Part shown: piece by piece, positions 1 through 64,000 of the stretch
Position numbering within the stretch: position 1 is the first letter of the stretch
Layout of the letters: every line of letters starts with the position of its first letter
Notes under the pieces: generated by a model
Databases searched by the model: none
What the model was told of the DNA's origin: nothing
The model's input: only the letters and a program-made list of their open reading frames with translations
Assembly (NCBI GenBank): GCA_946894095.1
Contig: OX335665.1
Span: forward strand, 5,590,001 to 5,654,000
Length of the DNA: 64,000 nucleotides
Source: Incurvaria masculella
Taxonomy: Eukaryota; Arthropoda; Insecta; Lepidoptera; Incurvariidae
Direction of reading: 5' to 3'
Program-made: the position numbers and the translations under genes

Positions 1-150
1 CCCCAAACTTCGCCAAGTTGTGCGGTTTTTCTTCGCCAGTTGTCACCTGATGTCTGTCGTACCTATAGCGTCTGACCAACGTGCTGGCGGTTTGCCGACA
101 CTTTTTTTCTCTGTGTAGGGTCGCCACATCAAAATCACTGGGGTTGATCA
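1..150 (-). pseudogene. RTE-like LINE, 3' end of reverse transcriptase ORF (fragment)
   Basis: Read on the minus strand, this stretch matches the better preserved fragment at 55161-55421, including the segments for GKRSVGKPPARWSD and DNWRRKT. It has small indels and no continuous frame, so it is a dead remnant of the C-terminal tail of a non-LTR endonuclease/reverse transcriptase. It continues beyond the left edge of the window. Confidence 0.7.
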
Positions 151-320
151 TACCAGGCATATAATACCAATAATGTATGCTTGTCCATGCAACATGTTAG
201 TTAATGATACAAATACGATGTTATGCTGTAGCTGCACAACCGCTGCGTGGGCGGAGCGGGCGGCGCGTGTTCGCTGGGTGCACACGCGAAACACATCCTG
301 CCGCCTACCGCCATCCGCCC

Positions 321-2570
321 GCTCGTACTCGACAGGCAGCGCTCCTTGCCGCACAACCCCGTGCACACCCAGGTAGATACACCGCTCGCTCGCGAGGCAC
401 GCCTGTCGCCCACCACCATAAACCTGCTCGTACTCGACAGGCAGCGCTCCTTGCCGCACAACCCCGTGCACACCCAGGTGGATACACCGCTCGCTCGCGA
501 GGCACGCCTGTCGCCCACCACCATAAACCTGCTCGTACTCGACAGGCAGCGCTCCTTGCCGCACAACCCCGTGCACACCCAGGTGGATACACCGCTCGCT
601 CGCGAGGCACGCCTGTCGCCCACCACCATAAACCTGCTCGTACTCGACAGGCAGCGCTCCTTGCCGCACAACCCCGTGCACACCCAGGTAGATACACCGC
701 TCGCTCGCGAGGCACGCCTGTCGCCCACCACCATAAACCTGCTCGTACTCGACAGGCAGCGCTCCTTGCCGCACAACCCCGTGCACACCCAGGTGGATAC
801 ACCGCTCGCTCGCGAGGCACGCCTGTCGCCCACCACCATAAACCTGCTCGTACTCGACAGGCAGCGCTCCTTGCCGCACAACCCCGTGCACGCCCAGGTA
901 GATACACCGCTCGCTCGCGAGGCACGCCTGTCCCCCACCACCATAAACCTGCTCGTACTCGACAGGCAGCGCTCCTTGCCGCACAACCCGTGCACACCCA
1001 GGTAGATACACCGCTCGCTCGCGAGGCACGCCTGTCACCCACCACCATAAACCTGCTCGTACTCGACAGGCAGCGCTCCTTGCCGCACAACCCCGTGCAC
1101 ACCCAGGTGGATACACCGCTCGCTCGCGAGGCACGCCTGTCGCCCACCACCATGAACCTGCTCGTACTCGACAGGCAGCGCTCCTTGCCGCACAACCCCG
1201 TGCACGCCCAGGTAGATACACCGCTCGCTCGCGAGGCACGCCTGTCCCCCACCACCATAAACCTGCTCGTACTCGACAGGCAGCGCTCCTTGCCGCACAA
1301 CCCCGTGCACACCCAGGTAGATACACCGCTCGCTCGCGAGGCACGCCTGTCGCCCACCACCATAAACCTGCTCGTACTCGACAGGCAGCGCTCCTTGCCG
1401 CACAACCCCGTGCACACCCAGGTGGATACACCGCTCGCTCGCGAGGCACGCCTGTCGCCCACCACCATAAACCTGCTCGTACTCGACAGGCAGCGCTCCT
1501 TGCCGCACAACCCCGTGCACACCCAGGTGGATACACCGCTCGCTCGCGAGGCACGCCTGTCGCCCACCACCATAAACCTGCTCGTACTCGACAGGCAGCG
1601 CTCCTTGCCGCACAACCCCGTGCACGCCCAGGTAGATACACCGCTCGCTCGCGAGGCACGCCTGTCCCCCACCACCATAAACCTGCTCGTACTCGACAGG
1701 CAGCGCTCCTTGCCGCACAACCCCGTGCACACCCAGGTAGATACACCGCTCGCTCGCGAGGCACGCCTGTCGCCCACCACCATAAACCTGCTCGTACTCG
1801 ACAGGCAGCGCTCCTTGCCGCACAACCCCGTGCACACCCAGGTGGATACACCGCTCGCTCGCGAGGCACGCCTGTCGCCCACCACCATAAACCTGCTCGT
1901 ACTCGACAGGCAGCGCTCCTTGCCGCACAACCCCGTGCACACCCAGGTAGATACACCGCTCGCTCGCGAGGCACGCCTGTCCCCCACCACCATAAACCTG
2001 CTCGTACTCGACAGGCAGCGCTCCTTGCCGCACAACCCCGTGCACACCCAGGTAGATACACCGCTCGCTCGCGAGGCACGCCTGTCGCCCACCACCATAA
2101 ACCTGCTCGTACTCGACAGGCAGCGCTCCTTGCCGCACAACCCCGTGCACACCCAGGTGGATACACCGCTCGCTCGCGAGGCACGCCTGTCGCCCACCAC
2201 CTTAAACCTGCTCGTACTCGACAGGCAGCGCTCCTTGCCGCACAACCCCGTGCACACCCAGGTAGATACACCGCTCGCTCGCGAGGCACGCCTGTCGCCC
2301 ACCACCATAAACCTGCTCGTACTCGACAGGCAGCGCTCCTTGCCGCACAACCCGTGCACACCCAGGTAGATACACCGCTCGCTCGCGAGGCACGCCTGTC
2401 GCCCACCACCATAAACCTGCTCGTACTCGACAGGCAGCGCTCCTTGCCGCACAACCCGTGCACACCCAGGTAGATACACCGCTCGCTCGCGAGGCACGCC
2501 TGTCGCCCACCACCATAAACCTGCTCGTACTCGACAGGCAGCGCTCCTTGCCGCACAACTCCGTGCACAC
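321..2570. repeat. 105-bp minisatellite, about 21.5 copies
   Basis: A GC-rich unit beginning GCTCGTACTCGACAGGCAGC recurs every 105 bp (starts at 321, 425, 530, 635 and so on to 2522). Three copies (starting 950, 2314, 2418) lack one C of ACCCC and are 104 bp. Copies differ at a few diagnostic sites (GGTAGA/GGTGGA, CACACCC/CACGCCC, GTCGCCC/GTCCCCC). Because 105 is a multiple of three and the unit has few stops, long 35-residue-periodic ORFs appear on both strands. The single-base deletions break these frames, so they are not treated as genes. The array lies upstream of the first Dgk exon seen, probably in an intron. Confidence 0.97.
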
Positions 2571-2572
2571 GG

Positions 2573-2958
2573 TAACTACACCGTTTCAAAGAAAAACATG
2601 ATCCAACATGTCCACAAAGCAGACAATGCACATAGTGTTTGATTTGGTAATATTTACGAAAATTTTCATTACAAAACGACTTATAGCAAAAAGAAAATCA
2701 CGACCGCTGTAGTAAAAAATCAAACAAAAACAAAATCGATATAAATCATCATGAAACAAGCTATGTCTGATGACTAATCTTATTAAAAAATATAGAACTT
2801 ATAAACCCAACACAATTTTGCAATGCCAATGGTCATCAGACATCTAGTTCGATCAAATAAAGCTGTTTTGAGTACGTATAATTTTGGATCTCCGACAAGA
2901 AATATGCGGACGATCTTCTTTCCACGTATTTATGGGGAGTTGAGCGGGAAAGCCCACG
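2573..2958 (-). mobile_element. TTAA-type MITE, truncated copy
   Basis: This matches the reverse complement of the complete element at 57116-57657 and ends at a TTAA (2959-2962). The other end is missing where the 105-bp minisatellite begins. The intact end lies 12-33 bp upstream of the first Dgk exon seen, so its pyrimidine stretch near 2918-2927 is close to that exon's 3' splice site. Confidence 0.8.
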
Positions 2959-2991
2959 TTAATCAACACGAAGTTCGTGTATCGTCCGCAG

Positions 2992-5900
2992 CAAGCGCTG
3001 CCCACGTCGATCTCGATGCCGGTGTCGATGTCGTGCACGGCGGAGGAGGAGCCGCAGCGCGAGCAGCGCGCGCCGCCCGTGTCGTTCCAGCTGACGCCGC
3101 CGCCGGGCAGCTGCCCGCTGCTCGTGTTCATCAACCCCAAGTCGGGCGGGCGGCAGGGCGCGCGCGTGCTCCGCAAGCTGCAGTACGTGCTCAACCCGCG
3201 GCAGGTGCACGACATCACCAAGGGCGGCCCGGCGCCAGGTGAGGCTCGCAACTCGTACATTTTTTATTTTGTTTTATTTAATTTATTTATTTTCCGTTTT
3301 ACACTAACATATGCAGATAGAACAGTTTACCGGAACTTAAAATACTAACAATAATATATGCACGCAAATAAGATCGTAGAACGGCTCGAAGCCTAGTGGC
3401 GCGGGGACTGGCCTAGCGTACCAGAGGTCTGCGTTCAATTCCGACATGCACCACTGTCTTTCTCTTTCCGAGTTCGATAAGTGCATTTCGTCACGAATGC
3501 GAGCTGCTCCATGATTCGGTATCCATGTAAAACTGTAGGTCCCCTTCCCCTACTAGGTGGTAGGGTTTAAGCCCGCCCGGGTTGGTACCATCGCATTGGA
3601 TGAAAAGATGTTCTAAGCGGCAATGAAAAATTGTCCGTGTTTTCCATCCAGTTCAATGTAGCCGGTCCTGGCATGGCACCTAATTCCTTCGGCAATGTGG
3701 TGTAATGGGTAATATCATAAAGGTAGTTTTGTGATATTAGCCATCCATGTCAGGTTGCATAAAAAAAAAGAAATATTAAAGTTCGATTTTTGTAAAGACC
3801 TAAAATAATGTGGTCTTGCATTTATGTAAAGCAGAACCAAACTGAAAATATTGTTACTTATTACCTAATTCTTTAAAATTTATTTCATATGACGTACCAA
3901 CTTAACCATTGCAAACATCTACACCACTACACCTTCAACTTTAGACACCACAAAATATATTTTATTCAAATACTGAATTGAACATCGAAAATATAATGCT
4001 TCGCTTATCTGTCCAGGCTTGACGATGTTCAAGGACGTGCGGAACTTCAGAGTGATCTGCTGCGGTGGAGACGGCACTGTCGGATGGGTGCTCGAGACGA
4101 TGGGTTTGTTCTTACATACAAATATGTTCATTTGAGTTCGAAAACCATGGCACCTTCATACCATTTTACTGACACAGAGTCAAATAACTTGCTAAATTTG
4201 ACTAGAATCGCAGTAAATTGATCCAGCTGATCTGTGCACGTGGATGTTAACTAATGAGCGTTTTCCTCAGTGTAGTGACAGGAATAGTATGCTCTATCCT
4301 CAGACAGAAATGAATCATATCAACAACATGAAATACGTGTCGACGTCAAAAAATCCAGGAATTCTTGACGTAAAATAATGGTAAATAATTAGAACAAAGT
4401 AAGTGAAGATGTAGATAATTTAGATTTAAAGGTTGAAGACACAACTGACATTTATGAAGGTTGAGAAGTTAATGAACTATCTGATGCAAATATGTTTGAT
4501 GATGACGTTGCAGATAAGGTGCCTCTGGAGACGCAGCCGGCCGTAGGTGTGATCCCGCTAGGCACTGGTAACGACCTGGCCCGATGTCTGCGCTGGGGTG
4601 GAGGGTATGTACATTGTCTTTAACTTTAGACTAAGACATTTGGAGACTGGGGAAAAATCCAAATCTCTGAGGCAGGTCCCAATCACAACTATATGCAACA
4701 TTTTAAGAAACATCGAACGATCCTAAATAAGCTGATCATGCTTCAAATATTAATGAAATTAATGTCTCATCAATGAGTTCTGCCATCTTTACTTTACAGT
4801 GAATAGAGTTGCTTTTTTGCAGCAATATTGTTTCAAAATCCAACATAAATCTCCATTTCAATATAATCTAGGATCCAATATAGGAATGGACCAATAAACT
4901 GTATTTATTACAGGTTAATCACAGCTTTCATGATCATGTCATTGAGTAGGTACATGATAGGTACACCAGAGATCTAAAATGATCACATCACTTTCACTGT
5001 CTTTGTCATAATATTTTAAATTATATTCTTATTTTGTATGGACCTTGCAGGTACTTAAGTAATTAATTTCCAACATTTCACCTGTTTTGCTCACTCTTCA
5101 CTCTTGCTTCACTCAGGAGTGATGGTGGGAGTTTGTTTTTATCCAAGTCTTCAACATTTAAGATACCTGTATTTCAGACGATTAAATGTTTGTTCTTCTC
5201 TGAGTAGCATGTCTTTCGTTCTCAACTGAATACCTGCTTGCGTTTTCTTGCCAACACCGTTTCTATTATGTCAGTGTCTGTCATGTCAGTTTTTATCCTT
5301 AAATATTTGCATACACTCTTGTTTAATATCCCAAAGTCTGTCCTTACTTTTCGTATGGAGTGTAATTTGTTCGAACAATGTAAGCAAAAAAAAGAAGACG
5401 TTTATCCAACACTACCGACAGAGCACATGGGTTATTGTGGGGGAAATAGGTTGTCGGTATGAGATGCTCGATATCCTCTTTGCAGGTACGAGGGGGAGTC
5501 CGTTCATAAGATTCTGGATAAGATCACTCGTGCTAGCACCGTCATGATGGACCGCTGGCTCATCCAGGTCGAAAATAACCCAACCACCGTAAGTTCATGC
5601 ACAATTTCCCTAGTTTTAACTTCTTTCACTAACTAATAAAATAATAAATTCTTTCACTAATCTAGTTTTAACTTTCAACAAAACTACCGTTTTGTTTATG
5701 GTATTTAAGTTAAAATATTTCTTTTTTGTCATTAAACATTAACAGTCGTATTCAAAGTGAGCCTGTCAAAACTTAATGCAAGATTGGCACGGGACTAACC
5801 ATTCAAAAACCGGTTTATTCCGGGCAGTTGTGAAGTTAGTCTGCCCACTCTGAACACGGCTGTATATTATTTGGAAAAATCCAACATCCAAAGTAGCGAC

Positions 5901-8900
5901 ATCAAAATAAAACTTTTAGATTTTTAACTTTAGCAATTGTACAGCAAGCGTACAGATAGATACAGCTTGAAGATGCTAAATGCCAGATTTGCACTCTATT
6001 GCCCTTTGCTGTAAGGCACAATAAGGCGATTTTGGCTCCAAAATATCTGTCAATGTCGAGCTTCCTTCGCTCTTTGAATGAGGCGGATTTTGGCACCCAA
6101 GCTCGTTCGATATTGACCGAAGCAGACCAGATGCGAAAGGATTAAGATTTGAAACAATTATTTAATTTTCCTTTTTTTTTCAGAAATGTGATCAGCCAGC
6201 TCTCCCCAGCTCCGCCCCGCACCCCACCACCGTTCCTTATAACATCATTAACAACTATTTTTCCATAGGAGTTGTGAGTATTCTCGATTTCATCTGAACC
6301 CATTTTTGATGCAGCCTTTTTGATCAGTTGAATACAACAAGTGATAATAGACACTCTATTATCAATTGTGAAATATCATAAGAAACAGTTTGGATCGCTT
6401 TTTCAAAATTCTCCCGTGCACCGGGTACTGTATCTAAATTTTTTCAACTAAGGTTGGTCCATGACCTAATGCTAGACGTTCCTCCCTAATATCGGTGTCA
6501 AGAACGTCAATGTCAAAATTACTACGGCAAAGCGGCTGAAGCTCTAGTATAGAGGCTTTGTGTAGTATTGCAGGTTCTATAAAGTAAAAAAAAATTAATA
6601 ACAAACGAATTATTTGCAGGATGCTGCGATATGTGTCAAGTTCCACACGGAGCGGGAGCGCAACCCAGACAAATTCAGCTCTCGCATGAAAAACAAGTTA
6701 TGGTACTTCGAGTTTGCCACGTCCGAGCAGTTCGCCGCCTCGTGCAAAAATCTGCACGAAAACATCGATATTGTGGTAAGAGGAAATATTTATATTCTCT
6801 CTTTCGAGATCAATCTTATGATTCGTGTGTCTACATTTATCTCACTTCTGATATGAACCTACAATTGTGTGTAATTTAAATAATTTTCCCTCCCTACTGA
6901 GGCAAGGGATAACTATTATATCCACTTATCCACTATAGGGGCATTCCGTTTTCTATAGGATCAAGGCATCAACGTTCTTTGATTCCCTGTGCAAGGCACA
7001 ACAGCTCTATAGGAGTAAGGCACAACCGTTTTCCAATATCGTATAGGAACAAGGCATAACCGCTTTTTCCATTCCTTGTAGGGGCAAAGCATCACCGTTC
7101 CACCGTTCCTTATATGGGAACGGTATCACCGTTCTTCTATTCCCTGTAGGGGCAAAGTATAATCATTATTCCATTCCTTATATGGGAAGGTCATCACCGT
7201 TCTTCTATTCCCTGAAGGGGCAAGGCATAACCTTCTCCCATCCTCTGTAGGTCAAGCATAGATATTCTTACATAGGGAATGTAAGAATATCTATGATAGG
7301 GGCAAATTATAATCATTCTTCCATCCCTTATATGGGAAGGGCATCACTGTTCTTCTTTCCCCTGAATGGGCAATCCATTCCCTATAGGGGCAAAGTATAA
7401 TCAGTCTTCCATTCCTTATATGGGAAGGGCATCACCATTCTTCTATTTCCTGTAGGGGCAAAACATTACCATTCTCCCATGCCCTGTAGGGGCAATAATA
7501 GACATTCTTAGATTCCCTATAGGGGCAAAGTAAAATCATTCTTCCATTCCTTATATGAGAAGAGCATCACTGTTCTTCTTTTCCCTGAATGGGCAATCAT
7601 AGACATTCTTCCATTCCCTATAGGGGCAAAGTATAATCAGTCTTCCATTCCTTATATGGGAAGGGCATCACCGTTCTTCTATTTCCTGTAGGGGCAAAAC
7701 GTAACCATTCTCCCATGCCCTGTAGGGGCAATAATAGACATTCTTAGATTCCCTATAGGGGCAAAGTATAATCATTCTTCCATTCCCTATATGGGAAGGG
7801 CATCACTGTTCTTCCAATCACATCACCGCCCCGCCGTTCCCCTCCAGTGCGACGGCTGTGCGCTCGAGCTGTGGCGAGGGCCGGCGCTGCAGGGCGTGGC
7901 GCTGCTCAACATCCCGTACGCGCACGGCGGCTCCAACCTGTGGGGCGCCGGCGGCGGCACGCGGCGGCGGCTGCCGGGCGCTCAGCAAGGTACCGGAGCC
8001 CCTAGCGAACCTCTTCGCTGGAGTTAAGGCGCTAGGACTAGCCAAATACTCGTCCCATACAAATGCACCTTTAAACAAATGTAATAAAATGTAGTGAAAC
8101 GCCTCAGCAAGTCAAAATAGAACTCCAGACTGATAATGGATTGTTAATGTTTTTTTATTACATCATTTATTAAAATAATAATAATAAGAAAAAAGTCGAT
8201 TTTTCACATTACAAATCTGAAACTCGTGTGATTTCTAGATATAGGCAAAAACAGCATATATGCATAAACAAATAATTCCATTTGCTTTTAGATTTCTACA
8301 TTTAGTCAAAAAAGTTCGGAAATGGACACCGTTTCCGCAATGTATTTTATATAGAAAAAGGAAACATACATTAACGAAAATAGGTTGATTCCTAGACAAG
8401 GAATCATTTATTGTAAAAATGACATTTTTAATCGTCAGACTTAGCCCCGGCTGCACGAAGAAACGGCGGAGTTAATCAATGTTCAACCACGTCACTTTTA
8501 GTGAACCGCATAGAGTTCCTTCCATACTGTCCACACAAAGTGACGTGTTTGATCGTACGTTGGCGTTGATTTTGATGATTTTTTGTCCTTTCGTGCACTC
8601 GGCCCTTAGTTAGTTAACTTGGGGTGCCTCGTCTAACTTTGCGATTTGGCTAGTACCAGGGTCTTAAGAGGATAATGAGGCGATCAAGTTCCACTTTTTT
8701 TAATGTAACTAGACATGGATGGCTAATACCAAACTGATTATTAGCCTTATATTGGTCGGCTACGTTGAACTGGATGGAAAACGCGGACAATTTTCATTGC
8801 CGCTTCTACCATCGTATTTTTAGAACAAGAAACAGAGACAAGCGACCTCGACGTAAGACAAAGGCAGGCGCACCAAACCAATGGTGCGCCTGGTTTTCAA

Positions 8901-10649
8901 ACACTTATAACATCGACCGAATGTTTGCTGTCGCTCGCTTCTGTAGCAAAAAGTTGAGGCGACAAGCGGAACTGTGGCGGTCTCCGATCGTGTCGTGTGT
9001 CGCTGTCTCCCGTCACGGTCGCGTGCGTCAAAGTGTGCCTTAACTGAGAGATCGTGTGTTGGCAGACATCGGCGACAAGTTGATCGAGGTGATCGGCCTG
9101 GAGAACTGCCTGCACATGGGTCAGGTGCGCACCGGACTGCGCGCGTCCGGCCGGCGCCTCGCGCAGTGTAGCTCCGTCACGGTGCACACGAAGCGCACAT
9201 TCCCCATGCAGATCGACGGCGAGCCGTGGATGCAGCCGCCTTGCAGTGTGAGTGTCTTACGATCGCACTTCTGATCTCATCTTAACTCATTATAATAATA
9301 TCCCACTTCTGATCTCATCTCATTTCATTATAATAATACCCACTTCTGATCTCATCTTAACTCATTTTATTAATATGCCACTTCTGATTTCGGTCTTCTC
9401 TGATTTTAATTCCAATCTTGTTATGCAATGATCCTAATCAGATTCTCATTCTTCTATGAGGTCATTATACATCTTTTACTATCTAAAATGATTTTAGGTT
9501 GCACAGCTGCAGTATTAAAGCAGATTTGTATTATAATCAGAAACATGTTTGGTCTGAACATTATTATGAAGCAGGATACGAACATGCGGTTTTGCGTGCA
9601 TTTGTGGACACAACCCAACTGTCCAGAAGATTATCCTGTTTCAGACGAATGTCTAGACAAATGTTTTTTATGATTATTTTTTAAATCTGATTACAATGTT
9701 TTAAGGTGATTAAAATGCTCGCAATATCTTTAACAAAATTTTAATAGGCCCATTATCTGAAAAGTTGAAAATAATTCAGTGTGGCTATACCACCTACATT
9801 CATAATTATGCAAAACCTACACCTGGACTATTCCATGAAATATAATACAATAACAAACGCATGATAAGGTTATTTGGTTGTTTTCAGGTAATGCTGTGTT
9901 TTAAAAGTGATTAAACAAATGTATTACTTTTTATAAAATGATCTTGAAAATAAACGCAAGAATTCTGAAAGTGTTACTATCGTAACCAGTAAATATATAA
10001 AAAAATATTATTGTTCTACAATGATCCCACTTCTGATCTCGCTCAACTATGGAGCAACTTTAGCACTTATTTACCTTGATATCACCTCTAGACGTTCTAC
10101 TATGAAGCAACTTCATTTCTATAATTGTTTTACTGGGATCCCACATTTGATCTCATTTTGCTATAAACTAATTTCTGCTAAGATTCCAGTATAGTAACAA
10201 TTTTTTATTATTAATTATTTATATGTAGGTATTTTTGTGATAAAACCTACTGATCTTATCCTCTTATGGACATAAATTTGTTAGGTACCCTTTGTATTTT
10301 ACATTTAAGTTATTGGCTTTGACTACCTTTACTTGACGCATTTTTGCTCATAAGGTTTTATGGAATACTACGTGAATTTTAGTGTCAGTTTCAATATAGT
10401 CTTTGTTCTAAGACTACTTTCACCAGCATGTTTATTAGTTGCCGTACCATTGTGGTTACACTTCTGATCCTGTTTTGCTATGATCGTACCTTCTGCTATA
10501 TTCCTTTCTTTACCTTCCTTTCAATACCATATTTTAACTTATTTTGTAATTTTCAGATAACAATAACACACAAGAACCAAGTTCCGATGTTGATGGGCCC
10601 AGCGCCGGAAAAGGGGCGAGGTTTCTTCAAACTCTTTTCGCACTGCTAG
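2992..10649 (+). CDS. Dgk: Diacylglycerol kinase, type I (catalytic and accessory domains; 5' part outside window)
   Basis: This enzyme phosphorylates diacylglycerol to phosphatidic acid at membranes. Exons: about 2992-3238, 4017-4103, 4514-4604, 5486-5588, 6184-6273, 6620-6775, 7848-7989, 9066-9247, 10557-10649 (stop TAG). Together they give 396 aa in one frame with matching phases. In order: [15 protein letters not shown] (start of the kinase domain), the nucleotide loop [28 protein letters not shown] across the exon 3/4 join, [40 protein letters not shown], and MQIDGEPWM in the accessory domain. The end [14 protein letters not shown] resembles vertebrate DGK alpha/beta/gamma rather than theta or epsilon. 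The 5' edge of the first exon is uncertain: CAG at 2989-2991 or AAG at 2971-2973 could be the acceptor, and the frame is open from 2944. EF hands and C1 domains would lie to the left. The exon 7 donor (GTACCG) is weak. Confidence 0.95.
3391..3769 (+). mobile_element. SINE, tRNA-headed (HaSE1-like)
   Basis: It starts with a tRNA-like head (box A-like CCTAGTGGCGCGG, box B-like GTTCAATTCC). A body shared with the 5S-headed SINEs follows (ACTGTAGGTCCCCTTCC, GTTTTCCATCCAGTTCAATG), then the tail GCCATCCATGTCAGG and poly-A. It lies in a Dgk intron. The family name is from memory of Helicoverpa SINEs. Confidence 0.88.
5747..5866. mobile_element. Short MITE, about 120 bp, with terminal inverted repeats
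   Basis: The ends CAGTCGTATTCAAAGTGAGC and the complement of CCCACTCTGAACACGGCTG form inverted repeats. A second copy is at 43146-43264, and a diverged one at about 30747-30845. It lies in a Dgk intron. Confidence 0.7.
6930..7815. repeat. Tandem repeat array in a Dgk intron with a 236-bp higher-order period
   Basis: Short degenerate units built on CCATTCCNTATAGGGGCAAAG and CTTATATGGGAAGGGCATCACC alternate along the stretch. A longer block repeats nearly exactly at 236 bp (for example CCTATAGGGGCAAAGTATAA at 7381 and 7617). The array ends about 30 bp before the exon starting at 7848. No coding content was seen. Confidence 0.88.
8028..8663. mobile_element. TTAA-flanked MITE carrying a nested MITE
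   Basis: It is flanked by TTAA at 8024-8027 and 8664-8667. The ends GGCGCTAGGACTAGCCAAAT and the complement of GATTTGGCTAGTACCAGGGTC form inverted repeats. The undisturbed copy at 41499-41969 is 471 bp. This copy is 636 bp, exactly 471 plus a 162-bp insert (8444-8605) and a 3-bp duplication. It lies in a Dgk intron. Confidence 0.85.
8444..8605. mobile_element. TTA-target MITE nested in another MITE
   Basis: The 162-bp element starts GCCCCGGCTGCACGAA and ends with the complement of GGGCCGAGTGCACGAAAG. TTA is duplicated at 8441-8443 and 8606-8608. The empty site is preserved in the paralogous host copy near 41911-41918. A 3-bp TTA/TAA duplication is typical of PIF/Harbinger elements. Other copies are at 33704-33862, 36572-36686 and 19340-19425. 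Confidence 0.87.
8704..8815 (-). mobile_element. SINE 3' fragment
   Basis: This is the reverse complement of the common SINE body and tail (GACATGGATGGCTAATACC ... GAACTGGATGGAAAACGCGG). The head is missing. It lies in a Dgk intron. Confidence 0.75.
9266..9400. repeat. Short tandem repeat in a Dgk intron
   Basis: CACTTCTGATCTCATCT recurs at about 9267, 9304 and 9350 with ACTCATTATAATAATA spacers. Single related units reappear near 10025 and 10140 in the same intron. Confidence 0.6.
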
Positions 10650-10952
10650 AGTTGCCATCTTAGTTCGTTCACACATCATTACTACCATTATAATATAGAT
10701 AGGCAATTTTCAATGCAACTGAGAGTCAAAAATTCGTAGGTGCATGTATGCTGGGACAACCTAATTATGTAATAATTACCTAACTCAATCTGACAGAATG
10801 GCGACAGCAGCACTGCAATATGCGAAAAGCACACCTTTTGTTTGTTATTTCACACCGAGGCACATACAATTTAGATCCTATTTACTACGACGCAAGGTCC
10901 TAAGGTGGCGACGCCACGGAACAATTCCTAGTACAGGTCGATCATTGTAACC

Positions 10953-11193
10953 AGAAGCCTGAGTCCACTAAGAGAAAATTCCACTTTCGAGCGTTATAGT
11001 TATGAGATAACACAAAATTTGGTTCAATCTTATGTGATTCCGGGGTCATCTCACAACGCTTACGCTCGAAAGTGGAATTATCTATTAGCTAACTCAGGCT
11101 TCCAAAATTTCGTACAATTTTGTGTGATTCCGGGGTTATCTAATAATGTTAACGCTCGAAAGTGGAGTTATCTTTAATTGGACTTAGGCTTCA
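10953..11193. mobile_element. MITE plus an adjoining partial copy
   Basis: AAGCCTGAGTCC...TTCCACTTTCGAGCGTTATAG (about 10953) is mirrored by CGCTCGAAAGTGGAATTATC ... ACTCAGGCTTCC (to about 11102). A second half copy ends GGACTTAGGCTTC at about 11193. It lies just downstream of the Dgk stop codon, perhaps within the 3' UTR. Confidence 0.65.
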
Positions 11194-11849
11194 GCGGCGA
11201 ACAAATACATACACGAAACTGGAGATGACGGCGAACACGAGATTGTGTAAGTTTAGTAGTACTCAGAGCTCTTTTTTAAGTCATATTACAACCCTCGCAA
11301 GGCATTTAAAAAGTTGAACATTATTTTTACCAATACTGCATATGTGTGAGTACTCTGTCGCCTGTAGTAAAGCCATTCTCCCTATACGTAAGCTCACCAT
11401 ACATTTGGATCTGAGCATCCGTTTTATGAGCATTTTTATATTTTACGTACATTCTTAACATTCATCTCATTGCATGAGCAGTTGCGATGTTGAAATTAAT
11501 GGAGAATATAAACAAACATAGCACCACGCCTTTCCACCCAGGGGGTAGTTAGAGATCATAGAATATACTTTTACAGGAATTCTTATCTTCATACATGTTC
11601 TAGAAGTAGCTCAACTGTACCTGTACGGATCTATTGGACCTATTTGGATCTACTTTTTTTATCGGTTGTTTGCGAACGACAGTTCCAGCCGATTGCGTTC
11701 TGTAAATTTGCTTTGACATTATTTCATTACCTACTCATTCGTTATCATGTCGAAACATGTCACGACGATAATGAGGTGATCAAGTTCCATACAATGGCTC
11801 GTGCCTATTTCCTCAGACAAATTAAGAAATGTTTTTCTGAAGCTTGGAA

Positions 11850-12233
11850 CCTCGGTGGCCCAGTGGCGCGACACTTCGGCGATCGCTCTCCGAAGTTAAG
11901 CAACGCTGGGTCCGGTCTGGTCTTGGATGGGTGACCATTCGACCGTTGAGAGAGGCTGGCCGTGGTTCGGATTCCACGTTAAGCTGTAGGTCCCCTTCCT
12001 TACTTACTAGGTGGTAGGGTTTATCCCGCCCGGGTTGTTACCATCGCATTGGATGAACGATGGTCGAAGCGGCAATGAAAATTGTCCGTGTTTTCCATCC
12101 AGTTCAATGTAGCCGTGCAATATAAGGAAGGTCCTGGCATGGCACCTAGTTCCCATGTGGTGTGTTGGGCTAATACCATGACAGAAGGTGTGGTATTAGC
12201 CATCCATGTCCAGTCACATAAAAAAAAAAAAAA
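11850..12233 (+). mobile_element. SINE, 5S-rRNA-headed (HaSE3-like)
   Basis: The head contains CTCCGAAGTTAAGCAACGCT and CTTGGATGGGTGACCATTCG, clearly derived from 5S rRNA with its internal promoter region. The body and tail are those of the tRNA-headed SINEs, ending GTCCAGTCACATAAAA with poly-A. It is nested in an older MITE between the Dgk and Mgat1-B 3' ends. Confidence 0.93.
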
Positions 12234-12247
12234 GCTTTACACATTAA

Positions 12248-12607
12248 GGATGTTCCGACCCATACAATGTTTTTTTACACAGAACGCAAAAAGTATTGCA
12301 TTTTAAGGCACAAATTCGTCAAAAATATTAAATATAGCCATAGTAGTTGCAGCGAAAACATATTCACGATTTCAGGTTTAATGGTTTCGTTGTAATTGCC
12401 GATTAGAAGTTTTACACAGTTAGATGGCGCTGTTAAATAAAAATCGTATTTCAATAAATTGTAACAAAACCAATAATCCTGAAATTGTTTAATTGTTTTC
12501 GCTGCAAGTAATATGACTATATTAAACTTTTATTATTAATTCGTGGCTTAAAGTGCAATACTTTTTGCGTTATGTGTGTAAACAACTTTATATGGGTCGG
12601 AACAGCC
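12248..12607. mobile_element. TTAA-flanked MITE with about 60-bp inverted repeats
   Basis: TTAA lies at 12244-12247 and 12608-12611. The left arm GGATGTTCCGACCCATACAA is mirrored by TATATGGGTCGGAACAGCC on the right, and the pairing extends inward through GAACGCAAAAAGTATTGCA. TTAA duplication suggests piggyBac-type mobilisation (inference). Confidence 0.82.
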
Positions 12608-12875
12608 TTAAATCATGTTATCAGAGCTAAGTACGTCTGTACGTTTTTGTTTTTATTTTAATAACTTTAACTCATATCCATCATATACGCCTTTTTGCAT
12701 TTGTATACAATTTTTTTAAAAGCGTATACAATTAATTAATTAAAAAAATAAAAAAGTACAGACGTCGCTCTCAGTTGATTTGTTTTATTTGCAAAATATC
12801 AGAAAAATATTTCTTAAATTAGCTAAGGGAACAGGCACGACCCATTGTATGGAACTTGATGATCTTATTATCCTC

Positions 12876-14315
12876 TTAACAAACCTACCCTTCACTATAA
12901 ATGAGAATGACATTTAAAATATCAAACGAACTAAAGCCAACAGACCATTCCATGTCCCGTCATTTTATAGTCAAGTCGAAGACGCATGGACCATATAGAA
13001 TCTATAGAATATAAGATATATATACTTGTTTAGGCACTGAAAATTTTTGTATAGGCATCAGTATATAATATAGCATATAGATGAATTGGAAGTAAATATT
13101 TAAAAGCGTTATAAGCAAAACTGCCAGTATTGTCTAACTATTTAACGTTTTACAAACATACCTACCTTAATATATATTAAACTTAAGTACTTAGTGTTAA
13201 AAAAATATATATAATTAGTGATTATTGTAATAAGACAATCGAAGTACCTACGCATGCTTGACGAATCAAAACTCTAGAAAATTATGTTATTTATTTAATG
13301 TTATGTTATATATAAAAATATTATATTGTACAAATTGTAATGTTTTAACAATTTATATTTTTATTTTATAACCGACCGAATATTTTTTTTATACAAACTT
13401 GCACCCTTTGGCAATTTTAGTTAATTAATTAATTTCAATACCGGCAGCAACTTCTTCTACTTTTTGAAAAAGTTATTTCAATGAAGGTATTTCCTGCGAA
13501 ATATTTTTGTTTTTTTGTTACAGCCCGAAGTCCGATTTTTTTCCTTAAATTAATTCTGATTTTAAAGATGTACCTGTATCTAGTGCACTTATTTCGAGTT
13601 TATGATAAGAACAAATAGAACTTTAACCTATTAATTTTCTGGTATTTAAAAAAAATATGTGTACTCATGGCAAAATGGAGTCAAGTAAATTGTTTTCTTG
13701 CCATCAACTATTAATTAGAGCACTTAACATGAGAATCAATGCAGAAACCCAATATCGTTCAGGGCAAAATAATTTTTGGACTACCGAGTCTGATGCCGGG
13801 CTTTAACCATAATATTATATTCATACCTAAATCAGAAGAATAATGACTGGGATGACAATCCTAGTCACTGATGTCAGAAGATTGAGTGATTTTGTAAATT
13901 ACCTGCTCCACTTTAGGTAGTATATCTGTAAAAAAACAAGTCCACTTCCTTTATTAAAATGTTTCAAATAAAAATCATTCATAATGAGTTTCGTATGATA
14001 AAATTTCACTTTATATATTTTTTTATGGTGAATAAGCCATCAAAACCCAAGTACATTTTGTAGACAATCTTTATTAAAAACTTTTAGTAAAGATGGCCTC
14101 AAGAACCAATCATATATTATTTGTTTTGAAGTTAATAATAAGTTTTAATTATATTTATAATGACCTATATTTCGTGTTGTATGTCAATTTGTGTAATGTA
14201 TTTTGGCTTTAGAACATTTATCCAATTGTACAGATGGTCACTGCACAGCGAATAAGGTGACCATATTCTAGTTCTAGGTGTTGTTCTCACTGCGACTGTT
14301 GTTTGTGACAAAATT

Positions 14316-14351
<36 letters not shown>

Positions 14352-15060
14352 ATATATATATATATCTATTTAAAGTAATCTGTATTGTGAATCTGTATCA
14401 AAACCTGCATTTAAGCGATCCTCCTATTTAGATTAAGCAAATAGTGACTAAAAGATTATATTGTACGATATTAATGTTATATAAATATTTATTAACACCT
14501 AAGCCAAGTCTCGGATGTGCAGACTGAAAAGTCTTAAAAAGATTAGATGTGCCAACCTATGGATAAATCCCGTCTCGCTGAATTCCAGCCATTTACATGT
14601 TTTTAATGCTACAATTTTATCAAAATATAGTTAGTATAAAAATGTATCAGTCGTATATATGTAGTAGGACTGTTCTATTTTATGATCTGATAAAAAAAAC
14701 GTGACGTCAAAGGCCATACTTAATTAATATAGACTTTTGTTAATTCCTCAGCATTTTCTGTAGAATCTGTACAGATGTGTAACGACTGTGCATTGTCGCT
14801 GGACTCGAGAATTGTATAAAAGCTTTAAATAGAGTAGGTGAGAATCGCTTTTTGCGATCGGATATATTTTGATCTTAAGGCTAAATGAAACGGTCCGTTT
14901 TTTTATGTCAACTGGACGAGGGATATTTAACATCACTGTTAATATTTCACATATTTAATACAGATTATTTAGAATAATTCATCCTAGTTTTCAAATTAAA
15001 AATCCAATCTTTGCAAGCCTCTTGTGGGTGAGTTTCTTGGTCATGTAGAAAATATTCTTT
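12876..15060. other. AT-rich intergenic DNA with an (AT)n microsatellite
   Basis: No coding exon was recognised. An AT dinucleotide tract spans about 14319-14366. Part of this region could be Dgk 3' UTR, but I cannot place its end. Confidence 0.5.
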
Positions 15061-15068
15061 ATTTAGCT

Positions 15069-15425
15069 CAGAGCCGGTAGTCTAAGTTGTCACATAAATT
15101 GGCGTTACGGCAAACCGATCGACTGGCGTTTTCAAATGTATGGAGAAATTGAAGAGCGCGCGCAGCGGGCGTTAAGCGAACTAACATTTGCGAGTCCGAG
15201 CTTGATTTGACAGCTTACTCAACGTTGCCGTAAATACGTCGACGTTGCCGTTTACGTCCACTCCGCGTTTTCATACAAATCGGAAGTGCGCGTTTGACTT
15301 TGACAGCTTGAAGAAGTAAAACCACAGAATATTTAGTAAAAACTTGTATGGAGTTTGGAGAAAACGCCAGTCGATCGGTTTGCCGTAAACGCCAATTTAG
15401 GTGAGAACTCAGACTGCCCACTCTG
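15069..15425. mobile_element. MITE with about 60-bp terminal inverted repeats
   Basis: The left arm CAGAGCCGGTAGTCTAAGTT, then AAATTGGCGTTACGGCAAAC, is mirrored on the right by GTTTGCCGTAAACGCCAATT and ACTCAGACTGCCCACTCTG. Related copies: 24113-24392 (left end lost) and a fragment near 57990-58070. Confidence 0.78.
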
Positions 15426-16329
15426 TACTAATAATCAGTTTGCCTCAGCAGCGTCTTTCTTTAAAATTAAGATTATTTAGATGACGCACATTATTTTGCA
15501 ACAATTAATTATCCATGTAGATGGCGCCACGGTGATTTGTCGCTATTTCCGCTATATCAACCCAAAAATAGGAAGATACGAACTAAAGCTTTTTTTTTTT
15601 TTTGGTTAGCACCTAATGTATTATACATCATAAAATAATTGTGAAAAAAATCTAGAACTTGTGAGATAATTAAAAGGCATGATGCAAAAAGTTTCCAATT
15701 TTGGACACTTCCTCACAATTGATTAGATTATCAATTTGACCAGTTTGATCTCATAGGTAATTACGTATCTATGAGATTAAATACACAATCGCTAAGTATC
15801 CTCGTCACTGCAGGTAGTTTGTATCTTTGTATTTTTATGGAGTTATAGCAGAAATAGGTACAAACGCCTGAGGCGCTATCAATTTTAATGCAGAAACTCC
15901 CTACAAATGTAGTTATAATCTCCTAGAGTGTAAAAAAATGTCATTGTTTAAAAACGGATTCTTCGTTTTACCTTAAGGAATATATTACTAAATAAGCTTA
16001 AGATCGCCACACACATAGGACTCTTTTCGTTCATTGGCACTACTAGTACTTTGTGGGTTTGCTATGAACCAGTTTAAAAAAGAAACTATATAGTAATGGC
16101 GGCTGCTACTTTTCAAATGGACGGCACTGTCAACATAATATTGTTAACAAGTATACATTTATGTTTTAAGTTTTTTGTAATATTTATAAGTAATGTATTA
16201 GTTCAAGTTCGAATATATTTATTATGTATTAAAAAGCATTACTGCATACTAGTCGTGGTATGAGAAATTGAAATGGGTTCGTATAACTGTTACTAGTGTA
16301 AAAAGGAAGTATTCATTTTACGCCGAGCA

Positions 16330-16590
16330 GTATGGCCGCTACAAATTTATTTTAGCGCACTGGTTGCGAGCCGTCTAGACGCAACGACCCGCCAGCCGCG
16401 ACTGTCTCGCTCGCGCAATGGCGGGCGACAGTATCTGTAACCTCGGTTGAGGCTTGTAGCCGGCGACTCTTACAAACAACTGGAGTTACGGCTTGTAGCC
16501 GGCGACTCTCGCAACTGGGGTTACCGCCGAAACTGTAATGCGCGCGCGCATTGCGCACTTTAGTCGAGAGAGGGGCTACATTGTTAACGA
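16330..16590. other. GC-rich island in AT-rich intergenic DNA
   Basis: This short CpG-rich stretch contains GGCTTGTAGCCGGCGACTCT twice (about 16461 and 16492) and a GCGCGCGC run near 16541. There is no credible ORF. It may be an old repeat or a regulatory island. Around it, 15430-17830 shows only a SINE tail fragment near 16868-16906. Confidence 0.4.
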
Positions 16591-17832
16591 CCGCCGTTGT
16601 GGTTTACTTACAGAAAAAGTCCAACAATTAGTATTTCTAAATGCTAACAGGCATATAAAATAAACGATAATTATGTTTATTTATTATTTGTGTTTTATTA
16701 TTTCTGGGGATTATTTTGTCGAGGATAAAAAGTTTTGTCTGACTTCTTAATTGTTTGCGATAACTACATAGTAACAAAACCTCTTTCTTGATTTTGATTT
16801 TTGTTGAGAATACAGGTCACTGCACTCTAGATTCAGAATTCATGCAAGATGATCGAACCGTGCTAGAAGTCATTATACCCATTCATGTCCAGTTGCAAAA
16901 AAAAAGGGAAGGAGAAAAATAGGGAGAGGGAGTTTTTCTTTCATTTCTTTTTGCAACAGTTTCCGCTAACGGCTATCGGCATCAGCAATAACAGTTACAA
17001 AGTTTTCGAAGACCAGTGGAAACGCCCACGACTACGAACGACTACGTGCATACCAATAGTTAGGTCCAGAAGATTCATCTGAACCAGGTTATCACCAAAG
17101 TCTCATACAATTTCACGTGCGACACTCCGAAGAATCTTCCCGCGGTTTCGAGAAGTCATAGTTCTGTTCAGTTTAACCAGTGAAACACAGTACCAACCTG
17201 ACTACGCAACTGAGTAATACCTGCGTGCTCCGAGTTGATATTTTGTTTTGCGGGCTATACCGCACTGTGTGAGTAAAGATAGCGATATAGTGGGAGCGAG
17301 ATTGCATGCGCTCGCAACTAGCAGCCGCCATTTCTAAATCGTTTCTTCATTAAACTGGGATAAAGCTTAACTCATCCTTATTGCCTCAGGGTCCTTGCTA
17401 TGTACCTGCATCATCACCACCAGAGGGTTGGCATGATTTTCGGAACCGCATGTATGACTGCTAGTGTCTTTTTCATTGATTATTACCTATGTTAATTTTG
17501 TCATCACAATTATTTGAAATCATAAATTATTATAATTCTTTATGTACTTTATATGACAAGCAAATGTTTTTAATTGCCATTTTTAAGTGGTTCAGTGCAT
17601 TTGAAATAAATATAGCTAGTATGGAATTATTGAGATGGTTTTGTGTCACTATTATCATACTACATTATTGTTGGTGTTTATAATTATTTTAAAAATGTAA
17701 ATTATATTCATGTGAAAGTGTTAGTTGTTTTTATTGCACCTTCAAAGAAGTACTCATAACAACACTGACAAATTACTTGCAACGACATTTTCTATGATCG
17801 CTGCTGTGTAACAATGTCAGATTTTTTTTATG

Positions 17833-17965
17833 AAAAAACCGGCCAAGTACAAGTCGGACTCACAAACGAAGGGTTCCGTACCATCGTACGAGATTTAGCA
17901 CAAAAAATCACAACATTTTAATTTCACAATATTTTAATGGAATTTTCTTCAATACTTCACAAAAA
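17833..17965 (+). mobile_element. Interspersed 'ACCGGCCAAGT' repeat, partial copy
   Basis: It starts AAAACCGGCCAAGTACAAGT and continues GGGTTCCGTACCATCGTAC. This is a very common lepidopteran repeat of about 300 bp whose other end is GTACGGAACCCTAAAA. The class is uncertain. Confidence 0.7.
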
Positions 17966-17983
17966 ACTGCCCATGAGTTTTGT

Positions 17984-18382
17984 TTATGGAACCTGACATC
18001 AATGGCTAATACCACACAACCACCGCTATGATATTAGCCCAATACACCACATTCCCAAAATAATCAAATGCTATGCCAGGACCTTCCCTTTATGAGCATG
18101 GCTACACTGAAGTGGATGAAAAGCACGGACAATTTTTCCTCGCCGCTTCGACCATATCTTCATCCGTTGCGATGGTACCAACCCGGGCGGGCTTAAACCC
18201 TACCACCTAGTAGGGCAAGGGGACCTACAGTTTTACATGAATTCCGAACCATTGAGCAGCTCGCATTCGTGACGAAATGCACTTATCCAACTCAGAAAGA
18301 GAAAGAAAGTCGTGCATGAACGGGGTAAGGATTTGAACTTAAACCTCTGGTATGCTAGGCAAGCCTCGCGCCACTAGCCTAC
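17984..18382 (-). mobile_element. SINE, tRNA-headed (HaSE1-like)
   Basis: A nearly full-length minus-strand copy. Tail at about 17984-18010, body with ACCCGGGCGGGCTTAAACCC (complement), and tRNA-like head ending near 18382 (GCGCCACTAGCCT). It lies between the convergent Dgk and Mgat1-B genes. Confidence 0.85.
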
Positions 18383-18499
18383 TTGGCTTTCTGGTATATA
18401 AATGGTAACAATAAAATCAAACATTGTTAATTAAAACACTTCTTGAATGAATGACCGTTTATTTGTATTTTAATCTATTCGTCTGCTAAGTACGCGGTT

Positions 18500-18860
18500 C
18501 GATTTTAACCATCCCTACCAAAAGCACGCTCAAAACTGGTCCGATTCGTGCGGCCTCAAAATGGCGTCACGCAACGCCGTACACAGTGCTCACGCTTTGG
18601 AGCTACGGCACGTTTGTCAGTGACATTGACATTTGATGTTTGTCAAGTCTTTCCACCGTGTTTTTTCGCAAATCGTTGCTTGTACCTCAGTTCCAAAATA
18701 GAGTTTGACTTAGAGAAATTGATTAGATTTAAATTTGAGGTGAACTACTACAATTAACGTCATTTGTTCCATGTTTGTTGTTTTGTTTCCGTAAGCGCGT
18801 ACACAAACGGTCCGAATCGTTTGTAATGCTTACTGCTTTGAGCGTGCAATCTGATTCGGG
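18500..18860. repeat. Dispersed repeat; the same family flanks the Harbinger insertion
   Basis: Segments ACCAAAAGCACGCTCAAAAC ... CAACGCCGTACACAGTGCTC and GTAAGCGCGTACACAAACGG recur at 24590-24700 and 30128-30200. In that second copy the two halves are separated by the 5.2 kb Harbinger block. Confidence 0.6.
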
Positions 18861-18979
18861 ACGCTTATATACGCTTTTGGCAGTGGAATCGATTACAGTT
18901 CAAATCGAAACGCCCAATAACTGTACCCATACAAGTATGTACTTACAGCGGGAGCCCTTCACACTTTAATCTATGCCCT

Positions 18980-21900
18980 TCACTCGCACATCGGGTTGTA
19001 CTTTGTGAAGCGTTTCCTCGGGGCGATATAAACACGCCGTCCCCGGTAGAAGCAGTCGACGACGCCGCGGTACGCCGTGCGGGGAACGCCGAACTGGAAT
19101 GACACGTCTGATTATTTATGCGAGGAATCCGCCGAGGGCATAATAGATAGCTAACGTCATACCTACAACGTTAAAAACTCGCTGAATACTTCTTATTTTC
19201 GCTGTCACTATGACATTTCCAACCAGCGCCATCTTCCGTCACTGCCAGAACTAGTTATTAAACTAAGCCCAATTCCAAATTTTGGCTAAGCAAGCATGAT
19301 GAAGATTTTACATTTGTTAAAACGGTTGTTCTATTCTAAGCCCCGGTTGCACGAAGAGACAGCCGAGTTAATTAATGTTCAAACACGCCCTTTATGCTAT
19401 TTAGTGCAGTCATAGATTATAAACTGTCTGTGGCTAGTAATTACTTGTCTATGGCTTTCTGTCACTTCCGTCTCTGTCATTACGTTGAATGTGTCAAATC
19501 GAACAATGTCTTTTGCATATCTGATCTTTTTCCATCCTATTAATTGAACGCTGAATCAATGCTATATTAGCCTGTAGCCTGTAGCTGTAGCTGTAGACTA
19601 CGTCTACAAGAAAATTTGTTTAGTGAAGTTATTTTCTCATCAACGCCACTCCCACCACTCGACCTCTAACAACATTTTAAATATAAATTAAGTAATGTCA
19701 TTGTAAATAAAAAAATAACATAATTGGTTGGTCATTAATGTATTCTCAAATGTGAATTGAAACGCCATCTGTTGACTTTTATTATCCCTATTCAACACTT
19801 GTATGACGTTAGCAATCCTACTATCATTTATCTATGGCCGAGGACAACAAAATGGCGACGTAAAAATGCGTCGGCTGTATCTTGGACACAACCGCAGTGA
19901 GATATGTAAAATGCACGGAGATCGACATCGATCTCTGTTGTGAAATGTATCTCTATTCTCTAACTTACCATGCTTATCTTGGTAAGTTATCTCGTGAATA
20001 GCAGGTGAATAGACAAGAGAATAATTAAATCAGATGTTTAGTTGAATTTCGTACCATGCTAGCTGTCAAACGACGTGTTATTCGGACTAGTGAACTGAAT
20101 TTTACCAGTTGGCATGTTAAGAACGTCTAATCACTCTTTTGCATGTACACCTGCTTTTCACCTAGAAAGTTATTTACCATGGTAAACCCTCTGGTATATA
20201 CCTAGCTTACGCGAACACTTTTGAAGAAAGATAAGATTTAAATACCTCTCTTTAATCTGACTTTTCGAAAGGAGTTGCATCCAATCGTAGTCACGAGTTA
20301 AGTCCACCAGTTTTGTATTTCAGCTTTCTTCAAAATCTTTGCGTAATTTCCGCTTAAGAATGGCCCGTAAGCTATGCTCCTCAAACAAACATAGTTTATC
20401 ATTTGGAAACCGCTATTCCGATTAAATTGATATTTCATATCTAATATCATGTAACAAATATCTGTGTCTGCACGTTTTTGTTTTTTTTTTTCAAAAATCC
20501 AAACAGAATTAAACGAAAGCAAAAAGAAAATCTTCATATGAATTTTGTTTTCTCCGTGGTTCGACCCAGAATACATTTACCGAAAAAACACAGATATTTG
20601 TAGCCTTATATGAGATACCAATTATCAAGTAAGTTGGAACATTGGTTTTCAAATTATTAGTAAACTACGTTTGTATGGGAGGCGAAATTTTGTGATGCTT
20701 ACGGGCCGACCTTAAGTAGATAAATAATACCAAAGTAACGTCATAGTAAATACTTCTCCTGAGAACACTACCGATTCAGCAAATCAGAATTCCTGGAATA
20801 GACATCCCGCTCGGATCTCTCACCCAGACGTCATCCATGAGGCGAAGCGCGCGCAAGCTCTTTCGCAGGAGCACGCAGCTCGAGTAGAGCACCTTGGAGG
20901 CGCGCCGCGGGTCGCCCGCGCCGCGCGCCGCCTGCCGCACGGATACCTCCGTCGCCGCCGCCAACCGCTCCTCCAGACGTTCGTTGTACACGCCCTGCAG
21001 GGTTCATCTTGACATTTACACTCACCGTGATTCACAGATGAGTGTAAGTTTCATCTTGAAATTTATAATCACTGTAACTCAAAGGTGAGAATAAGGTTAA
21101 TCTTGAAAATTACACTCACCGTGATTCACAGGTAAGTGTAAGGTGCAACTTGAAATTTACATTCATTGTAATTCACAGGTGAGAATAGGGTTAATCTTGA
21201 AATTTACACTCACCGTAATTCACAGGTGAGTGTAAGGTGCAACTTGAAATTTACAGTCATTATGATTCACAGGTGAGAATAGGGTCAATCTTGAATTTTA
21301 CACTCACCGTGATTCACAGGTGAGTGTAAAGTTCACCTTGAAAATTACAGTCACTGTAATTCACAGGTCAGAATAGGGTTCACATTGAAATTTACACTCA
21401 CCTTGATTCACAGGTGAGTGTAAGGTTAATCTTTAAATTTAAAGTCACCGTAATTCACAGGTGAGAATAGGTTTAATCTAGAAATTTAAACTCACCGTGA
21501 TTCACAGGTGAGTGTAAGGTTCATCATGAAATTTACAGTCACTGTAATTCACAGGTGAGTATAGGGTTAATCTTGAAATTATCACTTACCGTGATTCATA
21601 GATGAGTGTAAGGTTAATCTTGAAATTTACACACACCGTGATTCACAGATGAGTGTAAGGTTCCACATCCCTACTAGTTAGAAGGGGTTACGCCCGCCCG
21701 GATCGGTACCATCTAACAAGATGAAAATATGGTCGAAACGGCACTGAAAAATCGTCCATGTTTTCCATTCAGTTCAATGTAGCCGAGGTCATAAAAGGAA
21801 AGTCCGGGCATGGCACTTTATTCCTTCGGGAATGAGAGTAATAGCGGGTCGAGATTGAGTTTAGAAGACAAAGCCGAGGTTGCGTAATTCCCTCAAATCT

Positions 21901-24900
21901 TATACGATGGTACGGAGCCCTTCGTGTGCGTGTCCGACTCGCACTTGGCCGGTTTTTTTTTATCTTCGCTTACCCACTTAGTAAGTATATACCAACATAG
22001 TACTTTCTATGTGCAAATAAATGAAGCAGCTACACAAGTCACCTTGAGAAGATAGGAAAGGTCGAGTTGCGTGAAGGGCACAAATCGATCGCTGAGCTGA
22101 ATATGCCGCAAGTGGCTCTCGTAATATCGACCGTTGCTTGCACCGTCCTGCGTATCATACACATTCTAGAACAGACGTTCTCAAACTTATTTCGTCTGCC
22201 ACCCACTTTTAGAATTCACCATTTTCCAGCGCCCCCCAAATGGTGTAGCTTTACCACATCTCATAAATCACAATCACAATCATTACTTTAATAATTTTAA
22301 TATAATTTATTATTTTTGATTTCTTATGGGGGCAATTAAATTAAACTTTATAAATAATATTTAGCAAAATAATCGATATATTTTATGTATTTTATGTAGG
22401 TATGTATTTTAGTTTAAAATAGATACATAAAAATATTTGAAAAACACAAATTAGCAAATTTCCATCATGCCTGCCTAGGCAAAATTTGGAATTGAGCTTA
22501 GGGCAGATTTTTTAATCCTTAGATAAACAGCCAGATAGCTATTCGACGGATTTATTTACGCTTCTGCTTATCCATCCAATATAGTAAGTCCATATGTTTA
22601 TTAGTAAAATTATAGTCGGATAATTGTGATAGAAGATATAGACTATCCGTCTTTTGCCAAACGTGAATTTGTTCGCCTAGCCTAGTGGCGCGGGGTCTGG
22701 CCTAGTGTACCAGAGACCTGGGTTCAATACCGACATGCACCACTGTCTTTCTCTTTCCGAGTTCGATAAGTGCATTTCGTCACGAATGCGAGCTGCTCCA
22801 TGGTTCGGAATCCATGTAAAACTGTAGGTCCCCTTCCCCTACTAGGTGGTAGGGTTTAAGCCCGCCCGGGTTGGTACCATCGCATTGAATGAAAAGATGG
22901 TCGAAGCGGCAATGAAAAAAATTGTCCGTGTTTTCCATCCAGTTCAATGTAGCCGTGCTCATAAAGGGAAGGTCCTGGCATGGCACCAAATTCCTTCGGG
23001 AATGTGGTGTATTGGACTAATATCATAGCGGTAGTTGTGTGGTCTTAGCCATCCATGTCAGGTCGCATAAAAAAAAAGTCAGTTCTATACGTACTATCTG
23101 AGGATTGAAAAATCGGCCCTTAGTTTAATAACGGTGTAACTAGTTCTGGCAGTGACGAGAGATGGCGCTGATTAGAAATGTCATAGTAAACGCGAAAGTA
23201 AGAAGTATTTAGTGAGTTTGTACAGTCGTTTCGTCTGAAATCTATACACCTGAAATAGAGACAAATTTGAGATCTCTTTCTGACATGCTGACGTCAACCA
23301 TAGAGTAAAAGGGACTTAGAAATTCCTTCTCTTTCCAGTGTATACATTTGATAAGTAACGACTGTACGTTGTATGACGTTGGCAGTCTATCCCTACTATT
23401 CTTTGTCTATGCCACTACCAAAAAGTCATCAGTGAAGTCATCACCTGTCCAAAAGTTTTAGTGCGCGAGACCTCCGGACGGACACAGGAGCGATGTTCAA
23501 CGTGGCTCGGTACTCGTAACCAGTCATCGAAATATCTGCACGCATTGCAAGAAAATATATTTAAACATATGTGCCCAGTTACTGTCAGGCGAATGAACAA
23601 ACATACAACGCGATTCAAATAAGAACAGGACGGGGCTCGTGACTAACTTCACTCGAATTCGCGAGGGAAAGTACGCGGCAACACCGCGGCAAAGTACTAA
23701 AGTTTGTGAAGTGAAGTGAGCGTTTTATCAGTTTGACATTCAACATGGCGGTGATCCTATTCTTATCTTATTTGAATCGCATTGTCAGCTTCATTCACAG
23801 AACATATAATATCCTGCTTCATTATGACTATCCACTGGACAACCAAGATGAAAGTTCCCAACAGCAGGTTTACGAAGAGAATGACAAGATCACTATGGAC
23901 CTTGGTTTTTATATTTTTCTATTGTGTCTCTATAGTTTCAGCTGCAGAATATAGTTTTTAGTTTTCGAATGGCCCTAACGGAAAAAAATCCATCTGTTGA
24001 ACTTTATTGCTCATCAAATCTTTTGAGGTTATGCAATTTATGTATCAGAAAAAGATGCAGCGAGTTACATTTCGTTAGATCTCGACAACTTCGAGCTTCA
24101 ACTCGGAGATCTCAAGTAAAGTGGCGTTTACGCCAAACCGATGTACGAGCGTTTTCAAATGTATAGAGAATTGAAGAGCGCGCGCAGTGGGCATTGAGCG
24201 AACTATCATTTTCGAGGCGTTGCCGTTTACGCCGACTCCGCTTTTTTATAGAAATCGGTACATAGTCCGAGTTTCATTGTGACAGGTGGTCTTCCCCACA
24301 GAATAAGTAATAAACCTTGTACGGGTTTGACATTTTTACGTAAATTAACAGTTCCGTAAACGCCAATTTAGGTGACAAATCAGACTGCCCATGTAGGAGT
24401 GAGACAATTCGTAAGAGAACTGATTGATCGGCGCTAGCGTCAGTGTATTTCACTAAAACTTGACTCTTGCTGCCGCTATACGGGTACAGATGAGTTTCTG
24501 TCGTCACTCTAGCACCAAATTCCTTACTCTTTGACATTAACCCCAAACAAACGCGGCCATACGAACACCGTGGTCCGATTTGAACTTACGTTACCAAAAG
24601 CGCGTTCACAAATGGTGTCCCGTGAACGGTATGACGTCATCATTACGTAACTCAATGCCGTACCCAGTTCTCACAGGAGGTAAGGCAATGTGTGTGCGAT
24701 TGCAGTGTCACATTTTGACGTCCTATAGCGCCATCTATCGTCTTTCGACCGTTTTACAAACCGTTGAATATCTCTCAGGTGAAAATTCCATTTCACATTT
24801 ATAAAGGTGGCTTCTCACGGCGCGAGTTATCACGCGCCGCGCCGCGCCCGTACGCGCCCCGCGCCATGTGAAGGCCGTGGCCGAGGCCGTGGCTCGGCGT

Positions 24901-27900
24901 GGCGCGGGCTGGCGCGTGGTGGCGCGTCGTATCCGCGTATTCGTTCTGTGATTTCGGCTCGATTTCTCCGACCGTACTCCCGCGTTCGTAAATATGGAGT
25001 GGCCGAATGACACAATTAACGTTTTTTTTTTGTTTCATATGAAAAATAGCTAAACAACTAGTGGAAGCAGCAGCGATGCCTTCTTCTTCCGAAACAGTGC
25101 TCCAAGGCTGGAGGTGGCAATTCGTCTCACACGACATTTCAGGTGTATTGCTTCAGTTTGACTAGCGGCTCGCGGGCTCGCCTAGGCCCGTGCTTGCTCG
25201 AGCGCGGGGCGGCGCCTGATATTAAGGTGGCTTCACACGGCGCGTGATTTCACGCGCCGCGCCGCGCTGATGAGCAAGCACGCGCCTACGCGATCCCGCG
25301 CGTTACCCCTTCTCACGGCGCGTAATATCACGCGCCGCGCCGCCGCGCCAGAGCAAGCACGCGCCTAGGCGAGCCTGCGAGCCGCTAGTCAAACTGAAGC
25401 AGCACACCTGAAATTTCGTGTGAGGCGAATTTCCTCCTCCAGCCATGGATAAATATTTCGGAAGAAGAAAGTATCGCTGCTGCTTCAGTTCTATTTTGTG
25501 GATATAAATAAATAAAAAATAAAATAAAAAAAGCCTTTTATTTCGGACAGAATTCTGGTTAGTAACAATTTTTAGTTAGGATAGTGTTATAAATTATTCT
25601 GTACGAACCCCTCTGCAGGTAAAGGCCTCCTCCAAGGTTAGCCAATCATCTCTGGATTTAGCTGTTTGCATCCGTTTTCACACGGCGCGGGGCGCGTACG
25701 GGCGCGGCGCGGCGCGAGATATCACGCGACGTGTGGAGCCACCATAGGTGGCGACTGACTGGAGCATTTGCTCGATGCGAATATTCACATCGAGCATTTG
25801 CTCGTTGTGAGCAAATGCTCGAGCCACCTGAATATTCGTCGCGAATATTTGTTACACGGTGCTCCACCTCCAGCCACTTGTATCCGAAATGGCGGACGAA
25901 GAGTTAGTGTGTGCTGCGTTCCTTTTAGTTCGATATTGCTATTTAAAGAAGAGAAGAAAGCGCATTTGGACGACAAATTTGCTCCAAATGAGAAATAAAG
26001 CTGGCGGTTTGACCTTGATGAATATTTTGAAAAATCAAGAAATCAGCGGTCAATACAAGAACTTTGTGAGAATGTCTTCGACTGACTTCGAATGCCTAAT
26101 CAATTTAATTGGACCTTTAGTGTGCAAAAAAAACACTAATTGGAGAAAAGCTATAACAGTGACAGAAAGATTATCTTTAACATTGCGTTTTTATGCTTCT
26201 GGTGATTCATTTACAAGCTTGCAGTATCTTTTTAAAATCTCCAGACAACGGATTGGATTCATCGTTAAAGAAGTCAGTGAAGCGATTGTTGAAGTATTAA
26301 AAGACCACATAAAGGTAAGATTTTTTTTTTTATAAGTAAGTAATTTTTAAAACAGAGTTATTTATTATTCTAATCAATTAAATCAGCATACTCTTCCAGA
26401 AATTCTTGGCTATATACTTGTACTGAGGAGGATTCCTGGTCGTTTCCTTGAGGTGCTGGCGAAGTGACTTCAGCGTGGGGCGTTACCGGTGAAGTAGGAT
26501 AAGAATTGGTTCGGTTATTTTCCTGGGGTGACGGCGAAGTTATATCGACATAGGACGTTGAAGGTGATGTCACAGAAACATAGTGGGAACGGGAACGGTT
26601 AGTTGGTTGACTACCGTAAGCTTGATGAGAAAGTGTAGACATATTATTTGAGCGGAATGAGGATGTAGGCTGTTGACAGTTATTAGAATATATATTGTAT
26701 TCATATTCGCCTCGATCGGCACTGAAGACAATGTTAGATATATTCTGCTGCACGTTGGTCCTGGTCTGCCGCGAATATGATCTCAATTTATTTGCGATGA
26801 AAGATGCAAAAGAGTCACACTCGTCCATTTTATCTTTCGACAGTGTTTCCATTTGCTTTCGTTCAGCTGATTTCTTCAAAATGTCAAACGCCGAAGTCAT
26901 TATTTCGTCCGAATTACAGCCACGTTTTCTTTTTTGAGTACATCGTTGATCATTGAGTGGCGGATTTGGTGTAGGTTCCCTATTTTGCTCGGCACTTTGT
27001 GTTATACCCGAGGCATATTCATCGCGCAGCTGAAAAATAAAATGTTTTGTTTGTTACAGGTCCCAACAACTCAAAACGAGTGGCTGAATTTAGCGCAACA
27101 GTATGAATCTTTGTGGAATTTTCCTCATTGTGTGGGTGCTGCGGATGGCAAGCATGTAATGATACAATCACCGATAAACAGTGGCAGTGATTATTATAAC
27201 TATAAACATTTCTTTAGCATTGTACTATTTGCTATTGTTGATGCAAACTATAATTTTATATACGTAAATGTAGGCTGTCAAGGTAGAATTTCGGATGGGG
27301 GAGTGTTTAAGAACTGTGAATTATATCAGCGAATTGAAAACAAATCATTAAATTTTCCGGAACCAACTCCATTGCCGATGCGGACTCAAAACATTCCATA
27401 TTACTTTGTGGGTGACGAAGCTTTTGCTCTATCAGAAAATATGATGAAAGTCTATTCTGGATATCACGCTAAAGGATCTAAGGAGAGAACATTTAATTAC
27501 AGACTTTGCAGAGCCAGAAGAATTGTGGAAAACGTATTCGGCATATTATCAGCAGTCTTCCGAGTATTAAGAAAACCGATGTTGTTGGAACCGGAAAAAG
27601 CTTCGTTGATAATTATGGCAATAGTACACCTCCATAATTTTCTAAGAAGAAATGAAAAGTCCTGTGACACCTACACACCAATAGGAACTTTTGATAAGGA
27701 AATAGAAGGAAATGTGACACCCGGAAATTGGAGAAACGACACTGAAACTAACACGGGTATGTTACCCCTGCCAAATAGACCACGACGAACTACCAGATCT
27801 TTGCAAGAAATACGTAATGAAATTGCCGCATACTGTGTGCAGGAGGGGGCACTGAGCTGGCAAGAAAGATATACATAAAATAAACTTACGGTGTCATCTG

Positions 27901-30900
27901 TCATCCGTGGATCATTTCGATCTAGTACGAATTGCAGAGATTTGTACGCGAACCACGTGCTTGTATATACTTCGTCAGCACCTTAAACAATTTTACAAAA
28001 AATGTACTTATAATTTTAAACTTTTGCACTTGTTTACATCACTATTTTGAGTACGGCAATTACCGCAGTTTGCTTTTATATTTTACTGACAATTCATCCC
28101 GCAACTGGCGCCTAAAGAACGCCCGTAAGCTATGTTCCCCATACAAACGTAAATCGTATTAATCAATTGAAAACCACTTTTCCAATTTACTTGATATTTG
28201 GCATCTAATATCAATCAACAAATATCTATGTCTGCACGTTTTTGTTTTGTTGATAAATCTAAACCAAGTTAAATGACAAGCAAAAGAAACTCCTCATACT
28301 AATTTTCTGTTCTTTGTGGTTTGACATAGGATACATTTTTCGAAAAAACAAAAACGTGCACACATAGATATTTGTTTCCTAAAATTAGTTTTTGGTTTTT
28401 TTTAAATGATTTTTAAACTCCGTTTGTATGAAGAGCGTAATTTTCTGATGCTTACGGACCCATCTTAGAGGATTATGAGGCAAACAAGTTCCATACAACG
28501 GCGCGTGCCTGTTTCCTCAGTCAATTTCGCACATTAAATAAATCAACCGAGAGCTACGTCTGTCCGTTTTAGTTTTTTTTATAACTAAACTTGTATCCAT
28601 GATATACGCGTTTTTGTATTTGTATACAAATTTTTAGAAGCGTATATCTCGGAAGTAAGTAAATGTATCAAAAGCCCTTGGTTGATTTATTTAATGTGCA
28701 AAATTTCAGGACAATATTTCTTAATTTGATTGAGAAAACAGGCACGCGCCGTTGTATTGAACTTGATTGCATCATAATCCTCTTAAGGCCCTAATATGAG
28801 CCGATTGCATTCAGTTCTATAAGGGCGTAAGTAAAACAACATTTAATAAAATTTCAAAATAACTACAACCAATTTCGACAATCAAAAAAGTAAATATTAT
28901 GTAGATTGATGGTTTACAAAGGAGAAGCGAGTGGAAGTGTCGTGCCCGGGCGGCCTAGGAGAACGTACCATAACCAAATCGATGTAATATTACGTAAAGG
29001 TCAGGTACGTAGCACCCGGAATCGTAGAGCATGTATGAAAAGATGTATGTCTGTAGAGGAAGCAAGAGAAGTATGCTGTGATCGTACCGTATGGCGCTCT
29101 ATCATCTCTGCCTACCCCTGCGGGGAACCGGCGTGATGGTATGTATGTTATGTATGTATTGATGGTTTAGACGTAATTCAAAGATATAACTGTAATTATC
29201 TGATGCTTCGTTTTCTCAAGTTAGGCAAGTATGCATAAAAATGCATTAAAAAAGTTTGAACAAAAATTGAAGCGCCCGATATTTATCGTTATACGTCATA
29301 TATAGCTGGTCTCAATAGATCTTTCATCTTTTTAAAATTTCAAATTTATTTATTTAAAAAATTATTAAAATGTGGTTTCACTTACGCCCTTATAGTACTG
29401 AATGCAATCAGGTGTTATCACGAATTGATACAAGTTTAAAATAAATAAAATTAATTAATTAAATAAAAACGGCTTTACCTTTTCCCGTTCCCATAGTCTT
29501 CTTTCCTTTAATTTTTTCTCTTCGCAAAGATGCAAGTAGGCTGGTCATCTTTCTCTTGCATTCTTCCACGTTTTCGTTGATTTCGGCAGCTATTTCAACC
29601 CATGCGTCACTTTTCTTCAATTTATTAAAATGGTCGTGATGGGTAGGGTCCCAGAGTTGGGGATAACTACGATATTTATCGATGAATAAAAGTGTTTTTT
29701 CTTGAGTCCACTGCATTTTATCAAACTCCGCGATACGAACGAGGAAACGCGCGTGTGCTCCTGGCGGTGCTCGCCACAGGTGCTCGCACTAGCGACTGAC
29801 TGCGCGGTGTAACATTCAAAGGGATTCGCCAAAAAACCGACACCGAGGTGGAGCGCGCTCGGCTGCTCGCCGCTCGCCGGCGAGCTGCTCGGCTCGCTGT
29901 ACTGACAGGCCGAATATTCGACTTGTAACGTGCTCGCAGCGAGCGAATATTCTCTGTCAGTCGCCACCTTTACGCGCCGTGAGAACGGGTAACGCGCGGG
30001 CTCGCATAGGCGGGTGCTTGCTCATAGGCGCGCCGTGAGAAGCCACCTTAAGAATTGATTCGATTCCACTTTGAAGTGGTTTATTAAAACGAATGTAATT
30101 TATTCCATGTTGGTGTTTTTGCTTCCGTAAGCGCGCACACAAACGGTGCGAATCTTTTGTGATGCTGACAGCTCTTGGCGTGCAATTTAATAGTTTTTAC
30201 TCATTGAGAGCACTGTACTCGTTTTACAGTTCAAATTTAATGCAATAGACGACAATTGCGACATACTCACGCCTTGGGCCAATTAGGTTTGAGCTGTCGC
30301 CACACACGCGCAGGCAGCAGCCAGCCGAGGCCCGGAAAGAAGTCGGTCCGGTGCAGCAGCTCCGGTCTCGACGGGTCAATGTGATCCGTCATGCCGTTGT
30401 CGTTCCACGCCGAGATGCACCTTTATACCATCAAACCATCACGCCAATGCTGACACGATAGGTTAACACAATATTTATGCATAGCATATAGTAAAATTAT
30501 CGAAAAAGTTATCATCAGTCTTGGGACTCCCGGCCCGAACGGAGGACGCGACACGTCATAAATTTTTAGGTTTTAAATCGGAGATTTTTATAACTACTTA
30601 CCACTTACCCCTACTTTGCAGTGAAATCATCGTTTCAAAAACTTGTTCGAGTTTATGGTAAATAGCATAAAATGTCGTGGGGAATACTTTAAAAACCAAT
30701 TTCTTGTTGTTCTTTCACCCCTTTTCTCATACGGGAAAACTTAAACAGTCGTATTCAGAGTGAACCTGTCAAAGCTTAGTAAGGCCACACAAAAACCGGT
30801 TTAGGTCGACCCTAATTTCATTAATACGCCTACTAAAGTTAGTCGATTAATACTATATGCCTTTCCCGGACGGAAATAATTCCGATCGGAACTCCCTGTC

Positions 30901-33900
30901 GGAATTCCGATCGGCCGAGCGAGCACCGAAAAAGTAGCAACAATTTTGAGTGAAGTACTCAAACTACGTTTTAGGCAGCTCAGAATATCATATCGCAGTT
31001 GCAATCGCAGCTGCAAGGTTACAAAATTGCCGTGCTCGCACTGTGAATTATGTATCTCTGTCTGTCATGCAAATTTATATTATTTACATTTACTAACCAC
31101 AAGCTATGGTCCTTCTCCAAAAGTGGTAGAGTGGCAGAGAAATACTCATAAAAGTCTATTGCTACATCTAGATCGTCTGCAAAGAAAACATGATGTGATT
31201 GAAACCAGAAATAAATACTATACATATTAGATTGTTTAAATAGAAAATCGTCATCTCCCCGCAATCTTTTTTAGGGTTCCGTACCCAAAGGGTGAAAACG
31301 GAACCCTATTACTAAGCCTCCGCTGTGCGTCCGTCCGTCCGTCTGTCCGTCTGTCACAGGGCTGTATCTCAGTAACTGTAACAGGTAGACAGCTGAAATT
31401 TTCACAGAGTGTGTACTTATTTTGCCGCTACAACAACAAATAGGTAAGATTAAAAAATAATTAAAATTAAAGGGGGCTCCCATACAAAAAACGTGTTTTA
31501 TTTGGTTTTTTTTTACGATGGTAAGGAACCCTTCGTGTGCGATTCCGATTCGCACTTGGCCGGTTTTTTAAATATTTAATCATACCTTACATCAGAGTGA
31601 CGCCTGTGCTCTATAAGTCTCTGTCAGGTCTGTCAGCCTCAGTGGCCCAGTGGCGCAACACTTCGGCGATCGCTCTCCGAAGTTAAGCAACGCTGGGTCC
31701 GGTCTGGTCTTGGATGGGTGACCATTAGACCGTTGAGAGAGGCTGGCCGTGGTTCGGATTCCACGTTAAACTGTAGGTCCCCTTCCTTACTTACTAGGTG
31801 GTAGGGTTAATCCCGCCCGGGTTGGTACCATCGCATTGAATGAACGATGGTCGAAGCGGCAATGAAAATTGTCCGTGTTTTCCATCCAGATCAATGTAGC
31901 CGAGCAATATAAGGAAGGTCCTGACATGGCACCTAGTTCCCATGTGGTGTGTTGGGCTAATACCATGACAGAAGGTTTGGTATTAGCCATCATGTCCAGT
32001 CACATAAAAAAAAAAATTAAACTTTCACGGGGGCTGCAGAAACCATGCCGGCTGGCCAGGTGCTTCTTCATATTATTTTTTAGGACCCCAGGTTGTACTT
32101 AGGAAACTTTACGAAATACCTCGGCAGATACATCCCAGGTGGGACAACGCCATCAAGTGTGCAAGGCAGTGGTTTCGTACCGGTGAGGGCCGGGAGGAGT
32201 GGAGGAAAATTGGAGAGGCGTATGTCCAGCAGAGGATGCAAACACTCTGACTGACTGGTTGACTGACATAGATGAATTATCTAGAGGATCGGTTGATTCT
32301 TATTTTTGGAATGTCGACAATGACTGGGTGCACTCCCTGTCAGTTCCGCGTTGAGTGACGGTAGAAAGAGGACGGAGAGGCATCGTCGCCGACGAACATT
32401 CAACATGGTAGAGACGATTGAACACAGACAGGACCCTACATCCCTTCGGATGATTTGTAAATATAAAGAACAACAACTACGTTGGTGACCTTCGACGATG
32501 ATGACGTTTTCGTACGCCATGTCTTCGAGCACGTGTGAGAGTGCGAATTTGTAGTGGCGGGCAATATTGAAGTACGCCCGATCGAACTCCAAGCTGCGGT
32601 TGAGTGGAATTCTGGTTTGATCCGGTTGCCGCACGACGCTCACGCCGGACCAGGCCGTCACGAAACTGAGGATCACCCGGTACGTCTCGTCGTGTCCGCA
32701 GTCCTAGGGAGACATGGAAAACCCATCTGCAGTCCATTTCTTGGAATTCCGTGCTCAAGAATCGGTAATGTTGCAGTCGAGATAACCGCTTTTGGATAGT
32801 TGTCAAAGCGATTTTCACGAAAACTTGAGTCACTGAAAACCGCTTTGACAACCAAGGAGGCGGGAGGAGACCATCTCCGACGTTTCGAGCTGATCGTCCA
32901 GCCCGTTGTCAAGGAGGCAGACGCTACGTCCGTATGCAGCAGCGGTATTCTCGACGAAAACATTTTCGGTATTTCTTAATTTTTTTTTCTTATTTCTATA
33001 GTTCAAGGTATCGAAAAAATCGCTTAGACAACCGCTCTAACATCGTTTTTCTCAACTGCAAGATTCTCGATTTGAATTCCGAGTTGATAAATCAGGATTG
33101 TTCTCAGGAGATGAATTCACTTTGTCATTACTTGGGTAATTATTCTGTTAATCGATCGCAATGCCACACGGAACATGTGGCACGAAATGAATTATGCACT
33201 GCTTCCATTTGTTTCCGAATTCAGCGCCAACAAAAAAATACAAATGACGGTGGGTGTGGCCATCACATAAACAAATTATTGCAACCCTAAATTGATTACA
33301 ATAGGAACTAATCACAGAACTCGGGTGAAAAGTTTTCGCTCGAGTACATGTTTACGCGGATTTCAAATTTTCTACCTATCGGTGATAGCGACTCGGGTGA
33401 CACTTTTTCAAGCGAGTCCTATGAGCACAAGTTCGGGGTCCATTCAGGTAAGAGTGAGTTCGAAATCATCGCTAAATATCAACTCACTTTTTTAAATAGT
33501 TCACGTTTCCACACTTATTGAACATCATTTTAGTTTGGAAAAAATCTGGTTTGTCCCATAAATACGTCGGAAGTACAGATACCTAACACTTTCATCATTT
33601 AAATAATAATATATTTCCCAGCCATTTTTAGGTTAACTCACTCCCGAACTCGAACTCCCTCTTACCTGAATGGGCCCCCAGAGCGGTCAACCAAACTCGC
33701 TAAGGGCCGAGTGCACGAAAGCACAAAAAATCTAAATCAAGGTCAAAGTATGATCAAACACGTCACTTTGTGTGGACAGTATGGAAGGAACTCTTTGCGG
33801 ATCACTAAAAGTGACGTGTTTGAACATTGATTAACTCGGCCGTTTCTTCGTGCAACCGGGGCTAAATCTTCGAGAGCCAATTAACCTGGCTGACTATGAT

Positions 33901-36900
33901 GGGAAAAGTATTCAGGTCGGGCCGGTACCGCATCAGCTTGTTCAGACAGCGGCGCACCGTGACTCGGTCGCAGGCCAATACAAGAACTGGAATAACTGTA
34001 CCTGTCATATCATAACAGGGGATATAGAACTTGGGACAGAAGATGGTTGTGTGCAGAATTTTATTCCCGTCGTATTTATTATACATATAGCGCTCCCAAG
34101 AGTTGAAATTAATATAAATATTTTTATTATTACACTCTTTTCCCGAAGCACATTACGGCACGTATAGTCGGGTACAACTAAATAGAGTTCCCGTTCGGCG
34201 CGCCCCTCTACCCGCGTGACCTATGTCACACCTATTCTATGCTCAAACTAGCTGCGGTACCCGGCTCCGCTCGGGTTAGTGTCGGCTAAATTATCTCATG
34301 GATAAAAAGTAGCCCACATGACTGGTCCAAAATAGGGTCAAACTGGTCCAGGACAATGTATCCATGTACCAAATTTAATCAAGATCGTTCGAGCCGAAAT
34401 AACATGATTTAATGAGAAACATCCAATAATTCCCATTTAGAGCTTCGTTGACGTTTGGTGGCTATTTAAAAAAAAAACATTTGCCGCGAGAACCTTTCTG
34501 CACTTTCACTGCTACATTGCTTACCTAGTAAGTAACGTGTAACGTAGGTAAGTTTTGCGTGGACTCCAACCCACAGCCAGCCTTAACATCGAAAACAGTA
34601 ACCCATCTCAAACCTGACTGCTCCCAGAGATGCTATACATTGATAAAATACGCACATAAATCAGGTAAGTGGTTCGCATGTTATAAGACTTTAAGACTCA
34701 CTACTTACCCTTCTGGTAATGAAGCGTTATATTATGTAATCTATAAGTTTTTAGTAGAATCAGGCTAGACGTAGATACAATGCACATCTAAATCGAGTAA
34801 TTGGTTCTCAAGGATTTTATTCTGTTGGTCGCTCCTCCGGCGACTTAGCGTGATGCCAAGTAGTCCTAAAGTTGCAGGAAATACCAAGCCGTACTTCAGT
34901 AAAAGTAAGCGCTGCCGCCGCAAAGCCGAGCCGTGCATAGCATTGCAGTTTGTATGACAGCCCCATCTTAGCGTAAGCGGAACTGAATTATATTTAGCCA
35001 ATCCTAATTCCCGGGTAGTTAAATGTACGTGTACTAAGTTTTACAAATCGCTAGTGCCTTGAAAATTCGCCAAACGGACACCAAACAGTCACGACGTCTG
35101 CCCTCACCCCGCCGCCGCTCCCCGCCACCGCCCCCGGCTCCTCTCCCGCTAGTGTGAAGTATCGCTACCGGCATCGTTTTCGCAGCCCCGTGAAAGTTCT
35201 AAAGCCCATGGGCACATAAATTGTAGCCTATGTGTTATTCTGATGTATAAGCTATATTATTGTAAAGTTTCATTAGAATCCATTCAGTAGTTTTTACGTG
35301 AAAGAGTAACAAACATCCATCCATCCATCCATCCATCCATCCATCCATCCATCCATTATTACAAACTTTCCCCTTTATATTATTTACTAGCTGCGGTACC
35401 CGGCTCCGCTCGGGTTAGTGTCGGCTAAATTATCTCATGGATAAAAAGTAGCCCACATGACTGGTCCAAAATAGGGTCAAACTGGTCCAGGACAATGTAT
35501 CCATGTACCAAATTTAATCAAGATCGTTCGAGCCGAAATAGCATGATTTAATGAGAAACATCCAATAATTCCCATTTAGAGCGTCGTTGACGTTTGGTGG
35601 CTATTTAAAAAAAAAACATTTGCCGCGAGAACCTTTCTGCACGTTCACTGCTACATTGCTTACCTAGTAAGTAACGTGTAACGTAGGTAAGTTTTGCGTG
35701 GACTCCAACCCACAGCCAGCCTCAACATCGAAAACAGTAACCCATCTCGAACCTGACTGCTCCCAGAGATGCTATACATTGATAAAATACGCATATAAAT
35801 CAGGTAAGTGGTTCGCATGTTATAAGACTTTAAGACTCACTACTTACCCTTCTGGTAATGAAGCGTTATATTATGTAATCTATAAGTTTTTAGTAGAATC
35901 AGGCTAGACGTAGATACAATGCACATCTAAATCGAGTAATTGGTTCTCAAGGATTTTATTCTGTTGGTCGCTCCTCCGGCGATTTAGCGTGATGCCAAGT
36001 AGTCCTAAAGTTGCAGGAAATACCAAGCCGTACTTCAGTAAAAGTAAGCGCTACCGCCGCAAAGCCGAGCCGTGCATAACATTGCAGTTTGTATGACAGC
36101 CCCATCTTAGCGTAAGCGGAACTGAATTCTATTTAGCCAATCCTAATTCCCGGGTAGTTAAATGTACGTGTACTAAGTTTTACAAATCGCTAGTGCCTTG
36201 AAAATTCGCCAAACGGACACCAAACAGTCACGACGTCTGCCCTCCCCCCGCCGCCGCTCCCCGCCACCGCCCCCGGCTCCTCTCCCCCTAGTGTGAAGTA
36301 TCGCTACCGGCATCGTTTTCGCAGCCCCGTGAAAGTTCTAAAGCCCATGGGCACATAAATTGTAGCCTATGTGTTATTCTGATGTATAAGCTATATTATT
36401 GTAAAGTTTCATTAGAATCCATTCAGTAGTTTTTACGTGAAAGAGTAACAAACATCCATCCATCCATCCATCCATCCATCCATCCATCCATCCATTATTA
36501 CAAACTTTCCCCTTTATAATATTTATTAGATTAGATGTCTCAAACTATACCAAGTAAGTGCCCTATACTAAGCCCCGGTTGCACGACGAAACGGCTGAGT
36601 TAATCAATGTTCAAACACGTCACTTTTAGTGAACCGCATAGAGTTGCACATTTATTAACTCGGCCGTGTCTTCGTGCAACCGGGGCTAAGTGGGTCCACT
36701 GAATTGCTACCGGTGCATGTCGTACGAGCAGACTAAAGGATTCGTCATTCATGATTCGGATTTCATGTAAAACTGTAGATTGCAGGGTTAATCCCGCCCG
36801 CAATGCATTTTATAAATAATGTTCGAAATGGCAATGGAATTGTGCCTGTTATGCAGCCCATTTTATATGTGCAATATAATAAAGATCCTGCATATAAAAT

Positions 36901-37571
36901 ACTTATTTATTCTATGCTAGTATCATGACCGAATAGTATTATAGCTATTCATACTGCATCCATGTTTGGTTCCATGCAAGCAATGGTACCTATCTTAAGA
37001 AAGTTACCGGACTTGATAACAGCGCCATCTATGATTTGGGACACCAAACACAATGCCATTAAAATACCTACTTTCGGCGCTAGATGGCGGTAGAAGCATT
37101 CATAATCATCATAGCGGCTTACATATCTTAATTTTGCCTGTCATATGTTTACGGTGGCTCAGTATGCCCTTAGATAACTACTCAGTCAAAGAGTCACAGG
37201 TTCGAAGCTTGCCAACCAAAAACGTTTGTTTTTGGGCAGCCCTAGCGATGGCCAGTAAATTAGCAAAGTTGCATATCCTCTATATAATACTTATCTATGG
37301 TTCCATATAAAAAGTTGACTTTTATTCACTTACCATTGTTCACCGTCCTATCACTCAGCGCCCCCTTTCTCCTCAGCACCCCCTCTCTCCTTAGTTGCCC
37401 CAGTACTTCCATCTCCTCCACCAGTTGCCCCAACTCTCCCGCGCTCTTCTCACCGCCGCCGCCTCTCTCTCCACCCGGAGCCGGCAGCGTGAGCAGTCGG
37501 AACGCGAGCAAGAGAAAGAAGGCGGTGACTACCCGGACCAGCTTTGCGATGTGCCCGCGTGAGAGAACCAT
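18980..37571 (-). CDS. Mgat1: N-acetylglucosaminyltransferase I, paralogue B (diverged)
   Basis: GnT-I is a Golgi type II enzyme that adds the first GlcNAc (beta-1,2) to Man5GlcNAc2 N-glycans. Exons, read on the minus strand: 37571-37334, 34001-33886, 32703-32490, 31176-31098, 30420-30271, 23535-23445, 22147-22043, 20994-20824, 19093-18980; 425 aa, all phases consistent. Visible: hydrophobic anchor [13 protein letters not shown] after [11 protein letters not shown], stem, [10 protein letters not shown], metal-binding EDD (E189-D191), [27 protein letters not shown], catalytic-base candidate D269 in [33 protein letters not shown] near the end. The conserved KFQGYYKIA is replaced by [10 protein letters not shown] (157-166), and the C-terminus ends MCE. 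The exon for residues 119-189 has a weak donor (GTCACC), and the SAWNDNG exon a poor acceptor (AAG). It could be a working isozyme with changed specificity or a gene under relaxed constraint. An upstream in-frame ATG at 37619 is possible but fits a type II tail less well. Confidence 0.93.
19145..19262. repeat. Dispersed repeat, inverted relative to 23110-23222
   Basis: AGCGCCATCTTCCGTCACTG, then GCCAGAACTAGTTATTAAAC, occurs here and, inverted, at 23110-23222 (GTTCTGGCAGTGACGAGAGA, then TGGCGCTG). Probably two copies of one old element in the 3' part of Mgat1-B. Confidence 0.55.
19340..19425. mobile_element. TTA-type MITE, half copy
   Basis: After TAA (19337-19339) comes GCCCCGGTTGCACGAAGAGA, the end of the family seen intact at 33704-33862. 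The other end is lost. Confidence 0.6.
20358..20711. mobile_element. TTAA-flanked MITE, 354 bp
   Basis: TTAA at 20354-20357 and 20712-20715. The ends GAATGGCCCGTAAGC and GCTTACGGGCCGACC are inverted repeats. Relatives at 46915-47258 (344 bp, TTAA on both sides), about 28108-28461 and a fragment at 54028-54180. This copy is in the last intron of Mgat1-B. Confidence 0.83.
21001..21662. repeat. 48-bp tandem repeats in alternating pairs, palindromic units
   Basis: About 14 units, each CTTGAAATTTACACTCACCG, then TGATTCACAGGTGAGTGTAA. Two unit types alternate (CACTCACCGTG with GTGAGTGTAAGG; CAGTCACTGTA with GTGAGAATAGGG), giving a 96-bp higher order. TACACTCACC and GGTGAGTGTA inside the first type are perfect inverted repeats. 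The array starts within a few bases of the acceptor of Mgat1-B exon 20994-20824. Confidence 0.92.
21667..21847 (+). mobile_element. SINE body fragment
   Basis: Headless, diverged copy of the shared SINE body (CTACTAGTTAGAAGGGGTTA ... GTCCGGGCATGGCAC). It is followed at about 21888-21958 by a minus-strand fragment of the ACCGGCCAAGT repeat. Confidence 0.7.
22675..23077 (+). mobile_element. SINE, tRNA-headed (HaSE1-like), full length
   Basis: Head GCCTAGTGGCGCGGGGTCTG with box B-like GGTTCAATACC, complete body, tail GCCATCCATGTCAGGTCGCA and poly-A. It lies in an intron of Mgat1-B, antisense to it. Confidence 0.9.
24113..24392. mobile_element. MITE, related to 15069-15425, left end lost
   Basis: It shares GTGGCGTTTACGCCAAACCG, GAATTGAAGAGCGCGCGCAG and the right end AATCAGACTGCCC with the copy at 15069-15425. 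It lies in intron 6 of Mgat1-B, upstream of the Harbinger block. Confidence 0.7.
24805..25743. mobile_element. GC-rich Harbinger-type MITE with about 70-bp inverted repeats
   Basis: The left arm (24805-24875) runs through ACGCGCCGCGCCGCGCCCGT and CGCGCCCCGCGCC. The complement of 25678-25743 repeats it, ending GGAGCCACC. A second nested inverted repeat has arms at about 25058-25200 and 25355-25495 (GCTAGTCAAACTGAAGCAGC is one shared core). Internal ends AGGTGGCTTCACACGGCGCG at about 25226 show nested copies of the same family. Confidence 0.72.
25889..27878 (+). CDS. HARBI1-like DDE transposase of the Harbinger element
   Basis: Two exons, 25889-26314 and 27060-27878 (stop TAA), joined in phase 0 with AAG|GTAAGA donor and TTACAG|G acceptor; 414 aa, no frameshift or internal stop. 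Start at [11 protein letters not shown], typical of the family; an upstream in-frame ATG at 25859 is less likely. N-terminal helical region, then the DDE_Tnp_4 nuclease: CVGAADGKH (D171), [11 protein letters not shown] (D261), RRIVENVFG (E299) form the expected triad. It cuts and joins element ends together with a SANT/MADF partner. AATAAA at 27879-27884 directly follows the stop. The 745-bp intron encloses the last exon of the partner gene on the other strand. Intact coding suggests recent activity. Confidence 0.96.
26361..26366 (-). promoter_or_regulatory. Poly-A signal of the MADF gene
   Basis: AATAAA on the minus strand, three bases past the MADF stop codon and inside the transposase intron. 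It would end the transcript before it runs over the first transposase exon. Confidence 0.6.
26370..29716 (-). CDS. MADF/BESS-like DNA-binding partner protein of the Harbinger element
   Basis: Exons on the minus strand: 29716-29479, 27981-27890, 27029-26370; phases 1 and 0 fit exactly, giving 329 aa. The MADF (SANT/Myb-like) domain spans exons 1-2: [45 protein letters not shown], then [21 protein letters not shown] basic KRKR lies at 143-146. [16 protein letters not shown] (about 181-196) resembles a BESS-type dimerisation motif. A Ser/Pro-rich tail with repeated VTSP/ITSP motifs follows. In Harbinger elements such proteins bind the element ends and carry the transposase into the nucleus. Donors GTAAAG and GTAAGT and acceptors TTTAAG and TTTCAG are usable. 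It is on the same strand as the host gene Mgat1-B. Confidence 0.9.
27030..27059. other. 30-bp segment holding two opposite 3' splice sites
   Basis: On the plus strand it ends TTTGTTTGTTACAG before transposase exon 2. On the minus strand it ends TTTTATTTTTCAG before MADF exon 3. Together the two pyrimidine tracts and acceptors fill the whole gap between the exons. Confidence 0.88.
27879..27884 (+). promoter_or_regulatory. Poly-A signal of the transposase gene
   Basis: AATAAA begins at the base after the TAA stop and overlaps by one base the complement of the MADF exon 2 donor (27884-27889). Confidence 0.65.
28108..28461. mobile_element. MITE related to 20358-20711, nested in the Harbinger element
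   Basis: Left end GAACGCCCGTAAGCTATG, right end GATGCTTACGGACCCATC. It abuts the next MITE (28468) and lies in intron 1 of the MADF gene. Confidence 0.7.
28468..28782. mobile_element. TTA-flanked MITE, about 315 bp, intact
   Basis: TTA at 28465-28467 and 28783-28785. The ends GAGGATTATGAGGCAAACAA and the complement of GATTGCATCATAATCCTC pair over about 60 bp. It is inside the MADF intron 1 of the Harbinger element. Confidence 0.82.
28903..29140 (+). pseudogene. LINE reverse transcriptase C-terminal fragment
   Basis: An open frame reads [20 protein letters not shown] ... [20 protein letters not shown] and stops at TGA (29134-29136), followed by a GTATGTATGT tail. This is the extreme 3' end of a non-LTR element. 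The same family lies inverted at 44840-45005. It is nested in the Harbinger element. Confidence 0.72.
30747..31040. repeat. Diverged short MITE and a second dispersed repeat
   Basis: 30747-30845 is a decayed copy of the 120-bp MITE at 5747. 30920-31040 (GAGCACCGAAAAAGTAGCAA ... TATCGCAGTTGCAATCGCAG) recurs at about 39000-39165. Both are in an Mgat1-B intron. Confidence 0.55.
31267..31570 (-). mobile_element. Interspersed 'ACCGGCCAAGT' repeat, full length
   Basis: From AGGGTTCCGTACCCAAAGGG to CACTTGGCCGGTTTTTT, with the internal CCGTCCGTCTGTCC run. It lies in an Mgat1-B intron. Confidence 0.8.
31635..32016 (+). mobile_element. SINE, 5S-rRNA-headed (HaSE3-like)
   Basis: Full-length copy: GCCTCAGTGGCCCAGTGGCG, 5S-like CTCCGAAGTTAAGCAACGCT, shared body, tail GTCCAGTCACAT and poly-A. 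It lies in an Mgat1-B intron in antisense. Confidence 0.92.
32020..32330. pseudogene. LINE remnants: RT C-terminal pieces of two families
   Basis: 32110-32251 (+) reads [18 protein letters not shown] ... GEAYVQQ then stop, the RTE-type end also seen at 58275-58685. The sequence on each side (GGGGCTGCAGAAACCATGCC; TCTAGAGGATCGGTTGATTC) matches 44640-44840, so the RTE end seems to have inserted into an older LINE fragment. Confidence 0.68.
33437..33676. mobile_element. MITE with GGGGTCCATTCAG ends
   Basis: The ends GGGGTCCATTCAGGTAAGAG and the complement of CTCTTACCTGAATGGGCCCC are inverted repeats. A sister copy is at 38749-38990, with CTG on both sides as a possible target duplication. Confidence 0.78.
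33704..33862. mobile_element. TAA-flanked Harbinger-type MITE, 159 bp
   Basis: TAA at 33701-33703 and 33863-33865. The ends GGGCCGAGTGCACGAAAG and TTCTTCGTGCAACCGGGGC are inverted repeats. It stops 20 bp short of the donor side of Mgat1-B exon 34001-33886. Confidence 0.83.
34248..35386 (-). mobile_element. Helitron-like element, first unit of a head-to-tail dimer
   Basis: On the minus strand the 3' end is a CCCG...CGGG hairpin followed by ACCGCAG and CTAG (34248-34251), as Helitrons have. Next to it is an A at 34247 (T on the element strand). The 5' end carries TAAATAATATAAAGGGG and merges with the CTAG of the second unit. It contains a (CATC)n tract near 35310-35355. No Rep/helicase ORF, so non-autonomous. 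Confidence 0.75.
35387..36530 (-). mobile_element. Helitron-like element, second unit of the dimer
   Basis: Nearly identical to 34248-35386 (1139-bp offset). On the minus strand it begins TCTAATAAATATTATAAAGG at 36530 with an A before it, and ends CTAG at 35387. TC...CTAG with an A/T target fits the Helitron rule. The class call is inferred from termini only. Confidence 0.77.
36572..36990. mobile_element. Short TTA-type MITE followed by a decayed SINE
   Basis: 36572-36686 has TAA on both sides and ends GCCCCGGTTGCACGACG / TCTTCGTGCAACCGGGGC. 36755-36990 (+) is a weak match to the SINE body (GTAAAACTGTAG, GGTTAATCCCGCCCG, then an altered tail). Both are in Mgat1-B intron 1. Confidence 0.68.
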
Positions 37572-40500
37572 GGCTGGGATACAGCGTGGTCGTCTAATTA
37601 GACTGGGAGGTCGCGACAAAAATGGTAACGATCACGTAAATGGCTGAAACTGGGTTCAAGGAATAAATACCAACCCTCTGAAGCTAAATGTGCCAGTCTG
37701 TCTACGCCACGTGGTTGCGTTACAAAGATAAGGTCCCTAAAAAAGTAGTTATGGTGAGAGAAAATATATATGATGCATAAAAGTATCAGTACATACTGAT
37801 ACTTTTATATAATACTATATAATACTGAATACCAAAACTGAACAAATATTTGGTTGCATTTCGTAGTTATGAGCGGTTTAGGTTATAGATCTTGCACTAA
37901 ACATCGAAGACGCCATCGTCTTTCTAACTGTCTATTACTCCTGACAACCATTCCACCACGGGCCTAATCTGGCCTACCGGTATGGTTAAATCCAAAGTGT
38001 CAAATATCTGTTTTGTTTTATATCTTGTAATGTTATATTATGGATAAATAAATAAATAATAAATAAATAAAAGATAAAACGTTAGGTATATTTAAGTAAT
38101 TTATCAAAAAATCGAGTGGTTGTTTTTGTATAATTAAAAGGTATCAATATTTCTAGACAATCAGTACATTCATCAGCAGGTACATACCAACATCTATTAT
38201 ATGTATATTGCTAATCTAGATAACGCCACTACTTGGCGCAGGCAGACTGACATATTTAGCATCAGACGGTTGGTCTCTAACATGAGAAGCCAGATTCAGC
38301 CATTTACCTTATCGTGACCAAAAATGTCGTGACCTCCCCAAATTTATCTAGCCTTGATGGCCAGTCATTGTTTACATTAAATTTGTTTCTACTTTGGGCA
38401 ACAATGTAATACTCAGTGTTGGTTTTCTTTATTTTTCCAGCCAGTGGTAAAATGAACGCGTGGGGCCTGTCTATAAAGCTGGTTTCCTTCAACAAACGAG
38501 AAGGAACAACGGGAGTAGCCACGGAATATTGAGGAGGCCTTATTGTTCTGTGGGAGTAGCGACTGAAACTAATCGGCACAGCGGCATTGGAGCTACTTTT
38601 GGGTTGCACCGGTCAGTCATTTTGCTTACTAACTCACTCCTAATGTTCTCGAGTTCCAACGAGATATAAGAACTGCACAGGACGCCATTTGGTGCAACGA
38701 ACATTATATCTTGCGCATCTCAAATTCATAAGCGAACTGACCATCTGGGGGTCCATTCAGAGTAAGAGTGAGTTCGAATTCGCCACTAAATATCAACTCA
38801 CTTTTTTAAATAGTTACTGTTTCCACACTTCTAGAACATTATTACAGTTAGGTAAAAATCTGGTTTGTCCCGTAAATACGTTGGAAGTATAAATGACGGT
38901 TCCGTTATTTAAATAATAATATATTTCCCAGCTATTTTTAGGTTAACTCACTCCCGAACTCGAACTCACTCTTTCTCTGAATGGACCCCCTGCACGTTGC
39001 CGTGCAAACACCGAAAAAGTAGTAACGATTTTGAGTGAAGTATCTTCACTCAAACTGCGTTTTGACAGTTCAGAATATATTAAACTGACAGATCATATCG
39101 CAGTTGCAAGTTGCAACCGCAGCTGCAAGTTGCTAAATTTCCGTGCTTACACTGCGGGTTTTGAACAGTAAACTAGCATAAAAGCGTTTAAATCTCTGTT
39201 TAAATCTATTAAAAAGTCATTTGATTTTATGGGTTTGCAAAAAATGTGTGTATCGATTCAAAATTGTATTAAAATTTGATCGGCATAATAATAGGTATTA
39301 ATAATCTATGAATATTATTTTTTGTACAGCACCATCTATTGGCAATTTCGCAAGTGACGAAGTGGCCCCATCCCATTTCCATAGCCGTAAACATGTATCC
39401 ATGCAGTTGCGCCATCTATTGTTCGTCCATAGTGATGTGGACTTCGCGCGCGTAGTCCACATCACTATGGGCTCGTTGTATGGAAGTTGCCTCTTTAGGC
39501 GAACACTCGGCACGTGCTGTGAGCGCATGTATTACGTCCATTCCTTTCCTATCGTTCTTGATCATGACATTAGTGATCATTGTGCACTTCCATAAAAAAA
39601 ACCGGCCAAGTCGGACTCGCACACAAAGGGTTCCGTACTATAGTACAAAATTTAACACGAAAAATCACGTTTTTTTGTATGAAGCACCCCTTTAATTATT
39701 ATTATTTAATAATTTTACTTGTAGCGGCAAAATAAATATAGACTCTGAAAATTTCAGCTGCCTACCTATAACGGTTCATGAGGTTACAGTCCTGTGACGG
39801 ACAGCGGAGGCTTAGTAATAGGGTCCGAAACCCTAAAAAGTACAAATATATTATAGGAATCAATAAAGACTTAGATCCAGGGATAAAAATACGCATTTTT
39901 GTTATAATGAAAAAATAAACATTCAATAAAATAGTTTTATTAAAAAGTCATTTGAAAATTTGGTTACATCGTAAAAAATTAATAAAATACATTTTGTTCC
40001 ATTAATGACGTCCAAAGTTCACATTACATGAAATAAATTGTATCCGGTAAGCATAGCAGCGTGGTTGTGTCACATACATATGGTGAAATAAAGTCTAAAT
40101 TAAAATGGAAAAAAATATAGAACAATTAAGACAAAAATTAAATTAATTTTACGTATGGTGAGCACAGTATCAACCGACCAATTGCATCTAAAAAAACGAT
40201 CTTTAGCATGTAGTTGTTATCGTTTTTGCGTATCTAGATGTGCACTCTATCTATAGACCCACATAGCTTATTTTGCGCGTGGCTGAGGACACCACTGTCT
40301 TTTAAGAGTTACCACATGAAAAAAAATCCCCCAATGATCGGAAAAATATTTACAGCCTGCTGTAAGTAAAAAAATTAACCGTTTAGTTCTTATTTTGGCC
40401 ACACGCAAAATAAGCTACGTGGCACTTTTTACAAATAGATGACGCCACAGTCGTTCAAATCTGTTTCTGCTGTAACTCCTCAAAAATAGCAAGTTACTAA

Positions 40501-41498
40501 CTATAAATATATTGGCGCAGTTTTATGTTTAAGTCATAAAAATTGTAACAAAAAAGTTATATTTCTGAATACCTTTGTACACATTCTTCAGAGTCTACAA
40601 AATCATAAAAGTGTCATATAGTAAATTAATGTTAAATTATTCGATTGCAAAATAATAATTTATCATATTTGGTTAAGCTCGTCTAACATATTGTAAAAAC
40701 AATCTTTTTTATTTACATTGCCATGAAGTTTAAATAAAGCATACACATTTTCATAGTCATGTTGAGTGCTGGAAATACACTTTCGTCAGAGTCAGGCGAA
40801 TGGTTGGCATTAATTTAATTATTATTTTTAAATTTTCAATGTTTTCTATTACTTTGCACTTTACATAATCGGCAGTACTGTTTTCTACATTAACTGGACA
40901 TTTTAAACAGCTGTGATAAAGTATTTAAGTTTAATTTAGTTTTAAATAACCATAGTTCATATATTATTATTAATATAAAGTGGATTTCCAGTCAAATTCA
41001 GTACCAGTTAAAACATCTATACAATCCTTTAGTTTGCCTCCGGTCCTAATTTTTTAATTAGTTATCATTTTCAAGGTTTCAATATGAGTAGCAGGAAAAA
41101 AAAACAAAAAAATCAGCCTGACACTTCAACGGCAATCGAATGGAGCGAAAAGGCATCATCCCATCCTTCACCCGACTTCGACGAACCTCGGGCACACACA
41201 ATCAGCAATATTTAACCTGAGTTAGGCCAACTTTGACCGCAGTGTGGATCCAGCATAATGGAAAGATTCAAGACTGAAACAATATGGTGGAATGTTTTTA
41301 TTAGTGAATCAAGCCAAAAATGACGTAAAATAATTTAAGTGAAAACAAAAAAAATTACCCACTAGTACAGTAAAACCTGCTTCGTACGATATTAAAAAAC
41401 ATATAAAAACTAAAACTGCATTATTACATTTATAAAAAAAATATGCGTTTATTTTGTGAAAAATAGCACACCGCACAAGACAATAGTGTCGCTTTTAA

Positions 41499-41969
41499 GG
41501 CGCTAGGACTAGCCAACTACTCGCGCCATACAAATGCACTTTTTAACAAATGTAATAATATGTAGTGAAACGCTTCAGCAAATCCAAATAGAACTCCAGA
41601 CTGATAATGGATTGTTAATATTTTTTTATTCCATCATTTATTTAAATAATAATAAAAATAAAAAAGTTGATTTTTCTCATTAGAAATCTGAAAGTCATTC
41701 GATTTCTAGATATAAGCAAAAACAGCATATATGCATAAACAAAAAATTCCATTTGCTTTTAGATTTCTACATTTAGTCAAAAAAGTTCGGAAATGGACAC
41801 CGTTTCCGCAATGTATTTTGTATAGAAAAAGGAAACATACATTAACGAAAATCATTCGATTCCTAGACAAGGAATCATATATTGTAAGGATGACACTTAT
41901 AATCGTCAGACTTAGTTAGTTTACTTGGGGTGCCTCGTCTAACTTTGCGATTTGGCTAGTACCAGGCCC
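41499..41969. mobile_element. TTAA-flanked MITE, 471 bp, intact
   Basis: TTAA at 41495-41498 and 41970-41973. Same family as 8028-8663 and shows that copy's empty site (GTCAGACTTAGTTAG). Confidence 0.85.
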
Positions 41970-43589
41970 TTAAGGAACAAAATCTGTGAAGTAATGTTAT
42001 ACGCAAAAGTGTTGATTTTTAATAAACTGATTAAAATTTTCAAGTATTCGTCCATTACCCATACCCATACATGTCCATCCGTCTGTCACAGAACTGTATC
42101 TCATGCACCGTAATAGGTAGGCAGCTGAAATATTAACAGAGTGTGTATTTATTTTGCCGCTTTAGGTAAAATTAAAAAATACAAAAAATTAAAGGGGGGC
42201 TACACAATAAACGTTTTTGTGTTAAAGTGTTTGCCATATAACATTACTTCACAGGATTTTTTCCTTATAAGCAAAACTATTGACTGGTGCAAACAGGATG
42301 CTTTATTTTTCTCAAAATCAACGAGTTCGATGCCCGGCTAGGAAACCGATTTTTCCAAAAATCTAATACTGCAGCTTTAGTTTTTATTAAAATCGGCCTC
42401 ATTCAGTGTTTTTCGTTTAATAGTTCGGTTTTGGCCCTGAATGCCCACTTGAAAAATTCACCTGTATATGAAATCCTCTTATAATACTAAGAATGGAAAT
42501 AGCTATACGAGTATAAAAAAAAAGAAGCAATGATCTTTAATGTCATCAATTAACTTAACTAAAATTGCGAAGTTAGTGGTATATTTTAATTAAATTAAGT
42601 CCATTTTTTAATACTACTACTACTCTTCTATTTATTTATGTGTGATATTAACAATCATGAGTGCTGAAAAGCAATTTTTATCAAGTGCCAGCTAGTCAAC
42701 AATAAAAAAAAATTAAGCTATAGTTCACAGCCACTTTCTCTTTTATATTCAATTTTCAGTGTTGCCCCATATTATTAACAATAATATGTACACCCTTGTC
42801 TTTTTATAGAGCCCCAATGGATTAAGTTTTCTTCAATTATTACAGACCGGTTGCCGATGCCCCATTTGCAAAAATAGTTACGAAAATTCCAGTGTTGCCC
42901 CACAAATAAACTTATAATCCCCATTAGATTCAGGGCTCAGAAAACAGACTCAACACTGAGACACTGAAGTGTATAGCGGTTTTTTTGCATTATTGCGGTC
43001 GACTAATAGATCACAATTCACCTGCATACACTGCCATCTCACATCTGTGCACCCTTGACGTTAAACACCCCACCACTGGCAAATATACAATGGCAGTCTA
43101 CCAGTTCACTTATGCCCATTAAGAACAACCCCACTTCAAACATATGAAGTCGTATTCAGAGAGCACCTGTCAAAACTTAGTACGAGATTAGCCCCGGACT
43201 AAAAATACAAAAACCAGTTTAGTCCAGCGGATTAAAGTTAGTCCGCCCACTCTGAATACAACCGATGGAGTTTTGTCACATGTTCAAAGTGTATAGCCGC
43301 TTATTACGCTGAGGACCCCCATCAGTTCAATGATGCCCCATTTTAACATTGTTACCCCATGTTCGAAGTATATGGGTCCTTAACCCTTAACTCTCATTCG
43401 GCTGAGAACTTCGCACGAGAATCGTCTCTACTTTCACCATTAGCATACGGTGAAATCCCATGCGGTGAAGGAGATTCACGATCGGTTCACTGATGCGCCA
43501 TTTTAACACACTCCTACCCTAAACTTATAAACTGTTGCTCCAAGTCCGAAGCGTTCACCCGCTTATCATGTCAAGAACTGCCACCTGTC

Positions 43590-43860
43590 TACTGATGTCC
43601 CATTTCAAAACGCGCACAGTATTAACCAAAAGTTTATCACACAGTCTCTATCCACCAAAAGTTTACAGTTGCCCTGTAGCTCATACCCCACTCTTCATCG
43701 CGCCGCGTCCGCCCACCAAAAGTTTACAGTTGCCCTGTAGCTCATACCCCACTCTTCATCGCGCCGCGTCCGCCCAGCAATAGTTCACGGTTGCCCCACA
43801 GCTCTTACCCCACAGTTCGTCCCACCGTATCTGTCCACCAATAGTTCACGGTCGCCCCGT
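43590..43860. repeat. 61-bp tandem repeat beyond the Mgat1-A stop codon
   Basis: CCACCAAAAGTTTACAGTTG followed by CCCTGTAGCTCATACCCCAC occurs at 43652 and 43713 almost unchanged. Diverged units with CAATAGTTCACGG follow up to the Mgat1-A 3' end. Possibly in its 3' UTR. Confidence 0.75.
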
Positions 43861-43924
43861 CGCTGTACACCCGCAGCCCGTACCTGTTCACGGCGGCCCC
43901 GAGCGGGGCGCGCTCCAGCGGCTT

Positions 43925-46900
43925 CTAGCTCCAGCTTGTGTCGTACTTGATGAACGGAGCGCTCGGCGCGAGGTAGACGCGCCTGCCCCTGTAGAAACAG
44001 GAGACGACGCCGCGGTATGCGGTCCGGGGGACACCGCTCTGAAGAGGAATGATAAAATTTTATTTATTTATTTATTTATATACACTAGCAGCTTAAAGCT
44101 GATGCGTGTATGTCATTGGATGAGTGCACTATTTGGTTATTAAACGTCTGTTTTTTTTAATTTAAAATAACTGTCAAATTGGTTTTTAAACCCGTTCACT
44201 GTTATAGCACTGATCACTTCTTGTGGCAGTTTGTTCCAAGAGTCCACCACTCGGTTAGATATGAAATGTATTCTTGGGTTAGAGTTGAAGTTACTTTGGT
44301 TAAGTTTTAAAGAATGTCCACAGAAGTCTTTCATTAGTATTCATAGTAAATATGGTTCGAAGGTTGGGTACATCGTAAAGTCCATTTAGAATTTTAAAAG
44401 TTTCGATCAAGTCACCCCGGTGTCTTCTTTCTTCTAGCGTAGTGAGACCCAGTGCATTCAATCTGTTTTTATATGATTTGTTCTTAAGGGGCATCACCAT
44501 TTTAGTTGCACGTCTCTGTACTCTCTCCAAAATTGTTTGATCAATAGTTTTTGGTATTCTATTACATTTTTTTTAATGTTAAGCGCGGCATGTGGCGTAC
44601 GCCAGGACCTAAGAGCTCCCGACGACGCCCGTGGGTTTTCGAACATTCAGGGGGGCTGCGAAAACGATGCCGGACGGCCAGGTGCTTCTTCACACCGCGC
44701 TTGAAGGACCCCGGGTCGTAATTTGGTGGAAATACTACGGAAGGGAGTTCATTCCATTGTTTACCGACCCTATAGATAAAGAATCTAGAGGATCAGTGGG
44801 TTCTTATTTTTGGAATGTCGACTGTGAATTTGTTCATTTTCTACATACATACATACATACCTTCACGCGCCTTTCCCGGCAGAGGTGATAGAGCGCCATA
44901 CGATACATAACAGCACACTTTTTTCGCCTCTTCTACAAACATACATCTTTTCATACATGCTCTACTGATACGGGTACCTGACCTGAAGAAGGTCAGGTCC
45001 ATTCTTATATGGGCGCAAAAAGTGGTGTCAACTTGGATATTCCTCTATGAAACAAGCGTAGTTCGTTTGTACATATGTAATCATATTATAATGGATATAT
45101 TTCAGTTTTCCTGAAGACGGGAAACTAAAGATTTCAATATTTCAAAATTAAATAAGTTTTTTAACTTTCCATTGCTTTACTAACAAATATGTGACCATGT
45201 AAATATTGTTCAAGCATAGTAAAATCCGCAATATTTATCTTCAAAGAATATATTAACGTCAACAAAGCAAATGAAAACAGATTGATGCGAGCGACATCTG
45301 TTGGAGACTTGCGTAATCGCAGTTCGTGTGGCACAATCGGAAGTCAAAACACAATTTATATATTTATATATTTATCTCCTTATTAATTATAAATTCCAAC
45401 AATTTAGGCATTTTTCGGGAACAGTCTACTTAATGTTTGGGTATTCTTTTCAAATGGGCAATATCCTTAGTACAGAACAGATGAGTAAAAAACGAGTTTA
45501 CAAAAAGTGTTATTAATGTTTAGTTCCGCTTTTCAAACAGGCAATATTCTTAGGCCCCCTTGCACCAACATCGTATTTAAATCACTAATTACGAGTTTTG
45601 TTAAATTGTATTTAAGTTCGTAACTCGCTAAAGGAGACTACGCGTTGCATCAACAGATAAGTTCATCTATTTAGCTAAATACGCATTTAGCGAAGAAACA
45701 ATTAATTTTCCAAGCAATGGCAGCACTGTGGCAGTTTGTTCTGTTCCATTAAAGTGCCGTCTCTATCTTTTGACGCATGAAAAAGAGTGATGGTTAATTG
45801 GACTAAAAACGTATTTATGCATCAATAAAACAAACCCTACACTGTTGCCTGATTGGAATTATTTAAGTTCAATTTCGTTTGTAGTCCTTTTTAAAATCGA
45901 ATCTATGTTCAATTTTGTCTAGCAAATGTAGGCCCGCAGTCTTTGAGAGTCGAAATTGACGAAATAAATATTGGTCGCGCATGTTAACAAAATGGTCAGT
46001 TCTATCTATTGAAAAAATGTGTGCCGATTAAATCAATTGTTTCTCCGCCATCATCAGAATAATCGACGAAATCCATGTCTGTTTGTTGTTTGTTTGGCTC
46101 AACCAAACAAAGAACCAACAGCTCCATCCAAATGTATAACTTGACCCTCAACAGCTCCCTAAACACGTATTTAGCGAGTTAAATGCGTGAGAAGGCTCAT
46201 TTAACTTTTATTTTCTTAAATACGATTTAAAGTGACGTTTACTGTTGGTGCAATGAACATTATTGAGTTAAATCCATTTAAGCCGATAAACCTTATTTAA
46301 ATCGCTAAATGAGATTGATGCAAGGCACCCTTAGTACAGAACAGACGAGAATAAAATGAGTTTACAAGAAGTGTTATTAATGTTTAGTTCCGCTTTTCAA
46401 ACAGGCAATATTCTTAGTACAGAACAGACGAGAAAAATACGAGTTTACAAGAAGTGTCATTAATATTTAGTTCCGCTTTTGAAACAGGAAATATTCTTAG
46501 TACAGAACAGACGAGAATAAAACGAGTTTACAAGAAGTGTTATTAATGTTTAGTTCCGCTTTTCAAACAGGCAATATTCTTAGTACAGAACAGACGAAAA
46601 AAATACGAGTTTACAAAAAGTGTTTAAAAGAAGAACAGGACTCACCCGGAAGTCATCCATGAGACCCAGCGCGCGAGCGGCTCTCTTGAACTGCAGCCGG
46701 TCGGAGTAGAGTATCTTGGCCGGGTGCGTCTCTCCAGAGACGGAGACCACCTCCTCGAGGGTGTGGTTCGTCGCCAGTGCCATCGAATGCTCCAGTTGTC
46801 GATCGTAGTTCTCCTAAAAACGGATTTTATTCGCCAACACTAAGATATGGAAGCGAGACTTGGGTATGGGAGAAGTACGAGCGTAGTATAAATGCGTTCC

Positions 46901-49900
46901 TTAAGGTCGGCCCGTAAGCATCAGAAAATTTCACCTCCCAAACAAACGTAGTTTACTAATAAATTGAAAACCACTGTTCCAACATACTTGATATTTGGTA
47001 TTGTAATCAGGCAACAAATATCTGTGTCTACATGTTTTTGATTTTTCGGTAAATGTATCCTGGGTGTATCTATAGAGAAAACTAAATTTGTATGAAGATT
47101 TTCCTTTTGCTTTCATTTGGATCGGTATGGATTTTTCAAAAAACCAAATATGTCCAGACACAGATATTTGTTGACAGATATTAGATATTAAAGATCAATT
47201 TAATTGGAACAGGCGCTTTCAAATTATTAGTTAACTACGTTTGTATGGGCAGCATGGCTTAAGGAAAACTAAGGAAAGTAAAGGAAACTATCTTAAAGAA
47301 ACTATGAATAGTGAATGGGGGGATGGGGTAAACTGTTATAAATGTAATCTAAAACATGTGAAAAATTATGTTTCAATGTTTTGGACATGGAGGACAAATA
47401 AGCGATAAAAGGAATGACAAAGATAATTTACAAAGAGGAGCTAGCATTCCCAACCGACTGAGGAGAACTTTCGATGATCGTTACAGGCCATGTTCTCCAA
47501 AAAGGTAAAATTCGTAGCAATTTTACTATGGATCTTTATTGTAGTAATTATGTAAAAGCTTCATAGCTTTTGATTGAGATATTATAGCTTTTATTTTATC
47601 TATCTTAAAACAATTACTATTAACTCTATGCTTTAAACTTATAATTTAAAAGTGCTTAGAAATAGGCAAAACTACACAGAAAGCAGGAAGAAAAACCCAC
47701 TATTGAGTATGTACTGATTTAATAGACCATTTCTCCATGGCATCATGTGCTTTTGACCAACAGGCTACAAAGTCTAGAGAAATACATAATTTTAAAATAA
47801 TCTTGGACCTAAATCGGGTATTCTCCGTTCCGTTTCATGAAGGAGTTCTCCAAGGGTGAACTCTTGGCCCAATTCTATACACAATACCACTTACTTGAGA
47901 GCATTGCTAAGTCATAATAGTAATTAACTAGAAGGAGAACGAATGGTTTACCTTGAGCAAATAGGTGAGATCCAGCTGTGTAAAAGGCACATACTGTTCA
48001 CTGAGCTGAATGAAGCGAAGGTGTAGATCGAAGAAAAGGCCTTTGCTGACTCCCTCCTATTCAAATAAGGATAATTTTCATTAACATCGTCGAATTCGTA
48101 ACTGTAATAACCAACATTATGTTTAGCGTAATAATTGTATCATGTTTCAACCATTACTATTGAAACAGTTGTCATCGGAGCGGTTGCAGAGGTCGTCAAC
48201 ATGGAGACAACCTAAGATTTTTTCGTAAGGTATGTTCCTCATGAAACATTGTTAGGATATCATTAGACAACCATTTCACCGTTTTACTTCATTGTATCTA
48301 TCCAACATCAGTTATTCAATAACTGTGTCTAGAAAAGTTTGTTTTAAGAAAAACTCAATCGCAAGACAAATGAGAGCAAAAATAAAAAATATTTATTTAT
48401 GTCATCAAACACTTTATATATAGATATATATCGAACAGAAAAATATTTCTAATGAATTAATCTGGCCAATTATAATATTTTCCATTTAGGTGCCATGTGA
48501 CTGTATGAGTGTTTTGTTTACTTGTGTCTTAATGGTAAAATTATTAAGTTGAAATATCATAGTAGATTTGGTCATTATCAACTCTGTTATTACAGTAATT
48601 AAACAATAAAAAATACAACGTTAAAATAAACAAAGGATGCTGATGTGAGGTACCTTTCCGAAGGTGCTGGTTCGAGGTATCTCCGGTCGAATGCAAGAAC
48701 GACCCTGAGTCTGTGCCGGCTCCCGGAGCCAGTCATCGAAGAACCTGCCACAAATACCCACGATGAGATTACTGAAAAGATATAGCATTGTAACGACCAC
48801 CTGCTGTTACAACAATTTACCGATAGATAGCGTTCATAATGACAGGTTCATGTTTCGTGCTTCCACCGCCGACCGACATTCAATAGATGGCGCCACGAGT
48901 TTTTCCAGATCGCGATAACATTTTTATCGCTGCTGGTGCATAAAAGCGGATTGACTGCATCAATTAACCTTTCTACAATGTTCGAGGACATTCTCATAGA
49001 TGGTTACTGTCTCACTATTCTTTTGAAAAGTGGTAGGCTACTGTACCGGGCTACCGGTTTGGGATTTGCATGAGGTGATAGCAGTGTTTACTTCCAATCA
49101 GAATCACCACTATGTAGCTATACAGCTTGAGTAAGGTCAATATTTTCTCATTTTCAAATTCTGACTACAATGCTTCAATGCAGATGTCGCTGTTTTAGCA
49201 TCAAATTAACGCGTCCCTTAACGCTCATCTCATACAAACTTGAAAAGAAGCTCATTCGCACATTTATTGCCATAGATCTAAACTAAACTATAGTTACCTA
49301 TTCTAAGTTATCAGGTCTGAAAGATTGAATTTTTGTGCGCTTCATGCAATAACTTTGGACCTAGATTACTCAACAATAAAATAAAAACATCGAAAAAACA
49401 TCAAGCATAGCTTGTTCCAAATCAATTGTTGATTCAAAATCAATTTGGTTTATGTTTGACTCTTGTTTAGAAGTAGTTTTGTAATTAATTTATTGCAAAT
49501 CAAACCAGTTCAAAACGCATTGTCTGCTACGTGGACACGTTGCGTCCTCCTCGTCATGTAGCCTGTCTTATTCCTTACACCCGAGACTATGCCAGGGGGG
49601 AATAGCACGATTCTGTGCCGCGCCCGCCGGTTTCACACTCACGCGCTCGGCCACTTCACGCTCAGTTCGCGCCACACGCGCGCCGGCAGCAGCCAGCCGA
49701 GGCCCGGGAAGAAGTCGGTCCGGTGCAGCAGCTCCGGCCTCGACGGATCTATGAGGCCCTTTTTGCCGTTGTCGTTCCACGCCGATATGCACCTGGGAGC
49801 GTTGGGATGGTTTTTGTTATTTAGTAATGACAATGACTGTCAGCCTCAGTGGCCCAGTGGCGCGACACTTCGGCGATCGCTCTCCGAAGTTAAGCAACGC

Positions 49901-52900
49901 TGGGTCCGGTCAGGTCTTGGATGGGTGACCATTCGACCGTTGAGAGAGGCTGGCCGTGGTTCGGATTCCACGTTAAGCTTTAGGTCCCCTTCCTTACTTA
50001 CTAGGTGGTAGGGTTTATCCCGCCCGGGTTGGTACCATCGCATTGGATGAACGATGGTCGAAGCGGCAATGAAAATTGTCCGTGTTTTCCATCCAGTTCA
50101 ATGTAGCCGTGCAATATAAGGAAGGTCCTGGCATGGCACCTAGTTCCCATGTGGTGTGTTGGGCTAATACCATGACAGAACGTGTGGTATTAGCCATCCA
50201 TGTCCAGTCACATAAAAAAAAAAAAAATTATTTATATTTTGAGACTGTTCACATTGTAGGTTGCTGCTTCATCGTAGTTCTTAAGTTCTTTGACTCAGAC
50301 CGTTCTACCAAAAATGTGAGTTTGACAGTAGCATTTAGGTATTTATAAGTGTATTATATCATTAATATGGACAAAAAAGACGAAAAAATATCATAACTTA
50401 TAGACCATTGAAGTTTCTTTGCGTGTTCTTCTTCACTGAGTTGATTGTATCCGCGGATCATGCTATGTTTATCCATATTGAGCCTTACATCCATGATATA
50501 AGGCTCTAAAAATGGTCTAAAATGTTTAAAGGCTATAAATGTTTAAATAGATATAAGTCAAGTTATACAAAGAAACAAAACATACGTTTTCTTTCATTTC
50601 AAGTGAGTTCGGTAGTGGTCCCAGATATTTTCAAATCCCGCAAGGGGTCCATGACTCCAAAAAGGTTAAGAAACCCTGGTTTAGGGTCAATAATGTGTTT
50701 GGTGGACGCTGGTACATACCATAAACTCGGATCCATCTGCAGCAGGGGGTAAGTGCCGAGGAAGTACTCGAAGAAGTCCTCAGATATGTCCAAGTCATCT
50801 GGAAAGAAAATTCAAATTGTATATAAAGCTAATGGAGAGTGCAAAGTTGCAATCCAACTTGCAAATGCTAAAATGCACCTGTCAATTGGCAGTGTTTATA
50901 ACGACAGAATAGATCAGAGTTCATGACTATGTCCAGTCGCAACAGTCTCTTCCTGTCATATAGTTTGCCGTATAACATTTCTTCACAGGATTTGCTCCTT
51001 ATAAGCGACACTATAAACTGGTGCAATAATACAATATGCTTTATTTTTCTCAAAATCAAAGAGATTGATTCTTGGGTAGGAAAACGATCTTTCCAGAAAT
51101 CTAGTAATGCATTTTTAGTTTTCATCGGCCTCATGACTTCTTTGGGTGTTTTTTGCAATTTTTTATAGTTTCGGAATTAACCCTGTATAATAGACAGAAT
51201 TCCCCAGAGTCTCTTACTATGTCTTTACAGCCTTCCTACTGAGGGCAGTATAATATCCCGACAGTCTATTCCCCTGACTATAACAGAAATAATTCCCCAG
51301 AGTATGTGTCCATAAAATTGACGTATATGGCCCTAGTTCAGCTGCACCACCGTGATGCCCGAGTCGGCCGTCACGTAGCTCATGTACATGAGATGACGGA
51401 AGTCAGTGCATGTGAGTACCTTCGACGATAATGACGCTCTCGTATCGCAGCTCGTCGAGCACGTGGGTCAGCGCGAACTTGTAGTGGCGCGCGATCTTGT
51501 AGTAGCCCTGGAACTTCATCTTGTTGAGCGGCAACAAGATGGGAGCCTGGAGCGGCTGCCGGACCGCCACGATACACGAGCCGGGCGTCACGTAGCTCAT
51601 ATACCTGAGATGACGGAAGTCAGTGCAAGTCAGTACCTTTGACGATAATGACGCTCTCGTATCGCAGCTAGTCGAGCACGTGGGTCAGCGCGAACTTGTA
51701 GTGGCGCGCGATCTTGTAGTAGCCCTGGAACTTCATCTTGTTGCGCAGCAGCGAGATGGGAGCCTGGAGCGGCTGCCAGACCGCCACGATACCCGAGCCG
51801 GGCGTCACGTAGCTCATATACCTGAGATGACGGAAGTCAGTGCAAGTGAGTACCTTCGACGATAATGACGCTCTCGTATCGCAGCTCGTCGAGCACGTGG
51901 GTCAGCGCGAACTTGTAGTGGCGCGCGATCTTGTAGTAGCCCTGGAACTTCATCTTGTTGCGCGGCAGCGAGATGGGAGAATGGAGCAGCTGCCAGACCG
52001 CCACGATACCCGAGCCGGGCGTCACGTAGCTCATATACCTGAGATGACGGAAGTCAGTGCAAGTGAGTACCTTCGACGATAATGACGCTCTCGTATCGCA
52101 GCTCGTCGAGCACGTGGGTCAGCGCGAACTTGTAGTGGCGCGCGATCTTGTAGTAGCCCTGGAACTTCATCTTGTTGCGCGGCAGCGAGATGGGAGAATG
52201 GAGCAGCTGCCAGACCGCCACGATACCCGAGCCGGGCGTCACGTAGCTCATATACCTGAGATGACGGAAGTCAGTGCAAGTGAGTACCTTCGACGATAAT
52301 GACGCTCTCGTATCGCAGCTCGTCGAGCACGTGGGTCAGCGCGAACTTGTAGTGGCGCGCGATCTTGTAGTAGCCCTGGAACTTCATCTTGTTGCGCGGC
52401 AGCGAGATGGGCGCCTGGTCCGGCTGCCGGACCACCGTGATGCCCGAATCGGGCGTCACGTAGCTCACGATTACGTCGTATGTCTTCCGGTCGTCGCAGT
52501 CCTGGGAAGGGTTGATCATTTTTAATTTGATCTCGTTTCAAGTGAACCTCAAAAAAAAAAAATTCTGTGTTGACATTAAACTTTTGAGAACAAATCGTTT
52601 CTCAAACGAATTTGTTCTGTGTGCCTTTCCTCATACCTATAACTTAGGAGGTTTTAAAATTGATTGAACATGCTCGATAGTTTTCCAAAAGTCCGCACGT
52701 CTGATACTTTAAAAAATTAATTATTCACGAATTGTACTTTTTTTTCTAAATAAACGACACTTTAACTGGTTTTGCAGGATAATTTCAGTACGCACAAAGA
52801 GGCTACTCTAACCTAACCTAACCTAACCTGGCTGACTATGATGGGGAAGGTGTCCACGTCGGGACGGTACTGGACCAACTTGTCGAGACAGCGGCGCACC

Positions 52901-55900
52901 GTCACGCGGTCGCATGCCATCACCAACACCGGAAGAACCGTAGGACCGGACACTGAAAGGAAAAGAGAAGTCATTTATAGTGGGCAAGAAACAAAGAAGA
53001 AATGTGTTAAACTAAGCTTTTAATGGCTACACCGATAATTTAAGGGCCCGTTGACATTGGAGCAGGGTTTCAAACGAACACCTGAACCTCGATTGAAACC
53101 CTGCTTTGAAACCAAACTTTGATTTCTGGACCCGGTGTGATGCTCGTAAATGGGTGCTTTTGTGCCGAAAAATCGATCTAGCTACACTGAGAAAAAAGGA
53201 GGCTGACAAAGTGACAAAAATCACGTTGTCAGAAAAAAATTGTTGAAGCATCAAAATAAGTTGTTACTATAACGAATCGAGCTTATTTCTCAGGACAGCT
53301 TTTATTTTGTCAATTGCTTTTTGTCATTGAAACAAAGTCGTATTTGTTACTGTAACAACTTTGGTCACTGTTTGTTAGTGTAACAAAGTGGAAGTTGCGA
53401 GCGCAACAATGTCTAGTATGTTTTGCTAGAATTACTTTGTTAGATTGTATATATGGTCGACAAAATAAAGGTTGTCGTTGCAACCAATTCACTATGACGG
53501 CTCTCCAGGGTTAAAGTTTCTTTGTTGGGCCAACAATAATTTTTTCTCAGTGTAGGTGTGTGGGAAAACGCGTTTTTCCGAGTATTATATTTATATTTGT
53601 ATTTTAAAATTATCACTAACAAGAGATTGTGCACTCCAGCCTAAATGAAATATATGCATGGAATGAATGAAGCAAGAAAATTTGTCTTCTTTGAAATCGC
53701 ATATAAACTTGCAGTTTTTCGTCAAGTTTGTTCCAATATATTGATACGGAACTAACGGCCGAGACTGTAGATTTTTGACCCATCACATTGATTTCAGCTG
53801 AGCGTGATAAGTGGGAGCAAAAACATCTGCGTCAAACCACACACGCGTCAACGGTACGTTCTACAAATTAGATAGTCTCTCCAGGTACGCCCCTTTTTAA
53901 TCAGAAATATTTGATTGCTTCGCATACATGATTTAAGTGAAATGGGTCTGCAGATCCTATATTACGGAGTCAAGATCGATAGTACTGCATTCTTATACTT
54001 GTACTGCAAAATCATATCTTAATATATCCCGTAATCTATGTTCCCCATACAAACGTAGTTTACAAATATAATTTGAAAATCACTGTTCCAATTGAATTGA
54101 TATTCGATATCTAATAGGCAATAAATATCTTAAATATCCTAAATATCTTTTTTTTTTAATCCAAACCGAATCAAATGAAAGCAAAAATAAAATCATGGAA
54201 ATAAAAAATTTAAGGGAATGGAAGAGCAGATCTCATGTTCAGTATTGAATATATGTTTCAGTATCTACATGTTTTTAAGTGCATAACTTTGGTTACTGAC
54301 ATTTTCCCATGTATTGAAAACAAATGCATCATAGTGCGCTTTGATAAAAACTCAATGAAAAATATATTACATATGTATATAATCTTACAGAGTTACCAAA
54401 CTAGACTTCAAACAAAAAACCGGCCAAGTACGAATCGGGCTCGCACACTAAGGGTTCCGTACCATCGAACAAGATTTAACACAAAAAAATCACGTTTTTT
54501 GTATGGGGACCCCCTTTAATTCTTATTATTCTTAAATGTTACCTATTTGTTGTTATAGCGGCAAAAATAATACACACTCTGTGAAAATTTCAGCTGCCTA
54601 CCTATTACGGTTCATGAGATACAGCCCTGTGACAGACGGACGGACAGCGGAGGCTTAGTAATAGGGTTCCGTTTACACCCATTGGGTACGGAACCCTAAA
54701 AAAAACCGGCCAAGTGCGAGTCGGACTCGCACACGAAGGGTTCCGTACCATCGTAGAAAAAAAAAAATCACGTTATTTGTATGGGAGCCCCCTTTAATTT
54801 TAATTATTTTTTAATCTTACCTATTTGTTGTTATAGCGGCAAAATAAATACACACTCTGTGAAAATTTCAGCTGTCTACCTGTTACGGTTACTGAGATAC
54901 AGCCCTGTGACAGACGGACAGACGGACGGACGGACGGACGGACAGCGGAGGCTTAGTAATAGGGTTCCGTTTTCACCCTTTGGGTACGGAACCCTAAAAA
55001 GGATGCAACCTTTTTTGCACAGAAAACTAAAAGGATTATACCGGCAAAATTAATGTGGTCGATGCACGGAGGTGAAGAATGTGTTGAGAAATAACTTCCA
55101 TACAACGAGTGCGCTAAAAATTACGCCACGCAACTTACAATATTATATCGCCGTACACATGTGGCGTGCATGCATAGGGTTGCTAAACTAAAGTGGCAGT
55201 GGGCAGGTCATGTATGTCGCAGAGATGACCACATATGGAGCACTGAAGTCTTGATGTGGAGTCCCTACACAGGGAAAAGAAGCGTCGGCAAACCACCAGC
55301 ACGTTGGTCAGACGATATACGTCAGACAGCAGGTGACAACTGGCGAAGAAAAACAGGAGACCGAACAACTTGGCGAAGTCTGGGGGAGGCCTACGTCCAG
55401 CAGTGGACAACAAAAGGCTGAAGAAGAAGAAGTAGACATGTGTAACGTAGTGATAATAATGGAGAAAAATCCAATTTTTAACCGACTTCAAAAAAGGAGG
55501 AGGTTATCAATTCGTCGGAATCTTTTTTTTTTATGTATGTTCACCGATTACTCGAAGACCCCTGGACCGATTTGGAAAATTCTTTTTTTGTTCGAAAGGG
55601 TATACTTTCTAGTTGGTCCCATTTTTTTTTTATCAAAATCGGTTCAGTAGTTATATATATATTATATATATATTATAACAAACATCGAATTTCTTAACCC
55701 CGCGAACCCAGAAATGTGATTTTTTAGTTACAGTAGCTTTCTTTTCGGGTGAGATTGCTCAGTATGAGAGGTTTTTTCTTACTTTAACTGTTGGGGGTAT
55801 TCAAGGGGGGTAAAAGAGGGCAAATTGTACACATTTTTATCTCTAGAGCCGCTGAACCCAGAAATGTATGTCACAATAGTGGTGTCACACTTTTTTAGTT

Positions 55901-58900
55901 GCATCCATTCTCCTGTAATTTCTTTACCTCCATGGGTCGATGCAGGCTAAACTCTCATATGGAGTAGTAGAGTAATCTTGAAACATGCAACCATTCACAT
56001 GCTAACCGGCAACCTAAATATGGCACCAGAAATTAAAAAATGTTGCGCAAATATAGCGAAGAAGTCAACGCCTTTTGCGGTCATTGGCATCTGTTTCACT
56101 GCATACACGTGTGAAATGCGAGAAGTTGTGCACATATTAAATAATGTTCTATCACAAGGGGAAAGAACTAAAATTCAGGAAAAACCTTTTAAATTGGTTA
56201 GCAGGAAAATGTTTCTATAATTTAAATAAAAGAATTATTTCCTTGGATAAGTTATATTAATTACCCAGTAAAAATAAATAGGTTATAAGGGGATTATCTG
56301 TAAAACAACATTATTTTCAGTTGTTTGATTGTTCATATGTATCGCGGTCAAATGCAAATTGTGGAAGACACAGTTATGGCCATGATCGAATTTTGAGAGC
56401 ATTGCTTCTTAGTATCATGTACAACCCATAATTAAGACAAATCAATTATTTCATTTTAAGCCAAGTTGCTCTCTGGGCTCTTTGGCAAATGCAGGAAAAA
56501 TCGCCAATGCATTAGAAAAATATTGGAAAGAGATTTAGGGGTAGAAACATTTTTTTTTCTTAAGATAACAGCCCTTTGTTGATTATCTGACATTTGCATA
56601 ATGATTTGTTGCGAATTAATTTACTTTACTTCATAATTTTGTGGGAGATGGGGGAAAAACACAAACAATTTATATGCATTGTGTGTTATTGGCTAACCCC
56701 AGTGACCGACGTTTCGAACTGTCCCGTGCAGTTCATTTACAAGGCGAGTGCGCTCAGGAAAATAACTGTGGTAAGCCAATATCAGACAATAGTTTTTTAC
56801 ACCCACATAACACTCAAATCAATTTATAGCTTTTGCAGGAAAACTGTAAAATCCGTAAACTTGAAGATTCTTAAAATTTTAAGAAATTTGAAGTTGACTC
56901 TCAGTACATTTTTTTTTTCATCCTTACCATCTCTAAAGTTAAGCTTTCAGTTTTTATTAGGTCGCCAGGACAATTTGTTGGATTCAGTCCATATTGTTAA
57001 AGCTTGTTGAAGCATACAAAACAAAATTTGCTTTTTTCAAGCTTTCTAGGAAACTTTTAAGTTTACGGATTTTACATACATTTTTACATTACTTTCCTGC
57101 GACATAATGGCTTAAGGTGGCCCAACCCGCTCATCTCCCCATACAAAAGGGGAAAGAAGATCACGCCTAAATTTCTTGTCAGAGATCCAAAATTTTGCTC
57201 AAAATAGCTTTATTTGATTGAAGTAGATGTCTGATGACCATTGGCATTGTAAAATTGTGTTTGGTTTCCAAGTTATAACGTCCGAAAGTTCGGATTTTTC
57301 AAGCGTTTTATACAATAACTTTGGAGGTGGATTACGCAATGATAAAGTAAGAACATCTTAAAAAGATTAGTCATCAGACATAGCTTATTTAATCAAGATT
57401 TATAATCTATTTGGTTTTTGTTAGATTTTTGACTACAGCGGTCGTGGTTTACTTTTAGCTATAAGTCGCTTTGTAATTAAAATTTTCGTAAATTTTACCA
57501 ATTCATACACTATGCACATTGTCTTTTTTGTGGACATGTTGCATCTTCCTCATCACGGAACCTGTCTTATTCTTTGAAACAGAGAAGGTCCCAGAGCGCA
57601 ACAGCACGGTTTTGTACCGTGCCCGCGACTGAGTTAGTCCCGCCGGGTTGGGCCACCTTAACCCAATCACCTAGTAGTTACGAAAAGAGACCTACATGGA
57701 TAACTAGTTGTTTAGATTTTTTTTTATCATCTACAACAAAGATAACAACAGTGATTAGGTGCTAGATATTTAGAGATAATATTTACACCGCACTATATAT
57801 TCTAAGCCGATGCTGTTGGTATTTTAAGAATTTCTACTTGATTACTTAATCTCGGGTTCGCTATATCTTTATTACATATATGTTGATTGTTACTTTGTTC
57901 AACCTATATGAGTACTCGGAGTTTGCACCTAAAAAGGCATTGTGGAATTTCAAATTTATGTAAATACGTGAAACCCATACTAGTTTTACAGCTTATTATG
58001 TGGTTTTACTTCTTCAACTTGTCAAATTCAAACTCGGCCTACCGATTTGTATGAAAACAGTCGGTCAGCGTAAACCTCAGCCTCAGTGGCCCAGTGGCGC
58101 GACACTTCGGCGATCGCTCTCCGAAGTTAAGCAACGCTGGGTTGGGTCGGGTCTTGGATGGGTGACCATTCGACCGTTGAGAGAGGCTGGCCGTGGTTCG
58201 GATTCCACGTTAAACTGTAGGGTAAGAGTTGGAAGCGTATTCAGCTTCCAACTATTACCCTATCAATCAGTCAGTCAGCGTGTTTGCGTCCACTGCAAGA
58301 CATACGCCTCTCCAATTTCCTCCAGTCCTCCCGGCGGGCCTTCAGCGGTACGGAACCACTGCTTTCCGCAGACGCACTTGATGTCGTCGTCCCACCTGGC
58401 GGGTGGTCTTCCCACACTCCGTTGTCCTGTCCACGGCCGCCAGTGTAGGACGCGGTTACTCCAACGGTCGTCATCTCTTCGGCTGACGTGGCCAGCCCAC
58501 TGCGACTTGAGCTTAGCCACCCGGTGTCCAATATCGACTACTCTGGTACGTCGGCGGATTGCCTCGTTACGCACCATATCCCGTAGCGATATTCCCATCA
58601 TGGCTCGCTCCATTGCTCGCTGGGCGACTTTCAACTTATGACCAACGACGACCGTCAGAGTCCACGTTTCGCAACCGTACGTCATTACCGGGGGGACGCA
58701 CTGGTCATATATTTTAGGTCTTTAAATTTTGCGGAAGGTCAGACTTCAGAGCGTATTTAAGCTTTCCGAAGCAGCCTCAGTGGCCCAGTGGCGCGACACT
58801 TCGGCGATCGCTCTCCGAAGTTAAGCAACGCTGGGTTGGGTCGGGTCTTGGATGGGTGACCATTCGACCGGTGAGAGAGGCTGGCCGTGGTTCGGATTCC

Positions 58901-59832
58901 ACGTTAAGCTGTAGGTCCCCTTCCTTACTTACTAGGTGGTAGGGTTTATCCCGCCCGGGTAGGTACCATCGCATTGGATGAACGATGGTCGAAGCGGCAA
59001 TGAAAATTGTCCGTGTTTTCCATCCAGTTCAATGTAGCCGTGCAATATAAGGAAGGTCCTGGCATGGCACCTAGTTCCCCTAGTGTTGGGCTAATACCAT
59101 GACAGAACTCGTGGTATTAGCCATCCATGTCCAGTCACATAAAAAAAATAAGAAAAAACCCCAACCCAGTTGAAGATTGACTCTTAACCTAATTGTCGCA
59201 AATTGATAGCAACGCACCTGGCTCCTTCTTGGCGTCGAGAGCCTCCTGCTCCCTCTGCTCAAGTTTCTCCCTCAGCAGCTGCAGCAGTAACTTGTTCTCC
59301 CGCAGCTCTCCGTGCAGCGCGCTCTCCAAGAGGTCCAGCCGCTTCTCCAGCGATGAACGGTCGCCATCATCGCTCACCTGTTCCCTTTGCACCTGTGACA
59401 TTTTTTATAGGAATAACTCAGGTGTCTGCCAGCACATCGCACAAAGGCAGTGTGGAGATCTAGGTGTGGAGACGGATTCGAAGCCCACTGTCTTTGTAGA
59501 GGTACAATTTTCATTGTCCCTTTGATCATCTTTTCATCCAATACGTTGGTACCAACCCGGGCAGTAAGTAGACTTCGGGATACTAAACCATTGCACAACT
59601 CGCATTCGTGATGAAACGCATTTATCCAACTCAAAAAGAGAAAGAAAGTGGTGCATGAACGGGGCGGGGATTTGAACCCAGACCTCTGGGATGAAGGCAA
59701 GCCGCATAAAGATAAGCCGGGATAAAAGCATTGAAGTTTAGTTACCTGAATGTGGGAGAACAGTGTGTACACCAGCCAGAGCAAAACGCCCGCGGCCGCT
59801 ACCACGGCAATACGTTTCACGTTAACACGCAT
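43925..59832 (-). CDS. Mgat1: N-acetylglucosaminyltransferase I, paralogue A (canonical)
   Basis: Golgi enzyme that starts complex N-glycan synthesis (UDP-GlcNAc to the alpha-1,3 mannose arm). Exons, minus strand: 59832-59746, 59392-59218, 52952-52828, 52501-52288, 50798-50720, 49792-49643, 48744-48654, 48056-47952, 46813-46646, 44038-43925 (stop TAG); 435 aa, close to the 445 of human MGAT1. Order: type II anchor IAVVAAAGVLLWLVYTLF (about 8-25), coiled-coil stem (about 40-85), [14 protein letters not shown] (100-113), D130, [16 protein letters not shown] with H179, metal-binding EDD (200-202), [24 protein letters not shown], catalytic-base candidate D280 in [37 protein letters not shown]. 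All phases match paralogue B. Intron 4 holds a tandem array of defective exon 4 copies. The first exon uses ATG at 59832 with CAAATG context. Confidence 0.96.
44056..44540 (-). pseudogene. LINE (CR1/L2/jockey-like) 3' end with TAAA tail
   Basis: Minus-strand frames read MERVQRRATKMVMPL, NRLNALGLTTLEERRHRGDL, then after a frameshift NRVVDSWNKLPQEVISA, the usual C-terminus of such reverse transcriptases. A (TAAA)n tail fills about 44057-44082. It lies in the last Mgat1-A intron on the same strand, ending about 15 bp before the acceptor of exon 44038-43925. Confidence 0.85.
44590..45005 (-). pseudogene. Two further LINE 3' remnants
   Basis: 44590-44840 in reverse resembles the end of a LINE protein (WNELP-type region, frames broken) and is shared with 32020-32330. 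44840-45005 is the inverse of the fragment at 28903-29140, including GAGCATGTATGAAAAGATGT and a TATG-repeat tail. Confidence 0.6.
45467..46621. repeat. 83-bp tandem array, interrupted by a MITE
   Basis: TTAGTACAGAACAGACGAG starts units at 45467, 46331, 46414, 46497 and 46580. Removing the insert 45553-46330 restores an exact 83-bp spacing between the first two. It lies in the last Mgat1-A intron, ending about 20 bp from the donor of exon 46813-46646. Confidence 0.9.
45553..46330. mobile_element. TTA-flanked MITE, 778 bp
   Basis: TTA at 45550-45552 and 46331-46333. The ends GGCCCCCTTGCACCAACATC and the complement of GATTGATGCAAGGCACCC are imperfect inverted repeats. Neighbouring 83-bp units show the empty site ATTCTTAGTACAG. 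Harbinger-type target. Confidence 0.84.
46915..47258. mobile_element. TTAA-flanked MITE, 344 bp
   Basis: TTAA at 46911-46914 and 47259-47262. Starts GGTCGGCCCGTAAGCATCAG. Same family as 20358-20711, opposite orientation. Confidence 0.8.
49213..49629 (+). mobile_element. TTAA-type MITE, old diverged copy
   Basis: It aligns along its length with 57116-57657: CGCTCATCTC at the left, TGCAATAACTTTGGACCTAG in the middle, AGCCTGTCTTATTCCTTACA and GCCGCGCCCGC at the right. The match stops about 8 bp from the donor hexamer of Mgat1-A exon 49792-49643. Confidence 0.7.
49843..50227 (+). mobile_element. SINE, 5S-rRNA-headed (HaSE3-like)
   Basis: Full-length copy with 5S-like head, shared body and poly-A. 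It lies in Mgat1-A intron 5, starting 50 bp from exon 49792-49643. Confidence 0.93.
50965..51160 (+). repeat. Dispersed repeat shared with 42240-42480
   Basis: TTTGCCGTATAACATTTCTT and GCTTTATTTTTCTCAAAATC recur in the same order at 42230-42420. Its class is unknown. The weak open frames on both strands are not conserved between the two copies. Confidence 0.6.
51331..52287 (-). repeat. 217-bp tandem array of partial Mgat1-A exon 4 copies
   Basis: Four copies (52284-52068, 52067-51851, 51850-51634, 51633-51417) and a fragment (51416-51331) follow the real exon 4 (52501-52288). Each has most of the exon from SYVTPGSGI to YESVIIVE plus the downstream donor GTACTCAC (GTACTGAC in the third), but lacks the first part (DCDDRKTYDVI). 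CTTCCGTCATCTCAG|G could act as an acceptor. Used that way, an extra copy meets TGA at once (GGT ATA TGA) or shifts the frame (185 bp). The third copy also has GAG changed to TAG (51668-51670). The first two copies look identical. They are duplicated exon debris, or candidate poison exons. Confidence 0.93.
52806..52827 (-). repeat. Short (TTAGG)n telomere-like tract at a splice donor
   Basis: On the minus strand the donor of Mgat1-A exon 52952-52828 reads CAG|GTTAGGTTAGGTTAGG, four units of the insect telomeric repeat unit. The first GTTAGG is the donor itself. Confidence 0.75.
53183..53554. mobile_element. MITE with TACACTGAGAAAAAA ends
   Basis: TACACTGAGAAAAAAG at the left and TTTTTTCTCAGTGTA at the right are inverted repeats about 370 bp apart. 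This end sequence is widespread in insects. It lies in Mgat1-A intron 2. Confidence 0.7.
54028..54180. mobile_element. Fragment of the GGCCCGTAAGC MITE family
   Basis: CCCGTAATCTATGTTCCCCA and TACAAACGTAGTTTAC match one end of 28108-28461 and 20358-20711. The other end is lost. It lies in Mgat1-A intron 2. Confidence 0.6.
54414..54998 (+). mobile_element. Two 'ACCGGCCAAGT' repeats in direct tandem
   Basis: Copies 54414-54700 and 54698-54998 both run from AAAAACCGGCCAAGT to GGTACGGAACCCTAAAAA and adjoin with no spacer. Each has the GTTGTTATAGCGGCAAAA and CAGCTG core and a GACGGACGG tract. They lie in Mgat1-A intron 2. Confidence 0.82.
55150..55440 (+). pseudogene. RTE-like LINE 3' end, reverse transcriptase tail
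   Basis: Open frame 55161-55421: HRVAKLKWQWAGHVCRRDD, GKRSVGKPPARWSDDI, DNWRRKTGDRTTWRSL, GEAYVQQWTTKG, stop, then a (GAA)n-like tail. It is a 5'-truncated insertion in Mgat1-A intron 2, with relatives at 1-150 and 58275-58685. Confidence 0.85.
55478..55850 (+). repeat. Common interspersed repeat (TTAACCGACTTCAAAAAAGG)
   Basis: It begins TTTTTAACCGACTTCAAAAA and continues GTATGTTCACCGATTACTCG, a family I recognise as abundant in Lepidoptera. The right edge is unclear. The small ORF at 55978-56220 after it is unrecognised and probably not coding. Confidence 0.6.
57116..57657 (+). mobile_element. TTAA-flanked MITE, 542 bp, complete
   Basis: TTAA at 57112-57115 and 57658-57661. The ends GGTGGCCCAACCCGCTC and CGCCGGGTTGGGCCACC are inverted repeats. 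It is the reference copy for 2573-2958, 49213-49629, 63075-63584 and 63589-64000, and lies in Mgat1-A intron 2. TTAA targets suggest piggyBac-type mobilisation. Confidence 0.88.
58078..58221 (+). mobile_element. 5S-headed SINE, head only
   Basis: It has the whole 5S-like head (GTTAAGCAACGCTGGGTTGG variant) and stops at AAACTGTAG, where LINE-derived sequence begins. It shares its GGGTTGGGTCGGGTCTTGG variant with the copy at 58774. Confidence 0.85.
58255..58690 (-). pseudogene. RTE-like LINE 3' end, reverse transcriptase tail
   Basis: Minus-strand frame 58685-58275, 136 aa and unbroken: MTYGCETWTLTVVVGHKLKV, RAMERAMMGISLRD, RVAKLKSQWAGHVSRRDD, GQRSVGRPPARWDDDI, GEAYVLQWTQTR. TYGCETW is the usual thumb-region motif before the C-terminal tail. 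It lies between two 5S-headed SINEs in Mgat1-A intron 2, on the host gene's strand. Confidence 0.88.
58774..59148 (+). mobile_element. SINE, 5S-rRNA-headed (HaSE3-like)
   Basis: Full-length with a small deletion in the tail (TTCCCCTAGTGTTGG). It ends about 70 bp from Mgat1-A exon 59392-59218. Confidence 0.92.
59508..59706 (-). mobile_element. SINE, tRNA-headed, 3'-truncated
   Basis: Minus-strand copy with the tRNA-like head (box B complement GGATTTGAACCCAGACC) and the start of the body. It lies in Mgat1-A intron 1. Confidence 0.75.
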
Positions 59833-60821
59833 TTGTCTGATTTTTGGTTACTGATGTTAATCGCTACTTTGTGCCATTACATGGTTTCTAATGAACAGGC
59901 ACATCACTTTGGAGCAACTCTACTTTTCATTTTTAGATTACGGATTCAAGATTTACCTATATTATGTTATTAATAGTGTTGGTTTTTATTTATGATTATA
60001 GTTTCATCGTTATAAAGGCCTTTTCTTGGACCCAAGTACATAATTTGCGCTCAAATTGCTAATACCTAATGTGGATATTTAAAGATCACTGTCAATGAAA
60101 GCAAAACAATTCAGGAATTCGCAGACATTGAGAGGCATGAAGTGTTTGCTCACTGAAACTGTTTTGCGATTGTTTTTTCAGTCTAAACATTTACATCAGA
60201 GTGTTCAACTCTTTTAAAAATGACGTGGCTACTGAAATCTAAGCTTGCTCGAATTTCTATTTTATGTGTGATTTATGGTGAATCAAAACGAACACAAATT
60301 TTAGGGAAAAACTACGAAAATTATAGTTTTGGCTGAGGTCTGGAAATTATAGCTGTGAGCCGGTACGTACAAATGTATTTTTTTATTATAAATTCGTGTC
60401 ACGATATCACAGTTGGATTTACGAGAGCTATAAAGTTTTATTTGCGATAACTGTACCGATAACCAAAATCACATCGACCAAGCAATGGGCAGGCAAGTCA
60501 CAAACTGACAGATCAACCGCTGACAGCAGCGTCAGCGACAGCTGACTGCGTTTGGCAGCTCCCGGCTGCCAGTGGCAGCGTTCGAATTTAAAAAATCTCT
60601 TGACAAAATTTCCCAGAATGGCTACGTTCAGTAAGTACTTACTCAATAAGAGCAAGAGAGAGTTGTGTGTTCAAAAAGTCAAATAACCAATCAAAATTAG
60701 CATTATGACGACAGATAAAAGAAAAATAATATTGCATTTATCAATAAAAAAAAAATGAAATAATTGTAAATAATTCCCCAGCAGTGAATTGTTTTCACCT
60801 TGCAAACGTTTATATGACTTT
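59833..60821. other. Upstream region of Mgat1-A
   Basis: It should hold the 5' UTR and promoter of Mgat1-A, but no clear TATA box or initiator could be assigned. At 60619 on the plus strand, CCCAGAATGGCTACGTTCA followed by GTAAGTACTT could be a tiny first coding exon of a divergent gene. This is unproven. Confidence 0.3.
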
Positions 60822-61181
60822 GAGGTCGTGTAATTCTCCTTACCGGGCTTGGAAACGGCGGCGCCAGACTTCTATAGTCCCGGAAAATAGGTACTAGGCC
60901 CTCAAACAGAGCCTAGGAGCGCCCCACTTACTTACTCCCTGGATGACGAGCGTGGTGTGCAGTGATCTCATCTTTGAATTCACGGAGCTGCAGGCCGTTC
61001 TCAAAGGCATGCTCCCAAAAAAGGAAGGGCTTTACGGCAGTCATCTGCCAAAAGCCATATTATCCCAAGGGGATACCTTCCTACTATTAGGACCTACTAC
61101 TAGGACCAGCTACTAATTTCCGGGACAATGGAAGTCTTGCGGGATCGTCTCCAAGCCCGGCAAGGAGAACTACACGACCCC
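60822..61181. mobile_element. MITE with about 60-bp inverted repeats, 360 bp
   Basis: GAGGTCGTGTAATTCTCCTT at the left and the complement GGGGTCGTGTAGTTCTCCTT at the right, followed on both arms by a CCGGGCTTGGA block and, further in, TCCCGGA. Confidence 0.8.
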
Positions 61182-61190
61182 AAAATCATG

Positions 61191-61425
61191 TTTTTTTTTA
61201 CGCGACCTGACATGGATGGCTAATACCACACAACTACCGTTATGATATAAGCCCAATACACCACATGCCCGAAGGAATTAGGTAGAAGGAAGGAGGTAGG
61301 TTAGGCTACATTGAACTGGATGGAAAACACGTACAATTTTTCTTTGCCGCTTCGACCATCTTTTCATCCAATGCGATGGTACCAACCCGGGCGGGCTTAA
61401 GCCCTACCACCTAGTAGGGGAAGGT
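61191..61425 (-). mobile_element. SINE, headless copy
   Basis: Poly-T, then GACCTGACATGGATGGCTAA, through to ACCACCTAGTAGGGGAAGGT. The body and tail are of the tRNA-headed subtype (CCGAAGGAATTAGG). Confidence 0.82.
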
Positions 61426-61780
61426 CATATCATATATCTTTGATCATATTATAATATAATGACATGACATGAGATTTACACATATACAGGTTGTTTGGTA
61501 ATTCGATACCTTCCCTATAAGCGGTCGTTCTAGAGCTAATTTGCAAAATATTTGTCCCAATAAACTGGTGTCGATTAAAATAAATCAGCAGTTGGTGAAA
61601 ACCGGACTTAGAGCCTTTTTCACCTGCTGCTGATTAGCTTCCCCAGAACTGAAGGTCCAAGTCAACAACATTTTAGCAGCAATATTTCTTAGCAGCAATA
61701 TTTCTATGTAGCAATATTTCAATATTTCTATTTAGTAGCAATATTTCTATGCTCGCCATGTGGCACAATCTCTTTATATA

Positions 61781-62708
61781 AAAACCGGAGTCAGACTCGC
61801 ACAGGAAGGGTTCCGTACCATCTTTCAAGATTTGACACAAAAAAATAGGTTTTTTGTATGGGAGTATTTAATTTTTTAATTTTTTTCATTTTACCTATTT
61901 GTTGTTATAGCGGCAAAATAAATACACATTTTGTGAAAATTTCAGCTGCCTACCTACATATTACGGTTGATGAGATTCAGCCCTGTGACGGACAGACGGA
62001 CGGAAAGCGGAGGCTTAGTAATAGGATTCCGTTTTCACCCTTTGAGTACGGAGCCCTGATAAAAAACCGGCCAAGTGCGAGTCGGACTCGCACACGAAGG
62101 GTTCCGTAACATCAACACCAAAAATCACAATTGGGGGTCCCATACAAAAAATCACAATTTTTTGTATGGGACCCCCCTTTAATTTTAATTTTTTTAATTT
62201 TACCTATTTGTTGTTATTGCAGCGAAATTAATACACACTCTGTAAAAATTTCAGCTGCCTACCTATTACGGTTCATGAGATACAGTCCTGTGACAGACGG
62301 ACGGACAGCGGAAACTTAGTAATAGGGTTCCCTTTTCACCCTTTCGGTACGGAACCCTAAAAATCAATTGCCGTGCGTTGGTCTCGATAAAACTCGAGAA
62401 CCGATTTAAATATTTTGTAGGGTTCCGTACCCAAATGTTGCCAACGGAACACTGTTTCTAAGCCTCCGCTGTCCGTCCGTCTGTCTGTCACAGGGCTTTA
62501 TCTCATGAACCATAATAGGTAGGCAGCTGACATTTTCACAGAGCGTGCATTTATTTTGCCGCTATAACAACAAATAGGTAAAATTTTAAAATAATAAAAA
62601 TAAAACAGGGGCCCCCATACAAAAAAACGTGATTGTTTTGTGTTAAATCTTGTACGATGGTACGGAACCCTTCGTGTGCGAGTCTGACTCGCTTTTGGCC
62701 GGTTTTAT
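61781..62708. mobile_element. Cluster of three 'ACCGGCCAAGT' repeats
   Basis: Copies 61781-62061 (+), 62064-62364 (+) and 62418-62708 (-). The first two adjoin directly; the third is inverted after a 50-bp spacer. All have the GACGGACGG tract and the TTGTTGTTAT core. Confidence 0.82.
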
Positions 62709-63074
62709 TTTGTTTTATTCTCTTCAGTAGGTACTGGGGTGGTGTAGATTTACAATGGACCCGGTGGGTAAGCGCTGTTGTCCAGATATTGACCCGAGCG
62801 AAGCCGGAAACCTAAGATAGTCATAGATGTCAATAAGTAAAACAATTAAAACATATAATTTGGTTGATTGATGATTTTTTTTTCATAACTTTGATATATT
62901 CAGTCTAACGACACCTCGCGCGTTTAGGCTGCAGAAATATACATACACACATACACTCGAAAAACATAATCCTCATTCTTGCGCAGTCGGGTATGCCACT
63001 AGGAGATATGCTACTTACGCGCCGACTAGGAAACCCGCTGTCTCCAATTTCCAATAACTACCAACCCAACTTAA

Positions 63075-63584
63075 TGTGGCCCAACCCGGCGGGCCTAACT
63101 CATTCGCGGGCACGGTACAAAACCGTGCTGTTGCGCTCTGGGACCTTCTCTGTTTCAAAGAATAAGACAGGCTCCGTGATGAGGAAGATGCAACATGTCC
63201 ACAAAAAATACAATGTGCATAGTGTATGATTTGGTAAGATTAACGAAAATTTTAATTTCAAAACGACTTATAGCTAAAAGTAAACCAAGATATTAAAAAA
63301 TCGAACAAAAACCAAATAGATTATAAATCTTGATTATATAAGCTATGTCTGATGACTAATCTTTTTATGATGTTCTTACTTTATCATTGCGTAATCCACC
63401 TCCAAAGTTATTGTATAAAACACGCAAAAAATGTGAACTTCTGGACCTTATAACTTAGAAACCAAACACAATTTTACAATGCCAATGGTCATCAGACATC
63501 TAGTTCGATCAAATAAAGCTATTTTGAGCAAAATTTTAGATCTCTGACAAGAAATATGGGCGTGATCTTCTTTCCCCTTCCACC
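63075..63584 (-). mobile_element. TTAA-type MITE, inverted copy, one end shortened
   Basis: TTAA at 63071-63074 and 63585-63588. Starts TGTGGCCCAACCCGGCGGGC. Near its other end about 25 bp (present in 57116-57657) are missing before CCACC. Confidence 0.85.
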
Positions 63585-63588
63585 TTAA

Positions 63589-64000
63589 GGTGGCCCATCC
63601 CGGTCATCTCCCCATACAAAAGGGGAAAGAAGATCACGCCCATATTTCTTGTCAGAGATCCAAAATTTTCAATATAGTCAGTATAGTGAGTCAAAATAGC
63701 TTTATTTGATCGAACTAGATGTCTCATGACCATTGGCATTGTAAAATTGTGCTTGGTTTCTAAGTTATAAGGTCCGAAAGTTCGAATTTTTCGCGCGTTG
63801 TATGCAATAACTTTGGAGGTGAATTACGCAATGATAAAGTAAGAACATCGTAAAAAGATTAGTCATCAGACATAGCTTATTTAATCAAGATTTATGATCT
63901 ATTTGGTTTTTGTTCGATTTTTTACTACAGCGGTCGTGGTTTACTTTTAGCTATAAGTCGTTTTGAAATAAAAAAATTCGTAAATCTTACCAAATCATAC
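63589..64000 (+). mobile_element. TTAA-type MITE, running off the window
   Basis: It begins GGTGGCCCATCCCGGTCATC directly after the TTAA at 63585-63588 and follows 57116-57657 to the end of the window, so it is head-to-head with the previous copy. Confidence 0.87.

What the first reader, a model, noticed from the sequence alone, without database searches (positions are those of the whole stretch)
25889..29716. Two interlocked transposon genes: each one's last exon lies inside an intron of the other
The transposase (+) has exons 25889-26314 and 27060-27878. The MADF gene (-) has exons 29716-29479, 27981-27890 and 27029-26370. Transposase intron 26315-27059 holds MADF exon 3, and MADF intron 27030-27889 holds transposase exon 2. 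Both frames are fully open and both stops are followed within a few bases by AATAAA. Harbinger elements usually carry these two genes side by side; I know of no description of this layout. The two pre-mRNAs would be complementary over about 1.6 kb, which could limit expression through dsRNA or force alternate transcription.
Basis: partly seen in the sequence, partly recalled or inferred. Interest (0 to 1): 0.88.

Follow-up and report, generated by a model that had tools for sequence, protein, structure and literature searches.

The report
Transposon family with two interlocked genes
A recently active insect jumping gene carries its two genes locked together, each one's last coding piece sitting inside a gap of the other on the opposite DNA strand, and the same arrangement was found in the 16 distantly related transposon families sampled from the same genome, so it looks like an old, conserved design.

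Summary
Confirmed and extended. They lie in a 4,224-bp element (25746-29969) with 14-bp inverted ends. The genome holds 12 full-length copies, window copy included, at least 99.95% identical; 7 of 12 have matching TAA or TTA flanks. This is a young, recently mobile family, not a rearranged copy. The interlock is not peculiar to it. In 16 other PIF families sampled from this genome (transposase identities mostly 28-55%) the order is the same: transposase exon 1, MADF last exon (antisense), transposase exon 2, MADF 5' exon(s) (antisense). Two clades use different intron positions in both genes; in clade 2 the junction falls inside the MADF domain, so the domain exists only after the transposase exon is spliced out. 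The one ISL2EU-like outgroup read has two convergent genes side by side. Metagenome contigs give weak cross-species support. Nine searches with capped listings showed no description. RNA evidence is missing and the selective reason is inference; I favour protection of a co-adapted pair, with neutral persistence a serious rival.

The parts
25746..29969 (.). complete PIF/Harbinger element, 4,224 bp
   Evidence: 11 further full-length copies of exactly this extent at 99.95-99.98% identity, 7 of them with identical TAA or TTA flanks
25746..25759 (+). left terminal inverted repeat, 14 bp
   Evidence: perfect inverted repeat with 29956-29969; same ends in the other 11 full-length copies
29956..29969 (-). 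right terminal inverted repeat, 14 bp
25889..26314 (+). transposase exon 1 (residues 1-142)
26315..27059 (+). transposase intron (GT-AG), contains the MADF last exon antisense
   Evidence: 17 of 22 late-starting relatives begin at residues 141-146 of the query
27060..27878 (+). transposase exon 2 with DDE_Tnp_4 domain and stop codon
29479..29716 (-). MADF exon 1
27890..27981 (-). MADF exon 2
26370..27029 (-). MADF exon 3 with stop codon, inside the transposase intron
27030..27889 (-). MADF intron 2 (GT-AG), contains transposase exon 2 antisense
27982..29478 (-). MADF intron 1, with repeats that also occur elsewhere in the window
27030..27059 (.). 30-bp back-to-back acceptor: ends in CAG for the transposase on + and in CAG for MADF on -
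   Evidence: gap2
27879..27889 (.). 11-bp AATAAACTTAC: transposase poly(A) signal on +, MADF 5' splice site on -
   Evidence: gap3; not seen in the other 7 modelled families
26361..26366 (-). AATAAA 3 nt after the MADF stop

Best explanation
The element is a young, intact PIF/Harbinger DNA transposon whose transposase and MADF genes are convergent and reciprocally nested. SHOWN from sequence: each gene starts near its own end of the element. Splicing of either transcript would remove an intron holding the partner's antisense exon, giving two coding sequences with no overlap. The order is the same in the 17 transposase families sampled from one genome, in two clades whose intron positions differ in both genes. 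INFERRED: each gene is read from a promoter near its own terminus, so extended pairing is confined to unspliced RNA. INFERRED from established knowledge of the superfamily (both proteins are needed for transposition; PMC9710019 section 3 and PMC2836001 passages): the layout persists because it makes the pair inseparable. A single crossover between families, or an internal deletion of much length, hits both genes, so a transposase cannot easily be parted from its matched MADF partner. INFERRED origin: two tail-to-tail convergent genes, as in the ISL2EU-like outgroup, whose shared 3' region was tandemly duplicated and then lost one copy of each 3' exon.
For: Gene models and homologs. Family: 12 of 12 full-length copies keep an intact transposase frame and all six splice dinucleotides, 11 of 12 an intact MADF frame. 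Layout: 17 of 17 sampled families (window, L037, L047, L054-L067); the 17 loci held of the 58% and 55% families all show it. Both genes modelled with GT-AG splicing in 8 families, no exon overlap in 8 of 8. Nine spliced MADF models from nine other families all hit Pfam MADF (E 7e-14 to 1e-18); in four clade-2 families the domain spans the splice junction. Tree: the two intron classes fall on two sides of a 100/97 branch, with interlocked families both inside and outside a starred branch that holds proteins of moths, butterflies, beetles, an aphid, a bee, a bug, a stick insect and flies. Transposase and MADF distances correlate, r = 0.71, p = 0.0001, 10 families. Outgroup convergent and side by side, one element read.
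Against: No RNA data: splicing is inferred from frames, splice signals and homology. All the DNA comes from one genome, many groups were not sampled, and the outgroup is one element; cross-species support is indirect. L060 has only a weak match for its MADF last exon (E = 0.01), L058's is E = 0.003. The MADF acceptor is ambiguous in four models. A poly(A) signal within 120 nt of the stop is missing for the transposase in 3 of 8 and for MADF in 1 of 8 models. The inseparability benefit is untested; correlated distances are expected of any two linked genes, and fish Harbingers, whose layout I did not see, are reported congruent too (PMC9179366). Residues ~100-142 of the transposase and ~55-110 of MADF sit on opposite sides of the partner's exon in the two clades, which a single origin plus simple intron sliding does not explain.
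Confidence: 0.75

Rival explanations
1. Frozen accident: the interlock arose once in an ancestral PIF element and persists because undoing it would need several simultaneous rearrangements. It has no function.
For: Present in every PIF family sampled, as an irreversible ancestral state would be; compact gaps as small as 11-30 bp leave little room for change.
Against: Both intron positions differ between the two clades, so the parts did move and the topology was kept or regained; a strictly frozen layout predicts shared intron positions.
Confidence: 0.35
2. RNA-level self-limitation: when both genes are transcribed at once the overlapping pre-mRNAs pair, blocking splicing or feeding small-RNA silencing, so output falls as copy number rises.
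For: Stop-to-stop overlap of 1.46-1.96 kb in 8 of 8 modelled families; with no exon overlap, every base of it is intronic in at least one gene.
Against: No small-RNA or RNA data. The family made at least 12 nearly identical copies, so any limitation has not stopped a burst. Exons avoid overlap in 8 of 8 families, which looks more like avoiding dsRNA than using it.
Confidence: 0.2
3. Compaction only: two convergent genes are squeezed into a short element because shorter transposons jump better, and interlocking shares DNA between exons and introns.
For: 11-bp and 30-bp gaps with signals for both strands in the window family.
Against: The window element carries about 1.5 kb of MADF intron 1 with repeats in it, so it is not under tight length pressure; side by side without introns would be shorter still, and in the outgroup the intronless transposase frame ends 47 bp from its partner.
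Confidence: 0.15
4. This copy is a rearranged or mis-predicted element.
For: None found.
Against: 12 full-length copies with the same structure; 16 other families with the same order.
Confidence: 0.02

Closest known systems
PIF/Harbinger superfamily elements with transposase + Myb/MADF genes (zebrafish Harbinger3_DR, rice Ping, insect PIF)
   Same: DDE_Tnp_4 transposase, separate MADF/Myb-like gene, short inverted ends, 3-bp TWA duplications
   Different: Described as two genes; one paper says they 'appear to be independent' (PMC2836001, passages read). No account of reciprocal nesting was seen in the searches listed. The layouts of Harbinger3_DR and of Repbase entries could not be checked here.
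Domesticated insect pairs such as Lepidoptera LPLG2/LPM2 and Anopheles APLG/APM (PMC9710019: outline with abstract, sections 3, 7, 10 and passages read)
   Same: a transposase gene with a neighbouring MADF gene from one PIF insertion
   Different: LPM2 is called immediately adjacent to LPLG2; the Anopheles pairs are next to each other, not always in the same direction, and one is annotated as dicistronic; no inverted ends. The words 'antisense', 'overlap' and 'orientation' do not occur in the main text. Figures were not available to me.
ISL2EU (Harbinger-like) elements
   Same: DDE_Tnp_4 transposase plus a second gene; L068 shows convergent orientation
   Different: second gene is YqaJ-like (named by eye), genes side by side, no interlock (one element)
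Interleaved or nested antisense gene pairs of animal host genomes (recalled, not from a call)
   Same: exons of one gene in introns of another on the opposite strand
   Different: host genes, not the two partners of one mobile element, and not repeated across many families

Membership tests
PIF/Harbinger | DDE_Tnp_4 transposase | tested here: met
   Pfam PF13359 6.5e-29, 101 bits against a cut-off of 24.8
PIF/Harbinger | acidic catalytic triad | tested here: met
   D171, D261 and E299 invariant in 8 of 8 aligned sequences, the window's and 7 relatives; their assignment as the DDE triad is recalled
PIF/Harbinger | second gene with a MADF/Myb-like domain | tested here: met
   PF10545 3e-18
PIF/Harbinger | 3-bp TWA target-site duplication | tested here: met
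   7 of 12 full-length copies have identical TAA or TTA flanks, 3 of 12 TAA on one side and TTA on the other, 2 of 12 otherwise, the window copy (CAT/TTA) among them
PIF/Harbinger | short terminal inverted repeats | tested here: met
   14 bp, perfect
PIF/Harbinger | mobility dependent on both proteins | not testable with these tools
   recent mobility is inferred from near-identical copies at 12 places; dependence on both proteins is from the literature
ISL2EU | YqaJ exonuclease as second gene | tested here: not met
   the second gene is MADF
Domesticated PIF gene pair | single copy, no inverted ends or target-site duplication | tested here: not met
   12 full-length copies with inverted ends, 7 of them with perfect target-site duplications

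The most novel reading that the evidence does not exclude
Reciprocal interlocking is selected for in insect PIF/Harbinger transposons. It was kept or reinvented while the introns of both genes changed position, because it welds a co-adapted transposase-MADF pair into a unit that recombination and deletion cannot split, and possibly because it gates expression through splicing.
Probability: 0.35. Interest if true: 0.9.

Novelty: new variant of a known kind. Interest (0 to 1): 0.8.

Why it matters
The two PIF/Harbinger genes have been treated as independent neighbours. If they are interlocked across insects, this changes how such elements are annotated, since gene finders may merge, split or drop exons. 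It offers a structural reason why transposase and MADF co-diverge and are co-domesticated, and it gives a natural, repeated test of convergent transcription, antisense overlap and splicing in one compact locus. Two intron classes with the same topology also make its origin directly testable.

Tried and rejected
Relatives in viral contigs: 3 scans, none confirmed. Prokaryote genome contigs: one 37%-identity piece, L001, on a contig assigned to a betaproteobacterial bin; its longest match runs without an intron through the residue-142 site (residues 19-225), and no MADF match at E <= 1e-3 was found on that contig. The empty-site test by joining the two flanks failed: left and right flanks match different parts of a GC-rich repeat. 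'Rearranged copy' and 'chance open frames' were rejected (see observation check). A general combined poly(A)-signal/5' splice-site element was considered from the window's 11-bp gap and rejected: only the window family shows it among the 8 modelled. Three lengths coincide exactly (1709, 3205, 3232); the chance of 3 or more is about 0.0002 in a rough simulation with lengths jittered by 10%. That supports neighbourhood on one contig, not order or strand.

Not seen: figures of the cited papers, Repbase entries, supplementary files. PubMed 17556756 is not held.
Full report
WHAT WAS CLAIMED AND WHAT IS THERE. Joining those exons gives a 414-aa transposase and a 329-aa MADF protein, each with a single terminal stop and with GT-AG introns. 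Pfam finds DDE_Tnp_4 at 6.5e-29 and MADF_DNA_bdg at 3e-18. Full-length relatives exist for both. A 414-aa protein of Cydia fagiglandana matches the transposase at 71% over its full length, the best of 1,971 hits, of which 120 were listed. Seven MADF relatives were found, the best at 45% over the full length, from Cydia pomonella, and conservation continues through all three exons. Coding exons of the two genes do not overlap; the gaps are 55, 30 and 11 bp.

THE ELEMENT AND ITS COPIES. A perfect 14-bp inverted repeat at 25746-25759 and 29956-29969 bounds a 4,224-bp element. The window lies in a 552-Mb assembly of 31 contigs. The DNA of exon 1 matches 14 places: 13 in full (12 at 100% identity, one with a single difference) and one short. 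I fetched all 14. Twelve, the window copy included, are full-length; the other 11 are 99.95-99.98% identical to the window copy. One more (L011) is cut at element position 3,883, and one (L023) is a 685-bp internally deleted derivative. The transposase frame is intact in 12 of 12 and MADF in 11 of 12; all splice dinucleotides are kept in 12 of 12. Flanks are identical TAA or TTA in 7 of 12, TAA on one side and TTA on the other in 3 of 12, and otherwise in 2 of 12, the window copy (CAT/TTA) among them. The family therefore moved recently and moved in the interlocked form. The host is probably a moth; that is inference from the nearest proteins.

THE LAYOUT IN OTHER FAMILIES. Transposase exon 2 as protein query gave 142 scored matches in the same genome, down to about 40% identity. 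I examined 16 families besides the window's: ten loci of the 58% family (L037-L046), seven of the 55% family (L047-L053) and one locus each of 14 others (L054-L067), picked to spread over the list. In 12 of the 16, tblastn places MADF sequence on the opposite strand both inside the transposase intron and downstream of transposase exon 2. In the other four (L056, L057, L059, L065) tblastn with MADF proteins of other families found one side only; the other side was recognised as an open frame, and the two sides joined by splicing give a complete Pfam MADF domain. The weakest cases are the MADF last exon of L060 (E = 0.01) and of L058 (E = 0.003). Transposase identities among 15 families run from 28 to 63%, with one pair at 78%; for L066 and L067 the closest family is at 47% and 55%.

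SPLICED MODELS. I modelled both genes in L047, L054, L055, L056, L057, L058 and L059 and the MADF gene in L061 and L065, requiring GT-AG sites and open frames. With the window's, eight families have both genes modelled. In 8 of 8 the MADF last exon is inside the transposase intron, transposase exon 2 is inside the MADF intron, and no coding exons overlap. Acceptors for the MADF last exon are ambiguous in L047, L055, L056 and L058; one search used an alternative that was not ranked first there, and every alternative printed for these lies inside the transposase intron. L037, L060, L062, L063, L064, L066 and L067 were not modelled in both genes; by eye L060 seems to carry a frame break in its MADF last exon and L064 an insertion in MADF exon 1. 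The nine MADF models outside the window family all hit Pfam MADF, E 7e-14 to 1e-18. A poly(A) signal (AATAAA or ATTAAA) within 120 nt of the stop was found for the transposase in 5 of 8 and for MADF in 7 of 8, so the tidy signals of the window copy are not general.

TWO INTRON CLASSES. In nine families (window, L037, L047, L054, L055, L058, L060-L062) the transposase intron falls near residue 142 and MADF is cut after its domain, some with an extra intron upstream. In six (L056, L057, L059, L063-L065) the transposase intron falls near residue 100 and the MADF intron falls inside the MADF domain. L066 and L067 were placed by matches only and look like the first and second class respectively. 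In the second class half of the DNA-binding domain is encoded on each side of transposase exon 2, and the full 84-position domain appears only when that exon is spliced out (L056, L057, L059, L065). A maximum-likelihood tree of 29 transposases, L066 and L067 not included, puts the two classes on two sides of a 100/97 branch. Class-1 families lie both inside and outside a starred branch (98/93) that also holds proteins of moths, butterflies, beetles, an aphid, a bee, a bug, a stick insect and flies, whose own layouts I could not see. If the layout arose once and was passed on with these elements, it is older than their spread through insects. If it arose twice, the same odd topology was reached twice. 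Simple sliding of introns cannot turn one class into the other, because residues about 100-142 of the transposase and about 55-110 of MADF sit on opposite sides of the partner's exon in the two classes.

CONTROL. A search for PF13359 in the genome listed 150 scored matches of 390 candidates. I fetched one of the high-scoring ones with a long uninterrupted frame. It is an ISL2EU-like element: the 450-aa transposase frame (minus strand) and a YqaJ-like partner recognised by eye, in two overlapping open frames (plus strand), are convergent and end 47 bp apart, side by side; the best MADF match was E = 0.03. So the interlock is not a feature of every DDE_Tnp_4 element, and a convergent tail-to-tail arrangement exists in a sister group. 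This is one element only.

OTHER ORGANISMS. Of the 120 listed transposase hits, 22 align only from beyond residue 100 of the query, and 17 of these 22 start at residues 141-146, the intron point of class 1; they include open frames on short metagenome contigs that read through a typical acceptor. A profile of MADF exon 3 found 21 proteins, 16 of them new; four (P0131, P0135, P0136, P0137) read FQL at the start of the exon, like the window's acceptor. Three of the 16 share their exact contig length with three of 22 transposase contigs (1709, 3205, 3232 bp), chance about 0.0002 in a rough simulation. The two exons thus probably neighbour each other in other organisms. Order and strand there are unknown.

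HOW IT MOST LIKELY WORKS. Shown: gene order, splice signals, exon non-overlap, conservation, recent mobility. Inferred: transcription of each gene from its own end; splicing removes the partner's antisense exon, so long complementary stretches are confined to unspliced RNA. Inferred: the benefit is that recombination or deletion cannot part the two partners. Transposase and MADF distances correlate across ten families (r = 0.71, permutation p = 0.0001), as expected if partners are never swapped, but linkage alone would do the same. Origin by tandem duplication of the shared 3' region of two tail-to-tail genes, with reciprocal loss of one copy of each 3' exon, is a hypothesis that no call tests.

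WHAT IS IN PRINT. Nine full-text searches, several with capped listings, returned no paper that I recognised, from listings and abstract openings, as describing interlocked PIF genes. [quoted passage not shown] 'antisense', 'overlap' and 'orientation' do not occur in it. PMC9179366 (abstract, outline, passages) reports congruent transposase and Myb-like phylogenies in fish; its main text has no occurrence of 'orientation', 'overlap' or 'opposite'. PMC2836001 (passages) says the two genes appear to be independent. PMC10027918 (passages) bears only on MADF domestication. Older structural papers (Kapitonov and Jurka 2004; Casola 2007; Sinzelle 2008) and Repbase are recalled names that I could not read; one of them may show such exon maps without comment.

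VERDICT. It is a known kind of transposon with an architecture that appears undescribed and is shared by all 17 PIF families sampled in this genome. The purpose of the layout is open; RNA data and other genomes would settle how far it works and how far it reaches.

Noticed in passing
25743-25745 and 29970-29972 and the flanks of L012-L022: Three of 12 nearly identical copies have TAA on one side and TTA on the other, more than mutation should give in so young a family; flanking bases may be carried over from the donor site (inference).
   Followed up: partly
L023 (G000:C20:14841059-14846558): A 685-bp internally deleted derivative with both ends and TAA flanks, about 16 kb from the truncated copy L011.
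   Followed up: partly
24806-24872, 25260-25325, 25677-25743, 29970-30035: GC-rich MITE-like repeats, one with an end reading AAGGTGGCTTC, flank the element and share the tip GGTGGC with its ends, so they may be mobilised by the same or a related transposase.
   Followed up: no
28112-28786 and 29024-29158: MADF intron 1 carries repeats found at several other places in the window; they were inside the element before the burst, since all 12 full-length copies align without gaps over them.
   Followed up: partly
L068 (G000:C3:23146700-23151200): ISL2EU-like element with a 450-aa DDE_Tnp_4 frame and a YqaJ-like partner (named by eye), convergent and side by side.
   Followed up: partly
G000 contigs C20 and C21: Many of the listed PIF matches lie here, several of them single ones (by eye); perhaps a sex chromosome or other repeat-rich region.
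   Followed up: no
L001 (JAHZIU010000197.1): A contig filed under a betaproteobacterial MAG carries a eukaryote-type PIF transposase piece, probably contamination.
   Followed up: no
25762-25826 and 29905-29950: Palindromic subterminal motifs (GAGCATTTGCTC on the left, GAATATTC on both sides) near the ends of the element (sequence; part of them), possible MADF or transposase binding sites.
   Followed up: no
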